Assembly (NCBI GenBank): GCA_019638595.1
Contig: JAHBTJ010000015.1
Coordinates: forward strand, 1 to 64,000
DNA: 64,000 nt
Direction: 5' to 3'
DNA from: Chitinophagaceae bacterium
GTDB lineage: Bacteria > Bacteroidota > Bacteroidia > Chitinophagales > Chitinophagaceae
Shown: one piece after another, positions 1 through 64,000 of the stretch
Numbering within the stretch: the first letter of the stretch is position 1
Layout of the letters: each line of letters opens with the position of its first letter
Translations under genes and position numbers: made by a program
Notes under the pieces: generated by a model
The model's database searches: none
The model's input: only the letters and a program-made list of their open reading frames with translations
Told to the model about the DNA's origin: nothing

Positions 1-309
1 ACCAGTTGATAAATAGCAAACTGGATAATATGTCATTGGCAACCTGCTCACAGCTTGCATGGAATTAAAGATAGCAAAAACAATAAGCCCTCTTTGGAGA
101 TCCTGTATATACGGGGTATACCGGGAAGTTGAGATAGCTTCTTCCATTATTTTTTTCTAAAAGCGAAATCCCTCAAAATGCCTTATATTAGGCTGGTGCT
201 TTTTACTATATTTGATAAATTACTTCTAACCTCAGGAATGATACCATTTGTATATTTTTTGATGAAAGGGTCGTAAAACATCCTTTACCGCATTTAACCC
301 AATTATCTT
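1..309. other. Leading non-coding stretch
   Basis: No convincing gene lies here. A short open frame from the window edge ends at a TAA near base 68 and could be the tail of an upstream gene, but it is too short to recognise. A TATATTTG matching the Bacteroidota -7 consensus TAnnTTTG sits at 207-214, about 95 bases before the ABC ATPase start. No good -33 element lies upstream of it, so it is only a weak promoter candidate. Confidence 0.4.
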
Positions 310-1080
310 ATGGATATTCTGAGGCTGCATGATCTGAAAAAAAGCTATGGAAGCACGTATGTGCTAAAAGGAATAAACCTTGTTATAGAGGAACCACAGA
401 TCATTGGCTATATTGGCCCCAACGGGGCTGGCAAAAGCACTACTATAAAGATCCTTGCAGGTATTATTGATAATTTTGAGGGCGAAGCGACTGTGCTGGG
501 TATGGATGTTCGCAAAGATTCCCTGGCTATTAAACAACGGATAGGGTATATTCCTGAGCAGGCGGCCCTGTACGAAGTGCTGACCCCTCTTGAATACCTC
601 AAATTCACCGGAAGGCTGTACCAGTTACCCGATAATGTAATTGATAAAAAATCGTGGGAGCTGTTGCGTCTTTTTGAGCTGGCCGATAAAGCGAACATGC
701 GCATGAACGGCTTCAGTAAAGGAATGCGTCAAAAGGTTTTGCTGATATCGGGCCTTATGCATAACCCCGAAATTATTTTTTTAGACGAACCATTGAACGG
801 ACTGGATGCCAATGCCGTAATACTGGTAAAGGAAATACTGGCGCAGTTAAAGCTGTCTGGTAAAACCCTTTTTTATTCTTCCCATATCATGGATGTTGTT
901 GAAAAGATCAGTGATCGTATCATTATTATCAATAATGGCGAAATGGTGGCCGATGGCACTTTTGAAAGCCTGAAGGCGGAGGCCGCCAAAGGGTCGCTGG
1001 AAAATATCTTTACGGCGCTTACCGGGGATGAGCAACATCAAACTACAGCGGGCGCTTTTGTAGACGTATTAAAAAGTTAA
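310..1080 (+). CDS. ABC transporter ATP-binding protein
   Basis: This is the cytoplasmic ATPase subunit of an ABC exporter, 256 residues. Walker A (GPNGAGKST) is at 36-44, the Q-loop Gln at 84, a degenerate signature (FSKGM in place of LSGGQ) at 135-139, Walker B (IIFLDE) at 155-160, the D-loop at 163-166 and the H-loop His at 192. It resembles the CcmA/NatA class that pairs with ABC-2-type permeases. The membrane-protein gene starts two bases after its stop, so the two probably form one transporter. The substrate cannot be read from sequence. Confidence 0.93.
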   Translation: MDILRLHDLKKSYGSTYVLKGINLVIEEPQIIGYIGPNGAGKSTTIKILAGIIDNFEGEATVLGMDVRKDSLAIKQRIGYIPEQAALYEVLTPLEYLKFTGRLYQLPDNVIDKKSWELLRLFELADKANMRMNGFSKGMRQKVLLISGLMHNPEIIFLDEPLNGLDANAVILVKEILAQLKLSGKTLFYSSHIMDVVEKISDRIIIINNGEMVADGTFESLKAEAAKGSLENIFTALTGDEQHQTTAGAFVDVLKS

Positions 1081-1082
1081 GC

Positions 1083-2744
1083 ATGGAAAAGTGGCTGCTG
1101 AAGATCATGCATATTTTTGATGGCTTATTCCGCCGGCAGGGAATCAATATACCCCAGTTGTATACCATTGTAGAAACCAAAATGATAATGGACAAGCGAA
1201 GGGTATACATGAACTGGCGGCAGAGCGGTCAGTCGGAAAACAGGAATCACCTGTTGATGGTACTGCTCGTGTATGCGCTGTTCAGCATTTTTATAGGGGC
1301 GATGGTGCTGTTCCTTCCTTCCTTTATGCTGGCAATGATATTCCTGCATGCGTATATCATTTTCATGATGGCAATGACCCTGATCACCGACTTCTCTACC
1401 GTGTTGCTTGATACTGCGGATAACCAGATCATTTTGCCCCGGCCGGTAAACAGCCGAACGCTTTTTATGGCCAGGCAGGTGCATATTTTATTGTACCTGC
1501 TGCAATTTACAATTGCCATGTGTTTGATCCCGGTTGTATGTGTGGGAATTAAATACGGGTTGCTCACCGGGATCGCCTCTATTGTTACCATGTTGCTGAG
1601 TGTGCTGCTGGCGGTTTTTTTTACCTATTTTTTATACCTGTTGATATTAAGGTGGGGCAATGAGGCAAAAGCTAAGGAAATGGTAACCTGGTTCCAGATC
1701 GCCATGACCATCTTTTTTGCGGTAGGCTACCAGGTAATCCCCCGTTTCATCAATATGTCGGAGCTCGCAGACAGCTTTGAGCTGCACTGGTATTCATACC
1801 TGTTTCCACCCGTATGGATGGCGGTGGCGCTGGAAGCGGTATATACTTTACAGGCGGATATTGTTCATATAGGGGTGACAGTGGTAGCGGTGAGTTTGCC
1901 GTTGCTGTTGTTCCGGCTGTTAAGCAAATACCTCGCGCCTTCTTTTGCATCCCGTCTTTCCGCCATTCATACCGACGTTCAGGATGTGCTTACCCCTAAC
2001 GCCACTGCCGATAAAAGGTCGGCAGGAAGTATTTTATCGGCATTGCTTGCAAAAAGCAGCCTGGTAAAAGCGGGCTTTGAAATGGCCTGGAACGTAACCG
2101 GCAGGGACAAATCGTTCAAGCTGCAGTTTTATCCATCGCTTGGTTATATTTTTGTTTTCATCTTCATATTTGTTTTTAACAGTGGCAGGAATTTAGATGC
2201 TTCGTGGGCCAACTTGTCAGGCAGCACCAAATTCCTGTGGTTTATATATCTGCCTATGTTCACTGTTGCCAATGCCATTTTATTTGTAACATTCAGCGAA
2301 AACTTCCTGGCTTCCTGGGTATACCAAAGCGCGCCTGTGCAAAAGCCGGGAGAGCTCATACTGGGCAGCCTGATCGCCCTGTTTGTGAAATATTTCCTGC
2401 CGATCTATATCTTGATGTTCGGCATTTGTGTGTATATCTGGGGGTGGACAGTAGCGGATGATTTTTTATTTGGGCTGGTAAACGATTATTTGTGCTTTTT
2501 AATGCTTGGAAGCATAGGAAGGCAATATCTCCCTTTTTCGCGGCAGCCCAATACCAGGCAGCAGGCGGGGCGTTTTTTACTGGTTATTTTCCAAATGACG
2601 GTAATAGGGATACTGGTGGGCCTGCATTTTCTTATTATTAAAATACCTGCGGCTTTGTATATTATTATCCCGCTTGCACTTGCAGGTTGTTGGCTGCTCC
2701 GGCAAAAACTGCGAAATTTGCCCTGGAAAAAAATAGCGGTTTAG
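1083..2744 (+). CDS. Multi-pass membrane protein, probable ABC permease
   Basis: This is a 553-residue protein with about a dozen hydrophobic segments and an amphipathic N-terminus of some 50 residues. It follows the ATPase gene by two bases and is followed one base later by the YggS-like gene, so the three genes are packed as an operon. It has no signal peptide or catalytic motif. Its context and topology suggest the membrane half of the ABC system encoded by the preceding gene. I do not recognise a named subfamily, and the substrate is unknown. Confidence 0.8.
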   Translation: MEKWLLKIMHIFDGLFRRQGINIPQLYTIVETKMIMDKRRVYMNWRQSGQSENRNHLLMVLLVYALFSIFIGAMVLFLPSFMLAMIFLHAYIIFMMAMTLITDFSTVLLDTADNQIILPRPVNSRTLFMARQVHILLYLLQFTIAMCLIPVVCVGIKYGLLTGIASIVTMLLSVLLAVFFTYFLYLLILRWGNEAKAKEMVTWFQIAMTIFFAVGYQVIPRFINMSELADSFELHWYSYLFPPVWMAVALEAVYTLQADIVHIGVTVVAVSLPLLLFRLLSKYLAPSFASRLSAIHTDVQDVLTPNATADKRSAGSILSALLAKSSLVKAGFEMAWNVTGRDKSFKLQFYPSLGYIFVFIFIFVFNSGRNLDASWANLSGSTKFLWFIYLPMFTVANAILFVTFSENFLASWVYQSAPVQKPGELILGSLIALFVKYFLPIYILMFGICVYIWGWTVADDFLFGLVNDYLCFLMLGSIGRQYLPFSRQPNTRQQAGRFLLVIFQMTVIGILVGLHFLIIKIPAALYIIIPLALAGCWLLRQKLRNLPWKKIAV

Positions 2745-2745
2745 C

Positions 2746-3402
2746 ATGGCGGTTAATGAAGCAATATACAAAGAGCTTACAGGTTCTTTTTCAAAGAAAG
2801 ATGTAACACTGGTGGCGGTATCCAAAACCAAGCCCGATGAAGATATCCGGGCTCTTTATGATTTAGGGCAAAGAGATTTTGGAGAGAACTATGTGCAGGA
2901 AATAATTGAAAAGCACGCCAGGCTTCCCCGGGATATACGCTGGCATTTTATAGGACACCTGCAAACGAACAAGGTGAAATACCTCGCGCCTTTTATTTAC
3001 ATGATCCATGGCATAGACAGCTTTAAGCTGTTGAAAGAAGTAAACAAACAGGCATCCAGGTGTGGCAGGATCATCCCGGTATTATTACAGGTGCATATAG
3101 CGCGGGAAGACACTAAGTTTGGATTGGATGAAAATGAATTGAAAGCGTTGCTGCTGCAGGCAGGCGAACTGGGGCATATTGTTATAAAGGGATTAATGGG
3201 AATGGCATCCTTTACCAGCGATGCGCAGGCGGTACGGTCGGAATTCCGTTATCTTAGATCGTTGTACGATCAATTACTTACCACTCATCACTTACCCCTT
3301 ACCACCCTGTCTATGGGTATGAGCGGTGATTACAGGATCGCGGTACAAGAGGGTAGCAATATGGTTCGTATCGGGAGCCTGTTGTTTGGCGCCAGGAGCT
3401 GA
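2746..3402 (+). CDS. YggS-family pyridoxal phosphate homeostasis protein
   Basis: YggS/PROSC proteins are single-domain PLP-binding TIM barrels that buffer pyridoxal phosphate; no enzyme reaction is established for them. The PLP lysine is Lys27 in VAVSKTKP. Other family motifs are FGENYVQE, WHFIGHLQTNK and SMGMSGDY with a C-terminal R-x-G-x-x-LFG. The length, 218 residues, is normal for the family. A short low-complexity stretch (LLTTHHLPLTT) precedes SMGMSGDY and is encoded by degenerate TTACC repeats. The gene originally converged on ribF, and an insertion sequence now lies between them without changing its stop codon. Confidence 0.93.
   Translation: MAVNEAIYKELTGSFSKKDVTLVAVSKTKPDEDIRALYDLGQRDFGENYVQEIIEKHARLPRDIRWHFIGHLQTNKVKYLAPFIYMIHGIDSFKLLKEVNKQASRCGRIIPVLLQVHIAREDTKFGLDENELKALLLQAGELGHIVIKGLMGMASFTSDAQAVRSEFRYLRSLYDQLLTTHHLPLTTLSMGMSGDYRIAVQEGSNMVRIGSLLFGARS
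3275..3306 (+). repeat. Degenerate TTACC/CACTTACC tandem words inside yggS
   Basis: Short imperfect repeats of CTTACC- and CACT-like words lie in-frame in the yggS coding sequence just before the SMGMS motif. They encode Thr/His/Leu/Pro-rich residues. Similar short-period word repeats occur in several intergenic regions of this window. Confidence 0.4.
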
Positions 3403-3425
3403 GCATACCAGGTTATAATCTTTTT
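3397..3425. repeat. Target-site duplication, left copy (29 bp)
   Basis: These 29 bases, beginning AGCTGAGCAT and ending AATCTTTTT, recur exactly at 5026-5054 on the other side of the insertion element. The left copy carries the last codon and TGA stop of yggS. Confidence 0.95.
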
Positions 3426-3445
3426 CCTGACTTGTCCCTATCGAA

Positions 3446-3515
3446 TTTAGTGCGGTTATAATATATTGATTGTCATTATTTTAGTATTTTATTTTTGTAA
3501 ATTTACCGCACTAAA
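3446..3515. repeat. Subterminal inverted words TTTAGTGCGG/CCGCACTAAA
   Basis: TTTAGTGCGG at 3446-3455 faces CCGCACTAAA at 3506-3515, about 11 bases before the transposase ATG. The same CCGCACTAAA occurs at 5002-5011 against the right terminal repeat, where it also supplies the transposase stop codon. The left pair could form a stem in a read-through transcript and hide the transposase start; that role is inference. Confidence 0.6.
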
Positions 3516-3525
3516 GGCTGTTTTT

Positions 3526-5010
3526 ATGAAAATAAGGGTAGTAAAGACGGCTTCAAAAGCCAGAGCAGTTCAAATAGTACGGTATCAAAACAACAAACGA
3601 GCCATTTTACAGCATATCGGCTCTGCCCATACAGAACCCGAATTGCAAGAACTGATGATATCGGCACAGGCATGGATAAAAGACTATAGCAAACAACTAT
3701 CTGTTTTCCCCGATGAAAGTCCCAATAAGTTATTGCACCTGAACCATTGTACTTTTCTCGGGGTTCAATACCGTTATTTCCACCAACAGATAAATGCAAT
3801 CCAGAATAAAATGGGATTTGGTGATTTACCTCCATTATTAAATGACCTGGCAACCATAAGGATATTTGAACCGGCATCCAAACTACGTTCGTTGGAACTG
3901 ATGGAACAGTTTTTCGGCATCAAACACAGCCGTAAAACCTATTACAAGATAGCTCCGGTGTGTATTGAATTAAAGGAAGTGATAGAAAGCAAGGTGTTAG
4001 CTTTTGCCAAAGCATGTTATTCATTCGATTTCGATATGGTGTTTTATGATGTTACCACACTTTATTTCGAGACTTTTGAAGAAGACGAGCTGCGAAAGAA
4101 CGGCTTTTCTAAAGACAACAAATCACAGCAGCCGCAGATATTGGTAGCGCTGATGGTAACCAAAGAAGGCTTCCCCATTGCCTGTGAAATTTTCAGTGGC
4201 AACACTTTTGAAGGACATACCATAATCCCTGTTATCAAAGATTTTATCACAAGAAATAAGGTAAAAGCATTTACGGTAGTTGCAGATGCTGCCATGATCA
4301 GCTCGGAAAATATCGCACAATTATCCCAAAACGGCATCAACTATATTGTAGGGGCAAGAATGGGCAATCTGCCGGCAGAGCTGCTCCAAACCATTGACAA
4401 GCAGATGACCCGGCAGGATGGTACAAGCATCAGGATAAGAACAGCCCTGGGTTATCTGATTTGCAGTTATTCGGCTGTACGATACCGAAAAGATCTGCAT
4501 GAAATGAACAAACAAATCGAAAAGGCAAAGCAGGTGATAGAAACACCGTCAAAAAGCAAGAAGCTAAAGTTTACCAAGACCAATAAAGAGCAATTGACAC
4601 TCAATGAAGAACTGATTGAAAAAACAAAAAAACTGCTTGGCATCAAAGGCTATTATACCAACCTGGAAGAACAGATAGCCGACAATAGAACGATCATAGG
4701 GCGTTATCATGAACTATACAAAGTGGAACAGGCATTCCGGGTATCGAAAAGCGATTTACAGACAAGACCTATCTTTCATTTTAAGGAGCAACCCATCAGG
4801 CTGCATATATTGATATGCTTTATGGCATTGGTTGTCTCAAAGCATATTGAAATAAAAGCAGGTGTTTCGATAAGAAAGTTCCTGGACGAAGCGAAGAAAA
4901 TAGTGGACGGGCAGATACTAAACCAGATAACCAGTAAATCCGTTACTATTAAAGCACAGCCAACCGAAAAAATGCAGCAACTTGTCAGCAAAATTTTACC
5001 TCCGCACTAA
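3526..5010 (+). CDS. IS1634/IS4-superfamily transposase
   Basis: This 494-residue DDE transposase catalyses excision and insertion of the element that encodes it. Probable catalytic residues are Asp175 in FYDVTTLYF, Asp254 in VVADAAM and Glu401 in YKVEQAFRVSKSDL, followed by the RPIFHF segment typical of the IS4/IS1634 C-terminus. An upstream TTG at 3466 would add 20 hydrophobic residues; ATG 3526 is preferred because MKIRVVKTAS is a usual start and the extra segment overlaps the subterminal stem. The gene ends one base before the right inverted repeat. No frameshift or internal stop is present. Confidence 0.93.
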   Translation: MKIRVVKTASKARAVQIVRYQNNKRAILQHIGSAHTEPELQELMISAQAWIKDYSKQLSVFPDESPNKLLHLNHCTFLGVQYRYFHQQINAIQNKMGFGDLPPLLNDLATIRIFEPASKLRSLELMEQFFGIKHSRKTYYKIAPVCIELKEVIESKVLAFAKACYSFDFDMVFYDVTTLYFETFEEDELRKNGFSKDNKSQQPQILVALMVTKEGFPIACEIFSGNTFEGHTIIPVIKDFITRNKVKAFTVVADAAMISSENIAQLSQNGINYIVGARMGNLPAELLQTIDKQMTRQDGTSIRIRTALGYLICSYSAVRYRKDLHEMNKQIEKAKQVIETPSKSKKLKFTKTNKEQLTLNEELIEKTKKLLGIKGYYTNLEEQIADNRTIIGRYHELYKVEQAFRVSKSDLQTRPIFHFKEQPIRLHILICFMALVVSKHIEIKAGVSIRKFLDEAKKIVDGQILNQITSKSVTIKAQPTEKMQQLVSKILPPH

Positions 5011-5025
5011 AAGGGACAAGTCAGG

Positions 5026-5054
5026 AGCTGAGCATACCAGGTTATAATCTTTTT
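5026..5054. repeat. Target-site duplication, right copy (29 bp)
   Basis: Exact copy of 3397-3425. It carries the last codons and TAA stop of ribF on the minus strand, so this gene keeps its native end. Confidence 0.95.
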
Positions 5055-5914
5055 AATGACTCTTCTTTGTCTTTAGCAAGCTGATCTTTTAGTTCTTCAA
5101 GGCTGTTGTATTTTTCTTCGGGCCTCAAAAAATACTTAACATATACACGTATGGAGGCTCCGTAAATATCCTGTTCAAAGTTGAAGATATTTACTTCGAT
5201 CACTCTTGGCGATGCGCCGATAGTAGGCCGGATGCCTATGCTCATCATACCTTTAAAACGCGTTCCCTTTATTACTGTTTCCACGGCATAAATACCATTC
5301 CCCGGTATCAGCTTTTCAGGGTTTCCCGGTTCAATATTGGCGGTAGGGTACCCGAGCGTTCTGCCAAGCTTATTGCCGTGCACTACTGTTCCTTCAAAAA
5401 AATAAGAATAACCGAGCAATTCATTGGCGATGGCCACCTCTCCGTTTAACAGCGCTTTCCTGATGCGGGTGGAGCTTACCGCTATTTCATGCAACAGCTT
5501 TTCAGAAATTTCTTTTACGCGGTAACCACAGGCTACGGCAAATTTTTCAAGCATCCGGTAGTCGCCTTCCCGGTTTTTACCAAAACGGTGATCGTAGCCA
5601 ATAATGATGGTGTGAGGTTGAATTTTATCTACCAGGAAATCTGTAATGTACGCTTCCGCGGGCTGTTCCGCAAATTCACGCGTAAAAGGAACAACAATAA
5701 GGTGGTCTATGCCGCATTGGCTCAGCAGTTCTGTTTTTTCTTCCTGCGTGTTCAGCAATTGTATGTTTTCTCCTTTACCTACTATCTTCCGGGGGTGGGG
5801 ATAAAAGCTGATAATAACCGTTTCTCCTTCAATGCGCCGGGCTTCTTCCTTTAGCTGGTCAAGGATCTGCCGGTGGCCCGTATGAACACCGTCAAAAGTC
5901 CCGATGGTGATCAC
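5042..5914 (-). CDS. ribF: Bifunctional riboflavin kinase/FAD synthetase
   Basis: RibF phosphorylates riboflavin to FMN and adenylates FMN to FAD. The N-terminal nucleotidyltransferase domain begins with GTFDGVHTGH and includes SSTRIRKAL; the C-terminal flavokinase domain has GRTLGYPTAN and EVNIFNFEQDIYG. The GTG start at 5914 lies inside the first strand of the domain. The open frame continues upstream without a stop and encodes LQIHTNILNLPSFRKA, which matches the usual N-terminus of the family if translation starts at CTG 5962. No ATG exists in that extension. The gene converges on yggS with the insertion sequence between. Confidence 0.94.
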   Translation of the reverse strand: MITIGTFDGVHTGHRQILDQLKEEARRIEGETVIISFYPHPRKIVGKGENIQLLNTQEEKTELLSQCGIDHLIVVPFTREFAEQPAEAYITDFLVDKIQPHTIIIGYDHRFGKNREGDYRMLEKFAVACGYRVKEISEKLLHEIAVSSTRIRKALLNGEVAIANELLGYSYFFEGTVVHGNKLGRTLGYPTANIEPGNPEKLIPGNGIYAVETVIKGTRFKGMMSIGIRPTIGASPRVIEVNIFNFEQDIYGASIRVYVKYFLRPEEKYNSLEELKDQLAKDKEESLKRL

Positions 5915-6022
5915 CGCTTTGCGAAAAGAAGGAAGATTTAATATGTTAGTGTGTATTTGCAGACGGAAATCCTGTTTCGGGGAGGCTCTTTATTCAATAG
6001 CGGCTGCAAAACTAATGGATAA

Positions 6023-6053
6023 TTGATAATTGACCTGTGAATATTTACTTTTG
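6023..6053 (+). promoter_or_regulatory. Bacteroidota-type promoter for purM
   Basis: TACTTTTG at 6046-6053 matches the -7 consensus TAnnTTTG. A TTG at 6023-6025 lies 20 bases upstream in the -33 position. The purM ATG follows 20 bases after the -7 element. Confidence 0.6.
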
Positions 6054-6073
6054 CAGCGGTTTAAACACATATC

Positions 6074-7243
6074 ATGAGCTTATACAACGACAGAGGCGTT
6101 TCAGCGCAGAAAGAGGAAGTACACGCGGCAATCAAAAACCTGGATACGGGATTGTACCCCAGGGCCTTTTGCAAAATGTATCCCGACTACCTGGGTGGGG
6201 ATGATCAGTTTGTGAATATTATGCATGCCGATGGGGCGGGCACCAAAAGTATCCTGGCTTATATGTACTGGAAGGAAACCGGCGATGTGTCGGTATGGAA
6301 AGGCATTGCGCAGGATGCCATTATAATGAACCTGGACGACCTTTTGTGTGTGGGGGTCTATAATAATATTATATTCAATTCTACCATCGACAGGAACAAA
6401 AAGCGCATCCCGGGCGAAGTATTGGAGCAGATCATCAACGGCTCGCAGGAACTGTTCGACGGGTTAAGGAACTATGGCATACAGATCCGGTACCTGGGTG
6501 GCGAAACCGCCGATGTGGGCGATGTGGTAAGAACGGTAGCCGTTAATGGCACCATGACCTCAAGGTGGCCGAAACGCAGGCTTATTACCAACGAAAAAAT
6601 ACAGGCCGGTGATGTAATAGTAGGATTTGCCAGCTTTGGCAAATGTTTATATGAATCGGAATATAACAGCGGGCTGGGCAGCAATGGGCTTACAAGCGCC
6701 AGGCATGACGTATTGAATAAATATTATGCTGATAATTATCCGGAAACCTTTGAGCCGTTGTTGAATGATAGTGTAGTGTATATTGGCAAGCACAGCATGA
6801 CGGACCCCATAGAAGCAGGCGGGTTTTTAACCAACATCGGCAAGCTGTTATTATCGCCTACGCGTACTTATGCTCCCGTGCTGAAAGTATTGCTGGAACA
6901 GCACTTCGACGCGGTTCACGGCCTGATCCATTGCAGCGGGGGAGGGCAGACCAAGTGCCTGAAATACGTGCCTGATAATGTTAGAATAGTAAAAGACAAT
7001 TTGTTCACGCCTCCCGTTGTTTTTAACCTGATACAGGAAGCCAGCAAAGCCGATGACCGTGAAATGTACCAGGTGTTTAATATGGGATGCAGGATGGAGC
7101 TGTATACCGATGTCGTGCACGTGAACGCTATTATAAAAACAGCGGCGCAATTCGGCATTGAGGCCCGTGTGATTGGCAGGGTAGAGGCCGCCGAAAAACA
7201 GGAACTGGTCATTACAACCGGTAACGGGGAAATTACATGGTAA
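6074..7243 (+). CDS. purM: Phosphoribosylformylglycinamidine cyclo-ligase (AIR synthase)
   Basis: PurM closes the imidazole ring in purine synthesis, converting FGAM to AIR with ATP in the cytoplasm. The 389-residue protein has the N-terminal segment YNDRGVSAQKEEVH, the substrate loop HADGAGTKS at 51-59, the WKGIAQDAIIMNLDDLL stretch and GGETADVGD. The length suits the Bacteroidota form, which differs somewhat from the proteobacterial enzyme of about 345 residues. It is transcribed alone from a promoter that matches the phylum consensus and converges on a minus-strand oxidoreductase. No other purine gene is nearby. Confidence 0.92.
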   Translation: MSLYNDRGVSAQKEEVHAAIKNLDTGLYPRAFCKMYPDYLGGDDQFVNIMHADGAGTKSILAYMYWKETGDVSVWKGIAQDAIIMNLDDLLCVGVYNNIIFNSTIDRNKKRIPGEVLEQIINGSQELFDGLRNYGIQIRYLGGETADVGDVVRTVAVNGTMTSRWPKRRLITNEKIQAGDVIVGFASFGKCLYESEYNSGLGSNGLTSARHDVLNKYYADNYPETFEPLLNDSVVYIGKHSMTDPIEAGGFLTNIGKLLLSPTRTYAPVLKVLLEQHFDAVHGLIHCSGGGQTKCLKYVPDNVRIVKDNLFTPPVVFNLIQEASKADDREMYQVFNMGCRMELYTDVVHVNAIIKTAAQFGIEARVIGRVEAAEKQELVITTGNGEITW

Positions 7244-7284
7244 AATACAGGGTAGCTTCGTATGTAACAATATGCAAGGCCACT

Positions 7285-8370
7285 CTATTCCATTACCACC
7301 ACTTTTCCGGTAGCTACCGATTCATCGCAGGCAAATGCTATGCGCAGGCTGTTTACCGCGTCATTCATGTGATCCGTTAAATCAACGTTTTCGCGGATGG
7401 CCTTTAAGAAATACCATTGTTCCCTGTTGCACAACTCCTGGTGGTCCGGTTCATCGGTTAAATCAATTACCGTATCTTTTTTAGCAAATTGTTCATTGCT
7501 GTCCAGCTCGGCATGATGGAACAAGAGCGATTCTGTTTTGGTATGCGCGTCTATCGAATCTGATTTACCGCTTCCCCCGGCTTCTTTTGCCACTATGGAT
7601 ACGGATCCTTTGGGACCGATCACATCTTTTACAAAAAACGCGGTTTCACTGATCATCGGTCCCCAGCCGGCCTCGTACCAGCCCACAGATCCATCTTCAA
7701 ACCGTATCTGCAGTTGCCCGTAATTATAGTTGCCTGCCGGTATCTCTTCGGTAAGCCTGGCGCCAAATGCATTTACCTGAACAGGCCTGGAACGGGTCAT
7801 CTGGCACATTACATCAATATAATGCACTCCGCAGTCTACTATAGGACTTAAGCTTTTCATCAGGTTCCGGTGCAGCGTCCACATTTTTCCACTGCTTTGC
7901 TGGTTCAGGTTCATACGCATTACCAGCGGCTTGCCTAACTGTTGCGATAGCTCAATAAATTTTTCCCAGGAGGGATGGTGCCTGAGAATATATCCCACAA
8001 CCAGCTTTTTATTGTGCTTTTTAGCGGCTGCCACCACACGTTCCGCACCGGCAACAGAATCGGCTATGGGTTTCTCCACGAATACGTGGCAGCCATTTTC
8101 AAATGCTTTTACGGCAAAGCTTTCGTGCGTGTCGGGGTAGGTGGAAATACATACTGCGTCCGGCTTTGTTTCAAACAATGCTTTTTCATAATTATCGTAC
8201 AGCGTGTATCCTCCACCCAGCTTTTCATTTAATATTTTTTTGGAATCTTTGGATGAAACCAGCCCGCAAATTTCAAATCCGTCGAGCGTATGATAAGCCG
8301 TAGCGTGCGATGCGCCCATGTTGCCGCAGCCTGCCACCAGTACTCTTAATTTTTTTGTAGTATCAGCCAT
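7285..8370 (-). CDS. Gfo/Idh/MocA family oxidoreductase (cytoplasmic)
   Basis: A 361-residue NAD(P)-dependent dehydrogenase of the glucose-fructose oxidoreductase/inositol dehydrogenase family. A Rossmann motif (VAGCGNMGASHA) lies near residue 12, the EKPIADSVAG motif carries the usual Lys of the EKP signature near residue 100, and GYILRHHPSW follows. The C-terminal half is the alpha/beta substrate domain. There is no signal peptide, unlike the second family member at 14088. The substrate is probably a sugar or inositol but cannot be named. The gene stands alone. Confidence 0.88.
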   Translation of the reverse strand: MADTTKKLRVLVAGCGNMGASHATAYHTLDGFEICGLVSSKDSKKILNEKLGGGYTLYDNYEKALFETKPDAVCISTYPDTHESFAVKAFENGCHVFVEKPIADSVAGAERVVAAAKKHNKKLVVGYILRHHPSWEKFIELSQQLGKPLVMRMNLNQQSSGKMWTLHRNLMKSLSPIVDCGVHYIDVMCQMTRSRPVQVNAFGARLTEEIPAGNYNYGQLQIRFEDGSVGWYEAGWGPMISETAFFVKDVIGPKGSVSIVAKEAGGSGKSDSIDAHTKTESLLFHHAELDSNEQFAKKDTVIDLTDEPDHQELCNREQWYFLKAIRENVDLTDHMNDAVNSLRIAFACDESVATGKVVVME

Positions 8371-8527
8371 TTCTAATATAGTTGGGTTATAGTAGCGAAA
8401 GTAAATTTCACTTCTAATATAACCAGCGTAAACCGGATATATTTTGTGTTGCAGTAATGTAGGTATGTTAAACAGGTAAAATAAAAATATGGCCGATCAC
8501 AGTTCAGTATGCTAAAGCCCGAAGTGC

Positions 8528-8701
8528 TCATTTCCGGTTTTCGGCAAGGGCGTTCCCTACCGCCAGCCCGATAGCTATTCCAAAGCTGACACCCGCGGGA
8601 AGCCAGATAACAATTTTCCCGGTGGTGAAACCTATCACCAATCCCAGGGCTAATCCTGTAGCGATACCGATCCAGATCGCCATGGCAATTTTACTTTTCA
8701 T
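8528..8701 (-). CDS. Small glycine-rich membrane protein, 57 residues
   Basis: An ATG at 8701 opens a 57-residue frame ending with TGA at 8528. It predicts a basic start (MKSKIAMAIW) and two hydrophobic stretches rich in small residues, such as GIATGLALGLVIGFTTG and GVSFGIAIGLAVG. The regular G-x3-G-like spacing is that of a glycine-zipper membrane hairpin. The C-terminus is polar (NALAENRK). I recognise no named family. The frame lies between minus-strand genes and coding looks likely because the hydrophobic pattern is regular and both ends are clean. Its function is unknown. Confidence 0.6.
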   Translation of the reverse strand: MKSKIAMAIWIGIATGLALGLVIGFTTGKIVIWLPAGVSFGIAIGLAVGNALAENRK

Positions 8702-8948
8702 GCGGAACGTTTTAATACATTAATGAATAACGATTGGCAAGGGGATCATCATAAAGCACAGCCTTCAAGAGGGGAGGAGGATACCCTCCAATTTACAGTT
8801 TTTTTTGCTGTTTTAACAAAACTTGCTCCTGTTTTTTAGAATTATGGCCTGTTACCGGAGAAAACCCAATAAGAAATGCTGAAAAGCAGCTTGTATTTAG
8901 AATATATACAATATCTGCGGGCTAATATGCAACCTGCTGAAAGGCAAA

Positions 8949-9944
8949 TCACAGCCACCCCGAGCGCCGGAATAAAAAATACAATGTTAAGCAGGCAAGG
9001 GCTGTTAAAGCTATAATGGAGTAAAAGCCGTATTCCGATTCTGTTTCGGGCATGAACTTGAAGTTCATCCCCCAAAACCCGGCAACCATAGTGGGTAAAG
9101 CGATAATGGCCGCCCAGCCTGCGAATTTTTTATTGGTATCATTCTGTGAAATAGAAATGAGTGAAAAGTTAGCTTCAAGTGCCGAATTTAAAAGCTCGCG
9201 GGTATTATCAACCATTTCATTGATGCGTATTGCATGATCGTTCACGTCCCTGAAGTAAGCGTGCGTTTCGTCGGAAATATTTTTTATATCCGGCCGCATT
9301 AACCTGGTACAGATATCTATTAACGGCGATACCGCTCTTTTTACATCCAGCAGCTCACGTTTCAACTGGTAAATTTGTTCGGTTGTTTGCCGGCTTGGCT
9401 TTTCCTTAAATACTTTTTCCTCAATATCCTGGAGGTCGGTTTCCAGCTCTTCCACTACGGGAAAATAACGGTCAACAATGAAATCCATGATCGCATACAA
9501 CACAAAGCTTTGTCCTTTGCTTAGCAGCTCGGGCATGGCTTCGCAACGGGCGCGTATTTCAGCATATGAAACCGTTGACCCGTGACGGATAACCACTATA
9601 AAGTTTTTGCCTACAAAAAAATGAGTTTCTCCAAAGTCAATATGGTTTTGTGCATTCTTTTGCGCCGTACGCAATACAATAAATACAATATCGCCATACA
9701 ATTCGATCTTTGGCCGCTGGTGCGCTTTCTGCGCATCTTCCACCGCAAGGTCGTGCAGGTTGAACTCCTGCTGCACCTGCTGCATAATATGCTTTGATGG
9801 TTCATGCAAGCCTATCCATACAAACTGACCTGCATCCTCAAGCGCTTCATGCACCTCATTTAGCGGAACTTCCGTTTTGCGCACCCCGTTTTCGTAGGAT
9901 ACACAGTTAACTATTTCTTTCATGGCAGTATTATTGGCAAACAA
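8949..9944 (-). CDS. corA: CorA-type magnesium/cobalt transporter
   Basis: CorA forms a homopentameric inner-membrane channel for Mg2+ and Co2+. This 331-residue protein has the acidic cytoplasmic domain, a long helical stalk (about residues 150-270) and two C-terminal membrane helices joined by the signature GMN at about residues 292-294 (GFWGMNFKFMPE). It ends with basic FRRSG after the second helix, as is usual. The start at ATG 9944 gives a normal N-terminus. It is a single gene followed by about 250 bases without any recognised feature before the 57-residue protein. Confidence 0.95.
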   Translation of the reverse strand: MFANNTAMKEIVNCVSYENGVRKTEVPLNEVHEALEDAGQFVWIGLHEPSKHIMQQVQQEFNLHDLAVEDAQKAHQRPKIELYGDIVFIVLRTAQKNAQNHIDFGETHFFVGKNFIVVIRHGSTVSYAEIRARCEAMPELLSKGQSFVLYAIMDFIVDRYFPVVEELETDLQDIEEKVFKEKPSRQTTEQIYQLKRELLDVKRAVSPLIDICTRLMRPDIKNISDETHAYFRDVNDHAIRINEMVDNTRELLNSALEANFSLISISQNDTNKKFAGWAAIIALPTMVAGFWGMNFKFMPETESEYGFYSIIALTALACLTLYFLFRRSGWL

Positions 9945-10047
9945 TTTTATACAAAAAAAGTATTTCTTTTAGATACATCCAATATTTCACAGTTCCTGAG
10001 AAATGCAAAGCATTCGCAGTAAGGGCGCATTTAGCTATTTATGATGC

Positions 10048-11532
10048 TTATGGTTTGCCCGGCCGGATAGTTATTTGATCTATTCCATAATAAACAGCAT
10101 ACAGGGAAGCGGCTCCTTGTTCTTCGGCTTCATTGAAGAAAGGAATGCTGTATGGCTTTTGTACACAAATATTGTGAAGGGATTGAAAGGTTCCGTGCGG
10201 GAATACCTGTTGCACCTGTTGTGCTGCATCCTCCGGATAAGTATTGATTTGTATGGCGGTTTGTTCATGCTGCCGGGCATTGGCAAACAACCGGTCCCGT
10301 TCGTGTAAAACGCGTGCATAAAAATATCCCGAACAAACGCTTTTCCAGGCATTGACCTGGCAGGCCGAACAAACCAGCGCAATTGAAAAAAAGATGGGCA
10401 TTACGGAAGATAATATGGAAAAGATGCGTTCATTACGTTGATATGTTGTAAACCATTGCCCTGCCAAAAAGCAAAGTAATAATACCAGGCAGGCGGCAGT
10501 TACTATAATATTGTTCAGGGCTCTGTCAGGAAAAGCTCCTTTTGACAGTACCATTAAAGGAAGCAAAGTGCCTGCTACTATTAATGGCGCCAGCAAAAAG
10601 CATATCGCAATTTTTTTGAGATTTAAATATACAGGGAATGTTACTGTTCTGATTCCCTGCAAAAAGCAGCCGAGCGCAGCTACCCAGAATAAGGGTTCGC
10701 GAAAAAGGTAATAAAAAACAGAAAAAGCTCTAAAACCGGTAATAGCAAAAATGGACAGATAGCCTGTTTCGGTATTCATGAATTTTTGCCTGTTCTGTAT
10801 TCCTGAGGTCAGGTAAATGATAGAACATGCTGCCAGCATTACCAGCCCGTAAATTCCTGCAATTTTCAGGTGCCGGCTGTTGATCTTATACAGGAAAAGC
10901 AATGTGACCGTTAATAAAACAATCATTGTAACAGCTATAGTTTCGTTGCATCCTGCTATTAGCGCTAACAGCAGGCAAATCATTACATCCTGCCGCACAT
11001 TTTTCCTTCCTGTTGCTGTAAAACGCTTAACCAGTAAAGAAAAAAGCAAAAGCAGGATGATTACAGGCATTTGATAGATCAGGGCAGCACTGTACCAATA
11101 AAAATTTTCGCCTGTATTTGCAAGCAGGTAAATATTGAGCATTAACCCGATAAAACCGGTTTGTATGATTTGCCCTGATGAAAGGCTGTTGCCTAATATA
11201 AACCGGTTTAAAGTTTTAACCAGGTAAAATGCGGCAAAGTAAGTTAAAAGAAAGAGCACCAGGCTGAATACAAAATAATAGCTGGTTACGAGCTTATATT
11301 TTATACCCAGTATTTGTAAAAAGTTAGCAAAAAAACGCCCGTTCCAGTTTGCATACAGATTTTTTTGAGTTTGCCAAAACCCCGACTGCTCGTAAATTCC
11401 CTGCATTAAATAGTCATCGGCTCCTGCATGGCTAAAAAATGACAGTATGACGAATGGCAATAGCGTAAGCAGCGCTATGGCCGTACATAAAAAGAATATT
11501 TTGTTTGTAATAAAAAAGCGATTTGCTTTCAT
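10048..11532 (-). CDS. Multi-pass membrane protein, DUF6056-like
   Basis: A 494-residue protein with roughly ten to twelve membrane segments. After the first helix comes GADDY at 37-41 and then ANWNGRFF at 61-68; the DDY plus WNGR pattern recalls DUF6056 and related GT-C-like membrane proteins, in which an acidic pair in the first periplasmic loop is important. A soluble segment at the C-terminus follows the last helix. If it is a GT-C enzyme it would transfer sugars from a lipid carrier at the periplasmic face; this is inference. Divergent from the GH92 gene by about 110 bases. Confidence 0.65.
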   Translation of the reverse strand: MKANRFFITNKIFFLCTAIALLTLLPFVILSFFSHAGADDYLMQGIYEQSGFWQTQKNLYANWNGRFFANFLQILGIKYKLVTSYYFVFSLVLFLLTYFAAFYLVKTLNRFILGNSLSSGQIIQTGFIGLMLNIYLLANTGENFYWYSAALIYQMPVIILLLLFSLLVKRFTATGRKNVRQDVMICLLLALIAGCNETIAVTMIVLLTVTLLFLYKINSRHLKIAGIYGLVMLAACSIIYLTSGIQNRQKFMNTETGYLSIFAITGFRAFSVFYYLFREPLFWVAALGCFLQGIRTVTFPVYLNLKKIAICFLLAPLIVAGTLLPLMVLSKGAFPDRALNNIIVTAACLVLLLCFLAGQWFTTYQRNERIFSILSSVMPIFFSIALVCSACQVNAWKSVCSGYFYARVLHERDRLFANARQHEQTAIQINTYPEDAAQQVQQVFPHGTFQSLHNICVQKPYSIPFFNEAEEQGAASLYAVYYGIDQITIRPGKP

Positions 11533-11645
11533 GGTTCCCGGCTAAAAATAAAACACAAATCAATTTAAAAATATTAAACTTTTACTGTATTCTTTTTTGC
11601 CAATGTCAATGCTTTATATTCGCAGGAGAAATAACCTGCCGGAAT

Positions 11646-13949
11646 ATGAAAAAAAATATACTATTGCTTTTTCTATGCACTATTGTTTCTGCTTCAATGG
11701 CTCAAATGGTTACCCGGGTAACCGATCCTGTGGATTGGGTAAATCCGCTGATGGGTACCGATTCCAAGCACAGCCTTTCTAACGGTAATACCTATCCTTC
11801 TATTGGTTTGCCCTGGGGAATGAATATGTGGACGCCGCAAACGGGAAAAATGGGCGATGGCTGGCAATACCAGTATAGCGCCGATAAAATAAGGGGCTTC
11901 AAGCAAACACACCAGCCTTCTCCGTGGATGAATGATTACGGTCAGTTCAGTATAATGCCCTTTACCGGTAAGCCCCGTTATAAAGAAGATGACCGTGCCA
12001 GTTGGTTTAGCCATAAGGCTGAAATAGTACAGCCATATTATTACAGTGTTTACCTGGCAGATTATGACATTACAACGGAAATTACCCCTACGGAAAGAGC
12101 CGCCAGGTTCCGTTTTACATTTCCGGAAACAGACAGCGCGTTCGTTTTGGTAGACGCGTTTGACAAAGGCTCTTATGTAAAGATCATTCCTGCGGAAAAC
12201 AAGATCATTGGCTACTCAACACGTAACAGCGGCGGCGTTCCCCCAAATTTTAAGAACTATTTTGTAGTTGTATTCGACAGGCCGTTCAGCAATGTAGCAA
12301 CATTTGATAGCGATACGCTCAATTTTACAAGAACAGAAGTAGAGAACAATCATGCCGGGGCGCTGGTTGCCTTTAAAAGCTATCGCAAAGGCGACCAGGT
12401 GAACGCGAAAGTAGCTTCTTCATTCATCAGCTATGAGCAGGCCGAGCTCAATTTGAAGGAGATCGGCAACGATGATTTTGAAATCGTAAAAAAGAAAGGC
12501 CGCGATACCTGGAACAACACACTTGGGCGCATCAACGTAGAGGGAGGTACCATAGACCAGGTTCGTACATTCTATTCTACTTTATACAGAACCGTATTCT
12601 TTCCTAATAAATTGTATGAAAAAGATGCCTCGGGTAATATAGTGCATTACAGTCCGCACAATGGCAAAGTGCTTCCCGGCTATATGTTCGGCGGCACCGG
12701 CTTTTGGGATACCTTCCGCGCCCTGTATCCCTTTCTTAATCTCATCTATCCTGCTATCAATAAAGAAATGCAGGAAGGATTGATAAACGCGTATAAGGAA
12801 AGCGGTTTTTTACCCGAGTGGAGCAGTCCCGGCGCACGGCCCGTTATGGTAGGCAATAATTCTGCTTCCGTAGTGTCGGATGCGTATATTAAAGGGCTGA
12901 AAGGATATGATATTAGTACTTTGTATGAGGCTTTGCTGCATGGCGCCAATAATGAGGGACCTCATGGTACAGGAAGGAAAGGCGTGGAATACTACAATAA
13001 GCTGGGCTATGTGCCCTACGATGTTAAGATCAATGAAAATGCGGCAAGAACGCTGGAATACGCATACGATGATTTTACGATCTACCAGTTGGGGAAGGCG
13101 TTGAACCGCCCTAAAGAAGAGCTGAAATTATATGCGCAACGTTCGCAGAATTATAAAAAGCTGTTTGATAATGAAACAAAGCTGATGCGTGGTAAAAACC
13201 AGGATGGTACTTTTCAAACGCCGTTCAATCCTTTTAAATGGGGAGACGCGTTTACCGAAGGCAATAGCTGGCATTACTCATGGAGTGTTTTTCATGATAT
13301 AAAAGGACTTGCTGATTTAATGGGTGGAAGAGCGCAGTTTGCAAAAATGCTGGATTCGGTTTTTGTTATGCCGCCTGTTTTTGATGATAGCTATTACGGT
13401 TTTGTAATTCATGAGATCCGTGAAATGCAGATCGCCAATATGGGACAGTACGCGCATGGCAACCAGCCTATCCAGCACATGCCGTACCTGTATAACTATG
13501 TTGGTGAACCCTGGAAAACGCAGTACTGGGTACGAGAAACAATGGAAAAAATGTACAAACCCACTCCCGACGGGTATTGCGGGGATGAGGACAATGGGCA
13601 GACTTCTGCCTGGTATGTATTTTCGGCATTGGGTTTTTACCCGGTTTGTCCTGCAACCGATCAGTATGTAATGGGAACACCTTTGTTTAAAAAAGCCACC
13701 CTTTTGCTTGAAGACGGTAAGCAATTCATTATTAATGCGCCGGCCAATAGCACCCAGGCTAAATACGTGCAGGCTGTTCAACTGAACGGAAAAGCGTACG
13801 AAAAAAACTGGATCAGCCATTTTGATATTTTGAAAGGCGGTAATATGAATGTAACAATGGGAGTAGTGCCCAATAAAAAAAGAGGCACGGAAGAGCTTGC
13901 TTTTCCCTATTCATTTTCCTCCGGCGCCGATGCGGAGATACTGAAATAG
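11646..13949 (+). CDS. GH92 family alpha-mannosidase, secreted
   Basis: GH92 enzymes are calcium-dependent exo-alpha-mannosidases that trim mannose from glycans in the periplasm or at the surface. The protein has about 767 residues with a signal peptide (MKKNILLLFLCTIVSASMAQ). Family motifs include NPLMGTDS, GNTYPSIGLPWGMNMWTPQTG, GTGFWDTFRALYP and, near the C-terminus, GDEDNGQTSAWYVFSALGFYP with the catalytic acidic residues. The ATG at 11646 was chosen over an upstream start because the signal peptide begins there. It is followed by the exported oxidoreductase on the same strand, and the pair may work on related sugars. Confidence 0.93.
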   Translation: MKKNILLLFLCTIVSASMAQMVTRVTDPVDWVNPLMGTDSKHSLSNGNTYPSIGLPWGMNMWTPQTGKMGDGWQYQYSADKIRGFKQTHQPSPWMNDYGQFSIMPFTGKPRYKEDDRASWFSHKAEIVQPYYYSVYLADYDITTEITPTERAARFRFTFPETDSAFVLVDAFDKGSYVKIIPAENKIIGYSTRNSGGVPPNFKNYFVVVFDRPFSNVATFDSDTLNFTRTEVENNHAGALVAFKSYRKGDQVNAKVASSFISYEQAELNLKEIGNDDFEIVKKKGRDTWNNTLGRINVEGGTIDQVRTFYSTLYRTVFFPNKLYEKDASGNIVHYSPHNGKVLPGYMFGGTGFWDTFRALYPFLNLIYPAINKEMQEGLINAYKESGFLPEWSSPGARPVMVGNNSASVVSDAYIKGLKGYDISTLYEALLHGANNEGPHGTGRKGVEYYNKLGYVPYDVKINENAARTLEYAYDDFTIYQLGKALNRPKEELKLYAQRSQNYKKLFDNETKLMRGKNQDGTFQTPFNPFKWGDAFTEGNSWHYSWSVFHDIKGLADLMGGRAQFAKMLDSVFVMPPVFDDSYYGFVIHEIREMQIANMGQYAHGNQPIQHMPYLYNYVGEPWKTQYWVRETMEKMYKPTPDGYCGDEDNGQTSAWYVFSALGFYPVCPATDQYVMGTPLFKKATLLLEDGKQFIINAPANSTQAKYVQAVQLNGKAYEKNWISHFDILKGGNMNVTMGVVPNKKRGTEELAFPYSFSSGADAEILK

Positions 13950-13960
13950 GGTTGGGGATG

Positions 13961-14020
13961 GTTTGTAGTTTCGGGTTTATGGTTTGAAGTCAACTATAAA
14001 CAAAAAACCATAAACTATTA
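13961..14020. repeat. AT-rich inverted words GTTTATGGTTT/AAACCATAAAC
   Basis: GTTTGTAGTT (13961-13970) and GTTTATGGTTT (13975-13985) are followed by the complementary words AACTATAAAC (13992-14001) and AAACCATAAAC (14005-14015). The first pair is imperfect and the second perfect. The order is A-B-A'-B', so both pairs cannot form one simple hairpin. It lies between the GH92 gene and the Tat-exported oxidoreductase. Confidence 0.6.
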
Positions 14021-14036
14021 AATTTTAAAATGTATT

Positions 14037-14044
14037 TACATTTG
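14037..14044 (+). promoter_or_regulatory. Candidate -7 element before 14088 gene
   Basis: TACATTTG matches TAnnTTTG and lies 43 bases before the ATG. No clear -33 element is present, so this is a tentative promoter. Confidence 0.35.
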
Positions 14045-14087
14045 ATTTCGGCAGATGTTCTTACCTTAATGCAAAATTTTTAAAACG

Positions 14088-15539
14088 ATGAGCCAAAAGT
14101 TAAAGTCAAAATCAAGTGGTTCACGCAGGAAGTTCCTGCGTAATTCTTCCCTGGCCGCTGCTAGTTATTTTATAGTTCCCCGTCATGTGCTCGGCAAGGG
14201 GTTTGTAGCGCCGAGCGATAAGCTGAATATTGCCGGCATTGGCGCCGGAGGTAAAGGAACAAGCGATCTTTCCTCATTTGCCAAAAGCCCTAAAGTAAAT
14301 ATAGTGGCAATGTGCGATGTGGATGATCGCCAGGCGGTAAAATCAAGAGAGAATTTTCCGAAAGCAAACTATTATAAGGATTTCAGGGAGATGCTTGCCA
14401 AAGAAAAAAATAATATTGATGCATGCTCCATCTCTACACCCGATCATACCCATGCGGTTGCCACTTTGGCGGCAATGCAGTTAGGTAAACATGTGTATAC
14501 CCAAAAGCCGCTTACGCACGATATTTATGAAGCCCGTATTCTTGCCGAAGCCGCTAAAAAATACAAAGTGGTTACCCAAATGGGCAACCAGGGCGGTTCC
14601 GGCGATGGCGTAAGAAGAATGAAAGAATTGTATGATGCGGGTTTGATAGGTGATATTATTGAAGCGCAGGCCTGGACCAACCGTCCTATTTGGCCGCAGG
14701 GAGTTGCAAAGCCAACTGGCAATCACCCTATACCCTCTGAGCTGGACTGGGATCTGTGGCTGGGTACAGCGCCCAAAGAAGACTTTAATCCTGCCTACCT
14801 GCCGTTTAACTGGAGGGGTTGGTGGGCTTATGGTACAGGAGCCCTGGGTGATATGGCCTGTCATATCATGGATCCTATTTACCGCATATTGCCAATAGAT
14901 TTTCCATCTTCCGCTGAATGTAGCATCGCTAACCAGTGGAGCGGCATGAACCAGGAATCAAACTTCAACGACAGTTGCCCTGTGGCTTCTATCATTCACC
15001 TGGAATATCCCAGGAAGGATGGAAAAGGTACGCTGAAAGTTTCCTGGTACGATGGCGGTTTATTGCCTAAAAGGCCTGATGAATTAAAGCCTGAAGAGGA
15101 TTTTGGTAACTGGGATGGTGGTGTATTGTTCATCGGTACCAAGGGAAAGCTGCTGGCCGATTGCTATGGCGCCAATCCAAGGTTATTGCCGTTGTCTAAA
15201 AACGAAAGTGCAAAAGCTGTAAAACAAACCATAGCGCGCGTGCCTAACGAAGATCACTACCTGCAATGGGTAAACGCATGTTTGGAAGGATATGGAAAAG
15301 GTAAAACCAGCTCGCCGTTTGAGTATGCCGGTCCGTTTACGGAAAGTATACTGATGGGCAACCTGGCTATCCGGAGCGCTTTATATATTGATCCTACTGT
15401 TTCAGGATGGGGTAAAAACAAATTTACCGGACGTAAGAAGCTGTTATGGGATGCCAAGAACATGAAGATCACAAACTTTGATGAAGCCAACCAGTTTGTA
15501 AAGCGTCAATACCGCGAAGGCTGGAGCCTCACTTTATAA
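14088..15539 (+). CDS. Tat-exported Gfo/Idh/MocA family oxidoreductase
   Basis: A 483-residue dehydrogenase with a twin-arginine signal (SRRKFLRNSSLAAASYFIVP, residues 12-31), so it should be folded with its cofactor in the cytoplasm and exported to the periplasm. The Rossmann segment is IAGIGAGGKG, and the usual EKP signature is replaced by TQKPLTHD. Bacteroidota carry many such exported members, often beside glycoside hydrolases; here the GH92 mannosidase precedes it by about 140 bases. The substrate is not evident. A stem-loop terminator follows at 15562. Confidence 0.9.
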   Translation: MSQKLKSKSSGSRRKFLRNSSLAAASYFIVPRHVLGKGFVAPSDKLNIAGIGAGGKGTSDLSSFAKSPKVNIVAMCDVDDRQAVKSRENFPKANYYKDFREMLAKEKNNIDACSISTPDHTHAVATLAAMQLGKHVYTQKPLTHDIYEARILAEAAKKYKVVTQMGNQGGSGDGVRRMKELYDAGLIGDIIEAQAWTNRPIWPQGVAKPTGNHPIPSELDWDLWLGTAPKEDFNPAYLPFNWRGWWAYGTGALGDMACHIMDPIYRILPIDFPSSAECSIANQWSGMNQESNFNDSCPVASIIHLEYPRKDGKGTLKVSWYDGGLLPKRPDELKPEEDFGNWDGGVLFIGTKGKLLADCYGANPRLLPLSKNESAKAVKQTIARVPNEDHYLQWVNACLEGYGKGKTSSPFEYAGPFTESILMGNLAIRSALYIDPTVSGWGKNKFTGRKKLLWDAKNMKITNFDEANQFVKRQYREGWSLTL

Positions 15540-15561
15540 TGATGACCTTTATTTGCAGTTA

Positions 15562-15596
15562 TAAATGGAGTTGTATTGCACAGCTCCATTTTTTTA
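15562..15596 (+). terminator. Rho-independent terminator
   Basis: A 12-bp stem with one G-U pair (AAATGGAGTTGT with ACAGCTCCATTT), a five-base loop and a run of T follows the oxidoreductase gene and separates it from convergent tsaD. Confidence 0.85.
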
Positions 15597-15614
15597 TATC
15601 TTCTGTTAATTGAT

Positions 15615-16673
15615 TCAAAGCTCTTCCCTCGCGGAGGCTGTTACATCCAATGCGGCGAATTGTCCGTCCAGGTATTTATAGTATGCGGTAATGGCGATCA
15701 TCCCCGCATTGTCGGTACAATATTCAAACGCCGGGATAAAGGTTTGCCAGCCTTCTTTTTTTCCTGTTTCAATAAAAGCCGCGCGTAAGCCGCTGTTAGC
15801 CGAAACGCCGCCTGCCAGGCAAATGTTTTTTATGTTGGTTTGAGCAACAGCTTTTTTGAGCTTGTTCAGTAAAATGGAAATGATGCGGAACTGGATAGAC
15901 GCGCATATGTCCGCAAGGTTCTCCCGTATGAATTCTTTCCTTTCATCTTCCGGCGCTATAAACGCTTCTTTGTAAATATGGCTGGTACCGGCATTTTGGA
16001 GAAAGTAGAGTATGGATGTCTTTAGCCCGCTGAAGCTGAAGTTGAGACCGGGTATTTTAGGTTCGGGAAAGGAAAATCTTTCCGGGTTTCCTTCTTTTGC
16101 AAATTTATCTATCAATGGGCCTCCGGGGTAGGGCAGGCCCAGTAATTTGGCGGATTTATCAAAAGCTTCGCCTGCGGCATCATCAATCGTTTCACCAATC
16201 ACTTTCATTTTTAACGGCGATTCGCATACCACTATTTGCGTATGACCTCCGCTAACCGTAAGGCATAAATAAGGAAATCCGGGTTTGGGATCATCAATAA
16301 GATTGGCCAATACATGCGCCTGCATGTGGTGCACCGCTATTAAAGGAATGTGTAAGGCCATTGCCAGCGATTTGGCAAATTGCGATCCTACCAGCAATGA
16401 GCCTATTAAACCCGGCGACTGTGTAAATGCTATGGCCGAAAGATCGTGTTTGCCGCAACCTGCTTTTTGCAGGGCTGCTTCCACTACCGGCACAATATTT
16501 TGCATATGTGCCCGCGAAGCAAGCTCGGGAATAACACCCCCGTATTGTTCATGCACTTTTTGCGTAGCTATGATGTTAGACAGGATCTTACCGTTTTTGC
16601 AAATGCTTGCCGAGGTTTCATCGCACGAAGATTCAATAGCCAGGATAGTAATATCGCCAACAGTTTTTTGCAT
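15615..16673 (-). CDS. tsaD: tRNA N6-adenosine threonylcarbamoyltransferase
   Basis: TsaD transfers the threonylcarbamoyl group to A37 of ANN-decoding tRNAs. The ASKHA-fold protein begins ITILAIESSCDETSAS, has GGVIPELASRAH, the metal-binding HHMQAH (His116 and His120), the SGGHTQ phosphate loop and the C-terminal CTDNAGMIA. The start at ATG 16673 gives 352 residues, the usual size; an upstream GTG at 16709 would add 12 residues of poor quality. A perfect -7 element lies only three bases upstream of this ATG, so the message may be nearly leaderless. Confidence 0.95.
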   Translation of the reverse strand: MQKTVGDITILAIESSCDETSASICKNGKILSNIIATQKVHEQYGGVIPELASRAHMQNIVPVVEAALQKAGCGKHDLSAIAFTQSPGLIGSLLVGSQFAKSLAMALHIPLIAVHHMQAHVLANLIDDPKPGFPYLCLTVSGGHTQIVVCESPLKMKVIGETIDDAAGEAFDKSAKLLGLPYPGGPLIDKFAKEGNPERFSFPEPKIPGLNFSFSGLKTSILYFLQNAGTSHIYKEAFIAPEDERKEFIRENLADICASIQFRIISILLNKLKKAVAQTNIKNICLAGGVSANSGLRAAFIETGKKEGWQTFIPAFEYCTDNAGMIAITAYYKYLDGQFAALDVTASAREEL

Positions 16674-16676
16674 GCG

Positions 16677-16684
16677 CAAAAGTA
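16677..16684 (-). promoter_or_regulatory. -7 element abutting tsaD start
   Basis: On the minus strand TACTTTTG matches TAnnTTTG and ends three bases before the tsaD ATG, which would place transcription initiation at or next to the start codon. Confidence 0.4.
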
Positions 16685-16712
16685 ACTGTTTAAGGAATGT
16701 GCCCGCCACGAT

Positions 16713-17027
16713 CTAAGGCTGGTAAGTAATGGCTTCTATATGAACCGGGAGTGTGTTTTTACCGGGAATAATTTGAGCGGAGTCAATATTATAGCAAATT
16801 TTCACTTTTTGCCCGGCTGCCAGCACAATATCTTCATTCATGGAGTAGGGGCGGAGGATTGTATTGTTGGTGGTAACAATAGCAAGATAGCTACCTGCAG
16901 AATCTGTAATGAGCGAAATGGATCCGCTGATCTCATTTTTACAGGGCATTATATGCTTTTCCTTTGAAAAGATGAACAAAAGAAAAGAAGTAATAGCCAG
17001 AAACAGTACATAAGCGAATTTTAGCAT
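16713..17027 (-). CDS. Hypothetical membrane-anchored protein, 104 residues
   Basis: One N-terminal hydrophobic segment (about residues 4-20) is followed by a mostly beta-type soluble domain of about 80 residues with a single internal Cys pair region (MPCKNE, KICYN). It lies just upstream of tsaD on the same strand, with its stop 39 bases from the tsaD ATG. I recognise no family. It is probably anchored in the inner membrane and exposed to the periplasm, or secreted. Coding is likely but not certain. Confidence 0.6.
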   Translation of the reverse strand: MLKFAYVLFLAITSFLLFIFSKEKHIMPCKNEISGSISLITDSAGSYLAIVTTNNTILRPYSMNEDIVLAAGQKVKICYNIDSAQIIPGKNTLPVHIEAITYQP

Positions 17028-17145
17028 AGGATAATTTTAAAACGATTAAAATGTCCTGTTGCTTTTAACGAAAAACAGGCCATTTTAGTATAAATGCAGG
17101 GTAAGCTCTTAATTTAAAGTTAATTACAAATGAGTGAGAACTATA

Positions 17146-18408
17146 TTATTTTGAACGTATGGCTACTACCGGGTCCATGCGCGCGGCTATGGTAGCCGGG
17201 ATGATGCCGGCGGCTATACCGATCACTATGCAAATGGTTACCGTAAGCGCCATAATATTATAAGAGATGTGCACAGTAAAATTGAGCGGCCCGCTTAATA
17301 TTTGCGCCAGTATAAATACAAGCACCAGTCCTATAGCTCCGCCTATAATGCAGATAAAAGCGGATTCCAGCAAAAACTCGGAAAGAATGGTACGGGCTTT
17401 TGCGCCGATGGCCTTTTTCAGTCCTATTACAGGTGTTCGCTCCCGCACGGTAACGAACATGATATTGGCGATACCAAAAGCACCCACTACCAGGCTCAGC
17501 AGGCCTATCAGCCACCCTCCCAGCTTAATGCTTGAAAAAAGTTTTGTAAAAGCCTCGCTTATGTCGTTTACCGCGTTCAGGGCAAAATTGTCTTCCTCGT
17601 TCGGGCTAAGCCTGCGGATAGCCCTGAGCGTGGCCTTTAATTCATCCTTAAAAGCCTCGGGGCTTATATTGGGTTTGCCCTGTGCCATGATTTGAGGCCG
17701 GGAGTATTTCTCCTCGTAGATTGTCCTGAAAAAACGATAGGGGAGAATTATACAATCGTCGAAGTTCCAGCCGCTGATCAAAAGGCTTTTTCCCTGCTTT
17801 TCAATCACCCCAACAATATTCACTCTTTTATTGCGAATGGTAACAGACTGGCCTACAGCATATTCGGCTGAGCCAAACAGCTTGGTGGCGTTGTCATATC
17901 CTATTACTCCATTGGCCGATCCGTGATCCATATCCGACCCTGTAAGATAACGCCCGTACTGTATTTCAAAGGGCTGAATGGAATTGAATTCTTCAGTAAC
18001 TCCAAAAATGTTCACCCCCTGTATCATATCTTTTTCATGAACCACATTTTGCCCTCCTGCATTAAGCGTAAAAGCCAGGTTAAGTACGGTATTGGTCTTT
18101 GCACGGATCAAACGAAGCTCTTCATATTTAGGTTCCGGGCGTTTTACATACTTCCACCATGGATATTCACCGCCTTCTTCATCCGGACCGAATTGCCATT
18201 TATCTATATAAATAGTATTGGTGCCAAGGCTTTTTACTCCATCCTGTATATTACGTTCAAGACTATCAACGGTTGTAAGAACGCCGATAATGCAAAAAAT
18301 ACCAATCGTCACTCCAAAAAGAGAAAGAAAAGTGCGAAGCTTATTGTTCCTGAGCTCCTGCCAGGCCAGCCCGAATGTGGCGGTTAGAATCTGGAGTGTT
18401 TTGAGCAT
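17146..18408 (-). CDS. MacB/FtsX-type ABC transporter permease
   Basis: A 420-residue permease with the MacB topology: one N-terminal helix after LRNNKLRTFLSLFGVTIGIF, a large periplasmic domain (about residues 50-280), and three C-terminal helices with the FtsX core, including RERTPVIGLKKAIGAK. MacB-type proteins work with a LolD-like ATPase as mechanotransmitters for efflux or lipoprotein handling. No ATPase or membrane-fusion protein gene is adjacent in this window, so its partners must be elsewhere. It lies downstream of the ketosynthase operon by about 130 bases and may or may not be co-transcribed. Confidence 0.9.
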   Translation of the reverse strand: MLKTLQILTATFGLAWQELRNNKLRTFLSLFGVTIGIFCIIGVLTTVDSLERNIQDGVKSLGTNTIYIDKWQFGPDEEGGEYPWWKYVKRPEPKYEELRLIRAKTNTVLNLAFTLNAGGQNVVHEKDMIQGVNIFGVTEEFNSIQPFEIQYGRYLTGSDMDHGSANGVIGYDNATKLFGSAEYAVGQSVTIRNKRVNIVGVIEKQGKSLLISGWNFDDCIILPYRFFRTIYEEKYSRPQIMAQGKPNISPEAFKDELKATLRAIRRLSPNEEDNFALNAVNDISEAFTKLFSSIKLGGWLIGLLSLVVGAFGIANIMFVTVRERTPVIGLKKAIGAKARTILSEFLLESAFICIIGGAIGLVLVFILAQILSGPLNFTVHISYNIMALTVTICIVIGIAAGIIPATIAARMDPVVAIRSK

Positions 18409-18536
18409 GCTTCAAAATTAATGACATTCGGCAGAACGGCAGTAAAAATCTGGATAAACGGAGCAGAATACGGGATGATGGCCGGGTATGCTTATAAAAA
18501 GGGATTGCTATTATTGGGTATTGATAGTAACCCCCG

Positions 18537-19592
18537 CTAATGTAACCCTGGTTTTATTTTTTCAAGCCTTTGTACCCAAATGAAAGCATGTTGCGATCCC
18601 TTATAGTGATTGTAAATTATAATATTTTCAGCATGTTTTACCGTTCCCTGTTTTTTTATGCAGTGTGCCGGCAGGCTGTGCAGGTTACAAGCCAGCCATA
18701 GCGCTATGGCAGAAGCTGTAGGAAACTCGCCGCTCATATGCTTAAACCGGGCTATCGTGGTTGCCTCATCAAAAACCGATTCCACGGCACTGTAGTATTT
18801 CAGCATCCGGCTGTCCCCGTTTTCGCCGGTAATGCATATATCCGGCTTTTCGCCCGGTTTTAAATGTTTGCTTAAAAACTCCGAGCAAGCCTGTTTAACT
18901 GTATTTTCGTTGGTTGTGTGCAGCGTTTGGATACCTTTTATACAGGCTACGGCATTTGCTTCCCGGTTATTTACAATAAACGTGGCGGCGCCTTCGCCGG
19001 CTAAGCTGCCGGTAGTAGAAGCGCTGTAAAGGTCTTTGCTTTTAACCGGCTCCTTTTTGTACCAGCCATCCAGGTAGTCTATATTATAGTTGTAGTCCGA
19101 TATTTCATCCACTGCCGCTAACAGGTATATTGCATCCGGCAATTCCCGGAGCTTCATCATCGCGTCGAGTAAGGCATTTTCGAAAGCCAGTCCCCGGTGT
19201 ACATGTGTAATATTGTATTGTTTATTACGGGTCATCAGCCCAAGCTGGGCGGCAATGGCGTTGGGCGTACTTTGAACAAAATTGCCTGGCGTAAGCATCC
19301 CTTCCTCATAATCTATTATCTGGTTCAGGAACCGGATACAGTCCTCCATTCCCCCGTTGGCGGTGCCAATGATAATACCATTAGCCTGGGATGCTTCCTG
19401 CAAAGCAGGTAATGCGCATCCTACCCCCATTCTTACCGCTTTGCCCATACGCCTTAGAATGCCGGGTGGAATACCTTCGTACGAAGGCTCGATGGCTTTT
19501 AGCTTGTTATCCACGGTTTCATGCAAAATCTCCAGGTCAGTCTTTTCGAAGGTTTGCTGTGTGGAGATACAATTATTATAATGGATGAACAT
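18537..19592 (-). CDS. Ketosynthase-like protein lacking catalytic residues (chain-length-factor-like)
   Basis: A 351-residue thiolase-fold protein of the Ketoacyl-synt_2/CLF type. Aligned by eye to the neighbouring ketosynthase, the catalytic Cys is Gly134 (HRGLAFENA), and the two His are Glu257 (TGENGD) and Glu289 (SGEFPTAS), so it cannot condense acyl chains by itself. Such proteins pair with an active ketosynthase and set chain length in type II polyketide, aryl polyene and flexirubin synthesis. The start at ATG 19592 is preferred over a longer frame whose first 37 residues come from a low-complexity AT-rich repeat. It follows the active ketosynthase by about 64 bases. Confidence 0.8.
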   Translation of the reverse strand: MFIHYNNCISTQQTFEKTDLEILHETVDNKLKAIEPSYEGIPPGILRRMGKAVRMGVGCALPALQEASQANGIIIGTANGGMEDCIRFLNQIIDYEEGMLTPGNFVQSTPNAIAAQLGLMTRNKQYNITHVHRGLAFENALLDAMMKLRELPDAIYLLAAVDEISDYNYNIDYLDGWYKKEPVKSKDLYSASTTGSLAGEGAATFIVNNREANAVACIKGIQTLHTTNENTVKQACSEFLSKHLKPGEKPDICITGENGDSRMLKYYSAVESVFDEATTIARFKHMSGEFPTASAIALWLACNLHSLPAHCIKKQGTVKHAENIIIYNHYKGSQHAFIWVQRLEKIKPGLH

Positions 19593-19597
19593 GAAGT

Positions 19598-19626
19598 GAT
19601 TTGAAATTTGAGATTTGAAATTTGAT
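19598..19626. repeat. AT-rich repeat of TTTGAAATTTGAGATTTGA words
   Basis: Imperfect repeat of GATTTGAAATTTGA units in the leader of the ketosynthase-like gene. Related copies are at 39433-39453 (inverted orientation) and 42222-42257. Confidence 0.65.
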
Positions 19627-19656
19627 CCCGTAGTTGTGGTGAGATTTGTGCTGGTA

Positions 19657-20844
19657 TTACGCGGTGGAGAAAATAAGTGAACTACAATTTCCTCCAAATC
19701 CAAATGAATTGGACATTACATTTTTTACAGCAGTTTTTTGATATTCCTGCACCGGTACCAATCCTTTGCCTTCAATAGCGTTTTTAAAATTCAGGGCGGG
19801 GTAGATTTCCTGGTGGGTAAGGTTCAATATGCTGTACACTGCTTCTATTGCCGCGGCGGCGCCAAGCGTATGCCCTGTATTACCTTTGGTGGATGCAAAA
19901 GACGGTACCCGGCTGAACAAACGGATCATAGCCTCGCTTTCAACAATATCATTGTTTTCGGTTGCCGTGCCGTGCGCATTGATAAAGCTGATGGCCGATG
20001 GCTCCATACCGGCTACGGAAAGCGCCTGTAGCATGGCAAGATAGGGCCCATCTCCTTCATCGGAAAGAGAAGAAGGATGAAAAGCATCATTGCTGTTCCC
20101 GTAACCTGTTAATTGCGCATATACCTTTTTACCTTTTATGTTCTCCCCGCGTTCTAATACAAGAAAGGCCGCGGCTTCCCCGAGGTTCAATCCCTTTCTG
20201 TCGCGGTCAAAAGGTGCACAATGTTCCGGCGAAAGAATATGCAGGGCATTAAAGCCGTTGATGGTAAATTTTGCAAGGCTGTCTGTTCCGCCTACTATGG
20301 CAATATCGGCATAGCCCTGCTGTAGCAATCGTGCCCCGTACATAATGGCATTGGCAGAGGAAGAGCAGGCCGTATTGATCGTATTGACGATCCCGCCTAT
20401 GCCGAACTTTTCCTGCAGGTAAAGATTTACGGATGCGCAATCGTACGATGATAAATAGGCTGACCCTTCATCATCCCTGTTGGCATCGTGATACAACTCG
20501 TCTGTAAGGCACATGCCTCCCACTGTGCTGGCGCCAATTAACGCGGTTCCGGGGTGCTGCAACTGCCGCGTAGAAAGCCCGGCGTCTGCAACAGCTTCCA
20601 TGAACGCATGTAAACCCAGCAGGGAGCTTCGCGTTACGCCTTTTTCAAAAGCGTTTAATAGATGCTTTAGCTGTTCTGTTTCAATTTTTATTTCTCCACA
20701 GGGTCTTAACCCTGCATACCGGGTATTAAATAACGATAAAGCCGAAATGCCGGAAACCTTATTGATAAGGGAAGCCCGGTTTTCGTTTACACTGTTGCCT
20801 ATTGCACTTATAATACCAACACCCGTAACAAGTATTCCTGACAA
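19657..20844 (-). CDS. Beta-ketoacyl synthase, FabF-like (active)
   Basis: A 395-residue ketosynthase with a complete Cys-His-His triad: Cys160 (NTACSSSA), His291 (NAHGTATENND) and His325 (GNTGHTLGAAA). It should catalyse decarboxylative Claisen condensation on ACP-bound chains. The start is TTG 20844; no ATG lies between it and the in-frame stop four codons upstream. It follows the ACP gene by nine bases and precedes the inactive ketosynthase-like gene, so the pair is arranged like a KS/CLF heterodimer. It lies in an accessory operon rather than among fatty-acid genes, so it is unlikely to be the housekeeping FabF. Confidence 0.92.
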   Translation of the reverse strand: MSGILVTGVGIISAIGNSVNENRASLINKVSGISALSLFNTRYAGLRPCGEIKIETEQLKHLLNAFEKGVTRSSLLGLHAFMEAVADAGLSTRQLQHPGTALIGASTVGGMCLTDELYHDANRDDEGSAYLSSYDCASVNLYLQEKFGIGGIVNTINTACSSSANAIMYGARLLQQGYADIAIVGGTDSLAKFTINGFNALHILSPEHCAPFDRDRKGLNLGEAAAFLVLERGENIKGKKVYAQLTGYGNSNDAFHPSSLSDEGDGPYLAMLQALSVAGMEPSAISFINAHGTATENNDIVESEAMIRLFSRVPSFASTKGNTGHTLGAAAAIEAVYSILNLTHQEIYPALNFKNAIEGKGLVPVQEYQKTAVKNVMSNSFGFGGNCSSLIFSTA

Positions 20845-20853
20845 ATGAAGTAA

Positions 20854-21117
20854 TTATTTTGTTCTGTGCTGAATAATATAATCAACCATTGTATTAATGT
20901 CTACCAGTACCTTGCGGCCCTCTTTGGGGTCCTGTATAGATATGCCGTATTCGCGTGAAAGCAATACGATCAGTTCTATGGAGTCTATAGAATCCAGCCC
21001 GAGTCCTTCTCCAAATAAGGGCTGATCATCTTTAATATCTTCCGGCTTTACATTAGTAAGATTAAGGAATTGTATAATCTGCTGTTTGAGCTGTTGCTTT
21101 AACTGTTCTTTTTCCAT
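20854..21117 (-). CDS. Acyl carrier protein
   Basis: An 87-residue carrier protein with the phosphopantetheine site DSID at Ser43 (GLGLDSIDSIELIV). The N-terminus is a Gln/Lys-rich helix (KEQLKQQLKQQ) longer than in the housekeeping AcpP, and the C-terminus is basic. It should carry the growing chain for the adjacent ketosynthase pair in the cytoplasm. It lies between the ABC permease (11 bases) and the ketosynthase (nine bases), so it is translated in one operon with them. Confidence 0.93.
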   Translation of the reverse strand: MEKEQLKQQLKQQIIQFLNLTNVKPEDIKDDQPLFGEGLGLDSIDSIELIVLLSREYGISIQDPKEGRKVLVDINTMVDYIIQHRTK

Positions 21118-21128
21118 TAACTGATTTT

Positions 21129-22409
21129 TCAGATTAAGCTTTTGCTTTTCAAGCCATAAAATGCAAGAAACTGCAATAATAACGTAATAAGCAATAAAGG
21201 TATAATATTCATTAAAATATCCCTGAGTTTTCCACCCTCAAGAAATAACCCGTAAAATGCTTCGAGGCACCAGTGCAAAGGCGAAAGCCGCATAATAACC
21301 TGGAAGGAGGCGGGCATGGCAAATGAAGGAACCAGTAAGCCGCCTATAGCCGCCAGCAATACTATGGCAACCGCTCCAAAGCCATTGGCCTGTTCCTGGG
21401 TATTGGCATATACTCCCACACATATGGCAAAGCTTGCGGCGCACCATCCGCAAATAAAAGTAACCAGCAGCAGGGCCACTTTATCGGCAGGCAGGTTTAA
21501 TGCCGGCAATCCCATTATGGGAAAAAGCCACATTCCGAGGCAAAAAATAACGGCGGCCTGCAATAGGGTTACGGCTATATAAGTAATTTGTTTGGAAATA
21601 AGCGCGATCCCAAAATGGGTGGGCAATGTGCGCAGCCTGATAATGCTGCCGCTGATCTTTTCTCTTACCACGCTGCTTCCAAGCGATATTACGATAAAGA
21701 ACATCGCGAAAATAGTCCATGCGGGAATATTGTGCTGGGTAGCATTGGGTATTTGCCTGCTGCCGTATTTGGAAACCGGCTCCTGCATTACAGGAGTTTG
21801 GTTGGCCACTATCTGCGATTCCAGGGTACCGGGTATGGTTTCGTTATTAACATAATAATAAAGACTTTGTACTATATACCTGCTTTGCACTACCTGCAGG
21901 GCGCTCTGTAACCCGCCGTCTATGCTTTTTCGGAACGACTGCTGTAAAACAGGATGATAGTACATTGTAACTGCTACGTTCCGGCCGTTACCGGCAACTG
22001 CAGTATCGGCACCCAGCTCAAGATCTTTGAGAGCCTGCCTTGAAACGTCCTTTGCCCTGCGCAAAACCCCCTCGGAATAACCGGCGGGAATCACGATAGC
22101 CGCAAGCGCGTCTTTCGTATTCACCATATCTTTAATGGCTTCATCACTGTGCATCCCTTCCGCTCTTTTAATAGAGAACATACCCACTTTTCCAAGGGCA
22201 GTATCCAGTTGTTGAGCTGCCATGCCGGAGTCCCTGCTATAGACCAGGATGGGGATCTTGTTTTCGTTTACCAGCTCAAATGTGCTGTTTTGCACGGAGG
22301 CTATTACTATGGCAAGCACAACGGGCATTACAAACATTAATATAAGGCCAACTTTGTCGCGGGTTAAAATCCTGATGTCCTTAATGATCGTATACCAAAG
22401 TTTAAACAA
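21129..22409 (-). CDS. ABC-2 type transporter permease
   Basis: A 426-residue membrane protein with an N-terminal helix (VGLILMFVMPVVLAIVIAS), a large periplasmic domain (about residues 45-235) and five or six helices to the C-terminus, the ABC-2/YhfK-type layout. The start is TTG 22409, with no ATG nearby that fits. It is the only transporter gene in the ketosynthase/ACP operon and lacks an adjacent ATPase in this window. It probably exports the product of the operon or a related lipid, by inference from position. Confidence 0.87.
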   Translation of the reverse strand: MFKLWYTIIKDIRILTRDKVGLILMFVMPVVLAIVIASVQNSTFELVNENKIPILVYSRDSGMAAQQLDTALGKVGMFSIKRAEGMHSDEAIKDMVNTKDALAAIVIPAGYSEGVLRRAKDVSRQALKDLELGADTAVAGNGRNVAVTMYYHPVLQQSFRKSIDGGLQSALQVVQSRYIVQSLYYYVNNETIPGTLESQIVANQTPVMQEPVSKYGSRQIPNATQHNIPAWTIFAMFFIVISLGSSVVREKISGSIIRLRTLPTHFGIALISKQITYIAVTLLQAAVIFCLGMWLFPIMGLPALNLPADKVALLLVTFICGWCAASFAICVGVYANTQEQANGFGAVAIVLLAAIGGLLVPSFAMPASFQVIMRLSPLHWCLEAFYGLFLEGGKLRDILMNIIPLLLITLLLQFLAFYGLKSKSLI

Positions 22410-22450
22410 AACGAGTTCCGGTTTGAGTGTGAATAGTTACCTGTTGCAGT

Positions 22451-22924
22451 TCAATCAAACTGCTCCAGCAGCTTTTGTAATTCATCTTCTTTGAACGTTT
22501 TTTCGTAAAAAGATCTTTTACCTGTTTTCCTGTTAATAATATAGGTAGCCGGCAAAGAACCGCTCCAGGAAGGGTCAATACGCGGACAAAAATAATCGGC
22601 ATTTGTTTCATCCAGCCATACTACCGTGGACTGAATGTTTTTTTCCTGTACAAACCGGGCTATTTTGTCCGGGTAATCTCTTTTCATATCCAGGCTTACC
22701 AGCAGCAGGTTGAACTTCCCTTTGTTTTTTGCTGCTGCTTCCAAAAACCAGGGTAATTCTTTTACACAGGGCTCGCACCAGGTAGCCCAAAAATTCACTA
22801 CCAGGCTGGTGTCTGATTGCTGCATATATTTTTCAAGATCAGTTATTTTCCACGTAGGAATGGATTGCGCAAAACAAGCGCTAAAAACCAGGAACCCTGT
22901 AATAGTTGCATACCACTTTTTCAT
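22451..22924 (-). CDS. TlpA-like thioredoxin-fold protein, exported
   Basis: A 157-residue thioredoxin-family protein with a signal peptide of about 19 residues (MKKWYATITGFLVFSACFA) and the redox motif FWATWCEPCVKE (Cys50, Cys53). It belongs to the TlpA/ResA group that reduces disulfides in the periplasm, for example during cytochrome c maturation. It is 41 bases upstream of the ABC permease and 15 bases downstream of trmH. A Cys before the cleavage site (FSAC) makes lipidation possible but the lipobox is poor. Confidence 0.87.
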   Translation of the reverse strand: MKKWYATITGFLVFSACFAQSIPTWKITDLEKYMQQSDTSLVVNFWATWCEPCVKELPWFLEAAAKNKGKFNLLLVSLDMKRDYPDKIARFVQEKNIQSTVVWLDETNADYFCPRIDPSWSGSLPATYIINRKTGKRSFYEKTFKEDELQKLLEQFD

Positions 22925-22939
22925 GTCATGCTATTTAAA

Positions 22940-23536
22940 TTAGTCTGCTTCGCCGGGCATAAAGCCCCATTCATTCAACAGTGTATCAAAACGCGTTCCG
23001 GGCAGGCTGCGACGGTCGTACTGACCCGCTGCATTTTTTTGCCTGTAAGCCTCATATATTGTTACGGCACAAGCTACTGAAATGTTCAACGACTTTATAA
23101 TCCCCACCTGGGGAATTATAAAATTCCCATCCGCCAGTTTCCTTATTTCCTCACTTACCCCTGTATGCTCATTGCCAAAAACCAGCGCTACCGACCGGGT
23201 AAGATCAATTTCATACAGGTTATATGCATCGCCGCTTAAATGGGTAGTAAAAATTTTTTCGTACCGGTTGCGCAAATCGGCAAAGCACAGGGCGGCATCG
23301 CTGTACTGGTGGATCGTAAGCCATTTGGCAGCGCTTGACGAACTTTTGGCGCCCCATTTTTTATGCCGGGGTATCCTGGTATTTAATACATAGATATCCT
23401 GTATACCAACCGCATCACAGCTCCTCATTACCGCGGATATATTATGCGGATCAAAAACATTCTCTAACACAACAGCAAGATTATTTTGTCGTTTATTCAA
23501 AACCTGTAACAGCCGTTCCCGTCTTTCTGGCGTCAT
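22940..23536 (-). CDS. trmH: TrmH-like tRNA/rRNA 2'-O-methyltransferase (SpoU family)
   Basis: A 198-residue SPOUT methyltransferase with the three SpoU motifs: AVVLENVFDPHNISAVMRSC, ALVFGNEHTGVSEE and IPQVGIIKSLNISVACAV. The size matches TrmH, which makes 2'-O-methylguanosine at tRNA position 18 using S-adenosylmethionine; a related rRNA or other tRNA target cannot be excluded. The longest frame would add 108 residues upstream with no homology, overlapping the promoter region of the divergent asmA-like gene; ATG 23536 (MTPERRERLLQ) is the real start. Confidence 0.88.
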   Translation of the reverse strand: MTPERRERLLQVLNKRQNNLAVVLENVFDPHNISAVMRSCDAVGIQDIYVLNTRIPRHKKWGAKSSSSAAKWLTIHQYSDAALCFADLRNRYEKIFTTHLSGDAYNLYEIDLTRSVALVFGNEHTGVSEEIRKLADGNFIIPQVGIIKSLNISVACAVTIYEAYRQKNAAGQYDRRSLPGTRFDTLLNEWGFMPGEAD

Positions 23537-23572
23537 ATTTGTAAAATTAAAGGGGGCTAAAATACAAAAAGC

Positions 23573-23580
23573 TATTTTTG
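23573..23580 (+). promoter_or_regulatory. Candidate -7 element for asmA-like gene
   Basis: TATTTTTG fits TAnnTTTG and lies 35 bases before the ATG at 23616. No good -33 element is seen. Confidence 0.35.
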
Positions 23581-23615
23581 CCTGAACTATATGTATAAAA
23601 ATCCTGATATCTGTT

Positions 23616-26600
23616 ATGTTGAAAAAAATCCTAAAAGTCACCGGCATTGTTCTTCTTGTACTGATCGTACTGGCATTTGCACTTCCTTTATTGTTTAAGG
23701 GCAAGATATTATCCATCGCTAAAACAGAAATCAATAAAAATGTGAATGCGAACGTTGATTTCAGCGATATTGATATTTCCCTGTTCAGGCATTTCCCCCG
23801 GGTTGCCGTGGGGCTGCAGGACCTCCGGGTTGTGGGAATAGGGGATTTTTCGAAAGACACGCTTATAGCCGCTAAGCAGATAGATGTTGCATTAAACCTG
23901 ATGAGTGTTATCAGCGGATCGGAAATGAAGATCTATTCTGTTACCATTGATGAACCCAGGATACACGCCATTGTAAACAAAGAGGGAAAAGCCAACTGGG
24001 ATATTACAAAACCCGATACTACCACTGCTACTACCGATGCGTCGGCAGGGTTTAAAATGAACCTGAAGCATTATGAGATCAACAACGGGTACATCAGCTA
24101 TATTGATATCCCCGGCGATATGAGCGCGGAAATAACGGGGCTTGATCACTCGGGGAGCGGTGATTTTACTTCAGACCTTTTTACCCTGAGTACAAAAACC
24201 AGGGCGGAGTCGGTTTCCTTTACCTATACCAAAATTCCTTACCTGGTAAATGCCAAAGCCGCGTTAGGAGCAGATATTGAAGTGGACAACCCGGCAAGCA
24301 AATATACTTTTAAGACCGATGACATAACATTGAACGATTTAAAGCTGGCTTCGGAAGGTTACTTCCAGTTTGTGAACGATACTACTTACGGAATGGATAT
24401 CAAATTCAATGCTCCGTCTACAGAGTTTAAAACCCTGCTGTCGCTTATACCGGCGGTATATAAAAACGATTTTAATAAAATTAAAACAAGCGGTAAGGCA
24501 ATATTCAACGGGTTTGTGAAGGGGGAGTACAATTCCGAAAAAATCCCGGCATATAATGTTAACCTTAACGTAGAAGACGGTTTTTTTCAATACCCCGATT
24601 TGCCGCAGCCGGTTAAAAACATAGCCATTGCTTTAAAAGTAGATAATCCCGACGGTATCACGGATCATACTGTTGTGGATATTTCAAAAGGGCATATTGA
24701 ATTTGGGAACGATCCGTTTGATTTCAGGCTATTGCTTAAAAACCCTGTTACCGACCAGTTTATAGACGCGGCTTTAAAGGGGAAATTAGACCTGGCGCAG
24801 GTAACGCAGTTTGTGAAGCTGGGTGACGATACAAAATTATCGGGCCAGATAGATGCTGATGTTACCGCAAAAGGAAATGTGGCTGTTATCAGCCAGCAAA
24901 AGCCCGGGCCGTTTACAGCCAACGGCTTTGTTAATATTGCCAACCTCAATTACTCGTCTAAAGATTTACCGCAGCCGGTACGTAACAGTAACGTGCAGAT
25001 CAGCTTCCAAAATCCTGACGGGGTAGCAGATCATACCGTGATCAACATTTCAAAAGCGCATGTGGAAATTGGAAGCGATCCTGTAGATTTTAACGTGCTT
25101 ATTAAAAATCCCGCCACTGAACTGTATTTCGACGGAAAAGCGGTGGGTAAATTTAACCTGGGCAATGTTGCACAGTTTACAACGCTTGAGCCTGGTACGG
25201 TTTTGTCGGGTATTTTGTCTGCCGATATCAGCTTTAAAGGAAACAAAACTGCCATTGATAAGGAACAGTATGAAAAGATCAATACATCGGGTACGCTGCA
25301 GCTTAACAATCTTAAGTATGTAAGTAAAGATTATCCCGGTGGTATTAATGTAGACCAGGCGGCATTCACTTTTAATCCTAAGAATATTACGCTCAATACG
25401 CTTAAGGCGGAATACCTTGCATCGAACTTTACAGCCAGCGGATCGGTAGACAATGCCATTGGGTATGCCCTGAAGGATGAGCCTATTGCGGGTACGCTGA
25501 ACGTGCACGCGGATAAGATCAACCTGAACGATTTTATGGGTACAACTGCTGCTCCCGCAGATAGTGCGGCCGGCGCCCAGGATCCTTTTGCGGTACCTAA
25601 AAATATTGCGTTTACCTTACATGCCGCGGTGGATAAGCTGCTGTATGATAAAACAGAATACAATAACCTGAAGGGAACGGTGGCGCTGAAAGATGAAACC
25701 GTAACCCTGAAGGATATACAGATGGATGCGCTGGAAGGTAAGATCGGACTGAACGGTTCCTATTCCACCAAAAAGGATAAGAAAAATCCTGACATCTCCC
25801 TGGCTTACGACGTAAGCGGCTTAAGCGTGGAAAAAACTTTTTATGCTTTTAATACGGTGCAGCAGCTCATGCCTGTAGGAAAATTTATTTCAGGAAAGAT
25901 CAGCTCGAAGCTTACATTGAACGGAAAGCTGGGAGGAGATATGACGCCTGTGGTAAGCTCGCTTACGGGTGGTGGTAATCTCCTGTTGCTGGAAGGTGTG
26001 CTTAAAAAGTTCGCACCGGTAGAAAAAATAGCGCAAACACTCAACGTGGCCGATTTGAATGGTTTTTCGATGAAGGATGTTAAAACATATTTTGAATTTG
26101 CCAACGGAAAGGTGTTGGTAAAGCCGTTTAAAATAAAAGTGAAAGATATTGATATGGAAATAGGAGGCGTGCACGGGTTGGATCAATCGCTTGATTATGC
26201 AATCAGCATGAAGCTGCCAAGAAGCATTATAGGTAACCAGGGTAACGCGTTGATCAACAATTTAGCCCAGCAGGCCTCCGGCAAAGGCATTCCGGTTAAG
26301 CTCAGCGACTATATTGATCTCAGCCTGAAGATGGGTGGCACCGTAACAAATCCCCAGGTAAAAACAGACCTTAAAGAGGTTGCCGGCGACCTTACCGCCG
26401 ACATAAAGCAACAAGCGGCCGATTTTGCTAAGCAAAAGATAGACAGCGCCCGGCAGGAATTAAAAGATTCGGCTACCGCTATCAAAAACCAGGCGGTGAA
26501 AGACCTGAAAGATGAATTGACAAAGCAGATTTTAGGTGGTAATAAAAACGATTCGGCTGCTACCGATAAACCGCTTGAAAACACAAAAAAGAATACCGAA

Positions 26601-26666
26601 GAAGCGGTTAAGAATACGCTCAACTCTTTACTGAAGAAGAAAAAGGACACAACAAAAAAGCAATAA
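23616..26666 (+). CDS. AsmA-family protein
   Basis: A 1016-residue protein with one N-terminal helix (about residues 8-26) and a long beta-rich AsmA/repeating domain. AsmA-like proteins are thought to bridge the inner and outer membranes and move lipids. Units starting at DLPQPV (about residue 327), DLPQPV (about 450) and DYPGG (about 571) recur at a spacing near 122 residues, each with the NPDG-x-DHTV and TLSG patterns in the first two. The C-terminal 120 residues are Lys/Asp/Gln-rich and helical. It is divergent from trmH and has its own terminator. Confidence 0.85.
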   Translation: MLKKILKVTGIVLLVLIVLAFALPLLFKGKILSIAKTEINKNVNANVDFSDIDISLFRHFPRVAVGLQDLRVVGIGDFSKDTLIAAKQIDVALNLMSVISGSEMKIYSVTIDEPRIHAIVNKEGKANWDITKPDTTTATTDASAGFKMNLKHYEINNGYISYIDIPGDMSAEITGLDHSGSGDFTSDLFTLSTKTRAESVSFTYTKIPYLVNAKAALGADIEVDNPASKYTFKTDDITLNDLKLASEGYFQFVNDTTYGMDIKFNAPSTEFKTLLSLIPAVYKNDFNKIKTSGKAIFNGFVKGEYNSEKIPAYNVNLNVEDGFFQYPDLPQPVKNIAIALKVDNPDGITDHTVVDISKGHIEFGNDPFDFRLLLKNPVTDQFIDAALKGKLDLAQVTQFVKLGDDTKLSGQIDADVTAKGNVAVISQQKPGPFTANGFVNIANLNYSSKDLPQPVRNSNVQISFQNPDGVADHTVINISKAHVEIGSDPVDFNVLIKNPATELYFDGKAVGKFNLGNVAQFTTLEPGTVLSGILSADISFKGNKTAIDKEQYEKINTSGTLQLNNLKYVSKDYPGGINVDQAAFTFNPKNITLNTLKAEYLASNFTASGSVDNAIGYALKDEPIAGTLNVHADKINLNDFMGTTAAPADSAAGAQDPFAVPKNIAFTLHAAVDKLLYDKTEYNNLKGTVALKDETVTLKDIQMDALEGKIGLNGSYSTKKDKKNPDISLAYDVSGLSVEKTFYAFNTVQQLMPVGKFISGKISSKLTLNGKLGGDMTPVVSSLTGGGNLLLLEGVLKKFAPVEKIAQTLNVADLNGFSMKDVKTYFEFANGKVLVKPFKIKVKDIDMEIGGVHGLDQSLDYAISMKLPRSIIGNQGNALINNLAQQASGKGIPVKLSDYIDLSLKMGGTVTNPQVKTDLKEVAGDLTADIKQQAADFAKQKIDSARQELKDSATAIKNQAVKDLKDELTKQILGGNKNDSAATDKPLENTKKNTEEAVKNTLNSLLKKKKDTTKKQ

Positions 26667-26806
26667 GAACAGCCGGTTTTAACCTGATACAGGTATACAC
26701 TTAGGTGTTTGTAGGCTGTAAATATTACTTTGATGTTAATGATTATAGTAAGGTTTGAATTCTACAATAAATTTTATTAGCATTGTAGTGATAAAGGATT
26801 GATTTT

Positions 26807-26845
26807 AAAAAGCCCGAGGAACATTCAATTGTTCCCGGGCTTTTT
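26807..26845. terminator. Bidirectional terminator
   Basis: A strong stem, AAAAGCCCGAGGAAC against GTTCCCGGGCTTTT with one bulged A, has an A run before it and a T run after it. It sits between convergent genes and should work for both. Confidence 0.9.
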
Positions 26846-26847
26846 AC

Positions 26848-27861
26848 CTAATAGCGTATTGTAAAGCTTCCGTACATTAATGAGTTGCTTAAAATGGTAG
26901 ACTTTATCAGCTTTTTCTCTTCATCAAAAACATTCTGGAAAGAGAAAGACTGGGTGACAGGGTATTCATCGCCATTGGGAATAGACTGTACCAGTTGAAG
27001 GGCGCCATACCGGTGTATTAAAGCATCAAGCTCAACGGAATTATCAAAGAGCGCCATTTGTATAGGATAAAAATACAATCCTATATTCTGGTCAAAATAC
27101 AGGATCGCGTCCACCAGGTGCCCGTCTTTACCTCCTAAAATAAAAAACAGGCTGTCAATCCCTTTTCCAACATCGCCGTACGTAAAGCTGGTACCGTAGT
27201 AAGAATCGGATTCTTTCAGCCATAAACGCCCGTCGGATTTGTTATAGCTGAATTTGTAGGATGGGAAAAAAAGCGTGTTAGCTTCATGCTCGTACAATCC
27301 GGCTTTTACTTCTTTAAGCAGGTTGTTTTTAAAAGTATATTTAACAGAAACGGGAACCTGTGGACTAAAATAATTTCCGTAGTTAACATACATGTTGGTG
27401 AGCCCCGCAGAATCAGCAAAAGAAACCCCGAAGCTGTCTTTTATTAAGCCTCCGTTCAGTTCGTTGGTGTGCTCAATAATCAGCCTGTTTATTGTTGTGC
27501 CGGATCTTTGTATGGTAAAGCTTCCGGCGGGAGCGCCCCCGGCGGAATAATATTCTGTTTTTTCCAGGTAGCCATTGTTGAAAAAATAGCTTACCGCTAA
27601 CTCATCATAAGGGTCATCATTCGTGGTATCATCAATATATACATTGATCCTGTTGGCGCCGGAAGCATAATCGAAGCTGAGTGTAAAGCCGTTGCTGAAA
27701 TCGGCATTTTCGTAGCTGATGGAGGATGGCGGCGGCGCCAATGGTAATACGCTCAGTGTATCTACAGGAGGAACGAAGGTATCAGTATCTCCTTTTTTGC
27801 AGGAATACACACATACAACATACAATATCAGGGTAAGCGTTTTGTAAGACAGGCTTCTCAT
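26848..27861 (-). CDS. Hypothetical lipoprotein, 337 residues
   Basis: The N-terminus MRSLSYKTLTLILYVVCVYS followed by Cys21 is a lipoprotein signal. CKKGDTDT after the Cys is Lys- and Asp-rich, like surface-export signals proposed for Bacteroidota lipoproteins. The rest is beta-rich, with repeated patterns such as YFFNNGYLEKTEYYSAGG and YTFKNNLLKEVKAG that suggest a YD/RHS-like or DUF4595-like strand repeat; I cannot fix the family. It is probably on the outer membrane. Neighbours do not show its task. Confidence 0.7.
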   Translation of the reverse strand: MRSLSYKTLTLILYVVCVYSCKKGDTDTFVPPVDTLSVLPLAPPPSSISYENADFSNGFTLSFDYASGANRINVYIDDTTNDDPYDELAVSYFFNNGYLEKTEYYSAGGAPAGSFTIQRSGTTINRLIIEHTNELNGGLIKDSFGVSFADSAGLTNMYVNYGNYFSPQVPVSVKYTFKNNLLKEVKAGLYEHEANTLFFPSYKFSYNKSDGRLWLKESDSYYGTSFTYGDVGKGIDSLFFILGGKDGHLVDAILYFDQNIGLYFYPIQMALFDNSVELDALIHRYGALQLVQSIPNGDEYPVTQSFSFQNVFDEEKKLIKSTILSNSLMYGSFTIRY

Positions 27862-28208
27862 ACTTGGTTTTGATACTAAAAAGCGATCAGGTGCATTCCA
27901 TAAGCTATCAAAGGCATTGTATCACCAATACCTGTGCCAATTTAGGTATTGTATACGAGTTAACAAGGCAGGTGGTTGAGTTTTATCCAAAAAAAGACTG
28001 TCTTTTCGGTGAATATTCCAGCCGGATGTCATCCTGTTTATTCGTGTAATGGAAATGTCCGGGTTCCCTTTTTTCTGTTAAAGGTTGTTAAAGGATGAGC
28101 TCATTTACCGCAGGAATTTCTGTATTAACCCCATTTATTTTTTTCAGCGCTGCATTCGTAGAATTTTTGCCGGGTTCGAACGGAAATTTATTTATCAAAA
28201 CAGAAAAA
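27862..28208. other. Intergenic region before the Cthe_2159-like gene
   Basis: Divergent promoter region. A longer start at 28095 is open but its translation (Phe-rich, then polar) does not fit a signal peptide, so I treat it as leader. No TAnnTTTG element with a -33 partner was identified. Confidence 0.4.
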
Positions 28209-29741
28209 ATGATCAGCGTAAGTTCATTAAAAAAATACCCGGCATTTATAATGCTTTTGGCCGCCATTGCAGCAGGCTGTAAAAAAAACGATACAGTAAC
28301 GGATAATACAGGTGGCGGTACATCGGTTATTGACGAAACAGCCTATACATCCGGAACACCCGAAGGCTCTGCAGAAACAGGTTACAACGAAGATGATCTT
28401 GTTGAAAATTCCACGTTCACCTCTGCTGTAGAGATCAATTTCGGCGCCGGCGTTACTATTACCAATCCTTTGGCTGCCGCGGGAGTTACTATTGAACAAT
28501 CCGGCGCGGATATAACCATTACTTCTTCTGTTAAGGAAGTAGCGTATATATTAAGCGGAACAACCACAGAAGGCTCTGTGAAAATTTACAGCACGAATAA
28601 ATTCAGGCTTACGTTAAATGGCGTATCTATCAGCAATAGTGACGGACCGGCTATCAATATCCAGTCGTCGAAGAGAGCTTTTGTTGTGTTGGCCGACAAT
28701 ACTACCAATACGCTTACAGACGGGGCAGCTTATACCGCGCCGGTAAACGGAGAGGATGCGAAAGCCGCTTTTTTCAGCGAAGGCCAATTGATCTTCAGTG
28801 GTGAAGGCAGTCTTGGTATACAGGGTAATTATAAACATGGTATTTGTAGTGATGACTATGTGCGCATACGCAGCGGAAATATACAGGTAACGGGTGCTGT
28901 GAGCGATGGTATTCACGCCAACGATGCATTCATTGCCGACGGAGGCAATATTACCATTACGGCAGGCAGCGATGGAATAGATGTGGAAGAAGGGTTTGTA
29001 ATTATCAATGATGGTACTTTTACCCTGAACACCGTAGACGATGGCATTGTGGCTTCGTACGAAGAAACCGATGAATCTGTTACACCTTATGTAACTATTA
29101 ACGGCGGTACTATTACTGTAAAAACTACTGTAGGGGAGGGGATTGAAAGCAAAAGTGTGCTTACTATCAATGACGGAGATATATCATTGCAAACAGCAGA
29201 CGATGGGCTCAATGCATCGGATGCGATATACATCAACGGTGGAACGGTATACGCGTACGCCACGGGTAACGATGCAATAGACTCTAACGGAACGATTACT
29301 ATTACCGGCGGAAAAGTGATCGCGATAGGAGCAAGACAACCGGAAGCCGGCTTTGACTGCGACGCGAGAACTTTTAAAATTACCGGCGGACTTGTTATTG
29401 GCACCGGAGGCGCTACCAGTAGCCCTACCGCGAATGTTTCTACCGTGTATGCTTTAATAGCGGGTGGCGGTAATGCCAGTCAGATAATACACATCGAAGA
29501 TGCTGAAGGTAATGAAGTGCTTACTTTTTTAAGTCCCACCACCTATTCAACCCTGTTGTTTGCCAGCTCCAGGCTAAAAGCAAATACAGCATACAATATA
29601 TATACAGGAGGAAGTGTATCGTCGGGATCGGAATGGCAAGGTTTATATACTTCGGGCATTTATACCAGGGGAAGCAGCGCTGCAGGTTTTACAACCAGCA
29701 ACAAGGTTACCCAACTGGGAGGCAGCATCAGCAGGAATTAG
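28209..29741 (+). CDS. Carbohydrate-binding Cthe_2159-domain lipoprotein
   Basis: A 510-residue lipoprotein (lipobox at IAAGC, Cys24, followed by KKNDTVTDN). Most of the protein is a right-handed beta-helix of the Cthe_2159 type, with the phrases LNGVSISNSDGPAIN, SEGQLIFSGEGSLGI, HGICSDDYVRI, SDGIHANDAF, SDGIDVEEG and DDGLNASDAIYING. Family members bind acidic polysaccharides and calcium, and resemble polysaccharide lyases without a proven lyase activity. The repeated SDGI/DDGL-Asp turns would form the calcium sites. It is probably displayed on the surface. The ATG at 28209 is chosen because the lipoprotein signal starts there. Confidence 0.85.
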   Translation: MISVSSLKKYPAFIMLLAAIAAGCKKNDTVTDNTGGGTSVIDETAYTSGTPEGSAETGYNEDDLVENSTFTSAVEINFGAGVTITNPLAAAGVTIEQSGADITITSSVKEVAYILSGTTTEGSVKIYSTNKFRLTLNGVSISNSDGPAINIQSSKRAFVVLADNTTNTLTDGAAYTAPVNGEDAKAAFFSEGQLIFSGEGSLGIQGNYKHGICSDDYVRIRSGNIQVTGAVSDGIHANDAFIADGGNITITAGSDGIDVEEGFVIINDGTFTLNTVDDGIVASYEETDESVTPYVTINGGTITVKTTVGEGIESKSVLTINDGDISLQTADDGLNASDAIYINGGTVYAYATGNDAIDSNGTITITGGKVIAIGARQPEAGFDCDARTFKITGGLVIGTGGATSSPTANVSTVYALIAGGGNASQIIHIEDAEGNEVLTFLSPTTYSTLLFASSRLKANTAYNIYTGGSVSSGSEWQGLYTSGIYTRGSSAAGFTTSNKVTQLGGSISRN

Positions 29742-29751
29742 TGTATATAAA

Positions 29752-29795
29752 AAGGATGCTGGCTTATACTTTTGAGCCGGCATCCTTAATTTTTA
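29752..29795 (+). terminator. Terminator after the Cthe_2159 gene
   Basis: A 13-bp stem (AAGGATGCTGGCT with AGCCGGCATCCTT, one G-U pair) has a 10-base loop and a following T run. It separates the gene from convergent AIM24-like gene. Confidence 0.85.
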
Positions 29796-29809
29796 TCTGT
29801 AGCGGCTAC

Positions 29810-30604
29810 CTAACGCCCGTCGCCATCCAGTAAATTGCCTAATCCGCCCAGTATGCTGCCTTCTTCTTTGCGGTTAACAGTGCCGTACGACAGTATCCTG
29901 CTGGCCAAGCGGCTTACCGGCAGGGTTTGTATCCACACTTTTCCAGGGCCGCGCAGGGTAGCGAAAAATAAACCCTCGCCCCCGAAAATAGTATTACGGA
30001 TACCGCCTACAAACTGTATATTGTAATCAATATCCTTGGTATAAGCTACCAGGCAGCCCGTATCAATTCGCAGCATTTCGCCGGCAGTGAGTACCCGTTG
30101 AAATACATGTCCGCCTGCATGAACAAAGGCCATACCGTCTCCTTCCAGCTTTTGCATAATAAATCCTTCACCTCCAAAAAGCCCTGTGCCCAGCCTGCGC
30201 TGGAATTCTATACCAATACTTACGCCACGTGCGGCGCACAGGAAAGAATCTTTTTGACAAACAACTTTACCGCCCAGCTCATACAGGTCGAGCGGAATGA
30301 TCTTTCCGGGGTAAGGAGATGCGAAGGCTACTCTTTTTTTACCTTGCCCTACATTGGTAAAGGCAGTCATAAAAAGACTTTCGCCGGTTAACAGCCGCTT
30401 GCCTGCACTGAAAAGCTTGTTCATAAATCCCCCGGACGATTTCTGGCTGCCGTCGCCAAAAATAGTTTGCATCTGTATGCCGTCATCCATCATCATGAAT
30501 GCTCCGCTTTCCGCCATGGCAGTTTCGTTAGGGTCAAGCTCAATGTCTACATATTGCATTTCCTCTCCATAAATACGATAGTCAATTTCATGTGCTGTTT
30601 GCAT
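29810..30604 (-). CDS. AIM24/TIGR00266 family protein
   Basis: A 264-residue protein of the TIGR00266/AIM24 family, a beta-rich fold related to the tubby C-terminal-like/YhjC proteins. Recognisable pieces are [15 protein letters not shown], the glycine-rich [44 protein letters not shown] and a C-terminal glycine tail ([13 protein letters not shown]). It is cytoplasmic with no signal. Its biochemical role is unknown; yeast AIM24 affects mitochondrial membrane organisation. It is a single gene. Confidence 0.88.
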
Positions 30605-30648
30605 AATTATAGTATTTTCTTACAATAAAAATATAGGAAGATTACGAA

Positions 30649-30872
30649 ATGATGCTACCGCTTATATCTTCTTTTTTTTAACGCTACAAAAAACGCTTGA
30701 AGCAATTGACATTTCAAGCAGAACCATGCATCCTGCCCAGGTTTGGTTAAACCTGATTCCCGTTTTCAACCTGGTCTGGCAGTTTATAACGGTGAATACG
30801 TACAAAAACCTGATACTTGCCAACCGCGATAATTTTTTGCTGGACGCGGAAAGAGAGATGGCTCAACAGTGA
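30649..30872 (+). pseudogene. Small membrane protein, frame broken at a T8 run
   Basis: ATG 30649 opens a short hydrophobic frame (MMLPLISSFF) that stops at once after the run of eight T at 30672-30679. One base of shift in that run joins it to TLQKTLEAIDISSRTMHPAQ and on to VWLNLIPVFNLVWQF, a pattern typical of a small Bacteroidota membrane protein (the RxMxPxxVWLxLIPxF motif). The second frame runs to TGA 30872. As read, translation could only begin at ATG 30726, giving 48 residues. Either a decayed gene, an indel at the homopolymer or a slippage site. Confidence 0.5.
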
Positions 30873-30967
30873 TCCATTCATGTCGTACCGGAATTGGAGT
30901 TGAATGAATTGGATCAGGCAGGAAGAAAGCAGGGTAGGGAAACGCCCTGCTTTATCACCGGAAAGTT

Positions 30968-31363
30968 TTATATATACATCGCGTTGCGAACTTCCATCAC
31001 TACATAATGCTTTTTCTTTTTACTGGTTTGCAGCACGATCGCCTGCCCGTTAACAGCCCCCATCAGTAAAATACCCAAAGGAGAGATCGCCGATATTTTC
31101 CCTTTCCACTCATCTCTTTCGCCGGGCGGAACGATCTTGTATTGAATGTTCTGCCTCAACCGGATGTTCCTGAGCGTTATCACATCATAGAGGCGCGAAA
31201 CATTATTAGGAAAATCAGATGTTGTTACCTGCTGTGCATTGGCGAGCCTGTTTTTGATGCTGTTCTTTTCCGCATCGCTTAATAAAGCGAACTGTGTATC
31301 GGTTTCCAGCGCTTTTGTAAGTAATTTGTGGTCTTCATCCAGTAATATGAACTTGTTTTCCAT
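30968..31363 (-). CDS. Rnk/GreA C-terminal-domain-like regulator
   Basis: The protein is 131 residues from ATG 31363 (MENKFILLDEDHKLL). The last half, with SISPLGILLMGAVNGQAI-type spacing (actual start KISAISPLGILLMG), resembles the FKBP-like C-terminal domain of GreA/GreB and Rnk, which binds RNA polymerase near the secondary channel; the first half is a short helical segment. A longer frame adds 61 residues with no family features. Such proteins regulate nucleoside diphosphate kinase or transcript elongation, and the exact role here is unknown. Confidence 0.72.
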   Translation of the reverse strand: MENKFILLDEDHKLLTKALETDTQFALLSDAEKNSIKNRLANAQQVTTSDFPNNVSRLYDVITLRNIRLRQNIQYKIVPPGERDEWKGKISAISPLGILLMGAVNGQAIVLQTSKKKKHYVVMEVRNAMYI

Positions 31364-31851
31364 TGCGAACTTTAAATTAGTATAAATAAAATGATGACGG
31401 GTATGCCCTGACAACATACCAACCTGCTTTGCCGCCGGGCAAAGTGTATTTATATCCCCCGGAACCTGGAACAGTTGCCGGGGCTTACTTATTAAAGTCT
31501 TTGGGATTTGAAAAAGCATACAGGCGTTTACCCGCAAAAGGAACAATAGGAGTTAACTGCAGAACTGAATATGCCAAATGAGTAATATGGTTACATGTAT
31601 GTCTGTGCACCTGGCAAAGGTACGAAATATTGTATGACGTATAGTTGCGTGATGATTGCCGGGCAGGGATTTCGCTTTTAAAATATTGTATACTCAAAAA
31701 ACAATATCATTTGGTTAAGCAATAAAAGAAGGTCTTTTAGCTTAAAAACATGAGCAATAAACTACCCCGAACGGGCTTAAGTTGATGGCGATGGTGTCTC
31801 ATGTACCAGGGGCTATCATGCTAAAAGCTAAAATTCATATTTTTGGCATCT
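31364..31851. other. Intergenic region, about 490 bases
   Basis: No gene supported. Short frames on both strands look like chance. A GC-rich inverted word lies near 31430-31445 (TTTGCCGCCGGGCAAA). A -7 element at 31838 is noted separately. Confidence 0.35.
31838..31845 (+). promoter_or_regulatory. -7 element six bases before the 31852 start
   Basis: TATTTTTG matches TAnnTTTG and ends six bases before the ATG, so the message would have almost no leader. Confidence 0.4.
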
Positions 31852-32856
31852 ATGACTCACCCTTCCGTTGTTTACTCCATTTTACAAAAACATTTACCGG
31901 CTTCTATGTTGCAGGGCTATGTATCAGGCATTATAGATGAAACCGGCAGCAGGTTGTACGCTTTTACTTTTGTTGAAATAGACCCCGGAACATTTCAAAA
32001 CGATTACTTCGATTGGATGTATAGTTCAACCGGCTTTGATGAAGAAAAAACCAGGATATACATTGATGATGGAAAATGTTATCAGCATAAGGACCTGACA
32101 CAATGTGTGCAGGAGGGAATTTATAGGGCATTCTCACTGAAGTTCTATGGCTATTTTTATGAAGGCTGCTGGTATATCGCTAAAGAGCTTATGTATTTTG
32201 GCGAGCTCATAACAAGGGAAGATATCCTGAAATATTTAGCGGAAGGTATTGATAATAATACTATTTTGAGCAGTTCGTATTATGAACCTATGGAAGCTCA
32301 TTTTCCCCAATGGAATCCAAATGAAAAACCTATGAGCAGGGGAGTGGAGTTTCTTGAATTTGTTGGGATGCCGGGGTTGGTGGCCTATGTTAAACAAGAG
32401 GAAAAGCAGGCCTTGCTAAGAGCGCATTCACAATACCTGTATCTCGAAACTTTCAAACCAATGATGGACCGGTTGAGAGCGAAATATTTTGAAGAGTATG
32501 CCGAATTCATTACGCTTTATTCTATAGAACCTACATTGATATTTTCAACCTGCAGAAATTTTGTATTGACACCAATAATGGTAAAGAACGCAAAAGAAGA
32601 ATATCGTATTAGCTGGTTTTTCCGGAATGATGATGAAAAGAAAATGTATAAATGGAATTATTTTGAGCCGGATACCTATCTTAGTTCTATTCATTATTCA
32701 CAGGAGATCATACATGATCTGTCGGCATTGTGTTACTGGAATGATTATACTTATCTCAATTCTTCCTGCACGCTTGATGATGATAATTTTTGGAAAAGCT
32801 ATGTTTTGGTCAAAGAGAATGGGTTGTATAAGCATTTGGAGGAGTTGAAATACTGA
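31852..32856 (+). CDS. Hypothetical protein, 334 residues
   Basis: A soluble acidic, aromatic-rich protein with no signal peptide or membrane segment. Notable parts are ETGSRLYAFTFVEIDPG near the start, WYIAKELMYFGELITREDIL in the middle, and FFRNDDEKKMYKWNYFEP near the end. I recognise no family. Single gene with its own promoter-like element, possibly leaderless. Such lone Tyr/Trp-rich cytoplasmic proteins in Bacteroidota are sometimes immunity proteins, but no toxin is nearby and I do not assign that. The ATG at 31852 is preferred to a TTG three codons earlier. Confidence 0.6.
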   Translation: MTHPSVVYSILQKHLPASMLQGYVSGIIDETGSRLYAFTFVEIDPGTFQNDYFDWMYSSTGFDEEKTRIYIDDGKCYQHKDLTQCVQEGIYRAFSLKFYGYFYEGCWYIAKELMYFGELITREDILKYLAEGIDNNTILSSSYYEPMEAHFPQWNPNEKPMSRGVEFLEFVGMPGLVAYVKQEEKQALLRAHSQYLYLETFKPMMDRLRAKYFEEYAEFITLYSIEPTLIFSTCRNFVLTPIMVKNAKEEYRISWFFRNDDEKKMYKWNYFEPDTYLSSIHYSQEIIHDLSALCYWNDYTYLNSSCTLDDDNFWKSYVLVKENGLYKHLEELKY

Positions 32857-33190
32857 AAGTTGATTTTAAGAGAAGAACCATTTGAACAATTCCCGCCATT
32901 TGTATTTTACAGCGATCAAATAGTGAATTCATTTCAGGGTGCTTTTGCTACTTCTTCGTAAGCCGGTACCCACTTTTTATAAGGTATTTATATTTTAAAA
33001 ACATAAAGTATATAATGCTTAGACTCAGTGATTTTACAAAAATTTGTATTGGTTGGGTAAATGTTTAATTTCAGTTTTATGATAAGTTGATGTACTATAC
33101 TTATGATATTTTTCGTTTAAGGATACCGGTTAATGGGGAGAGCTGATAGCAAACCCCGGTATTAATTTGAGTAAATAAGCCTAACCCGAT
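32857..33190. other. Intergenic region before the T9SS gene
   Basis: About 330 AT-rich bases. No gene. TATTTTTC near 33105-33115 is one mismatch from a -7 element. Nothing else is distinguishable. Confidence 0.35.
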
Positions 33191-35221
33191 ATGAAACAAG
33201 CACCACCGTTCATATTAGCCTTGCTGCTATTATGTAATGCCATAACCTATGCACAGCTACCCAAACCCACACTCATAAGCTCGCAGAAGTATTCTGCTAC
33301 CGGAGCAGGAACAAGCGGTATCCCCACCGTTACCTACACCATACCAAACGGCACTACCAATAAAAACCGTGTGCTGGTGGTATCTTACAATATCGAAAGG
33401 TTTCACAACCCCGCTAATTCCAACTGGTTTGCAAATCTGGATGGTTATGTTTATAACTCGGGTACTATTGTTTTTGTTGACCCCAATGTTGCCGGTTTAG
33501 GTAGTTCAACACACCTGGCGGGGCATTCATTTTATTCCTATTCCCCGACTGACAGTGCCAGGTTATCAATGATGACACGGGCAAGATATTTTTCTATACC
33601 GGATGGCGTTACCGGAAATCTTACCGTTACTTTCCCGGGTCTCAATACGCCGAAGTCCGCTTCGGACGAAATGTCGGTCATCGTTGCGACTTTTGAGAAT
33701 GTAAAAAGTGGAAACTCTTTAAATACAGGTGGTAGTAACGTAAATTTCAGTGGCACTACGGTAGCAACAGCTTCAGCTACACAACCTGCCATACCATTGG
33801 GCAGGACTTCCGAAGACCTCCTGTATCTGGTAACCGGTGCAATGTCCCAGCAATCTGCCTTGACTTTATCAAGCGGGTGGACTTCCATCCAAAGCAATGT
33901 AGTAACCAATTCGGCAACGGCAACATACTCCAGCCTGTATCCCAACGAGCCGGACGGCATCTCTCATATCCTGGGAAGACGCTACGGTGCTTCAGGCTAT
34001 GACCCAGGCATTACGCTTACACGACCTTCAGGTTCAGCAGTGCAAACTTCTTTCGGGGCTGCGAAATTCAGTGCATTATACCCCCTGGCTTCGCCTTCCG
34101 TTAGCGGAACGGTCTTTAGAGATACCGATGGTTCAACAAATATCAACGGTTCAGGTACCCATGCAGGCGGTTTGTATGTGAATGTAATTGATGCGGATAA
34201 TAAATTAGTGTATTCCGCTGCGGTAAACAGCGATGGAACTTTTACCATTCCGAACGGCTATGTGGTGGAAACCTATCATTACAAATTTGAGCTTTCCAAA
34301 AACACCGGAACAATAGGAGCTGCCGCACCTGCAAAAGCACTTCCCACCGGTTGGGAAACTGTAGGCGAAAGCACTTCACCATCAGGAAATGACGGTACTG
34401 CCAACGGTACGATTAATGTAACCATCGGAAGCTCCGACAGGACAGGGCTGCGTTTCGGGATTAATAGCTTCTGTGCTGTGGAATCCGTATACTTATCTTC
34501 TTTTAACGGACAAAGCAATACCACCAATATTTTTGCCAATAATGTGATTGGTATAGGAAGCTCAAGAATTTCGGTTACGCATACCACGTATGGAAACGGA
34601 AATTTATCTACCAACAGAATCTCGGATACGCATTATGCAGGGGAGTATGGTCTTAATCTCGGGCACAGCAGCGGCAATACCACTACATTCTCTGACAGGA
34701 TAGAGACCCAGCTTGCCTTTTCCAATCCGGTAAAAGACTTCAGGTTTACCATTAACGACCTTGATGCATACGACCGCATCAGGGTGTTGGCGTATGACCA
34801 GAATAATACCCTTATTCCGATTTCGTCTTACAACTATTCCCTATATGCCAATACGGTCATAACCTATTACGCACCAAGCGGTACCACTTACGGCGATACG
34901 GGGGAGTTCCAAACTCCAGGCAGCGATATAAGCAGTAATGACCCGGGAAGACGTGCAGCCATTGATTTCACATTTCCGAATGTTTACATTTCCAGAATTG
35001 TTTTACAATATTATGATACAAATACCAGCGGAACTTATACAATCGCCAAATTTTCGGGAGTGGACGGAGCTACTTGTCCGCCTGTAAACTATTGCGTCTC
35101 AGGCTGTAACGGAAACGCTTTCCTTCACACAAGCGACCTTAACACGCTGGAGTACGACAATTTTATATCCGGTTTCCATTCCTCTATTATCAAGAAGACG
35201 GACAACGCTTTTATGATTTAG
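33191..35221 (+). pseudogene. Secreted T9SS protein, N-terminal part, truncated by amber stop
   Basis: Codes for 676 residues with a signal peptide (MKQAPPFILALLLLCNAITYA), a beta-rich domain, an SdrD B-like segment (SPSVSGTVFRDTDGSTNING) and a domain with FSNPVKDFRFTINDLDAYDRI. It ends at TAG 35219-35221 in the phrase DNAFMI-stop-GQFAMPDG. The frame is open past the stop and ATG 35234 lies in the same frame, so the two ORFs are one gene. In homologous repeats the position is a Trp (x-W-G-Q); TGG to TAG is one base. The stop cuts the protein before the RCC1 repeats and before the secretion signal, so the truncated product should not be secreted by T9SS. Confidence 0.75.
35219..35221 (+). other. 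In-frame amber codon, probably from TGG
   Basis: TAG lies between DNAFMI and GQFAMPDG. Upstream and downstream frames are the same, so one substitution restores a 1,426-residue protein. Confidence 0.8.
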
Positions 35222-35233
35222 GGGCAGTTTGCA

Positions 35234-37471
35234 ATGCCGGACGGCAGCGGGCATATCTATGAACCTACCGAAATAACCCCTGCCAACGGCTTTAATTATA
35301 CCGGCGACCCCCTGAAAGTGGCTATCGGATCGCAGGGAACACATGAAGGAGACCAGTATGCCCTGCTGACTACGGACGGGCTGTATATCTGGGGGTATGT
35401 GCCTCCCTCAGGTGCTGTAAATGGACTGATGGTAAGCAATATGGTAAAAGCCGACGGGGTATTTGCAAGAGTTTCTGATGCCACTATTGGTAATGCAAAC
35501 AGTTACGGGTTACCCCTGGGCGTGAATCCCGAAGATGTAAAGATGCTGTTCGGCTCGTATGCCACCTTGGCTATTACCACCTGCATGGGTGAGGCGTGGG
35601 TGCTTTCGTGGAAGGGTCTTAAAAACGGCGATGGTACAAACGATGCTACCGATGCCAACAGGAACTCCTGGCACAGGGTACAGAAGGAAGCCGGAGTGCC
35701 ATTGAGCGGCGTAGTAGCGTTGAGGGGATCATTCGGTGCATTGATGGCACTGACTGCCAACGGCGAAATATACACCTGGGGTACCGGGACTTATCTTGGA
35801 GATGGCAGCGCGCAAACAGACGGTACAACTTACCCACACCGCCTGTATGCTACCAAAATGGCAGCATTGCCGGGTGGAGCAACGCCTAAGATGATAGGGA
35901 TGACCAGTGGCGGGAATTCAACGACAATGAATGTAAACTCCTATTACGTATTATCTGCGGCGGGAGAAGTTTTTAGCCTGGGAAGAAATAATTACAGGCA
36001 GTTAGGGGATTTTACGACCACAGCCAGAACATCGTGGGGCAATGTAAAGTCCACTAATTCTTCTACCAATATGACCGGTATTGTATGGATAAGCCCCAAT
36101 GAGCACAGTTCCGGGCAGGCGGCGACCGTAACCGCCTTAACCGCCGCCGGTAAGTTGTGGGGCTGGGGTAATAACAGCAATAATATGCTTGGGGCTGCTC
36201 CTGCCGGAGCTGTTGACCCGCGATATATGTTCGGCGGACTGAATGCTGCAAATGATAAGGTGCTGGCAATAGAAACCGGTGGTCATATTGTTTCCATCTT
36301 CAAGGACTGCAATTATAAAATGGGCTATATCGGACACGCAATTAACGGCTCGTATGCGAATGACCACGATGAAACAACCTATACCACTTTTCAATTTGAC
36401 GGAGCAAGGTTTGAAAATTTGTGCGCCATTCCTCTGTCGCCGTATCCGGAGGTGAAAGATCATCTGGAAGTGTGTGAAGGAGCGGCGACCAACCTGGCAG
36501 ATGCGCTGGAAAATACCGCGCCTCATGGTTATACTTTGCAGTGGCGAACCCATTCAATTCCCAGCCTGGGTACGCCGGTAGCTACTCCCGCCAGTGTAGG
36601 AGCAGGAACCTATTATGCATTCTTCGTTTCTAATAGCAGTGGTATATGCACTGATCTGGAAGGTGAAAAAGTCATTGTAACGGAAAACCCGTCTCCGGTA
36701 ATTGCGGTAACTAATATAAATCTTCATTGTCTGGATGGTATTGTCGATGTAAGCGCGGCTGTTACAGCAGCACCCGGCGTAAGCTATGAATACTACACCG
36801 GCAGCAATGCTTCGGGCACATTACTCACCAATACCGAAGTAACCACTACAGGTAGCTACTCCGTAATAGCCACAACAACGCCTGGCTGTAAGGATACAGC
36901 AGACTTTATGGTGTTGCCTTGCACCGTTGTTTTACCTGTAACCTTAATTAGTTTTGATGGATATAAACGAGGCCATACGGCTTTGCTGCTGTGGACTACA
37001 GCATCAGAGCAAAACAACAAGGGCTTTGAAATAGAAAGAAGCGTAGATGGCAGGTACTGGAAAAATATAGGATTTGTGTCAGGTCGCCCAGGTAATGGCA
37101 ACAACGGTCTTAAGCTGGATTACAGCTTTACGGATAATTATCCTGTAAGCGGGAATAACTTCTATCGCCTGAAACAGGCTGACTTTGACGGCAAATATGA
37201 GTACAGTCCCGTACGTATGGTAAGCTTCAGCAAAAAACATGATATCAGCATCTGGCCTAATCCTGCCAAGGAAAGTGTAAACATTTCCGGGTTGCAGGGA
37301 GATGAAAGCATTAAAATCTATGATGTAACCGGCAGATTAGTGTATCAGTCCAAAACCGGGCAATCGAATATGAACATACCTTTTGATAAAGCAAGCGAGG
37401 GAGTGTATTATATCAGCGTTATCAGTAAGGACGGTAATGTTTCATCACATAAGCTTGTAAAGCATAAGTAA
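35234..37471 (+). pseudogene. T9SS protein, C-terminal part: RCC1-like repeats and sorting domain
   Basis: 745 residues that lack a signal peptide of their own. RCC1-type strands recur as ALLTTDGLYIWG, ALTANGEIYTWGTG, VLSAAGEVFSLGRNNYRQLG and ALTAAGKLWGWGNNSNNMLG. Then come an Ig-like segment and a type A T9SS C-terminal sorting domain (ISIWPNPAKESVNISG, IYDVTGRLVYQ, GVYYISVISKDG, ending KLVKHK). Without the N-terminal signal it cannot be exported, so the fragment is probably not functional as read. It is in frame with the preceding ORF, twelve bases after its stop. Confidence 0.85.
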
Positions 37472-37535
37472 AGAGCTGTTTTGTACGCTGCATAACAATT
37501 GAAAGTTAAGTTTTCAGCGCAACGTCTGTGGGTTG

Positions 37536-37967
37536 TTATTTTGACCGGGCAGCCTGCCTTGCAACCAGCTTCCAGCCGCTTTTTTGCCTGTGCCATACCG
37601 TTAATACTATCAGCTTAACGCTGGCGGCATTGCCATTGTCTACCACATCTGCAGCAAAATCATGCCATACCACAGCCATTTTATCCAGCAGTTGTATACG
37701 CTGGTTGGATAGTTCCAGGGTTTTAAAGTCGGACTTACCGCTTACCAGTGCCTGTATAAAAGCCGCTTTGTTTTCTACCAGGCCGGTGGAATGCGCATAC
37801 GTAAGCTCACCGGATACCATTGAAGAAAGCGTAACGGAATCGGGATCAATCAATGCCAGCCGGAATTTTTCAATGGTTCCCGCCAGTTCTTTTTCGGTTT
37901 TGCTTTGAGCTATAGCAACGGTGGAAAATAAACCCGCCAATAAGATCAATGCGAATATCTTTTTCAT
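37536..37967 (-). CDS. Secreted NTF2-like (DUF4440) protein
   Basis: 143 residues with a signal peptide (MKKIFALILLAGLFSTVAIAQ) and one NTF2/SnoaL-like domain, e.g. FRLALIDPDSVTLSSMVSGELTYAHSTG and VLTVWHRQKSGWKLVARQ. These cone-shaped domains bind small molecules or act as scaffold; no catalytic function can be read. Close to the sugar porter gene on the same strand, which starts about 1.4 kb upstream and ends about 55 bases before this gene starts. Confidence 0.85.
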   Translation of the reverse strand: MKKIFALILLAGLFSTVAIAQSKTEKELAGTIEKFRLALIDPDSVTLSSMVSGELTYAHSTGLVENKAAFIQALVSGKSDFKTLELSNQRIQLLDKMAVVWHDFAADVVDNGNAASVKLIVLTVWHRQKSGWKLVARQAARSK

Positions 37968-38021
37968 AAAATATGCTTTCTTCTGTTATTGCCCCTGTAT
38001 GTTTAAACCCGTAGGGATATA

Positions 38022-39407
38022 TTATTTTACCAGTTCCTTTTCCAGCTCTTCCAGCGATACACCCTTTGTTTCGGGCATTTTGGTGATCACCCATACCAGT
38101 TGTAAAAACATCATGAAAGCGAAGAAGGCAAATATAGGCCATGGGTTATCCCTGAAAATTCCTTTTTCCGCATCCAGGAAGGTAGGTGTAATTAATGTTA
38201 TGATCGCGGCAAACACCCAGTGTATGCTGGCGCCGAATGATTGTCCCAATGCCCTTACATTGTTGGGGAATATCTCGGAAATAAATACCCATATTACCGC
38301 GCCCTGGCTCATGGCATGTGCGCCAATGAACAACAACAAAGAAATTAGCAGGAAGCCGGGACTGGTGCCCGCGTAAAACGCCCAGGCAACCATGCAAAGA
38401 CTTATAATATATCCAAAAGAGCCTATGAAGAGCAGTTTCTTTCTGCCAATCCTGTCAATAAAATACAACCCTATGAAGGTAAAAACAAGATTGCTTCCTC
38501 CAATGGCGACTGAATTGAATAAAGAATCTTTGGCGCCAAGACCAGCCCTTTCCAGTATTTCAGGCGCATAGTACAATACAAAGTTGATTCCCGACCATTG
38601 GTTAAAAAATGCAATGAAAAATGCCAGCCATATTACTTTACTGTATTTTTTGCTGTAAAAAATCGTTTTTTGGCCATTCCTTCTTTCCTGTTCTGCACTT
38701 TGCTGAATGGAGCTGATGGTTTCCTGCGGATCGGATACACCCAGCTTTATTAAAACACCGGCGGCAGACTGAAGGTCATTTTTACGTGAGATCAGCCAGC
38801 GGGGGCTCTCCGGAATTCCAACGACCAGCACCGTATAAATAATAGATGGTACAGCCATTATACCCAGCATCCAGCGCCAGTCGTTACTGCCGTCAAAACC
38901 CTGCAGGAAATAATTGGAAAGAAAAGCGATCAATATCCCAAATACAATGTTGAACTGGTACATTGCTCCCAGCCGCCCTCTTGTTGCCGGCGTTGAAATT
39001 TCTGATATATAGGTAGGAGCGGCAACCGAAGATATGCCTATGCCTATACCACCCAAAAAACGGAAAAAGGAAAATGTATAGGGATCCATGGCAAGCGCTG
39101 ATCCGAAAGAGGAAACGGTGAATAACATTCCTATCCAGAACAACACTTTTTTGCGTCCGTAGATCTCGGTAGGAATACCGCCGAATATGGATCCCACAAC
39201 GGTACCCCATAGGGCCATTGACATGATAAAGAAACCGTGAAATAGTGGAGAAGTATGCCAAAGCTCTTTGATAGGCAGGTTGGCACCGGAAATAACCACC
39301 GTATCAAAACCAAAAATGAATCCAGCAAGGGCTGCAATGAGAGAAATGCCAAAAAGGCTCTTTCCCCCTTTTGTAGTTTCGGGCGAGGCAGCATCGTTCG
39401 TTTGCAT
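38022..39407 (-). CDS. Sugar porter family MFS transporter
   Basis: 461 residues, twelve membrane helices, of the XylE/GalP type. Motifs: GFDTVVISGANLP in helix 1, GGIPTEIYGRKKVLFW (loop 2-3), PESPRWLISR after helix 6, RIGRKKLL and the C-terminal PETKGVSLEELEKEL. It probably brings a monosaccharide into the cell with a proton. ATG 39407 (MQTNDAASPETTKGG) is chosen; the longer frame begins in an AT-rich repeat. The valS gene lies upstream on the same strand. Confidence 0.92.
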   Translation of the reverse strand: MQTNDAASPETTKGGKSLFGISLIAALAGFIFGFDTVVISGANLPIKELWHTSPLFHGFFIMSMALWGTVVGSIFGGIPTEIYGRKKVLFWIGMLFTVSSFGSALAMDPYTFSFFRFLGGIGIGISSVAAPTYISEISTPATRGRLGAMYQFNIVFGILIAFLSNYFLQGFDGSNDWRWMLGIMAVPSIIYTVLVVGIPESPRWLISRKNDLQSAAGVLIKLGVSDPQETISSIQQSAEQERRNGQKTIFYSKKYSKVIWLAFFIAFFNQWSGINFVLYYAPEILERAGLGAKDSLFNSVAIGGSNLVFTFIGLYFIDRIGRKKLLFIGSFGYIISLCMVAWAFYAGTSPGFLLISLLLFIGAHAMSQGAVIWVFISEIFPNNVRALGQSFGASIHWVFAAIITLITPTFLDAEKGIFRDNPWPIFAFFAFMMFLQLVWVITKMPETKGVSLEELEKELVK

Positions 39408-39432
39408 TGTATCGTTTTTCCGATAAATATAG

Positions 39433-39515
39433 CTCCAAATCTCAAATTTCAAGCGTTGTTTGTTGTTTAATGTTTATTGTTGCAGCCAAACAAAAAACTC
39501 CAAACTTCAAACTAT
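39433..39515. repeat. AT-rich word repeats between valS and the sugar porter
   Basis: Part one (39433-39453) has CAAATCTCAAATTTCAAG, the inverse of the words at 19598 and 42222. Part two (39454-39515) has GTTGTTTGTTGTTTAATG followed by CCAAACAAAAAACTCC and CAAACTTCAAACTATAA, i.e. GTTT words facing AAAC words, as at 13961-14020. Confidence 0.6.
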
Positions 39516-42190
39516 AACCCTGCCAGGCTTTCTTCTATGGCTTTTATTTTAGCTTCGGCATCGGCTTTCTTTTTTCTTTCCAGCTCAACCACTTCAGCTT
39601 TCGCGTTTTGCACAAAGCGTTCGTTGCCCAGCTTTTTTTCTACCGATGCAAGAAATCCTTTCTGGTATTCAAGATCTTTCTGCAGCGTTTCTTTTTGCGA
39701 TGAGGTATCCGCAGGCTTGTTCGATTCAATATAAAACCTGTCTTTGCCCGCTACCACGTTGATGCAACCCGCAACCGGTTCGTTGGTGAATTGAATACCC
39801 GATGCATTTACCTGTTTTTGCAGGATAGGTATGATTTTTTGATATACCTGCGGTGTATTGGTTTGAAGATAAAGCGCTATTGTGTCTTTGGGCTTCAACT
39901 GGTTTTTAACCCGCGCATCGCGCAGGGCGGAGATCACATTTTTCAGGAGGATGCCTTCTTCTATCATTTCCTTATGCACACTATTGCCGGAGGGAAACTG
40001 TTTTACACAGATGTCTGTGCTTTGTTCAGCCAGCAGGTGATAAACCTCTTCCGTTATGAACGGCATGAACGGATGCAGCAGTTGTAACAACTCCGTAAAA
40101 AAAGAAACAGTTCTGTTGTACACCGTTTCTGGTAAGGGCTGCTCAAAATCGGGTTTCACCCATTCCAGGTACCAACTGCAGAAATCATCCCATATAAGCG
40201 AATAAATTGTTTTTAATGCTTCGCTTAGCCTGAACTCGGCAAAGAGTTTTTCTACCTCGGCGCTTACCTCGTTCAGCCTGTTTTCAAACCATTGGGTAGC
40301 AAAGTCGTCTTTTTCTGTAAGAGCGCTATCTTTCTTTTGCTCCCACATTTTCACCAGCTTCAGGGCGTTCCATATTTTATTGTTGAAGAATTTACCCTGC
40401 TCCAGCGAAGCAGTATCAAACAACAGGTCGTTGCCGGCAGGAGAGGAGATCATGATACCGAAGCGAACCGCATCAGCGCCATATTCATCAATCAGTTGCA
40501 GCAGGTCGGGCGAGTTGCCCAACTGCTTGCTCATTTTGCGGCCCAGCTTGTCGCGCACCATGCCGGTAAAATATACATCTTTAAACGGCACGGCTTTTTC
40601 CAACGGTTTTTCCTTGTTGTATTCCAGTCCCGCCATGATCATACGCGCTACCCAAAAGAAAATAATATCCTGTCCTGTTACCAGAACAGAAGTGGGATAA
40701 TAATACTTTATATCATCGTTCCCCGGGTTGGAAATGCCTTTAAATACTTCCATGGGCCACAACCACGACGAGAACCAGGTATCCAGCACGTCTTCGTCCT
40801 GCTTCAATGAAGCTGCCTCAATATTACTTGTTTCGTTACCCGGCAGGGCAGCCCATTTCTTCAAAGCTTCTTCTTTATTGAGCGCTACGATGCAATTACC
40901 CTTGTCATCATACCATGCCGGTATCTGCTGCCCCCACCATAACTGGCGGCTGATGCACCAGTCCTTTACATTTTCGAGCCAGTATTTGTAAGTTGCCAGG
41001 AACTTATCGCCGGGATGGATATTGATTTCACCCTCCGTAACGGCTTTTAATGCAGGCTCGGCCAGGTCTTTCATTTTAAGGAACCATTGGGTTGAGATGC
41101 GCGGCTCTACTACTACGCCTGTGCGCTGGCTGTACCCAAGCCTTGTATGGTAGGTTTCTTCTTTTACAATAAACCCTTTTTCTGCTAATTCCTCTATTAT
41201 TTTTTTGCGTGCTGCAAAGCGGTCAACTCCCACATATATCTGCGCGGCTTCACTTAAAGTGCCATCGGCGTTCAAAGTGTCTACCACTTCCAGGTTGTGT
41301 TTCAATCCAAGGTTATAGTCGTTGATATCGTGCGCGGGCGTTACTTTTAGTGCGCCGGTTCCAAACGATGTATCTACATACTCATCAAAAATGATCGGTA
41401 TTTTCCGGTTGATGAGCGGGATATATGCATAAGCGCCTTTTAAATGCGCATATCGTTCATCGTTAGGGTTCACACAAATGGCAGTATCGCCCATGATCGT
41501 TTCGGGGCGCTGCGTGGCAATGATAATGCCTTTGTTGCCGGTAGCAGGATCCACCCATTCATTGCCTGCCGCATCAGTGATCCTGTAACGGATATAATAT
41601 AGTTTCCCCTGAAGGTCTTTGTACTCAACCTCTTCATCGCTCAATGCTGTTTGTGCCGAAGGATCCCAGTTGATCATTCTTGCTCCACGGTAAATCAGGC
41701 CTTTTTCATACAGGTCTGTAAACACTTTCATCACCGCTTCGTAATAAGCCGGATCCATGGTGAATGTCACCCGGTCCCAGTCTACACTGCATCCAAGCTT
41801 TTCGATCTGGTGATAGATGATGCCCCCGTATTTTTCTTTCCATTCGTAAGCATACTTCAAAAACTCGGGACGGGTAAGCGAATTTTTGTCAATGCCTTTT
41901 TCTTTCAGCATGGACACCACTTTTGCTTCGGTAGCAATAGAAGCATGGTCGCTGCCCGGAACCCAGCAGGCATTGTATCCGTTCATACGGGCGCGCCGTA
42001 CCAGTATATCCTGTACGGTTTCATTAAGCGTATGCCCCATGTGCAATACACCTGTTACATTGGGCGGGGGAATTACAACTGTAAAAGGTTTCCTGCTATC
42101 AGGAACACTTTTAAAATATTTTTTCTCTTTCCAGTGCGCATTCCATTTGTCTTCAACTGCGGCGGGTATATAATTTTTGCTGAGTTCCAT
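39512..42190 (-). CDS. valS: Valyl-tRNA synthetase
   Basis: Charges tRNA-Val. 892 residues, class I, with HMGH (50-53, in PPPNVTGVLHMGHTL) and KMSKQ (about residue 552, in GRKMSKQLGNSPDL), an editing domain between, and a C-terminal coiled coil of Lys/Glu residues (EYQKGFLASVEKKLGNERF to the end). Standard for the bacterial enzyme. A -7 element lies just upstream of ATG 42190. Intergenic AT-rich word repeats flank the gene on both sides. Confidence 0.97.
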   Translation of the reverse strand: MELSKNYIPAAVEDKWNAHWKEKKYFKSVPDSRKPFTVVIPPPNVTGVLHMGHTLNETVQDILVRRARMNGYNACWVPGSDHASIATEAKVVSMLKEKGIDKNSLTRPEFLKYAYEWKEKYGGIIYHQIEKLGCSVDWDRVTFTMDPAYYEAVMKVFTDLYEKGLIYRGARMINWDPSAQTALSDEEVEYKDLQGKLYYIRYRITDAAGNEWVDPATGNKGIIIATQRPETIMGDTAICVNPNDERYAHLKGAYAYIPLINRKIPIIFDEYVDTSFGTGALKVTPAHDINDYNLGLKHNLEVVDTLNADGTLSEAAQIYVGVDRFAARKKIIEELAEKGFIVKEETYHTRLGYSQRTGVVVEPRISTQWFLKMKDLAEPALKAVTEGEINIHPGDKFLATYKYWLENVKDWCISRQLWWGQQIPAWYDDKGNCIVALNKEEALKKWAALPGNETSNIEAASLKQDEDVLDTWFSSWLWPMEVFKGISNPGNDDIKYYYPTSVLVTGQDIIFFWVARMIMAGLEYNKEKPLEKAVPFKDVYFTGMVRDKLGRKMSKQLGNSPDLLQLIDEYGADAVRFGIMISSPAGNDLLFDTASLEQGKFFNNKIWNALKLVKMWEQKKDSALTEKDDFATQWFENRLNEVSAEVEKLFAEFRLSEALKTIYSLIWDDFCSWYLEWVKPDFEQPLPETVYNRTVSFFTELLQLLHPFMPFITEEVYHLLAEQSTDICVKQFPSGNSVHKEMIEEGILLKNVISALRDARVKNQLKPKDTIALYLQTNTPQVYQKIIPILQKQVNASGIQFTNEPVAGCINVVAGKDRFYIESNKPADTSSQKETLQKDLEYQKGFLASVEKKLGNERFVQNAKAEVVELERKKKADAEAKIKAIEESLAGL

Positions 42191-42207
42191 AGCTTTTGTA
42201 AAGTCCG

Positions 42208-42215
42208 CAAAGGTA
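42208..42215 (-). promoter_or_regulatory. -7 element of valS
   Basis: On the minus strand TACCTTTG fits TAnnTTTG, 17 bases before the ATG. The -33 region is occupied by the AT-rich repeat at 42222-42257 and has no TTTG on this strand. Confidence 0.45.
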
Positions 42216-42221
42216 AGGAGG

Positions 42222-42257
42222 GATTTGAAATTTGAGATTTGAGATTTAAAATTTGAG
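42222..42257. repeat. AT-rich repeat of ATTTGA words in the valS leader
   Basis: Contains GATTTGAAATTTGAGATTTG and further degenerate units (GAGATTTAAAATTTGAG). It is the same family as 19598-19626. Confidence 0.65.
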
Positions 42258-42376
42258 CGCTCAACGGATCGAAACCATTGGAACCATATCCCACCGGGTC
42301 TACGGCTCTTTGCAATCCCTCGCTCCGGAACCGGCGGCCCGCTGCAATATTCTTACGGGAGATTTCAATCTCACAC

Positions 42377-42416
42377 AAAAAAAACACTTCCCCGGTTCAC
42401 CCGGAAAAGTGTTTTA
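42377..42416 (-). terminator. Rho-independent terminator of the 34-residue gene
   Basis: On the minus strand AAAACACTTTTCCGGG, a short TGAA loop and CCGGGGAAGTGTTTT are followed by T8. It lies 20 bases after the small ORF stop. Confidence 0.88.
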
Positions 42417-42436
42417 TCCTAACAAGGAAATAATTT

Positions 42437-42541
42437 TTACCAGGAGAGGTAAGTGACAACCGCAATCGTAGCGTAAACGAGAATAACGATCATAGCGATT
42501 TTTGCACTTTCGCCTACATGTAATGAATTAAAAAGCTTCAT
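42437..42541 (-). CDS. Small single-pass membrane protein, 34 residues
   Basis: The frame ATG 42541 to TAA 42437 codes for 34 residues: a polar start (MKLFNSLHVGESAK), one hydrophobic helix (IAMIVILVYATIAVVTY) and LSW at the end. A classic terminator lies 20 bases downstream and the next gene upstream is divergent, so it looks like a free-standing transcription unit. Its size and layout resemble small helper subunits of membrane complexes, but I cannot name the partner. The size puts it below usual gene-finding limits. Confidence 0.65.
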   Translation of the reverse strand: MKLFNSLHVGESAKIAMIVILVYATIAVVTYLSW

Positions 42542-42860
42542 AACGGATGTTTTAAAATGTAAAAATCAGGACCGGATTGTGGTACGTTTTCAAAAAAGGA
42601 TAGGAAATACGTTGATGGTGATCTCTAAGAGAAGCAGATACAGCAAAGATTTGATGTACCTGTAGCGGTTTTATTAAATAGATATATTCAAAGCTAAGTA
42701 ATTAGTTTTACATTTCCAGCATTTATTGTGCACTGTGTGTTGGCTGTGGATATTTAAAATATAATAGCCCATTATGAATTGATAATCATTTTATTATAAA
42801 GAGTATTCTGGAAATCCCCAAAGGAATTTATCTTTAGATAATCAATTAAAAACCCGGAAT
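42542..42860. other. Divergent intergenic region, about 320 bases
   Basis: On the minus strand TAGCTTTG (42689-42696) fits a -7 element for the small ORF, with a long leader of about 150 bases and no obvious -33 element. Toward the plus strand TATCTTTA sits about 25 bases before the exonuclease start, one mismatch from the consensus. No other gene is seen. Confidence 0.4.
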
Positions 42861-44204
42861 TTGGTATATGCTATAGTAGATATTGAAACTACAGGCAGTC
42901 ACGCTTCTGCCAACGGTATAACCGAAGTGGCCATTTTTATACACGATGGTACACGGGTAATTGATCAGTATGAAACGCTGATCAATCCACGGCAGGAAAT
43001 TCCCTATTTCATACAAACCATGACGGGCATTACCAACGAAATGGTAGCCGGCGCCCCGGTTTTTGAAGAAGTGGCAGCGGAGATATACGAAATACTGAAA
43101 GACAAGATATTTATTGCGCATAATGTAAATTTTGACTATTCCTTCCTGAAACACCAGCTACAGGAATGCGGCTATAGCCTGGACGTGAAAAAGCTTTGTA
43201 CGGTAAGGCTTACACGAAAAGTATTTACGGGGCTGCCATCGTACAGCCTGGGAAATATCTGCCGGTCGCTGCATATTCAAATAGAAAACCGCCACCGTGC
43301 CGGGGGGGACGCCTGGGCAACGGTAAGGCTGTTTGAACTCCTCCTGAAAAATAACGCGGAACCGCATATCATCCAGTTTCTCAAAAAATCCTCGAAGGAG
43401 CAATATCTTCCTCTTCATTTGCCAAAGGAGCAGATAGAACAGTTGCCCCGTAAGCCCGGGGTATATTATTTCCGCGATCAGAAGGGAAAAGTAATTTATG
43501 TAGGGAAAGCAAAAAACCTGCGCAGCCGGGTAAGCAGCCATTTTACACACAACGGCGCAGGGCGGCAAAAGCAGGAATTCATCCGCAATGTATGCCACAT
43601 CAGCTACCAGGTTTGCGGAACAGAGCTGATGGCCGCTATACTGGAAGAAACAGAGATCAAACGCTGGTGGCCTAAATACAATACCAGCCGTAAGCAGATC
43701 AGCTTTCAATATGGATTGTATGTTTTTGAAGATCAGAAAGGATATGCGAGGTTGGCTATAGAACGGAAACGAAAGCACCTGCGTCCTGTTCATACCTTTG
43801 GTTTGGTATGGGATGGTTACAGGCTGTTATGGAACATGATAGAGCGGCACCAGTTATCGCCGCGGCTTTGCTTTATTGATAAAACCAGGGAGATGGGAGA
43901 GATAGCTGAAGTGAACGATACCCCGGAGGTATACAACAAAAAAGTAGAACAGGCGCTTACTACATTGTATGAAGAGCTGCCAACGTTTGCCGTGGTAGGT
44001 AACGGCGTTGAACCCGGGCAGCAAAGCTGCCTGCTGATAGAAAAAGGAAGATTTTTTGGTATGGGTTATATCCCCGGGGAGGTGAAAATTGATTTGAAGA
44101 AGATCAAAAAAATACTTACTCCGTACCACGATAACGATTTCATCCGCGATATGATTTATCGCTATGCAGAAACTTATCCACAATGCAGGATCACCTTTAA
44201 TTAA
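42861..44204 (+). CDS. DnaQ-like exonuclease fused to UvrC-like GIY-YIG nuclease
   Basis: 447 residues in two parts. Residues 1-165 form a DEDDh 3'-5' exonuclease: DIETTG (Asp7, Glu9), HNVNFDYSFL and HRAGGDA. Residues about 190-290 form a GIY-YIG domain like that of UvrC and Cho: PGVYYFRDQKGKVIYVGKAKNLRSRVSSHF, with a Glu in LEETEIKRWWPKYN. The remainder is unassigned. The fusion occurs in various bacteria and suggests a role in DNA repair. The start must be TTG 42861, because an in-frame ATG is absent before DIETTG. Confidence 0.9.
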   Translation: MVYAIVDIETTGSHASANGITEVAIFIHDGTRVIDQYETLINPRQEIPYFIQTMTGITNEMVAGAPVFEEVAAEIYEILKDKIFIAHNVNFDYSFLKHQLQECGYSLDVKKLCTVRLTRKVFTGLPSYSLGNICRSLHIQIENRHRAGGDAWATVRLFELLLKNNAEPHIIQFLKKSSKEQYLPLHLPKEQIEQLPRKPGVYYFRDQKGKVIYVGKAKNLRSRVSSHFTHNGAGRQKQEFIRNVCHISYQVCGTELMAAILEETEIKRWWPKYNTSRKQISFQYGLYVFEDQKGYARLAIERKRKHLRPVHTFGLVWDGYRLLWNMIERHQLSPRLCFIDKTREMGEIAEVNDTPEVYNKKVEQALTTLYEELPTFAVVGNGVEPGQQSCLLIEKGRFFGMGYIPGEVKIDLKKIKKILTPYHDNDFIRDMIYRYAETYPQCRITFN

Positions 44205-44261
44205 TCGCCATCATTTTTCCAAGTTTTTGTTTTGAAAACCAGCCAGTAGTTTCGCATCCCT

Positions 44262-46505
44262 ATGATAGAATTTGCATCCATAATAGCAACCCGGTTAAAT
44301 ATACGCCTGCAGCAGGCTGAAGCAGTATTAGGCTTGCTGGCCGAAGGTGCTACTATTCCTTTTATAGCACGTTACCGGAAAGATAAAACAGGCGCGCTTG
44401 ATGAAGTAGTAGTTCAGGAGATAGAAGACGAAGCCAAAGCATTAAAAGCTTTTACCGAAAGAAAAGCCGCGATTGAAAAATCTATTACCGAGCAGGAAAA
44501 GATGACGGAAGCCCTGCAGGAAAAGCTGAACAAGGCGACCACGCTGGCGGAGCTGGAAGATATTTATCTGCCGTATAAGCCTAAACGCAAAACAAAAGCG
44601 CAAACCGCCAAAGAAAACGGGCTGGAGCCGCTGGCAGTATTGATGCTGGAACAAAAAGAAACAGACATTGCTGCTGAAGCCGCTGCTTACCTGAATGAAA
44701 AAGTGAAAACAGCGGAAGAAGCGTTGCAGGGAGCCAGGGATATCATTGCCGAACAGATCAATGAAGATGCGCAGACACGCGCCAAAATGCGCAAGCTGTT
44801 TGAAGACAGGGCTACGCTTCAAAGTAAAGTAGTAGGGGATAAAGAAGCAGAAGGTATAAAGTTTAAAGATTATTTCGACTATAGCGAACCGGTCATAAAA
44901 GTTCCGTCGCACCGGGCGCTGGCGGTATTAAGAGGATTTGTGGAAGGCGTGTTGCGCATTTCAATTGCTCCTGAGGAAGAACAGGCAATTGAGCAGCTCG
45001 AAAGCCTGTATGCAAAAGGCATCAGTGAAAGCAGCACGCACGTGCGCAAAGCGGCAAAAGATGCCTACCGGCGTTTATTACAACCCGCGCTTGAAACAGA
45101 ATTCAGGACCATGCTGAAACAGAAGGCCGATGAAGAAGCGATCAACGTATTTGCAGAAAATCTTAAGCAATTATTACTTAGCTCTCCGTTAGGCAGTAAA
45201 AGAGTGCTGGCAATAGATCCCGGTTATCGTACAGGATGTAAAGTGGTGTGCCTGGATGAAAAAGGAGAATTTAAAACGAATGATCTTATATATGTGCATG
45301 AGCCGGGCAAGCTGGCCGCATCGGAGTATACAATACGGCACCTGGTGAAAACATACAATATACAGGCCATTGCCATAGGCGATGGAACGGCAGGGCGCGA
45401 AACGGAGCAGTTTATTAAGAAGCTGGATCTCGGGCTGCCGGTATTTTTAGTGAATGAAGACGGGGCGTCTGTATACTCCGCTTCGGAAACAGCCAGGGAA
45501 GAATTTCCCGACCAGGATATTACAGTACGCGGCGCCGTTAGCATAGGCAGGCGTTTGATGGATCCGCTGGCGGAGCTGGTAAAGATTGATCCCAAAAGCA
45601 TTGGCGTGGGACAATACCAGCACGATGTAAACCAGTTCAGGCTGAAAGAGCGGCTGGACCAGACAGTGGTAAGCTGTGTGAACCAGGTAGGTGTGAACCT
45701 CAACACTGCCAGTAAACATTTACTGTCGTATGTGAGCGGTATAGGAAATACATTAGCCGATAACATCATCAAATACCGGAGCGAGATCGGGGGTTTTTCC
45801 AATCGCGGCCAATTGCTGAAAGTACCCCGGCTGGGAGGTAAAGCATACGAGCAATGCGCGGGCTTTTTGCGTATACAGTCGGGCGAAAACCCGCTGGATA
45901 GCAGCGCAGTGCATCCGGAGGCGTATAACCTGGTACAGCAGATGGCAGCAGATAACCTGGTGGAGGTAAAAGCGCTGATCGGCAACGAACCCGTTATTAA
46001 AAATATCAACCCTAAAAAATATATAAGTGAACAATTTGGAGAGCATACGATACAGGATATTTTAAAAGAGCTCCAAAAACCGGGACTGGATCCACGCAGT
46101 GAAGTGCAGCAATTTGAATTTGCCGGTATTTACAGCATGGATGATGTGCAGGTGGGGATGGTGGTGCCTGGTATTGTAACCAATATCACCAGGTTCGGCG
46201 CTTTTGTTGACATCGGTGTTAAGCAGGACGGGCTGGTGCATGTATCGGAAATAGCGCATAAGTATATTGAAGACCCGAACGAAGCGTTGAAGCTGAATGA
46301 CAAGGTTATGGTGAAAGTGCTGGAAGTAGATCATGCCCGTAAGAGGATCGCCTTGTCCATCAAACAAACGCAGGAACCGCCTGCCCGTAGTGAACGCAGG
46401 GGTTTCCAGGGAAATAACAAACGCTTCGAAAAAAAGGAGCCGGACCTTTCTTCCGCTTCATTAACCGATGCTTTAAGCGCATTGAAAAAGAAATTCGGGA
46501 AATAA
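44262..46505 (+). CDS. tex: Tex-family transcription accessory protein
   Basis: 747 residues. Order: Tex N-terminal helical domain (to about residue 310, including EGATIPFIARYRKDKTGALDE), YqgF-like RNase H fold (VLAIDPGYRTGCKVVCLD), HhH motifs (LLSYVSGIGNTLADNIIKYR and FSNRGQLLKVPRLG), and a C-terminal S1 RNA-binding domain (VTNITRFGAFVDIGVKQDG). Tex binds nucleic acid and is needed for normal transcription of some genes. It is followed by a convergent glycosyltransferase. Confidence 0.96.
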   Translation: MIEFASIIATRLNIRLQQAEAVLGLLAEGATIPFIARYRKDKTGALDEVVVQEIEDEAKALKAFTERKAAIEKSITEQEKMTEALQEKLNKATTLAELEDIYLPYKPKRKTKAQTAKENGLEPLAVLMLEQKETDIAAEAAAYLNEKVKTAEEALQGARDIIAEQINEDAQTRAKMRKLFEDRATLQSKVVGDKEAEGIKFKDYFDYSEPVIKVPSHRALAVLRGFVEGVLRISIAPEEEQAIEQLESLYAKGISESSTHVRKAAKDAYRRLLQPALETEFRTMLKQKADEEAINVFAENLKQLLLSSPLGSKRVLAIDPGYRTGCKVVCLDEKGEFKTNDLIYVHEPGKLAASEYTIRHLVKTYNIQAIAIGDGTAGRETEQFIKKLDLGLPVFLVNEDGASVYSASETAREEFPDQDITVRGAVSIGRRLMDPLAELVKIDPKSIGVGQYQHDVNQFRLKERLDQTVVSCVNQVGVNLNTASKHLLSYVSGIGNTLADNIIKYRSEIGGFSNRGQLLKVPRLGGKAYEQCAGFLRIQSGENPLDSSAVHPEAYNLVQQMAADNLVEVKALIGNEPVIKNINPKKYISEQFGEHTIQDILKELQKPGLDPRSEVQQFEFAGIYSMDDVQVGMVVPGIVTNITRFGAFVDIGVKQDGLVHVSEIAHKYIEDPNEALKLNDKVMVKVLEVDHARKRIALSIKQTQEPPARSERRGFQGNNKRFEKKEPDLSSASLTDALSALKKKFGK

Positions 46506-46540
46506 TAAGTAATTAACCCTTTTTAAGGCTTTAAAAAAAG

Positions 46541-47593
46541 TCAGAGCTGTTGCATGGTTGTTGCAGCCAATGCCTCCATATCCTGCAGCCGCATACATTT
46601 AAAATGTTTTTTAGGACAGGTTCGGGTTCCGAAGTTTGAACAGGGCTGGCATGGCAAACCAGGTACAATAAAATTGCGGTGTTTTGGGGGGAAATTACTG
46701 CCATAATAGGGTTCCACATCCAGTTTGGGCGAAGTGCCGCCCCAAACAGCCATTACGGGTTTATTGAAAGCGCAGGCTATGTACTGGAAGCCGGTATCGT
46801 GCGATATGACCAGTTTTGCCCTCCGGATAATATCCGCCGATTCGTTCAGGCTGAATTTACCGCATGCATTGTAAATTTTTACAGGATCAATATCATTCAC
46901 GGCTTTTCCTTCTTCAAAATCTTCCTTTCCACCTACCAGTACAATGGGATGGTCTATTTTTTTGCAAAGTTCCTGCAACTTTGGAACAGGTAATTTTTTG
47001 GTGTAATAAGAGGCGCCGATCACGATCGCTATAAAACCCATTTGATGGGAGAGGGGGAGATCCTCTGTTTTTATTTCCTCGCCGTTGGGCACAAAATAGT
47101 CCAATCCCCTGCCATCGTCTTTAATGCCAAGCGGCTTCAGTGCATTCAGGCAACGTTGTGAAATATGTATGCCCGGCATAGTATTGATATGGAATTTGGT
47201 GAGCAGGAATTTTTGTATGCTCAGCTTCCGGTAGTTCAGCCATTTTGTACGCATATCGGTTTCGAGCCATAACCGCAGCGTACGAAGATTTTTATGGAGG
47301 TCTATAATGTAATCAAACTGTTCGTTGCAGATATCGCTGATGGTTTGCTTATAATCATTATCATAATAATGGAACTTATCTATATATGGATTGCCGATTG
47401 TTACCGCTTTGAACTTTTTTTTAGTAAGAAAATGAACTTCGGCTCCGGGCATTTGTTGTTTCAGGCAACGGATAGCCGGGGTGGTAAGTACAATATCACC
47501 GATAGAAGAAAATCGTATAACGAGGAATTTCAACCGGGTTCGGCCTTGAAATGCAGAACCTTTTGCCAGCATTTGTTCCGGAGATTTGATCAT
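46541..47593 (-). CDS. Glycosyltransferase family 9 (heptosyltransferase-like)
   Basis: 350 residues with GT-B fold. N-terminal RFSSIGDIVLTTPAIRCLKQQ and C-terminal LVISHDTGFQYIACAFNKPVMAVWGGTSP are the family marks. Members transfer heptose or related sugars to the lipopolysaccharide core at the inner membrane. The usual start is at LKFLVIRFSS; here 20 residues precede it, so a later start is possible, though no ATG lies between Met8 and the motif. Single gene; no LPS genes adjacent. Confidence 0.92.
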   Translation of the reverse strand: MIKSPEQMLAKGSAFQGRTRLKFLVIRFSSIGDIVLTTPAIRCLKQQMPGAEVHFLTKKKFKAVTIGNPYIDKFHYYDNDYKQTISDICNEQFDYIIDLHKNLRTLRLWLETDMRTKWLNYRKLSIQKFLLTKFHINTMPGIHISQRCLNALKPLGIKDDGRGLDYFVPNGEEIKTEDLPLSHQMGFIAIVIGASYYTKKLPVPKLQELCKKIDHPIVLVGGKEDFEEGKAVNDIDPVKIYNACGKFSLNESADIIRRAKLVISHDTGFQYIACAFNKPVMAVWGGTSPKLDVEPYYGSNFPPKHRNFIVPGLPCQPCSNFGTRTCPKKHFKCMRLQDMEALAATTMQQL

Positions 47594-47695
47594 ACGGCGC
47601 GAAGATAATGTATAGGAGCGCTATGATGGATAAAGCAGCCTTATTATACCGGGCAGTGAGTTGGCTCTGTATGCCTGACCCATGGGCAGCCGGCT

Positions 47696-48004
47696 TTAGG
47701 CCTGGGCGGTTGGCCCGCCAAAGTTCATGGGTATCTGTACTTCTTCAATATCCTGTATAGTACCATTGGCCGCTTCAAAACGTTTTACATTATCTATCAG
47801 GGCTTTCATAAAACGTTTAGCATGTTGGGGTGTAAGAATAAGGCGGGATTTTACTTTACTTTTAGGAGTTCCCGGCATTACATTCACAAAATCCACTACA
47901 AACTCTGCATGACTATGTGTAATGATGGCGAGATTTGCATATATACCTTCCGCAATTTCTTCCGAAATTTCTATGTTTAACTGATTGGGCTGCTGCTCTG
48001 CCAT
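47696..48004 (-). CDS. DUF3467 domain protein
   Basis: 102 residues, with EGIYANLAIITHSHAEFVVDFVNVMPG and SRLILTPQHAKRFMKALIDN, the DUF3467 signature. The domain is common in Bacteroidota and often near transcription genes; function unknown. Cytoplasmic. A -7 element TACATTTG on the minus strand lies upstream at 48022-48029. Confidence 0.93.
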   Translation of the reverse strand: MAEQQPNQLNIEISEEIAEGIYANLAIITHSHAEFVVDFVNVMPGTPKSKVKSRLILTPQHAKRFMKALIDNVKRFEAANGTIQDIEEVQIPMNFGGPTAQA

Positions 48005-48021
48005 AAATATATTGTTTTGTG

Positions 48022-48029
48022 CAAATGTA
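48022..48029 (-). promoter_or_regulatory. -7 element of the DUF3467 gene
   Basis: TACATTTG, perfect match to TAnnTTTG, 17 bases before the ATG. No -33 element is clear. Confidence 0.45.
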
Positions 48030-48071
48030 GCAACTTAACCATGCGGGAAAAACTAAATTTATAAGGCTTGC

Positions 48072-50114
48072 TTAAAAGGTTGCGGAAAGCAACATGCGTA
48101 TTTCAGATTTTCGGTTGCCTTGTATTTCGTCCAGCCCGCTGCCTATGGACGTACGGTTGTTGTAAATAGTTTGTCCCCATTTTAGCCATAGGGAAAACTG
48201 TTTGTTCAGCTTATAATTTGCGTTGATATAATAGCGGGCGCCTTTATCGTAAAATACCGGAACGGCATAGTAGTAAAGCACATCATTCTCATAGGCATAC
48301 AATCTTGAATTATAACTATCGCTTTCAAAGTACTGTAACCGGAAGCCGGCGCTGAGCCTGTTTTGCAATGGCTTATACAACAAATCAAAAAACAGCAGGA
48401 ACCCATTTTCATCCCCGGCTTTTTCGCGTGTATACCATAACAGCTCAAACCGTTGCCTGATGCTGAACGCGGAGCTCAACTGGTGGTTGACCTGGGTTCG
48501 CCACGACCGGTTATTAAAAGTGCCCGTTTCATTCAAGGCGTTGGCTTCGCTAAGGTAGTTCAGGGGCTTGTACTGATCGCGGTAGCGGGTATATACTTCC
48601 GTTAGCTTGCCGGGCTTATAGGTAAGCTGCATAAAATATTCTTTACCGGTTGAAGGAGCGTCTACCCTGTATTTAAGCCAGGGAAAGCTGAAAAGATCAA
48701 TATATCCATCCAGCTTTAAGAAATAGGCCGGTCTTAGCGAAAAGCCCGCGTACAGTCCCTGTTCGTTGGTGGGATTTGTATTTACGGTAAATGCGTTCCC
48801 GTAAAAGGCCTGGTACGATTTTGATAGGTACCGGTGCAGCAATACAAGATCCATTTTTGTATGTAAGCCGGCAAGCAATCCATGTATGGCTCCGGCAGCC
48901 GCATTTTTGCCGATAGCGGTTTCGCCAAACAGGTGTATGTTTTTGTAAGTGTAATGATAATCTACGCTGTAATTACTCCAATGCCTGCCCTGCATAGCAT
49001 ACAGGTTATAAGGAACAGGATTTTTTTGAATGTATTTGTTGAAATGAAGCTGCAGCATGTTAAAGCCTATTCTCCATTTTGGTGTCCGGTAATTGATATT
49101 GCTTCCGTACGAAACCAAGTGTAGCGTTTCCTTATCTTCCAGCTCAGATGGAGTGCGGTGATAGCCGGATAGATGAATGGAAGTAGCTATTTCATTAAGG
49201 GCGGTATCTTTTTCCAGGTTGGCATCCAGCCTGCGTGCAGAAACAAAAAACGTACTTTCCCAATTGTTTTTTTGCAGGGTAATGGCAGCCCCACGATTAA
49301 AATAAAATGCCCCCGCCGAATTATACGGGCGCAATATTGCCGCCTGCCGTTTTATATTTGTCATGCCGGCTCCTTTGCCAAAGGCCAATCCCTGCCAGCA
49401 TATCAACCCCTGCCCGAGGTTAATTGTATAATCGCCCGCTGCCACTGTTTTTATTAACCCCTTATGCTTACTGAACAGGTGAAAGGAGTAAAAGTCGAAC
49501 CCGGTACGGTTGTTTTTGGTAAAGAAAGGCTCACCGGCGTCTTTGGCTGCCGTAAAGCCATATTGCAATTGGTTTTTGTATTGATATTTTAACCGCATCA
49601 TTACCCGTGAATTGCCACCGGCATAAAAACTATTACCGCTGTCGGGAGCATTATAGCCTCTGGCTTTTTCGATATTGCTCCCGTAGCGGGCTATAAAAGA
49701 ATACTTTCCCTGCTTCAGGCTGTTTTTTAACCATTGAGCAGGTAATACCGTATTGGTAACTGTTACGTATAGGCGTAGTTTCCTGATCGTTTCCACATCC
49801 CATCCCGGCACGGCCTGCAGCTCATATATGCTGATGAGCTTGCCAAGCAGGCGACGGTAATTCAAAAAATTGTCAATTTGCAGCGCTGTTAGCAGTTGCA
49901 GGTTTTTAAGATCATCTTCATCTGCATCGTTTACGTTCAATGGATTGCTTTTGTAATATTCCACCTGTTGCAGCCAGCCATCGTCTGTATTGTCGGCATC
50001 CTCCAGGCTTTCAGTATAGTCTTCCAGTTGTTGTTCCATGGCAGACGAAGGAAGCTCCTGCCCCTGTAGGCGGATGGCTAAGCATAGCGATAATATGACA
50101 GCGGGAAATTTCAT
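48072..50114 (-). CDS. Helix-hairpin-helix outer-membrane beta-barrel protein
   Basis: 680 residues with a signal peptide (to about residue 19), an acidic linker, a pair of helix-hairpin-helix motifs at about 55-115 (NPLNVNDADEDDLKNLQLLT, then YELQAVPGWDVETIRKL) and a long beta-barrel with alternating aromatic and polar strands up to a final Phe (MLLSATF), the usual end of an outer-membrane barrel. Periplasmic HhH domains fused to barrels are known in Bacteroidota; DNA contact is implied by the motif but unproven. The start codon overlaps the stop of the next upstream gene by four bases. Confidence 0.82.
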   Translation of the reverse strand: MKFPAVILSLCLAIRLQGQELPSSAMEQQLEDYTESLEDADNTDDGWLQQVEYYKSNPLNVNDADEDDLKNLQLLTALQIDNFLNYRRLLGKLISIYELQAVPGWDVETIRKLRLYVTVTNTVLPAQWLKNSLKQGKYSFIARYGSNIEKARGYNAPDSGNSFYAGGNSRVMMRLKYQYKNQLQYGFTAAKDAGEPFFTKNNRTGFDFYSFHLFSKHKGLIKTVAAGDYTINLGQGLICWQGLAFGKGAGMTNIKRQAAILRPYNSAGAFYFNRGAAITLQKNNWESTFFVSARRLDANLEKDTALNEIATSIHLSGYHRTPSELEDKETLHLVSYGSNINYRTPKWRIGFNMLQLHFNKYIQKNPVPYNLYAMQGRHWSNYSVDYHYTYKNIHLFGETAIGKNAAAGAIHGLLAGLHTKMDLVLLHRYLSKSYQAFYGNAFTVNTNPTNEQGLYAGFSLRPAYFLKLDGYIDLFSFPWLKYRVDAPSTGKEYFMQLTYKPGKLTEVYTRYRDQYKPLNYLSEANALNETGTFNNRSWRTQVNHQLSSAFSIRQRFELLWYTREKAGDENGFLLFFDLLYKPLQNRLSAGFRLQYFESDSYNSRLYAYENDVLYYYAVPVFYDKGARYYINANYKLNKQFSLWLKWGQTIYNNRTSIGSGLDEIQGNRKSEIRMLLSATF

Positions 50115-50938
50115 TCCGGTTTCTTTTTTCCATACTCGTATAAAAGCAAAATGCCCGGGGAAAAGCCGAGCCGCTGATGGAAACCGGCGGTCATATCAAG
50201 GCGCATTTGTTTGTATTGATAGCCGGCGCCCGCGTATAGTATATTATTACCTGTTATATAGCCTGTTCTGGCAAAAAGCTGTTTAATGGGTTTATATTGA
50301 AGTCCCAGGTGAACGCCGGTGGCGGTATTGCTTTGTTTGATCACTTCCAGCGTAAAAAGCAGGCTTTCTGATATTTCATAACCCAAACCAGCTTTGTAAA
50401 CAGCAGCGAGCTTTTCTCCTGTATTTTTTCCCAGCCTGCTTTGCAGGGGATTGTATACCTGCACACCGGCATGCAACTGCTGCGTAATATGGAAAATAGA
50501 ACCTATTTCAAAATTCACGGAGCCTGCGCTTCCATAATTGCTTATCCTGATGTTGTAATAGTTGAATGCTGCTCCAATATCCACCCTGTCGTTCAGCTTC
50601 CGGGCATAACCAAGGCTGATCTCAGATTCATTATAGGCGTTGTAGCCAAAATAATGCGCTTTACATACAAAGTTTCCCGATGCGGTTGGTATACCTATTA
50701 CGGCTGTGTGCATGGCCGTTTCCTTTAGCATGAACCGCCTTTCGCTGAGTATACCGGCGCTAAAGTTGTTAAGAGCTGCAAGCGAAGCTATGTGGGAAGT
50801 GCTGTTAAGAACATCCGGGAACCGGTGGCTGTAAGCGCCGGATGAAAGATAAGGAGCGGAAACGGGTGTTCGTATTTGCTGTGCTGCAGCTACCTGTATC
50901 CATACAAGCATCATGACAGCGAGGTTAGCAATTCGCAT
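50111..50938 (-). CDS. Outer-membrane protein, PorV/PorQ-like
   Basis: 275 residues, signal peptide (MRIANLAVMMLVWIQVAAAQ), then beta-strand-rich sequence with alternating pattern (ISLGYARKLNDRVDIGAAFNYYNIRI, GVHLGLQYKPIKQLFARTGYIT) typical of FadL-like PorV/PorQ barrels. Its stop overlaps the start of the HhH barrel gene (ATGA), so the two are translationally coupled and probably act together. The family assignment is by pattern only. Confidence 0.72.
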   Translation of the reverse strand: MRIANLAVMMLVWIQVAAAQQIRTPVSAPYLSSGAYSHRFPDVLNSTSHIASLAALNNFSAGILSERRFMLKETAMHTAVIGIPTASGNFVCKAHYFGYNAYNESEISLGYARKLNDRVDIGAAFNYYNIRISNYGSAGSVNFEIGSIFHITQQLHAGVQVYNPLQSRLGKNTGEKLAAVYKAGLGYEISESLLFTLEVIKQSNTATGVHLGLQYKPIKQLFARTGYITGNNILYAGAGYQYKQMRLDMTAGFHQRLGFSPGILLLYEYGKKKPE

Positions 50939-50974
50939 TGATCAGGATTTATCGTAAGATAAACCTTTTTACGT

Positions 50975-51009
50975 AAAAAAAATCCCGTTACCTGGTAAAG
51001 TAGCGGGAT
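50975..51009 (-). terminator. Terminator of the DUF1573 operon
   Basis: On the minus strand ATCCCG and CGGGAT enclose an inner TTAC/GTAA stem and are followed by eight T. It ends transcription 30 bases after the DUF1573 gene stop. Confidence 0.82.
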
Positions 51010-51038
51010 GTTTATTTATTTTTAAGATATAAGGAGTA

Positions 51039-51485
51039 TTATTTTCCTCCTTTATTTCCTTTCTTTTCTGCTTCGTATTTGGCATACGCTTCTGCGTTCA
51101 GCACTTCGCCGCTTATTTTCAGTTCAAGCGGAGCGTCAATGCCCTGTACTTTCACGTATACGGTTTTGTCAAAAGGTCCGGCAGCGGCGGCATTAAACCC
51201 GGCTTTAATTGCATTGTTTTTGCCTTTGGCAACCGGTTGCTGGGGCCAGGTAGGGGTAGTACAACCGCACGATGCCCAGGAGTTTTCTATTACAACCGGC
51301 TTATCGCTTACATTCTGGAATGCAAACTCGTAGTTTACAGGGGTTCCTTGTTTTATTTTTCCAAAGTCATGTTTCTTTTCCTTAAAGCTAACCAGGTCTT
51401 CGGCTTTTAGCGGGCCTTCTGTTTTTTGTGCAATAGCGAATGTTGCGATGGTTACTGCAGCTAATGTGAATAGCAGTCTTTTCAT
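51039..51485 (-). CDS. DUF1573 protein (copy 2)
   Basis: 148 residues, signal peptide (MKRLLFTLAAVTIATFAIAQ), and an Ig-like DUF1573 domain with SCGCTTPTW (Cys72, Cys74), HDFGKIKQGTPV and a Lys-rich tail (KYEAEKKGNKGGK). ATG 51485 lies two bases after the stop of the sister gene, so the two form an operon made by tandem duplication. Function in the family is not defined; the two-Cys motif may bind metal or form a disulfide. Confidence 0.93.
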   Translation of the reverse strand: MKRLLFTLAAVTIATFAIAQKTEGPLKAEDLVSFKEKKHDFGKIKQGTPVNYEFAFQNVSDKPVVIENSWASCGCTTPTWPQQPVAKGKNNAIKAGFNAAAAGPFDKTVYVKVQGIDAPLELKISGEVLNAEAYAKYEAEKKGNKGGK

Positions 51486-51487
51486 AT

Positions 51488-51940
51488 TTAACGGTTTATG
51501 TTTTTTAATAATTGAATACTCGCGTTGGCTGGAGCAGGATCGGCAGGTGTTTGCCATACTTCTCCTTTTATAAAGAATTGTTTGGTTTGCCCCCCGTTAT
51601 AAAAAACGGTAATGGCTTTTTCAAAGGGGCCGAATGCGGCAGCATTGTATCCTACCGTAATTTTTTTGGTGCCGCCCGGCGCTATGGGATCGCGATTCCA
51701 TTCGGGAGTGGTACAACCGCAGGAAGCCTGCACATTTTCAACCGCCAGGGGCTCTTTACCGGTGTTGGAAATTTCAAATATATGGGTAACCGGCTTACCC
51801 TGGGGTATTTTTCCAAAATCGTATTTCGTTTCTTTTAAAATAAGCACATCCCTGCCGGCAACCGCAGGTTTTACCGCCTGCTGCGCCTGCACGGCGCCGC
51901 CTGCGAACACTGCTATCAGTAAAAGAAATAATTTCATCAT
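51488..51940 (-). CDS. DUF1573 protein (copy 1)
   Basis: 150 residues, signal peptide (MMKLFLLLIAVFAGGAVQAQ), and the same DUF1573 fold with YDFGKIPQGKPV and ASCGCTTPEW. The upstream extension starts with GTG and adds little. First gene of the pair; the copies share about half their residues around the core motif, so the duplication is not recent. Confidence 0.92.
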   Translation of the reverse strand: MMKLFLLLIAVFAGGAVQAQQAVKPAVAGRDVLILKETKYDFGKIPQGKPVTHIFEISNTGKEPLAVENVQASCGCTTPEWNRDPIAPGGTKKITVGYNAAAFGPFEKAITVFYNGGQTKQFFIKGEVWQTPADPAPANASIQLLKNINR

Positions 51941-52053
51941 TGCTATAAACACTTAATAGCCTGGTTAACGTATTTACAAATCTACATATTGTTGTTTGAA
52001 TGTGTTAAAACATGTGCTTAAACTTACTGTTTTTTAACAACTTACCCCTTAAC

Positions 52054-52083
52054 TTGTGCTTTACATTTTCCATCTTACTTTAG
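52054..52083 (+). promoter_or_regulatory. Promoter of the redoxin gene
   Basis: TTG at 52054-52056, a gap of 19 bases, and TACTTTAG at 52076-52083 (one mismatch from TAnnTTTG). The ATG follows 16 bases later. Confidence 0.5.
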
Positions 52084-52099
52084 CTAAAAATAAAATTAT

Positions 52100-52603
52100 A
52101 TGAGGCATTTCCTGATATTCTTCCTGGCAGCCGGCTACATGTTACCCGTTTTTTCCCAGAACGATACTACCAAAACGCTTCCGGCTTATGCTCAATACCC
52201 GCTTCCCCAGTTTTCTATTGTATTGTCCGACAGCAGCACCTCGTATACCAAAGACCAGTTGCCAAAGGGTAAAAAGACTATTATCATACTTTTCAGTCCC
52301 GATTGCGATCACTGCAAACATGAAACGGAGCGCATAAAAAAGAACATGGAGCTGTTTAAAAAATCGCAGATAGTGATGATCACTACCATGCCTTTCGAAA
52401 AGATCCGGAGCTTTTCCACGGAATTTGGCTTAGACCAGTATAAAAACATAGTTGTAGGGCGCGATCCGAAGTATTTCTTCCCCAGCTTTTACAAGATCCA
52501 TTACCTGCCTTTCATTGCCGTGTATGATAAAAAGCAACAATTCCTTAAATCGTTTGAAGGAAATCCTACATGGGAAGAATTTGAAAAAGTGGTGAAGATG
52601 TAA
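52100..52603 (+). CDS. Exported redoxin/thioredoxin-fold protein
   Basis: 167 residues with a signal peptide (to about residue 19) and a thioredoxin fold with FSPDCDHCKHE (Cys69, Cys72), the CxxC site. The cis-Pro loop is HYLPFIAVYD. It is a periplasmic thiol oxidoreductase of the TlpA/AhpC-TSA type. It is divergent from the DUF1573 pair and is followed by mdh, each with its own promoter-like sites. Confidence 0.9.
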   Translation: MRHFLIFFLAAGYMLPVFSQNDTTKTLPAYAQYPLPQFSIVLSDSSTSYTKDQLPKGKKTIIILFSPDCDHCKHETERIKKNMELFKKSQIVMITTMPFEKIRSFSTEFGLDQYKNIVVGRDPKYFFPSFYKIHYLPFIAVYDKKQQFLKSFEGNPTWEEFEKVVKM

Positions 52604-52640
52604 GTGAACAAACAACGGTATTTGATTTTGCAAATGGAAG

Positions 52641-52671
52641 TTTGCTATTCAATCAAATACCCTTTACTTTG
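52641..52671 (+). promoter_or_regulatory. Promoter of mdh
   Basis: TTTG at 52641-52644, exactly 19 bases, then TTACTTTG at 52664-52671 (seven of eight to the -7 consensus). The ATG is 37 bases from the end of the -7 element. Best -33/-7 pair in the window. Confidence 0.65.
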
Positions 52672-52707
52672 CTGATCATACATTAAGAACCCAAATACGA
52701 TTGACTG

Positions 52708-53637
52708 ATGAAAGTAACTGTTGTAGGCGCGGGAGCTGTAGGCGCTACCTGTGCAGATAATATTGCCAGAGCCTCTCTTTGTGAAGAGCTTGTTTTACTT
52801 GATATTAAGCAGGGGCTGGCAGAAGGTAAAGCCATGGATATGATGCAGACCGCGGCATTGCTTGGCTTTGAAACAAAAATAACCGGTATTACAAACGATT
52901 ACAGCAAAACTGCCGGCAGTGATGTAGTATTAATTACTTCAGGCATCCCCCGTAAGCCGGGCATGACCCGTGAGGAACTTATCGGGATCAATGCCGGTAT
53001 TGTGAAAGGGGTTACACAAAATATTCTTCAGCATTCTCCCAACGCTGTTATTATCATTATCAGCAACCCGATGGATACCATGACATACCTGGCGCTCACT
53101 TCAAGCGGGTTGCCCAAAAACAGGGTGATTGGTATGGGAGGAATACTGGACAGCTCGCGGTTTAAATATTATCTCAGCCAGGCTATTCCCGCGTCTCCCA
53201 ACGAATTGCATGGGGTTGTTATAGGCGGGCATGGCGATACAACTATGATACCACTGACCAGGCTGGCAACTTACCAGGGAACGCCTGTCAGCTCTTATGT
53301 TTCTGCAGAAGTATTGAAAAAAGTAGCGGCAGATACAATGGTAGGAGGCGCTACGCTTACCGGGCTGATCGGTACCTCTGCATGGTATGCTCCGGGAGCT
53401 TCGGGAGCCGACCTTGTTAAAGCCATTGTACGCAACGAGAAAAGACTGTTACCCTGCTGTGTATTGCTGGAGGGGGAATACGGGCAAAAAGACATTTGCC
53501 TGGGTGTACCTGTAATTGTAGGGAAAAACGGATGGGAAAAAATCGTAGACTTTAATTTGAATGATGAAGAGAAAGCGCTGTTTAATAAATCGGCGGATGC
53601 GGTTCGTACTATGAATAATATTCTCAGCAGCCTTTAG
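52708..53637 (+). CDS. mdh: Malate dehydrogenase
   Basis: Oxidises malate to oxaloacetate with NAD+ in the TCA cycle. 309 residues of the LDH-like MDH group. NAD motif GAGAVGATCA (7-16), Arg82 and Arg88 in GIPRKPGMTREE (malate-binding loop), Arg151, and catalytic His175 (GGHGDTTM). The residue at the specificity site is Arg, so malate rather than lactate. Single gene with the clearest promoter of the window; a hairpin without T run lies downstream. Confidence 0.96.
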   Translation: MKVTVVGAGAVGATCADNIARASLCEELVLLDIKQGLAEGKAMDMMQTAALLGFETKITGITNDYSKTAGSDVVLITSGIPRKPGMTREELIGINAGIVKGVTQNILQHSPNAVIIIISNPMDTMTYLALTSSGLPKNRVIGMGGILDSSRFKYYLSQAIPASPNELHGVVIGGHGDTTMIPLTRLATYQGTPVSSYVSAEVLKKVAADTMVGGATLTGLIGTSAWYAPGASGADLVKAIVRNEKRLLPCCVLLEGEYGQKDICLGVPVIVGKNGWEKIVDFNLNDEEKALFNKSADAVRTMNNILSSL

Positions 53638-53666
53638 CCTTTGCGGTATTAAAAAAATATAATTGT

Positions 53667-53695
53667 AAGGTTGTACCTGCTGCCTGTGCAACCTT
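53667..53695. terminator. Weak hairpin after mdh
   Basis: AAGGTTGTAC with GTGCAACCTT (one G-U pair) and a nine-base loop, but the T run is absent. Terminator function is uncertain. Confidence 0.4.
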
Positions 53696-53751
53696 TCGGG
53701 TTAATTCAATATCCTAATTGAGTTTGTGATGGTCAAATTAAATTGGTGTTT

Positions 53752-54315
53752 ATGAAGCTGATTCTACCCGTACTTTTTGCTTTTATTTATTGCTTACCTT
53801 CTTTCAGCCAGGTTCCTTCTCACAGAAACCCCCAGGTTAACAAGGCTTTGTTTCCTGGTGATAACGAAAGGATAAGTCCCGAAAAAAACCTTAAGATAAA
53901 CCCGCTTTTTAACTGGAACCTCAATCCATATTCAAACGCAGCTATCAATCCTGCGAGCAACGCGCTCGTTAATCCTAAACTTAATACTAAGATAAACCCT
54001 CATTTTAACCAGGTAATCAATCCATTACGTTCATTAAGCCTTAACCCTTTAATGGGTAGTAACTGGCTGGGATACTATGCTTTTGATAAGTCGGGTAATC
54101 ATCTCGGCTATTTTGTGCGGGCAGACCAGCAGGTAATGATCTGTTTTGATACCAAAGGCAAATGGAATGGCTATATGGTGCTTACTGAAAACCAGACTTA
54201 CCTCTGTTATAACCTGCAGGATGAATGGACAGGAATGTTCGCCTGTTCTGATTCTGACAGCGGTTTGAACATGTTTAATAAAGAAGGAGAGTGGACAGGC
54301 GAATTTGCTAAATAA
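53752..54315 (+). CDS. Secreted protein with seven NP octapeptide repeats
   Basis: 187 residues from ATG 53752, with a signal peptide (MKLILPVLFAFIYCLPSFSQ). Residues 48-100 consist of octapeptides of form x-[ILV]-N-P-x-x-N-x, with the Asn-Pro pair at 50, 58, 66, 74, 82, 90 and 98, and a degenerate Ser-Pro unit at 42. Then comes a domain of Tyr/Trp/Gly strands (LGYYAFDKSGNHLGYFV, YMVLTENQTYLCYN, FNKEGEWTGEF). Similar INP repeat proteins occur in Bacteroidota but I know of no function. It is exported and probably lies at the surface or in the periplasm. Confidence 0.78.
   Translation: MKLILPVLFAFIYCLPSFSQVPSHRNPQVNKALFPGDNERISPEKNLKINPLFNWNLNPYSNAAINPASNALVNPKLNTKINPHFNQVINPLRSLSLNPLMGSNWLGYYAFDKSGNHLGYFVRADQQVMICFDTKGKWNGYMVLTENQTYLCYNLQDEWTGMFACSDSDSGLNMFNKEGEWTGEFAK
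53872..54063 (+). repeat. 24-bp-period repeat coding for NP octapeptides
   Basis: DNA that codes the units above: about eight 24-base units whose encoded period is exact but whose bases have diverged. Confidence 0.75.
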
Positions 54316-54452
54316 ACACTTCCCGGCCCCTGTTTTCATTGATAAAAGATAATATTCTGTAAATGAATTGTTTATGAACATGGATGTGTGAAGCAGGTTT
54401 AATATTTTAGTATGTGAACATTGTTCATATAACCTGTATTCCGTTTAATCCT

Positions 54453-54731
54453 ATGGTTCATTTTATCAATTCTCCGCTTAAACTATCAGGTGCTTTATTA
54501 ATGTTTTCGGGCATTGGTATAGCGGTATTTACATTGGCCGATTTTTTATTCCTGGGAATATCGGTTTTTTTACTGGGGCTGTTAATGCAGGTAACCGCCA
54601 ACCTGCTTTTAAAGTCAACACTCCGCCAGACCTATAAAAAGGTAGTTGAATGTACGCTCGTTCTTTTTATACTTGGCTTTTGCGGCATACTAATGCTTGA
54701 TTTTTTCGGACTTATAAAAATAATCCTCTGA
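54453..54731 (+). CDS. Small three-helix membrane protein, 92 residues
   Basis: From ATG 54453 (MVHFINSPLKLSG) three hydrophobic helices are visible (GALLMFSGIGIAVFTLADF, FLGISVFLLGLLMQVTANLL and TLVLFILGFCGILMLDFFGL), with a basic loop LKSTLRQTYKKVVE between helices 2 and 3. The longer frame begins with GTG 54414 and adds 13 residues. No family recognised. Possibly a helper of a neighbouring exported protein, but nothing in context proves it. Confidence 0.62.
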   Translation: MVHFINSPLKLSGALLMFSGIGIAVFTLADFLFLGISVFLLGLLMQVTANLLLKSTLRQTYKKVVECTLVLFILGFCGILMLDFFGLIKIIL

Positions 54732-54792
54732 TCCGTCATCACTACAAAAGATACCTGAAAACCGGTATATAATTATACTGAACTCCTGCGAT

Positions 54793-54823
54793 TGCCGGGG
54801 CTGTATGTTTGCTCTATGTTTGC
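54793..54823 (+). promoter_or_regulatory. Promoter of the PD40 lipoprotein gene
   Basis: TTG at 54793-54795, a gap of 20 bases, and TATGTTTG at 54816-54823. A second TATGTTTG at 54805-54812 is also present. The ATG follows 20 bases after the second. Confidence 0.55.
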
Positions 54824-54843
54824 CCTGTTAAACCAATCAGTAT

Positions 54844-55911
54844 ATGCCGGTAATACGTACCATTAAAATTTTGTTATGCCTGTGTGTGATAACCGCGGTT
54901 TCATGTAAAAAAAGTACAGATGATAATACAGTGAGAGAAGGCGCTGTAAAAAATCTTCCCGGTACTATTTACTGGTATTTTGCAGGCAGCGCGGGATATT
55001 ATGAATTCAACTCGGGGAAGTTCGTGGAAGAGATGATGAAAATGGGAGTGGGTTCATCAAGATTTGATGCGTTTGATATATCATGGGACAACAAAAAATT
55101 ATTGCTGACAATGGATGTGGAAGGAACATTCAATTTTGACGAGCGCCGGCTTGTGCTTCGTGATAAAAGTGATCATTTGACTTACCAAAACATCCAGGAC
55201 GGGAACAATATAAAGGATTTTACATTTGAATGGGGCGAAATTGCAACCACGTATGCCCATCTTTCTCCCAACGAAAAATATGTTGCTGTAGATGCCCAGT
55301 TTTTTTCAGACTTACCTGTCAGCATTCTTGGTACGGACGGAACTTTAATAAGCTCCTGGGTAGTTAACGGTGTAAGCTTTCTGAATTATGGAATACCGGT
55401 ATGGACGGCCGACAATACGCTTTATTTCCGGATAGGGAACAACTTATATAAAAGCGGGGCTGCCGATGGTTTTTCAACTGCGCCAAAAGTACTTGCCCTT
55501 GACCAGGGAAGCTCTTTTGTAACAGTTAACCCGCAGGGAACTAAAATTGCTTTCCGAAGGAATAAACACCTTTGGATGTGTAATATAGACGGAAGTCAAC
55601 TACAGCAAATTACCACATCACAAACATTTGATGCTATTGATTATGACGGAGAAAACAGGCCGGTATTTTCTCCCGATGGAAAATACATTGCTTTTACGGG
55701 TGCTACCAGAAGCGGTACTCCCTGGAGTGAGGAGTTCCCTGATGGCTCGTGGGTAGTTACCACCGGCGGCAAGTTTGGTTATATTATTGTTATTCCTGCC
55801 GATGGAAAATTATACGACCTGGATGATAAGCATGGAGGAGCCATCTGGCTAACTCACCCAGGCTCCGGGTCCAGGGCGGTTGCCTGCAGTGAAATGCTTA
55901 TATGGCGGTAG
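54844..55911 (+). CDS. Lipoprotein with PD40/TolB-like propeller
   Basis: 355 residues with a lipoprotein signal (Cys21, AVSCKKSTDDN). WD40-like PD40 blades are visible: HLSPNEKYVAVDAQF, VNPQGTKIAFRRNKHLWMCNIDG and FSPDGKYIAFTGATRSG, of the TolB type. Such propellers bind proteins or glycans in the periplasm or on the surface. The function here is unknown. The next gene is convergent. Confidence 0.82.
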   Translation: MPVIRTIKILLCLCVITAVSCKKSTDDNTVREGAVKNLPGTIYWYFAGSAGYYEFNSGKFVEEMMKMGVGSSRFDAFDISWDNKKLLLTMDVEGTFNFDERRLVLRDKSDHLTYQNIQDGNNIKDFTFEWGEIATTYAHLSPNEKYVAVDAQFFSDLPVSILGTDGTLISSWVVNGVSFLNYGIPVWTADNTLYFRIGNNLYKSGAADGFSTAPKVLALDQGSSFVTVNPQGTKIAFRRNKHLWMCNIDGSQLQQITTSQTFDAIDYDGENRPVFSPDGKYIAFTGATRSGTPWSEEFPDGSWVVTTGGKFGYIIVIPADGKLYDLDDKHGGAIWLTHPGSGSRAVACSEMLIWR

Positions 55912-55936
55912 CGGATACCGGGAAGGAGCACATCAC

Positions 55937-57712
55937 TTAATCAACCGGCACTAAAACTATTTTCCGCAGGTCCAGCAAGGCCTTTTTCGGATCAAAATTT
56001 TTACCAGGCTTAAATGTAATTTTTTGCTTGCCTGCCTTTAATTTCAACTTTCCTATGGGGGCAGAAGTAAAGCTTTCCCATGATCCGCTTTTTTCAACAG
56101 TGCCTGCTATTGTACCCGCGTTGCTTTCAAGTATAAAGGGTTGCCCCGAATGATCGTCGGCTACAGACCATTCTATGATCACTGCATATGCTTTTGCGGC
56201 TTTGGGGCTGATCTCCCATTCTACTTTATCCCTATGCTGAAACCAGCCGAAGGCTTTCCATTCCGGCATGTACTTAATATCGGGGCCTATGGCTTTGCCT
56301 TTTTCTGCAGATAATACAAGCACACCCGTTTCATCCGGCTCAACTAATGAAGGATTGTTTACTGGCGTACGCTCAGCGGATGGCTTATTCTTTAAATCTC
56401 CCTGCAGGTAATTTAAAACGGCATCCTTTACGTCCTGTTCCGCAGCCGGGGTGTACGGACAAACGATCTCCACTTCGTAACCACCATGCTTAAACTCGTT
56501 GGCCGCGGGCAAATACCCCAGCCACCCGTTCGTGTAGCCGTAATAGAAAGTATAAGCGTAGGGCGACCGGTCGCGTATTTCGTTGGATATTTCGCAGAAC
56601 AATTCCACCGGTAAACTCCACATGGCAATATCATCGTTGATCTTTAAAAACCTGGCCGGCAGCTTTATTAAATGTTTACCGTTGCCAATGCTACGGGTAT
56701 AATTTCCGAGGTCCGACGGCCAGTCCAAATTTTCTTTTCTCGGGGTTTCGATGGTTGTTTTACCCGCAAACAACCGCACTTTATCGGTAGTGGCTGTTAT
56801 ACGCCTGCCCGCTTCCAGTATCTTATCGCCCAGCAACACCTTAAACTCAGACAAATGTGCCGAAGATACAGTAGGATAAGTGCTGTATATGGGGGCAAGG
56901 TTTCCTGCCGCCCCGTTTATGAACAACAAAGGCGCTCCTGCTTTTTCCTCCACATATTGCGATACGACCCCCGGCACATCGGCGCTTATTTCCAGATTTG
57001 CCGCTCCCAGCGCCGTACCATGAATGGGATAGTTGGAAATGAACACCAGTGGCGACCCGTCTTCTTTATCTATCCTGATAAGACCAATCTTCCTGTCTAC
57101 AGCTCCGTCAGGATTCATACCTAAAGATGCCTTTCCGTTCACATCCATTCCCCGCCGGTTGATATTGGCGTTGGAATGTCCCCAGCCCGCCCCCAGCTTT
57201 GCTTTTTCCAGTTGTTTGCAGGCCTGCTCAACTCCCTCCACTAATTTTTGTTCCACGAAAGAAGTGTAAGCAGTATCTACCGGGTGTTTGTATCGTTCGC
57301 CCATAAATACTTCAGGCAAACCGGGCACGCCTACTTCGGGCGCGGAATGGGTGTGGGTAAGCGACCACCAGAAATTTTCGGGAGCAATACCAAACCTGCG
57401 CAGCAGCAGCAATGCCACATGGTCGTACTCTGACGGAGAGATCACGCAGATATCGGATGATACCAGAACAAACCGGGTGATACCATCATCCAGCACTACA
57501 ATGCGGTGATAGATATGGTCGTGCACACCTTTGGACTGGCGGGCATTATAGCCCAGCAGCATTTTGGGCTCATTGGGTGTAATATCCACCTTAACAACAG
57601 CAGCGCGGAAAATACCGGCGTGATTTAACCCCGGCACGCTTTCCGCTGAGTTGGCAAAGCCCGAAGGCGTGATAAAGCAAAATGCAATGACCATTATGAT
57701 CATATACTTCAT
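55937..57712 (-). CDS. Neutral/alkaline ceramidase N-terminal-domain protein, secreted
   Basis: 591 residues from ATG 57712, with a signal peptide (MKYMIIMVIAFCFITPSGFA). The N-terminal ceramidase-like domain carries VDITPNEPKMLLGY, LVSSDICVISP, the metal-type SLTHTHSAPE and NYPIHGTALG. True ceramidases hydrolyse the N-acyl bond of ceramide with a zinc ion; many bacterial relatives are in sugar-related loci and have unknown substrate. The upstream frame adds 20 residues and would hide the signal peptide. The C-terminal part is beta-rich. It ends the minus-strand locus that begins at the GMC gene. Confidence 0.85.
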   Translation of the reverse strand: MKYMIIMVIAFCFITPSGFANSAESVPGLNHAGIFRAAVVKVDITPNEPKMLLGYNARQSKGVHDHIYHRIVVLDDGITRFVLVSSDICVISPSEYDHVALLLLRRFGIAPENFWWSLTHTHSAPEVGVPGLPEVFMGERYKHPVDTAYTSFVEQKLVEGVEQACKQLEKAKLGAGWGHSNANINRRGMDVNGKASLGMNPDGAVDRKIGLIRIDKEDGSPLVFISNYPIHGTALGAANLEISADVPGVVSQYVEEKAGAPLLFINGAAGNLAPIYSTYPTVSSAHLSEFKVLLGDKILEAGRRITATTDKVRLFAGKTTIETPRKENLDWPSDLGNYTRSIGNGKHLIKLPARFLKINDDIAMWSLPVELFCEISNEIRDRSPYAYTFYYGYTNGWLGYLPAANEFKHGGYEVEIVCPYTPAAEQDVKDAVLNYLQGDLKNKPSAERTPVNNPSLVEPDETGVLVLSAEKGKAIGPDIKYMPEWKAFGWFQHRDKVEWEISPKAAKAYAVIIEWSVADDHSGQPFILESNAGTIAGTVEKSGSWESFTSAPIGKLKLKAGKQKITFKPGKNFDPKKALLDLRKIVLVPVD

Positions 57713-58105
57713 GCGGGTAAGCTTGTATGGGGTTACTACCTGGCGGATAAAGTAATATTCCGAAAATTTCATTATGTATGGTTTTATTTAATAGACTTAA
57801 GCCGGTTTCACGCGGCGCACGCAATGGGGCAGCGAACACAGCGAAATTTCCTTTGCAACTTTGCTTCCGCTGTGCCCTCTGCCTGCCCGTCCGAACGGCG
57901 TCCAGCCGGGTGGGAGGGTCCACCCATAAACGTTCGAAACCTGCAAAAATGCCGCTCCTACGGAGCTTTGTCAATACGTTACTGTATAATTGCCACCAAA
58001 CTTTCGCGTCTATGACGCTATAAAACTTTTGATATGGCAGCCTTCAAAATAACGTTTCCAACACTTATGGCTTCCACCTTCTACCCTCCACCTTTTCCCT
58101 CCCTC
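57713..58105. other. Intergenic region with small hairpins, about 390 bases
   Basis: The stretch holds compact palindromes: GCTCC-TAC-GGAGC (57954-57966), GCGTC-TAT-GACGC (58006-58018), and GGGTGG/CCACCC near 57908-57926. The first two share the form of a 5-bp stem and a TA-containing 3-base loop. Near 58071-58108 is a pyrimidine-rich run of CCACCTT/CCCTCC words. The 57806-57890 part recalls widespread TTTCACGC-type intergenic repeats. No gene is supported. Confidence 0.5.
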
Positions 58106-61100
58106 CTAATTCTGTCGCAAAAAAGTAATCAGGTCTGCCATTTGCTCCTTGCTGATATTTTTTTCCAGTCCCGGGGGCATGGCAGAGATGCTAAGGGATT
58201 TTAAAGATTGAATATCCTGCCGGCTGATCGTTTTTTCGAAGTTGCCCAGGTTTTTGATGGTGATCGCCGAGGTGGTTTCCCCGGCAATGATACCCTGCAC
58301 CGACTCACCATTGTTTAATATAATTTCCCAAAGGTCATACCCTGCCACAATGGAAAGGTTGGGGTCCAGAATGTTGGCCAGGATATCCTCCTTTTTCCAG
58401 TTGTGAATAGTACTCAGGTCGGGACCGAACGCAACACCCATTTGCCCTTTTACCTGGTGGCACACCGCGCAGCTTTGCATATATACCGCCTTGCCTTTTT
58501 CAGGGTCTCCGGGCAGATCAAGCGCCGCCTGGTATTCCCTGTTGATCTTCTTCGCTTCTTCCGCGTTTTTGGTAAACACGCTCCTGGCACGTTCGCGGAG
58601 CTTATCATCAGCCACCTGCATCAGGGCAATGCCGGTCCAGAAGCTTACACTATTGGCAGCGATCTTATTTTGTTCCATGGCGGTAATCAATATCCTCATC
58701 CTGGCCGTATCACTCATGAATACCTGAACGGCTGCATCTCTTATTTCTTTGGTAAGCCCGGGCCAATGTTCCACCAGGTATTCGCTTACAGCAGTGGAGG
58801 GAACCAGGTTCAGTATCCTGAGCGCCGCTAATTTTACAGCAGGTTGTTCCTGCGGAGTAAGTAATCCCTGGAGCATGGATTGGTACCGGGATGGGGTACC
58901 AAATGCAAGGAAGTCAATAGCATCAGCTCTTTTCAAATCTGAAACGGTGGTATCCTGCGCAATAGATTCGGCTCTTGTAACTGCCGATGAGCGTAATGCA
59001 TCTCCCGTAATTTTGGAGGCCTGCAAAAATTGTAACGCCGATTTTCGTAATCCGTCTGAAGGGCTGTCGAAAAAAGTTTTAACTAATAACTGCTGGTCGG
59101 TTTCGCTGACGGATAACTTATTTATACGGGTGCGCAGTCCCCGTGCCAGTCCTTTAAGCATTGCCACCTGTGAGTGCCGTTCACCCGCAGATTGCGGCGC
59201 AATGGCATTTTGAATACGGTGATGAACAGCCGGCTCATCTGAGGTTGCAGCAATCATTTGTGCAAGCCGTTCTACCATTGAACCATATGCCGGCACATCC
59301 GCTTTATATTTTGCCAGCATCCCGTTAAGCAACGCATTGGCATCCAGCGGGAAAGCTGAAAGGGCAGCAACCTGGAACCATTTGTTTTCCAGGTCGCCGA
59401 ACAGCAGGTGGTTACGCGACTCGGATGCCTGGGCTGAGCTCACAGATCCCAATGTAAGCAGCAGTTGAAAACGAACCTTTGTATCTGTATCATGCTGTAA
59501 AGCCGTTAAAGCGCTACCCAATGCAGGATCATCTTTTAAATGCAGTTCAGCCAGTTTAACAGCGTTCTCTCTTATTCCTGCAACACTGTCTTTCAATGCC
59601 TTTTTGATCAGTGAAGGTTGAAGGGCATTCATCCCTTCCAATGTCCACAACGCGTGCAGCCTGCCCATAGGGGTACCGCTGCCGGAAGCCATATGCTCCA
59701 ATGCCGGCACTGCATTTTTATCTGCCCTGTCTACGAGTAACCTTTGTGCATTGATGCGCCACCAGCCGTTTGTATTGGATAGTTGCGCTACCAGCTCATT
59801 GCTGGAAGCATCTCCCAACTGTAAACCTTTCATCCAGTCCGCTTTCTTTCCATTAACAGGTGTAATGCGGTAGATTCTTCCTTTATCAATGCCATCATAT
59901 AAATTACCGGCAGCTATCGCTTCGTCCGACATCCATTCCGGAGATTCAATGACTCTGCGGTAATAATCCAAAATATACAAAGCCCCGTCGGGGCCCACAT
60001 ACATGTTTACCGGGCGCGACCACGCATCGGTGGATGTGAAGAACTCCTTGTTGGGAAACAGGCGGCTTGCTTTGTAGCTTACACCGCTATCTGTTAATAT
60101 ATCCACATGCACCAGGTTGCTTACCGGCTCGGCAATGAAGGTAGCATTGTTATAAGGAGCCGGAAAATCATCGGCGAGATATGCAGTAAGTCCGCTCCCT
60201 GAAGTCATTGTACCCACATCTGTAAATATCTGCCGGTCAGGGTTAATGGTAGTGGGGAATACTTCCGGGGCATCTAAATGATCAGACATGGATTGAATGG
60301 GATCTGTAGGAGGGAGCTGCGGGTTACGCGCCAGGTAATGTTGCGCGATGATCTCCTGGTAGCCCTGGTTGGAATTGTTAGAACCAAACCAATGCCCCCA
60401 TTTGTCAAAGGTGTGACCGAACTGGCAACGGCTTGCCAGCTCTTCCAGTGTAAGCCGGTCGGGCCGGAAACGAACCGATTTCCCGCTGGCATTTTGTGGC
60501 AGGCGTACCACATCCGGCTTTGAAGGATAATAGATATTGGTTCCTTCATCTCCAAATTCTTCCCCATAGTCTCTTGATTTAACGATGCCTTCATGCGCCG
60601 CGTATACCCAGTTGTCAAGCCCGTATACCGGGTTGTTTAAATTATGCTGGGGATTGGTTAAAGCAAAACCCGTGAGCACGGTATCCATAATATCTGCTTT
60701 GCCGTCATTGTCTGAGTCTTCGAGGTAATAGATATTGGGAGAATCCGTTACTAAAAAGCCTTTCTTCCAGCGTAAAATACCGGTAGGTAATATCAATCCT
60801 TCTTTAAACAACGTTCGCTTATCCATGATGCCATCACCATTGGTATCGCTCAGCATCACGATATTACCGCTGCCGCTTTTATCAAGGGGATAGCCGTGCA
60901 TCTCTGCAACATACATTCTTCCATACTCATCTATCTCCATATCTACCGGCGAAGTGATGATGGGTTCCGAAGCGATCATTTCTATCTTAAACCCGTCTGC
61001 CACCTGCATGGTGGCCAGCGCATCTTTAGCGGCTACAGCACCGCCGGATAAACCAGGGGATGATCTTTTTTGATTACAACTTATTCCTGCCAGTAACAGA

Positions 61101-61144
61101 ACAACAACAAAATAACAGTTGCGTAGTTTGAATAAATGACACAT
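58106..61144 (-). CDS. PVC-type cytochrome c lipoprotein with dehydrogenase-like propeller
   Basis: 1012 residues. Lipoprotein signal with Cys23 (AGISC), then a six-bladed PVC-type heme-binding/membrane-bound dehydrogenase propeller (AEPIITSPVDMEIDEYGRMYVAEMHGYPL onwards), HEAT-like helical repeats in the middle, and a C-terminal cytochrome c domain with one CxxCH heme site (CAVCH, about residue 890) and a C-terminal helix. Family members take electrons from a sugar or other dehydrogenase and pass them on. The GMC oxidoreductase, its subunit 3 and a deacetylase lie upstream on the same strand. Confidence 0.92.
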   Translation of the reverse strand: MCHLFKLRNCYFVVVLLLAGISCNQKRSSPGLSGGAVAAKDALATMQVADGFKIEMIASEPIITSPVDMEIDEYGRMYVAEMHGYPLDKSGSGNIVMLSDTNGDGIMDKRTLFKEGLILPTGILRWKKGFLVTDSPNIYYLEDSDNDGKADIMDTVLTGFALTNPQHNLNNPVYGLDNWVYAAHEGIVKSRDYGEEFGDEGTNIYYPSKPDVVRLPQNASGKSVRFRPDRLTLEELASRCQFGHTFDKWGHWFGSNNSNQGYQEIIAQHYLARNPQLPPTDPIQSMSDHLDAPEVFPTTINPDRQIFTDVGTMTSGSGLTAYLADDFPAPYNNATFIAEPVSNLVHVDILTDSGVSYKASRLFPNKEFFTSTDAWSRPVNMYVGPDGALYILDYYRRVIESPEWMSDEAIAAGNLYDGIDKGRIYRITPVNGKKADWMKGLQLGDASSNELVAQLSNTNGWWRINAQRLLVDRADKNAVPALEHMASGSGTPMGRLHALWTLEGMNALQPSLIKKALKDSVAGIRENAVKLAELHLKDDPALGSALTALQHDTDTKVRFQLLLTLGSVSSAQASESRNHLLFGDLENKWFQVAALSAFPLDANALLNGMLAKYKADVPAYGSMVERLAQMIAATSDEPAVHHRIQNAIAPQSAGERHSQVAMLKGLARGLRTRINKLSVSETDQQLLVKTFFDSPSDGLRKSALQFLQASKITGDALRSSAVTRAESIAQDTTVSDLKRADAIDFLAFGTPSRYQSMLQGLLTPQEQPAVKLAALRILNLVPSTAVSEYLVEHWPGLTKEIRDAAVQVFMSDTARMRILITAMEQNKIAANSVSFWTGIALMQVADDKLRERARSVFTKNAEEAKKINREYQAALDLPGDPEKGKAVYMQSCAVCHQVKGQMGVAFGPDLSTIHNWKKEDILANILDPNLSIVAGYDLWEIILNNGESVQGIIAGETTSAITIKNLGNFEKTISRQDIQSLKSLSISAMPPGLEKNISKEQMADLITFLRQN

Positions 61145-61174
61145 ACTATAAATCCTAAAAATTAATTTGCTTGT

Positions 61175-62011
61175 TTATTTTCCCGAAATACCTGGTGCTT
61201 TTCTTTGCTCCTTAACATACCGGGCAATTTCACCCATAGGAGCAATCCATATACCGTTTGCCGGATCCTGAGCATAAGCGATCAATTGCTTCAGCATCTC
61301 TACCCGCGTGGTCTGGTTACCGGAATCTCCAATTTCATGACCGGCTAAAACAAGCCAGGAACCTGTTTTTTTTGCATTTTCAATTAATGGTAAAACCTGG
61401 CCAAAGTCTTTTCCATCCATCTCCATCCCTGTCAACTGGGCAAAATCACAAAAGGCAGGGTCATTGGGCGTTTCATTGAGCCAACCCCTCCCGGCAACAA
61501 ATAGTTCTGCAATCAGAGGAACATAACTCTTTGTATGGATTCCCCTGCCAACATAGGTTGACCCGCAGGGATAGGCGAAAACAGTTGCCTTTACTCCCAA
61601 TAAATGCTCCAGCCGGCGATTGGTTTCAACCAATTCCGCTCTCATTTGCTTAAGTGTATAATTCTCCAGTGCTTTTTCTTTTGACCAGAAGAAATTGCCG
61701 GAACAGGGGTGATTTATCGTATGATTGCCAAGCTCATGACCGTTAGCAGCTGCCTTTTTCCACCCGTCTAACCGCTTTTCCGCGGCAGAAGGCACCAACA
61801 CAAAAGTGGCCTTCACTCCATATTGATCCAATAGCGGTGTACCCACATCCACCTGGCTCAAACGGGCATCGTCAAAGCTGAGCGATATAGCAGCTTTTAT
61901 TCCGTCCGGCCACTTAAATGAGTTTTGCTGCGCACTAGCCGGGGATAACCCCGTTGATAATAAGGTTAGAAAAAGGGTGGTTCGAAGTAGCCTTTTAAAT
62001 AGTATAATCAT
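61175..62011 (-). CDS. Polysaccharide deacetylase family protein, exported
   Basis: 278 residues from ATG 62011 with a signal peptide ending ASAQQ. NodB homology: SFDDA with Asp47 and Asp48 (the usual phrase is TFDDG), NHTINH with the two metal His residues (97, 101), and AYPCGSTYVG. It should remove acetyl groups from polysaccharide or peptidoglycan outside the cytoplasm. It lies 30 bases upstream of the cytochrome gene. The longer TTG start adds three residues and is less likely. Confidence 0.9.
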   Translation of the reverse strand: MIILFKRLLRTTLFLTLLSTGLSPASAQQNSFKWPDGIKAAISLSFDDARLSQVDVGTPLLDQYGVKATFVLVPSAAEKRLDGWKKAAANGHELGNHTINHPCSGNFFWSKEKALENYTLKQMRAELVETNRRLEHLLGVKATVFAYPCGSTYVGRGIHTKSYVPLIAELFVAGRGWLNETPNDPAFCDFAQLTGMEMDGKDFGQVLPLIENAKKTGSWLVLAGHEIGDSGNQTTRVEMLKQLIAYAQDPANGIWIAPMGEIARYVKEQRKAPGISGK

Positions 62012-62164
62012 GCTGTACAATTTTGAATTCTTTTAAAAGTAACGACAATGAGGTAATCATAAAAAACTTTCCTTTCATTCAGAAAGTGATATCTCCACTC
62101 CACATTATTAAGTACTCTTCTTAAGAAACCTATCCCGGTCAGTTGGTCATATATCATGTAAGCT

Positions 62165-62674
62165 TTACCAGGGCCTGTCTGTAGTACAGCCATCATATTT
62201 ACCCGGCACAGGATAATAACTGAAATATTGTGTCATACCTATCTCTGATGATAAATAAGCGGATACAATGAGATTCTTAAGCTCTTTATATCCCTCGTGA
62301 CCCTTTTCCATTTTTACAACTAATTGCACACGTTCTTCTTCTTTACATTTCAAGAACTCACGGCCAAAGGTTTCCTTTCCTTCTTTATTAATATACTCCA
62401 GTGTCTCTTTAAATTCTTTCTTTTTTTCATCCGGCAAACAATCATGAACAACTACTGCAATAAATTCACCCACTTTGGCTTCTTTTGCTCCCGGCGTATC
62501 TGTTTTCGGAATTATTATTTCTCCCAGCTCGCTGATCATATTTATTTCTTCTAATGAAATGTCCTCATTAAACATAGCCGGCCCTTGTGGCTGGCAACTA
62601 TATATCGCCAAAGCCCCAAGACTAATTGCACCAATACTTTTAGTACTTTTTATAATAAAATCTCTTCTTTCCAT
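62165..62674 (-). CDS. Gluconate 2-dehydrogenase subunit 3-like protein
   Basis: 169 residues from ATG 62674. It begins MERRDFIIKSTKSIGAIS, a twin-Arg-like signal followed by Cys27 (IYSCQPQG), so it may be exported by Tat and lipidated. The rest matches the gamma-subunit type: EINMISELGEIIIPKTDTPGAKEAKVGEFI. These subunits accompany GMC/flavin dehydrogenases for export and stability. Its start is 11 bases after the GMC gene stop, so the two are coupled. Confidence 0.9.
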   Translation of the reverse strand: MERRDFIIKSTKSIGAISLGALAIYSCQPQGPAMFNEDISLEEINMISELGEIIIPKTDTPGAKEAKVGEFIAVVVHDCLPDEKKKEFKETLEYINKEGKETFGREFLKCKEEERVQLVVKMEKGHEGYKELKNLIVSAYLSSEIGMTQYFSYYPVPGKYDGCTTDRPW

Positions 62675-62685
62675 TGATGCTTTAT

Positions 62686-64000
62686 TTAAATATTTCTTCG
62701 GTTTAATTCTTTGACCGCGTAATCTACAGCTCTCGCTGTTAAAGCCATATAAGTAACCGATGGTCCGGGAGTGGTACCTGAAGAGCACATGGCTGAACCG
62801 TCCGTAATAAATATATTCGGCACATCATGCATCTGGTTCCAACGATTCAGCACTGATGTCCTGGGATCGTTACCCATTCTGGCAGTTCCTGTTTCGTGTA
62901 TACATGCGCCCGGTATTTTATTCCGATTGTATGTTTCCACATTTTTTAGTCCTCCTGCTTCAAGAATTTCAGCAGCGCTGTTCATCATATCGTTCACCAT
63001 CGCCGCCTCGTTCTCCTTAAACTCACAATCCACGCAAATGACCGGCATTCCATATTTATCCTTTTTCTCCTCGTGCAAAAACGCCCTGTTTTCATAATAA
63101 GGCAGGTGCTCGGCCCAAGCCGTAATGGACATGCTCCAATGATCAGCCGGCTTTTTCAGATCTTCTTTAAATTCTCTGCCGAATCCTGGGCTGCCGCTCC
63201 TCCCTCGTCCGGCTCCTCCCTGGTAGGTAAATCCACGTAAATAATCTTTACGCTTAGTAGCCGCATTGATATTTCGGAAACGGGGTACAAAAATTCCGGT
63301 AGGGCGATTGCCAAAGGTAAACTTATCCTCAAATCCTTCAAACGTACCCTGAGCACCCATTCCATAAGGCATATCCATTAAATTATGCCCTATTTGCCCG
63401 CTGCTGTTACCCAGCCCATCCGGAAAAACTTCAGATTTGGAATTTAATAAAATTGCAGTAGTATTTAGTGTTGATGCATTCAGAAATATGATCTTCGCAT
63501 AAAATTCATACTGCTTCATTGTTTCTATATCTACAACCCGCACACCGGTAGCTCTTTTCTTCTCTTTGTCATAATACACTTCCTGAACCATGGAAAAGGG
63601 TCTTAAGGTCATATTACCGGTTCTGGCTGCGGCGGGCAGGGTGGCAGAATTACTGGAGAAATATGCCCCAAAGGAACAGGCATGGCCGGCTCCACAGCTT
63701 CCTTTATACTGACATTTCCCTCTTCCTTCTCCCATATTAAGCGTATAGTTTGCCGTACGCGCATTAATAATCATACGGCCATCGGCAAATTTGCCCTTTA
63801 TCCTCTGCGACACTTCCTTTTCCACGCAATTCATAGGCATCGGCGGCTGAAATTTGCCATCAGGTAATTGCGGTAATCCCTCTATTGAGCCTGAGATACC
63901 TACAAAGGGCTCTACATAGTCGTACCAGGGTGCAATGTCCTTATACCGGATCGGCCAATCCACACCAAAGCCATCTCTTGCATTCGCTTCAAAATCCAAA
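62686..64000 (-). CDS. GMC family oxidoreductase, 5' end outside window
   Basis: 437 residues are visible, the N-terminal FAD-binding half lies beyond the window. The C-terminal GMC domain carries IHETGTARMGNDP (catalytic His region) and TDGSAMCSSGTTPGPSVTYMALTARA. With subunit 3 it forms a flavoprotein dehydrogenase of sugars or related polyols at the periplasmic face. The first residues seen (DFEANARDGFGVDWPIRYKDI) are not a start. Internal CxxC-like cysteines in KCQYKGSCGAGHAC are also seen; their role is unclear. Confidence 0.9.
   Translation of the reverse strand, partial: LDFEANARDGFGVDWPIRYKDIAPWYDYVEPFVGISGSIEGLPQLPDGKFQPPMPMNCVEKEVSQRIKGKFADGRMIINARTANYTLNMGEGRGKCQYKGSCGAGHACSFGAYFSSNSATLPAAARTGNMTLRPFSMVQEVYYDKEKKRATGVRVVDIETMKQYEFYAKIIFLNASTLNTTAILLNSKSEVFPDGLGNSSGQIGHNLMDMPYGMGAQGTFEGFEDKFTFGNRPTGIFVPRFRNINAATKRKDYLRGFTYQGGAGRGRSGSPGFGREFKEDLKKPADHWSMSITAWAEHLPYYENRAFLHEEKKDKYGMPVICVDCEFKENEAAMVNDMMNSAAEILEAGGLKNVETYNRNKIPGACIHETGTARMGNDPRTSVLNRWNQMHDVPNIFITDGSAMCSSGTTPGPSVTYMALTARAVDYAVKELNRRNI

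What the first reader, a model, noticed from the sequence alone, without database searches (positions are those of the whole stretch)
3397..5054. IS1634-like insertion at a 29-bp target duplication that spares both convergent genes
yggS (TGA) and ribF (TAA on the other strand) were about 10 bases apart tail to tail. The element inserted in that gap and duplicated 29 bp, so the left copy holds the yggS stop and the right copy holds the ribF stop. Both proteins keep their native C-termini. An insertion without the long duplication would have altered at least one. Long variable target duplications are known for IS1634 and IS1549; the neutral landing in a convergent junction is a fine example.
Basis: partly seen in the sequence, partly recalled or inferred. 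Interest (0 to 1): 0.75.

Follow-up and report, generated by a model that had tools for sequence, protein, structure and literature searches.

The report
Jumping gene that spares its neighbours
A bacterial jumping gene landed between two end-to-end genes and copied 29 bases of the landing site, so that both genes kept their ends; relatives of it copy stretches of very different lengths, a trait of one side of its family tree, which may help explain how such long copies arise.

Summary
A 1,600-bp IS1634-family element (3426-5025, perfect 14-bp ends) is flanked by an exact 29-bp repeat (3397-3425 / 5026-5054). The left copy holds the yggS stop, the right copy the ribF stop. One same-genus genome without the element has a single copy of the junction and the same C-termini.

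The claim that an insertion without the duplication would have altered a gene holds for these two cut points only; a short-duplication insertion inside the 10-bp gap would have been harmless too.

Wider result: of 111 IS1634-family copies with recognised ends, 42 carry duplications of 19-708 bp, 19 carry 4-7 bp, 50 none by my rule. Copies of one element in one genome differ (396/441, 325/131). On the transposase tree one branch (95/93) separates 17 short rows from all 41 long rows, with one short exception on the long side. Next to the element the target base is A at 66 of 82 ends, alike at both cuts and at short and long spacing, which suggests that each end chooses its own site. A 2008 review knew two such elements and no model. 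In 13 of 39 long insertions the duplication regenerates an ORF that a cut would have truncated.

The parts
2746..3402 (+). yggS (YggS-family PLP protein), native C-terminus ...GARS*
   Evidence: TIGR00044, 201 bits; same last residues in G004
3397..3425 (.). left copy of the 29-bp target duplication; holds the yggS stop (3400-3402) and a now unused copy of the ribF stop (3413-3415)
3426..5025 (+). IS1634-family insertion sequence, 1,600 bp
3426..3439 (+). left terminal inverted repeat CCTGACTTGTCCCT
   Evidence: I2
3526..5010 (+). transposase, 494 aa from ATG (ORF open from TTG at 3466)
   Evidence: NF033559 E 1.5e-90, PF01609 DDE_Tnp_1 E 1.6e-10
5012..5025 (+). right terminal inverted repeat AGGGACAAGTCAGG
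   Evidence: I2
5026..5054 (.). right copy of the 29-bp target duplication; holds the ribF stop (5042-5044, minus strand)
5042..5965 (-). ribF (bifunctional riboflavin kinase/FAD synthetase), native C-terminus ...ESLKRL*; start not settled (one search lists a GTG start at 5914)
   Evidence: same last residues in G004

Best explanation
A member of the long-duplication side of the IS1634 family inserted into the tail-to-tail junction of yggS and ribF, recently enough that the repeat is still exact. One element end joined one strand just 5' of an A at 3397 and the other end joined the opposite strand just 5' of an A 29 bases away. Gap filling then duplicated everything in between, including both stop codons, so neither protein changed (supported by the sequence, by one relative without the element and by kin). 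Inferred: on this side of the family the two ends choose their target sites separately (each at N|A), 19 to about 700 bp apart, instead of at a fixed stagger. I think the most likely way is that the two strand transfers are uncoupled in time, with strand displacement or fork-associated melting between them, so that spacing varies. Confidence in the insertion account is about 0.95; in separate choice of the two sites about 0.6; in the asynchronous or strand-displacement detail about 0.35.
For: Exact repeat and ends. Family. Single-copy site in G004. Kin: 42 of 111 copies with recognised ends have 19-708 bp duplications (35 exact, 7 with one mismatch; median 116) and 19 have 4-7 bp. Copies of one element in one genome or record differ: 396/441, 567/708 and 325/131, 406/33 and 158/23, and 43-400 over two related element types in a Mycoplasmopsis record. 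Tree: 17 short rows against the other 42, one branch, 95/93, in 98% of 200 bootstrap trees. Cut-site rule: A at +1 in 33 of 41 at each cut, 66 of 82 together, p 2e-20, against 3 of 38 ends of short-duplication copies. The far copy of the repeat also has this A, so it is target, not element. No helical phasing.
Against: Fifty of the 111 copies show no full duplication by my rule: 11 with short-side ends, 5 with a partial or shifted repeat, 14 with long-type ends but under 1 kb of flank on one side, and 20 with long-type ends and at least 1 kb on both sides. Of these 20, three (L137, L185, L220) have doubtful ends or lie on the short side; the other 17 are unexplained. L146, in a one-contig genome, has no repeat within 8.4 kb although its two sister copies have 325 and 131. 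The Microbacterium element on the long side has 5-bp duplications in both copies. The A rule fails in the five actinobacterial long copies (2 of 10 ends). Independence of the two ends was not refuted, but power is low (Fisher p 0.16). Nothing here observes transposition.
Confidence: 0.8

Rival explanations
1. Replication-coupled insertion: the transposase, drawn to the sliding clamp, joins the two ends at opposite edges of a single-stranded gap or melted stretch at a fork, so the length of that stretch sets the duplication length.
For: Published binding of an IS1634-family transposase to the beta clamp (PMC4549789, passages incl. part of the abstract); lengths of 19-708 without helical phase.
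Against: The Acidiphilium element in that paper has 6-bp repeats at its three sites (figure legend passage), so clamp binding alone does not give long repeats. No strand or fork bias was tested here.
Confidence: 0.3
2. The junction was already duplicated (tandem 29-bp repeat) and the element came in between, or replaced the space between, the two copies.
For: None found.
Against: The one congener found with this gene pair has one copy. An Arcobacter plasmid has one contiguous copy of 589 of the 680 bases of the Aliarcobacter L218 repeat at 93% identity. In 42 kin copies the repeats end exactly at the element ends.
Confidence: 0.03
3. The element makes a long duplication of about fixed length, as reported for the IS1202 group (16-28 bp), and 29 bp is its constant.
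For: Fits the single copy of this genome.
Against: The nearest rows of the tree have 112, 35, 19 and 120 bp. Identical transposases go with 396/441 and 325/131.
Confidence: 0.03
4. Neutral landing comes from selection alone: insertions that broke yggS or ribF were lost, and the duplication is incidental.
For: ORFs of 90 aa or more are broken less often than at random placements in the long set (14 of 39 against 27.3 expected) and in the short set (10 of 18 against 14.9).
Against: In 13 of 39 long insertions at least one cut lies in an ORF that the duplication regenerates, against 1 of 18 short ones (p 0.044). The broken fractions themselves do not differ significantly (p 0.25).
Confidence: 0.3

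Closest known systems
IS1634 (Mycoplasma mycoides subsp. mycoides SC) and IS1549 (Mycobacterium smegmatis)
   Same: Same IS family; long direct repeats of variable length (8-514 bp as given in PMC2266710, passages)
   Different: The window's host is by inference a Bacteroidota member: a same-order genome, G261, shows the same match, place and size as the Aureispira-labelled MAG of L048. I did not have the two type sequences. Mycoplasmopsis and mycobacterial relatives fetched here group with long rows and give 43-400 and 608 bp. The original papers are not held.
IS1634 family, short-duplication members (e.g. ISPfe2, Acidiphilium IS1634-1)
   Same: Same transposase family
   Different: 6-bp duplications (PMC3281130 and PMC4549789, passages). 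These two were not placed on my tree; the short rows that I measured form the other side
IS1202 family
   Same: A family that splits by duplication length in step with transposase phylogeny (PMC10132070, passages)
   Different: Transposase modelled on TnsB in that paper, not IS1634-like; long class only 16-28 bp
IS4 family
   Same: Related DDE transposases
   Different: Duplications of 7-13 bp (PMC2266710 table)

Membership tests
IS1634 family | Transposase matches NF033559 above its curated cut-off | tested here: met
   304.5 bits against 100; the three other IS models hit are below their cut-offs
IS1634 family | Element 1,500-2,000 bp, end consensus C-----YT | tested here: met
   1,600 bp, 14-bp perfect ends CCTGACTT...; size and consensus from the table of PMC2266710
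IS1634 family | 5-6 bp AT-rich duplication (2008 definition) | tested here: not met
   29 bp. The same paper lists IS1549 and IS1634 as exceptions inside the family, so this does not exclude membership
IS1634 family | DDE catalytic residues, no full YREK motif | not tested
   Only the Pfam DDE_Tnp_1 match was seen
Long-duplication side of IS1634 (this report) | Transposase falls with long rows; duplication of 19 bp or more; variable between copies of one element | tested here: inconclusive
   Met: nearest rows have 112, 35, 19 and 120 bp, own duplication 29 bp. Not testable at home: variability of the window's own element (single full copy); shown only in kin
IS1202 family | IS1202-type transposase | tested here: not met
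   NCBIfam best hit is IS1634, then IS1182, IS1380, IS4; I did not check whether NCBIfam holds an IS1202 model

The most novel reading that the evidence does not exclude
One side of the IS1634 family, met here in Bacteroidota, Campylobacterota, Mycoplasmatota and Actinomycetota, inserts by two uncoupled strand transfers: each end picks its own site on opposite strands (N|A outside actinobacteria), tens to hundreds of bases apart. The duplication is then not a fixed stagger but a record of the distance or delay between the two events, and it often rebuilds the genes that it hits. Copies without a repeat would be the products of the opposite polarity (deletions). No DDE transposase known to me (recalled) works this way.
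Probability: 0.35. Interest if true: 0.78.

Novelty: new member of a known kind. Interest (0 to 1): 0.5.

Why it matters
A 2008 family review states that no mechanistic model had been proposed for the variable duplications of IS1634 and IS1549. The survey made from this finding suggests that these are not two exceptions but a trait of one side of the family tree. It gives a length range (19-708), a single-base rule at both cut points that does not depend on spacing, several genomes and records in which one element made different lengths, and a short-duplication sister side as natural control. That makes the question directly testable. It also shows a practical consequence: with long duplications an insertion need not destroy the gene it hits, and annotators should expect duplicated gene ends beside these elements.

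Tried and rejected
Helical phasing of duplication lengths: none (Rayleigh p 0.20-0.99 over periods 10.0-11.0). Lengths fit log-uniform (KS p 0.75), log-normal (0.58) and shifted exponential (0.24) alike, with parameters taken from the same data, so the shape does not choose a model. My first end-finder, which rewarded repeats, gave false ends for some loci (L129, L056, L057); I replaced it by one that fixes ends by motif and inverted repeat before looking for a repeat. Test whether a repeat-less copy marks a target deletion: L133 against two congeners; the gene to the right is there, but the left flank was not found in the 11.4 and 14.0 kb looked at, so a rearrangement is likely and a deletion is not shown. 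Searches for element-free sites of Rhodococcus L215, L217 and L223 in plasmids found only the same record or partial pieces. The viral-contig scan gave no relative. L239's protein was read in a wrong frame (end branches 4.06 and 6.07) and was dropped. L223 and L268 (276 and 255 aa) were left out of the trees. The two G011 element ends lie on different contigs and give no direct repeat. Holding all 18 short rows together against the rest is rejected (p-AU 1.5e-46), because of L214. Dropped before counting: L061 and L062 (truncated) of the 16 loci; L270 and the partial matches (16 of 26 used); several partial or duplicate places; places at contig starts that I did not fetch. L143 was left out, and L143, L151 and L054 (long) and L178 (short) out for lack of flank.

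Full report
Observation. The element and its flanks are as described. Window 3426-5025 is a 1,600-bp element with perfect 14-bp inverted ends and an exact 29-bp repeat directly outside them. Its transposase (3526-5010) matches NF033559, IS1634 family, at E 1.5e-90 and three times the cut-off score, and Pfam DDE_Tnp_1. The left repeat holds the yggS stop and the right repeat the ribF stop; in the single-copy site the stops are 10 bases apart.

Site without the element. Of 12 genomes of the genus, the own one included, 11 have yggS and 10 have ribF by protein search. Among the 10 other yggS loci (about 1.5 kb of flank on each side), tblastn found ribF beside yggS only in G004. There the two genes are tail to tail without the element, the junction is present once, and the proteins end in the same residues as in the window. 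So the repeat was most likely made by the insertion, and both C-termini are native. The window's genome has one full copy and a 71% fragment, so variability of this very element cannot be tested at home.

Cut one lies between the last two sense codons of yggS, cut two inside the fourth-last codon of ribF; either alone, without duplication, would have changed one protein. An insertion within the 10-bp gap would have spared both with any short duplication. The statement is right for these cut points and not in general.

Survey. I gathered IS1634-family copies by protein and profile searches: close relatives in genome contigs (16 loci), the order (6 of 396 genomes at E 1e-100), the class (4 of 395 at 1e-80), the phylum with the family profile (49 of 395 at 1e-60), each of these three counts with the own genome included; 20 of 22 chosen genomes; and 15 plasmid-collection records. 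In the three large searches the tool scored at most three candidates a genome. Ends were fixed by end motif and inverted repeat before any repeat was sought. Of 120 copies, 97 gave ends; of 16 more, 14 did. Of these 111, 42 have a full duplication of 19-708 bp (35 exact, 7 with one mismatch), 19 have 4-7 bp, and 50 have none by this rule. The 50 are: 11 with short-side ends; 5 with partial or shifted repeats (L057, L134, L136, L166, L188); 14 with long-type ends but less than 1 kb of flank on one side; and 20 with long-type ends and at least 1 kb on both sides. Of those 20, L137, L185 and L220 have doubtful ends or group with short rows. The other 17 are unexplained, so against 42 long copies the repeat-less ones are not rare.

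Variability within one element. Copies with identical or nearly identical transposases in one genome or strain have 396 and 441, 567 and 708, 325 and 131 and none (G307, G735), 406 and 33 (two plasmids of one Persicobacter strain), 158 and 23 (a Rhodococcus plasmid), and 43, 50, 53, 108, 125, 255 and 400 over two related element types in one Mycoplasmopsis record, where three more copies with ends have none and two gave no ends. By contrast five Streptomyces copies with one transposase all have 5 bp; a sixth, shorter match there was not typed. The long form is therefore not a constant.

Tree. In a first, quick tree of 116 rows all 38 rows labelled long (five of them partial repeats), with 30 untyped and one short row, fall in one branch with SH-aLRT 99. 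In a careful tree of 59 typed rows one branch (bootstrap 95, SH-aLRT 93; 98% of 200 bootstrap trees) separates 17 short rows from all 41 long rows plus L214; L195 was typed. L214 (Microbacterium) has 5-bp duplications, the same five bases in both copies. Two changes explain the trait on the tree; the root, and so gain or loss, is unknown. Long branches are present and the program warns of them, so exact placements are uncertain.

Cut-site rule. For 41 of the 42 long insertions I read the target at both cuts on the strand that the element end joins. The first target base is A in 33 of 41 at each cut, 66 of 82 together (p 2e-20 against local composition). The second is A or G in 64 of 82; the base just outside leans to G (29 of 82, p 6e-4, not corrected); other positions show only weaker signals. 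The A is part of the target because it also stands in the far copy of the repeat. Outside the five actinobacterial copies it is 66 of 74 ends, in them 2 of 10, at ends of short-duplication copies 3 of 38 (all 42 long insertions). The rule is seen at 19 and at 708 bp alike, which is what separate target choice by each end predicts. The joint table of the two ends shows no significant dependence (29, 5, 5, 3; Fisher p 0.16), with little power.

Effect on genes. Using mechanically called ORFs of 90 aa or more, 14 of 39 long insertions break an ORF, against 27.3 expected for random placement of the same lengths nearby and 32.7 for 5-bp duplications. In 13 of 39 at least one cut is inside an ORF that the duplication restores, the window among the 7 with both cuts in ORFs. 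The short set has 10 of 18 broken (14.9 expected) and 1 of 18 restored. Restored fractions differ at p 0.044, broken fractions do not (p 0.25). With ORF limits of 60 and 120 aa the long counts are 17 and 10 broken, and 14 and 13 restored. Selection against breakage and regeneration by duplication both seem to contribute.

Independent support that the repeat is target. An Arcobacter plasmid carries 589 of the 680 bases of the repeat of Aliarcobacter L218 once, at 93% identity, contiguous with the same left flank and with one Crp/Fnr gene. The right side differs, so this supports a single original copy but is not a clean empty site.

Mechanism. Shown by sequence: long, variable, mostly exact duplications; a one-base preference at both cuts; inheritance along the tree. 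Inferred: strand transfer of the two ends is not locked to a fixed stagger. The stretch between the joints must be melted, displaced or already single-stranded. Strand displacement from the first target 3' end before the second joining, or joining across single-stranded DNA at a fork, would both do. The second has a lead in the reported binding of an IS1634-family transposase to the sliding clamp (PMC4549789, passages), but that element has 6-bp repeats. Uncoupled ends should sometimes give deletions; the one test tried, on L133, did not decide.

Known work. PMC2266710 (passages) gives 5-6 bp for the family, 8-514 bp for IS1549 and IS1634, and says that no mechanistic model had been proposed. 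PMC3281130 (passages) gives 6 bp for ISPfe2. PMC10132070 (passages) shows a similar split by duplication length in the IS1202 family, with lengths only up to 28. PMC3053259 and PMC1798306 were looked at for repeats and gave nothing more on lengths (passages). Eight searches of the held library (two searches listed 12 of 101 and 12 of 26) showed no title or start of abstract that reports a clade-wide long-duplication class of IS1634 or a cut-site rule. Most subscription papers and ISfinder were not searchable, so this does not show that it is unpublished.

Verdict. The finding is real and in the main correctly read. The insertion itself is a new member of a known kind. Its value lies in opening a well-sampled class that makes the old question of variable duplications testable.

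Noticed in passing
window 3446-3455, 3506-3515, 5002-5011: A second, internal inverted repeat (TTTAGTGCGG / CCGCACTAAA) lies inside both ends; the left end has both arms, before the transposase start. The core of both arms is present at the left end in 12 of the 16 relatives. Possible inner transposase site or mRNA hairpin.
   Followed up: no
L253 (G735, one-contig genome): One of three copies with identical transposases has no repeat within 8.4 kb, while its sisters have 325 and 131 bp; possible deletion-type insertion or recombination between copies.
   Followed up: partly
L214, L239 (Microbacterium plasmid): Both copies have the same 5-bp duplication TCCGA although the transposase (L214) sits on the long side: perhaps a return to short duplications together with target specificity.
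   Followed up: partly
L218 (Aliarcobacter plasmid) 2206-2885 and 4623-5302: A 680-bp duplication (one mismatch) leaves a whole Crp/Fnr gene on the left and a copy cut at its start, annotated as a gene, on the right.
   Followed up: yes
L052, L053, L054, L058 left flanks: Hairpins that look like terminators, seen by eye, stand near the left end of the element; a leaning towards gene ends or terminators was not tested.
   Followed up: no
L226, L236, L243, L248, L251 (Streptomyces plasmid): Five copies of one short-side element, all with 5-bp duplications.
   Followed up: yes
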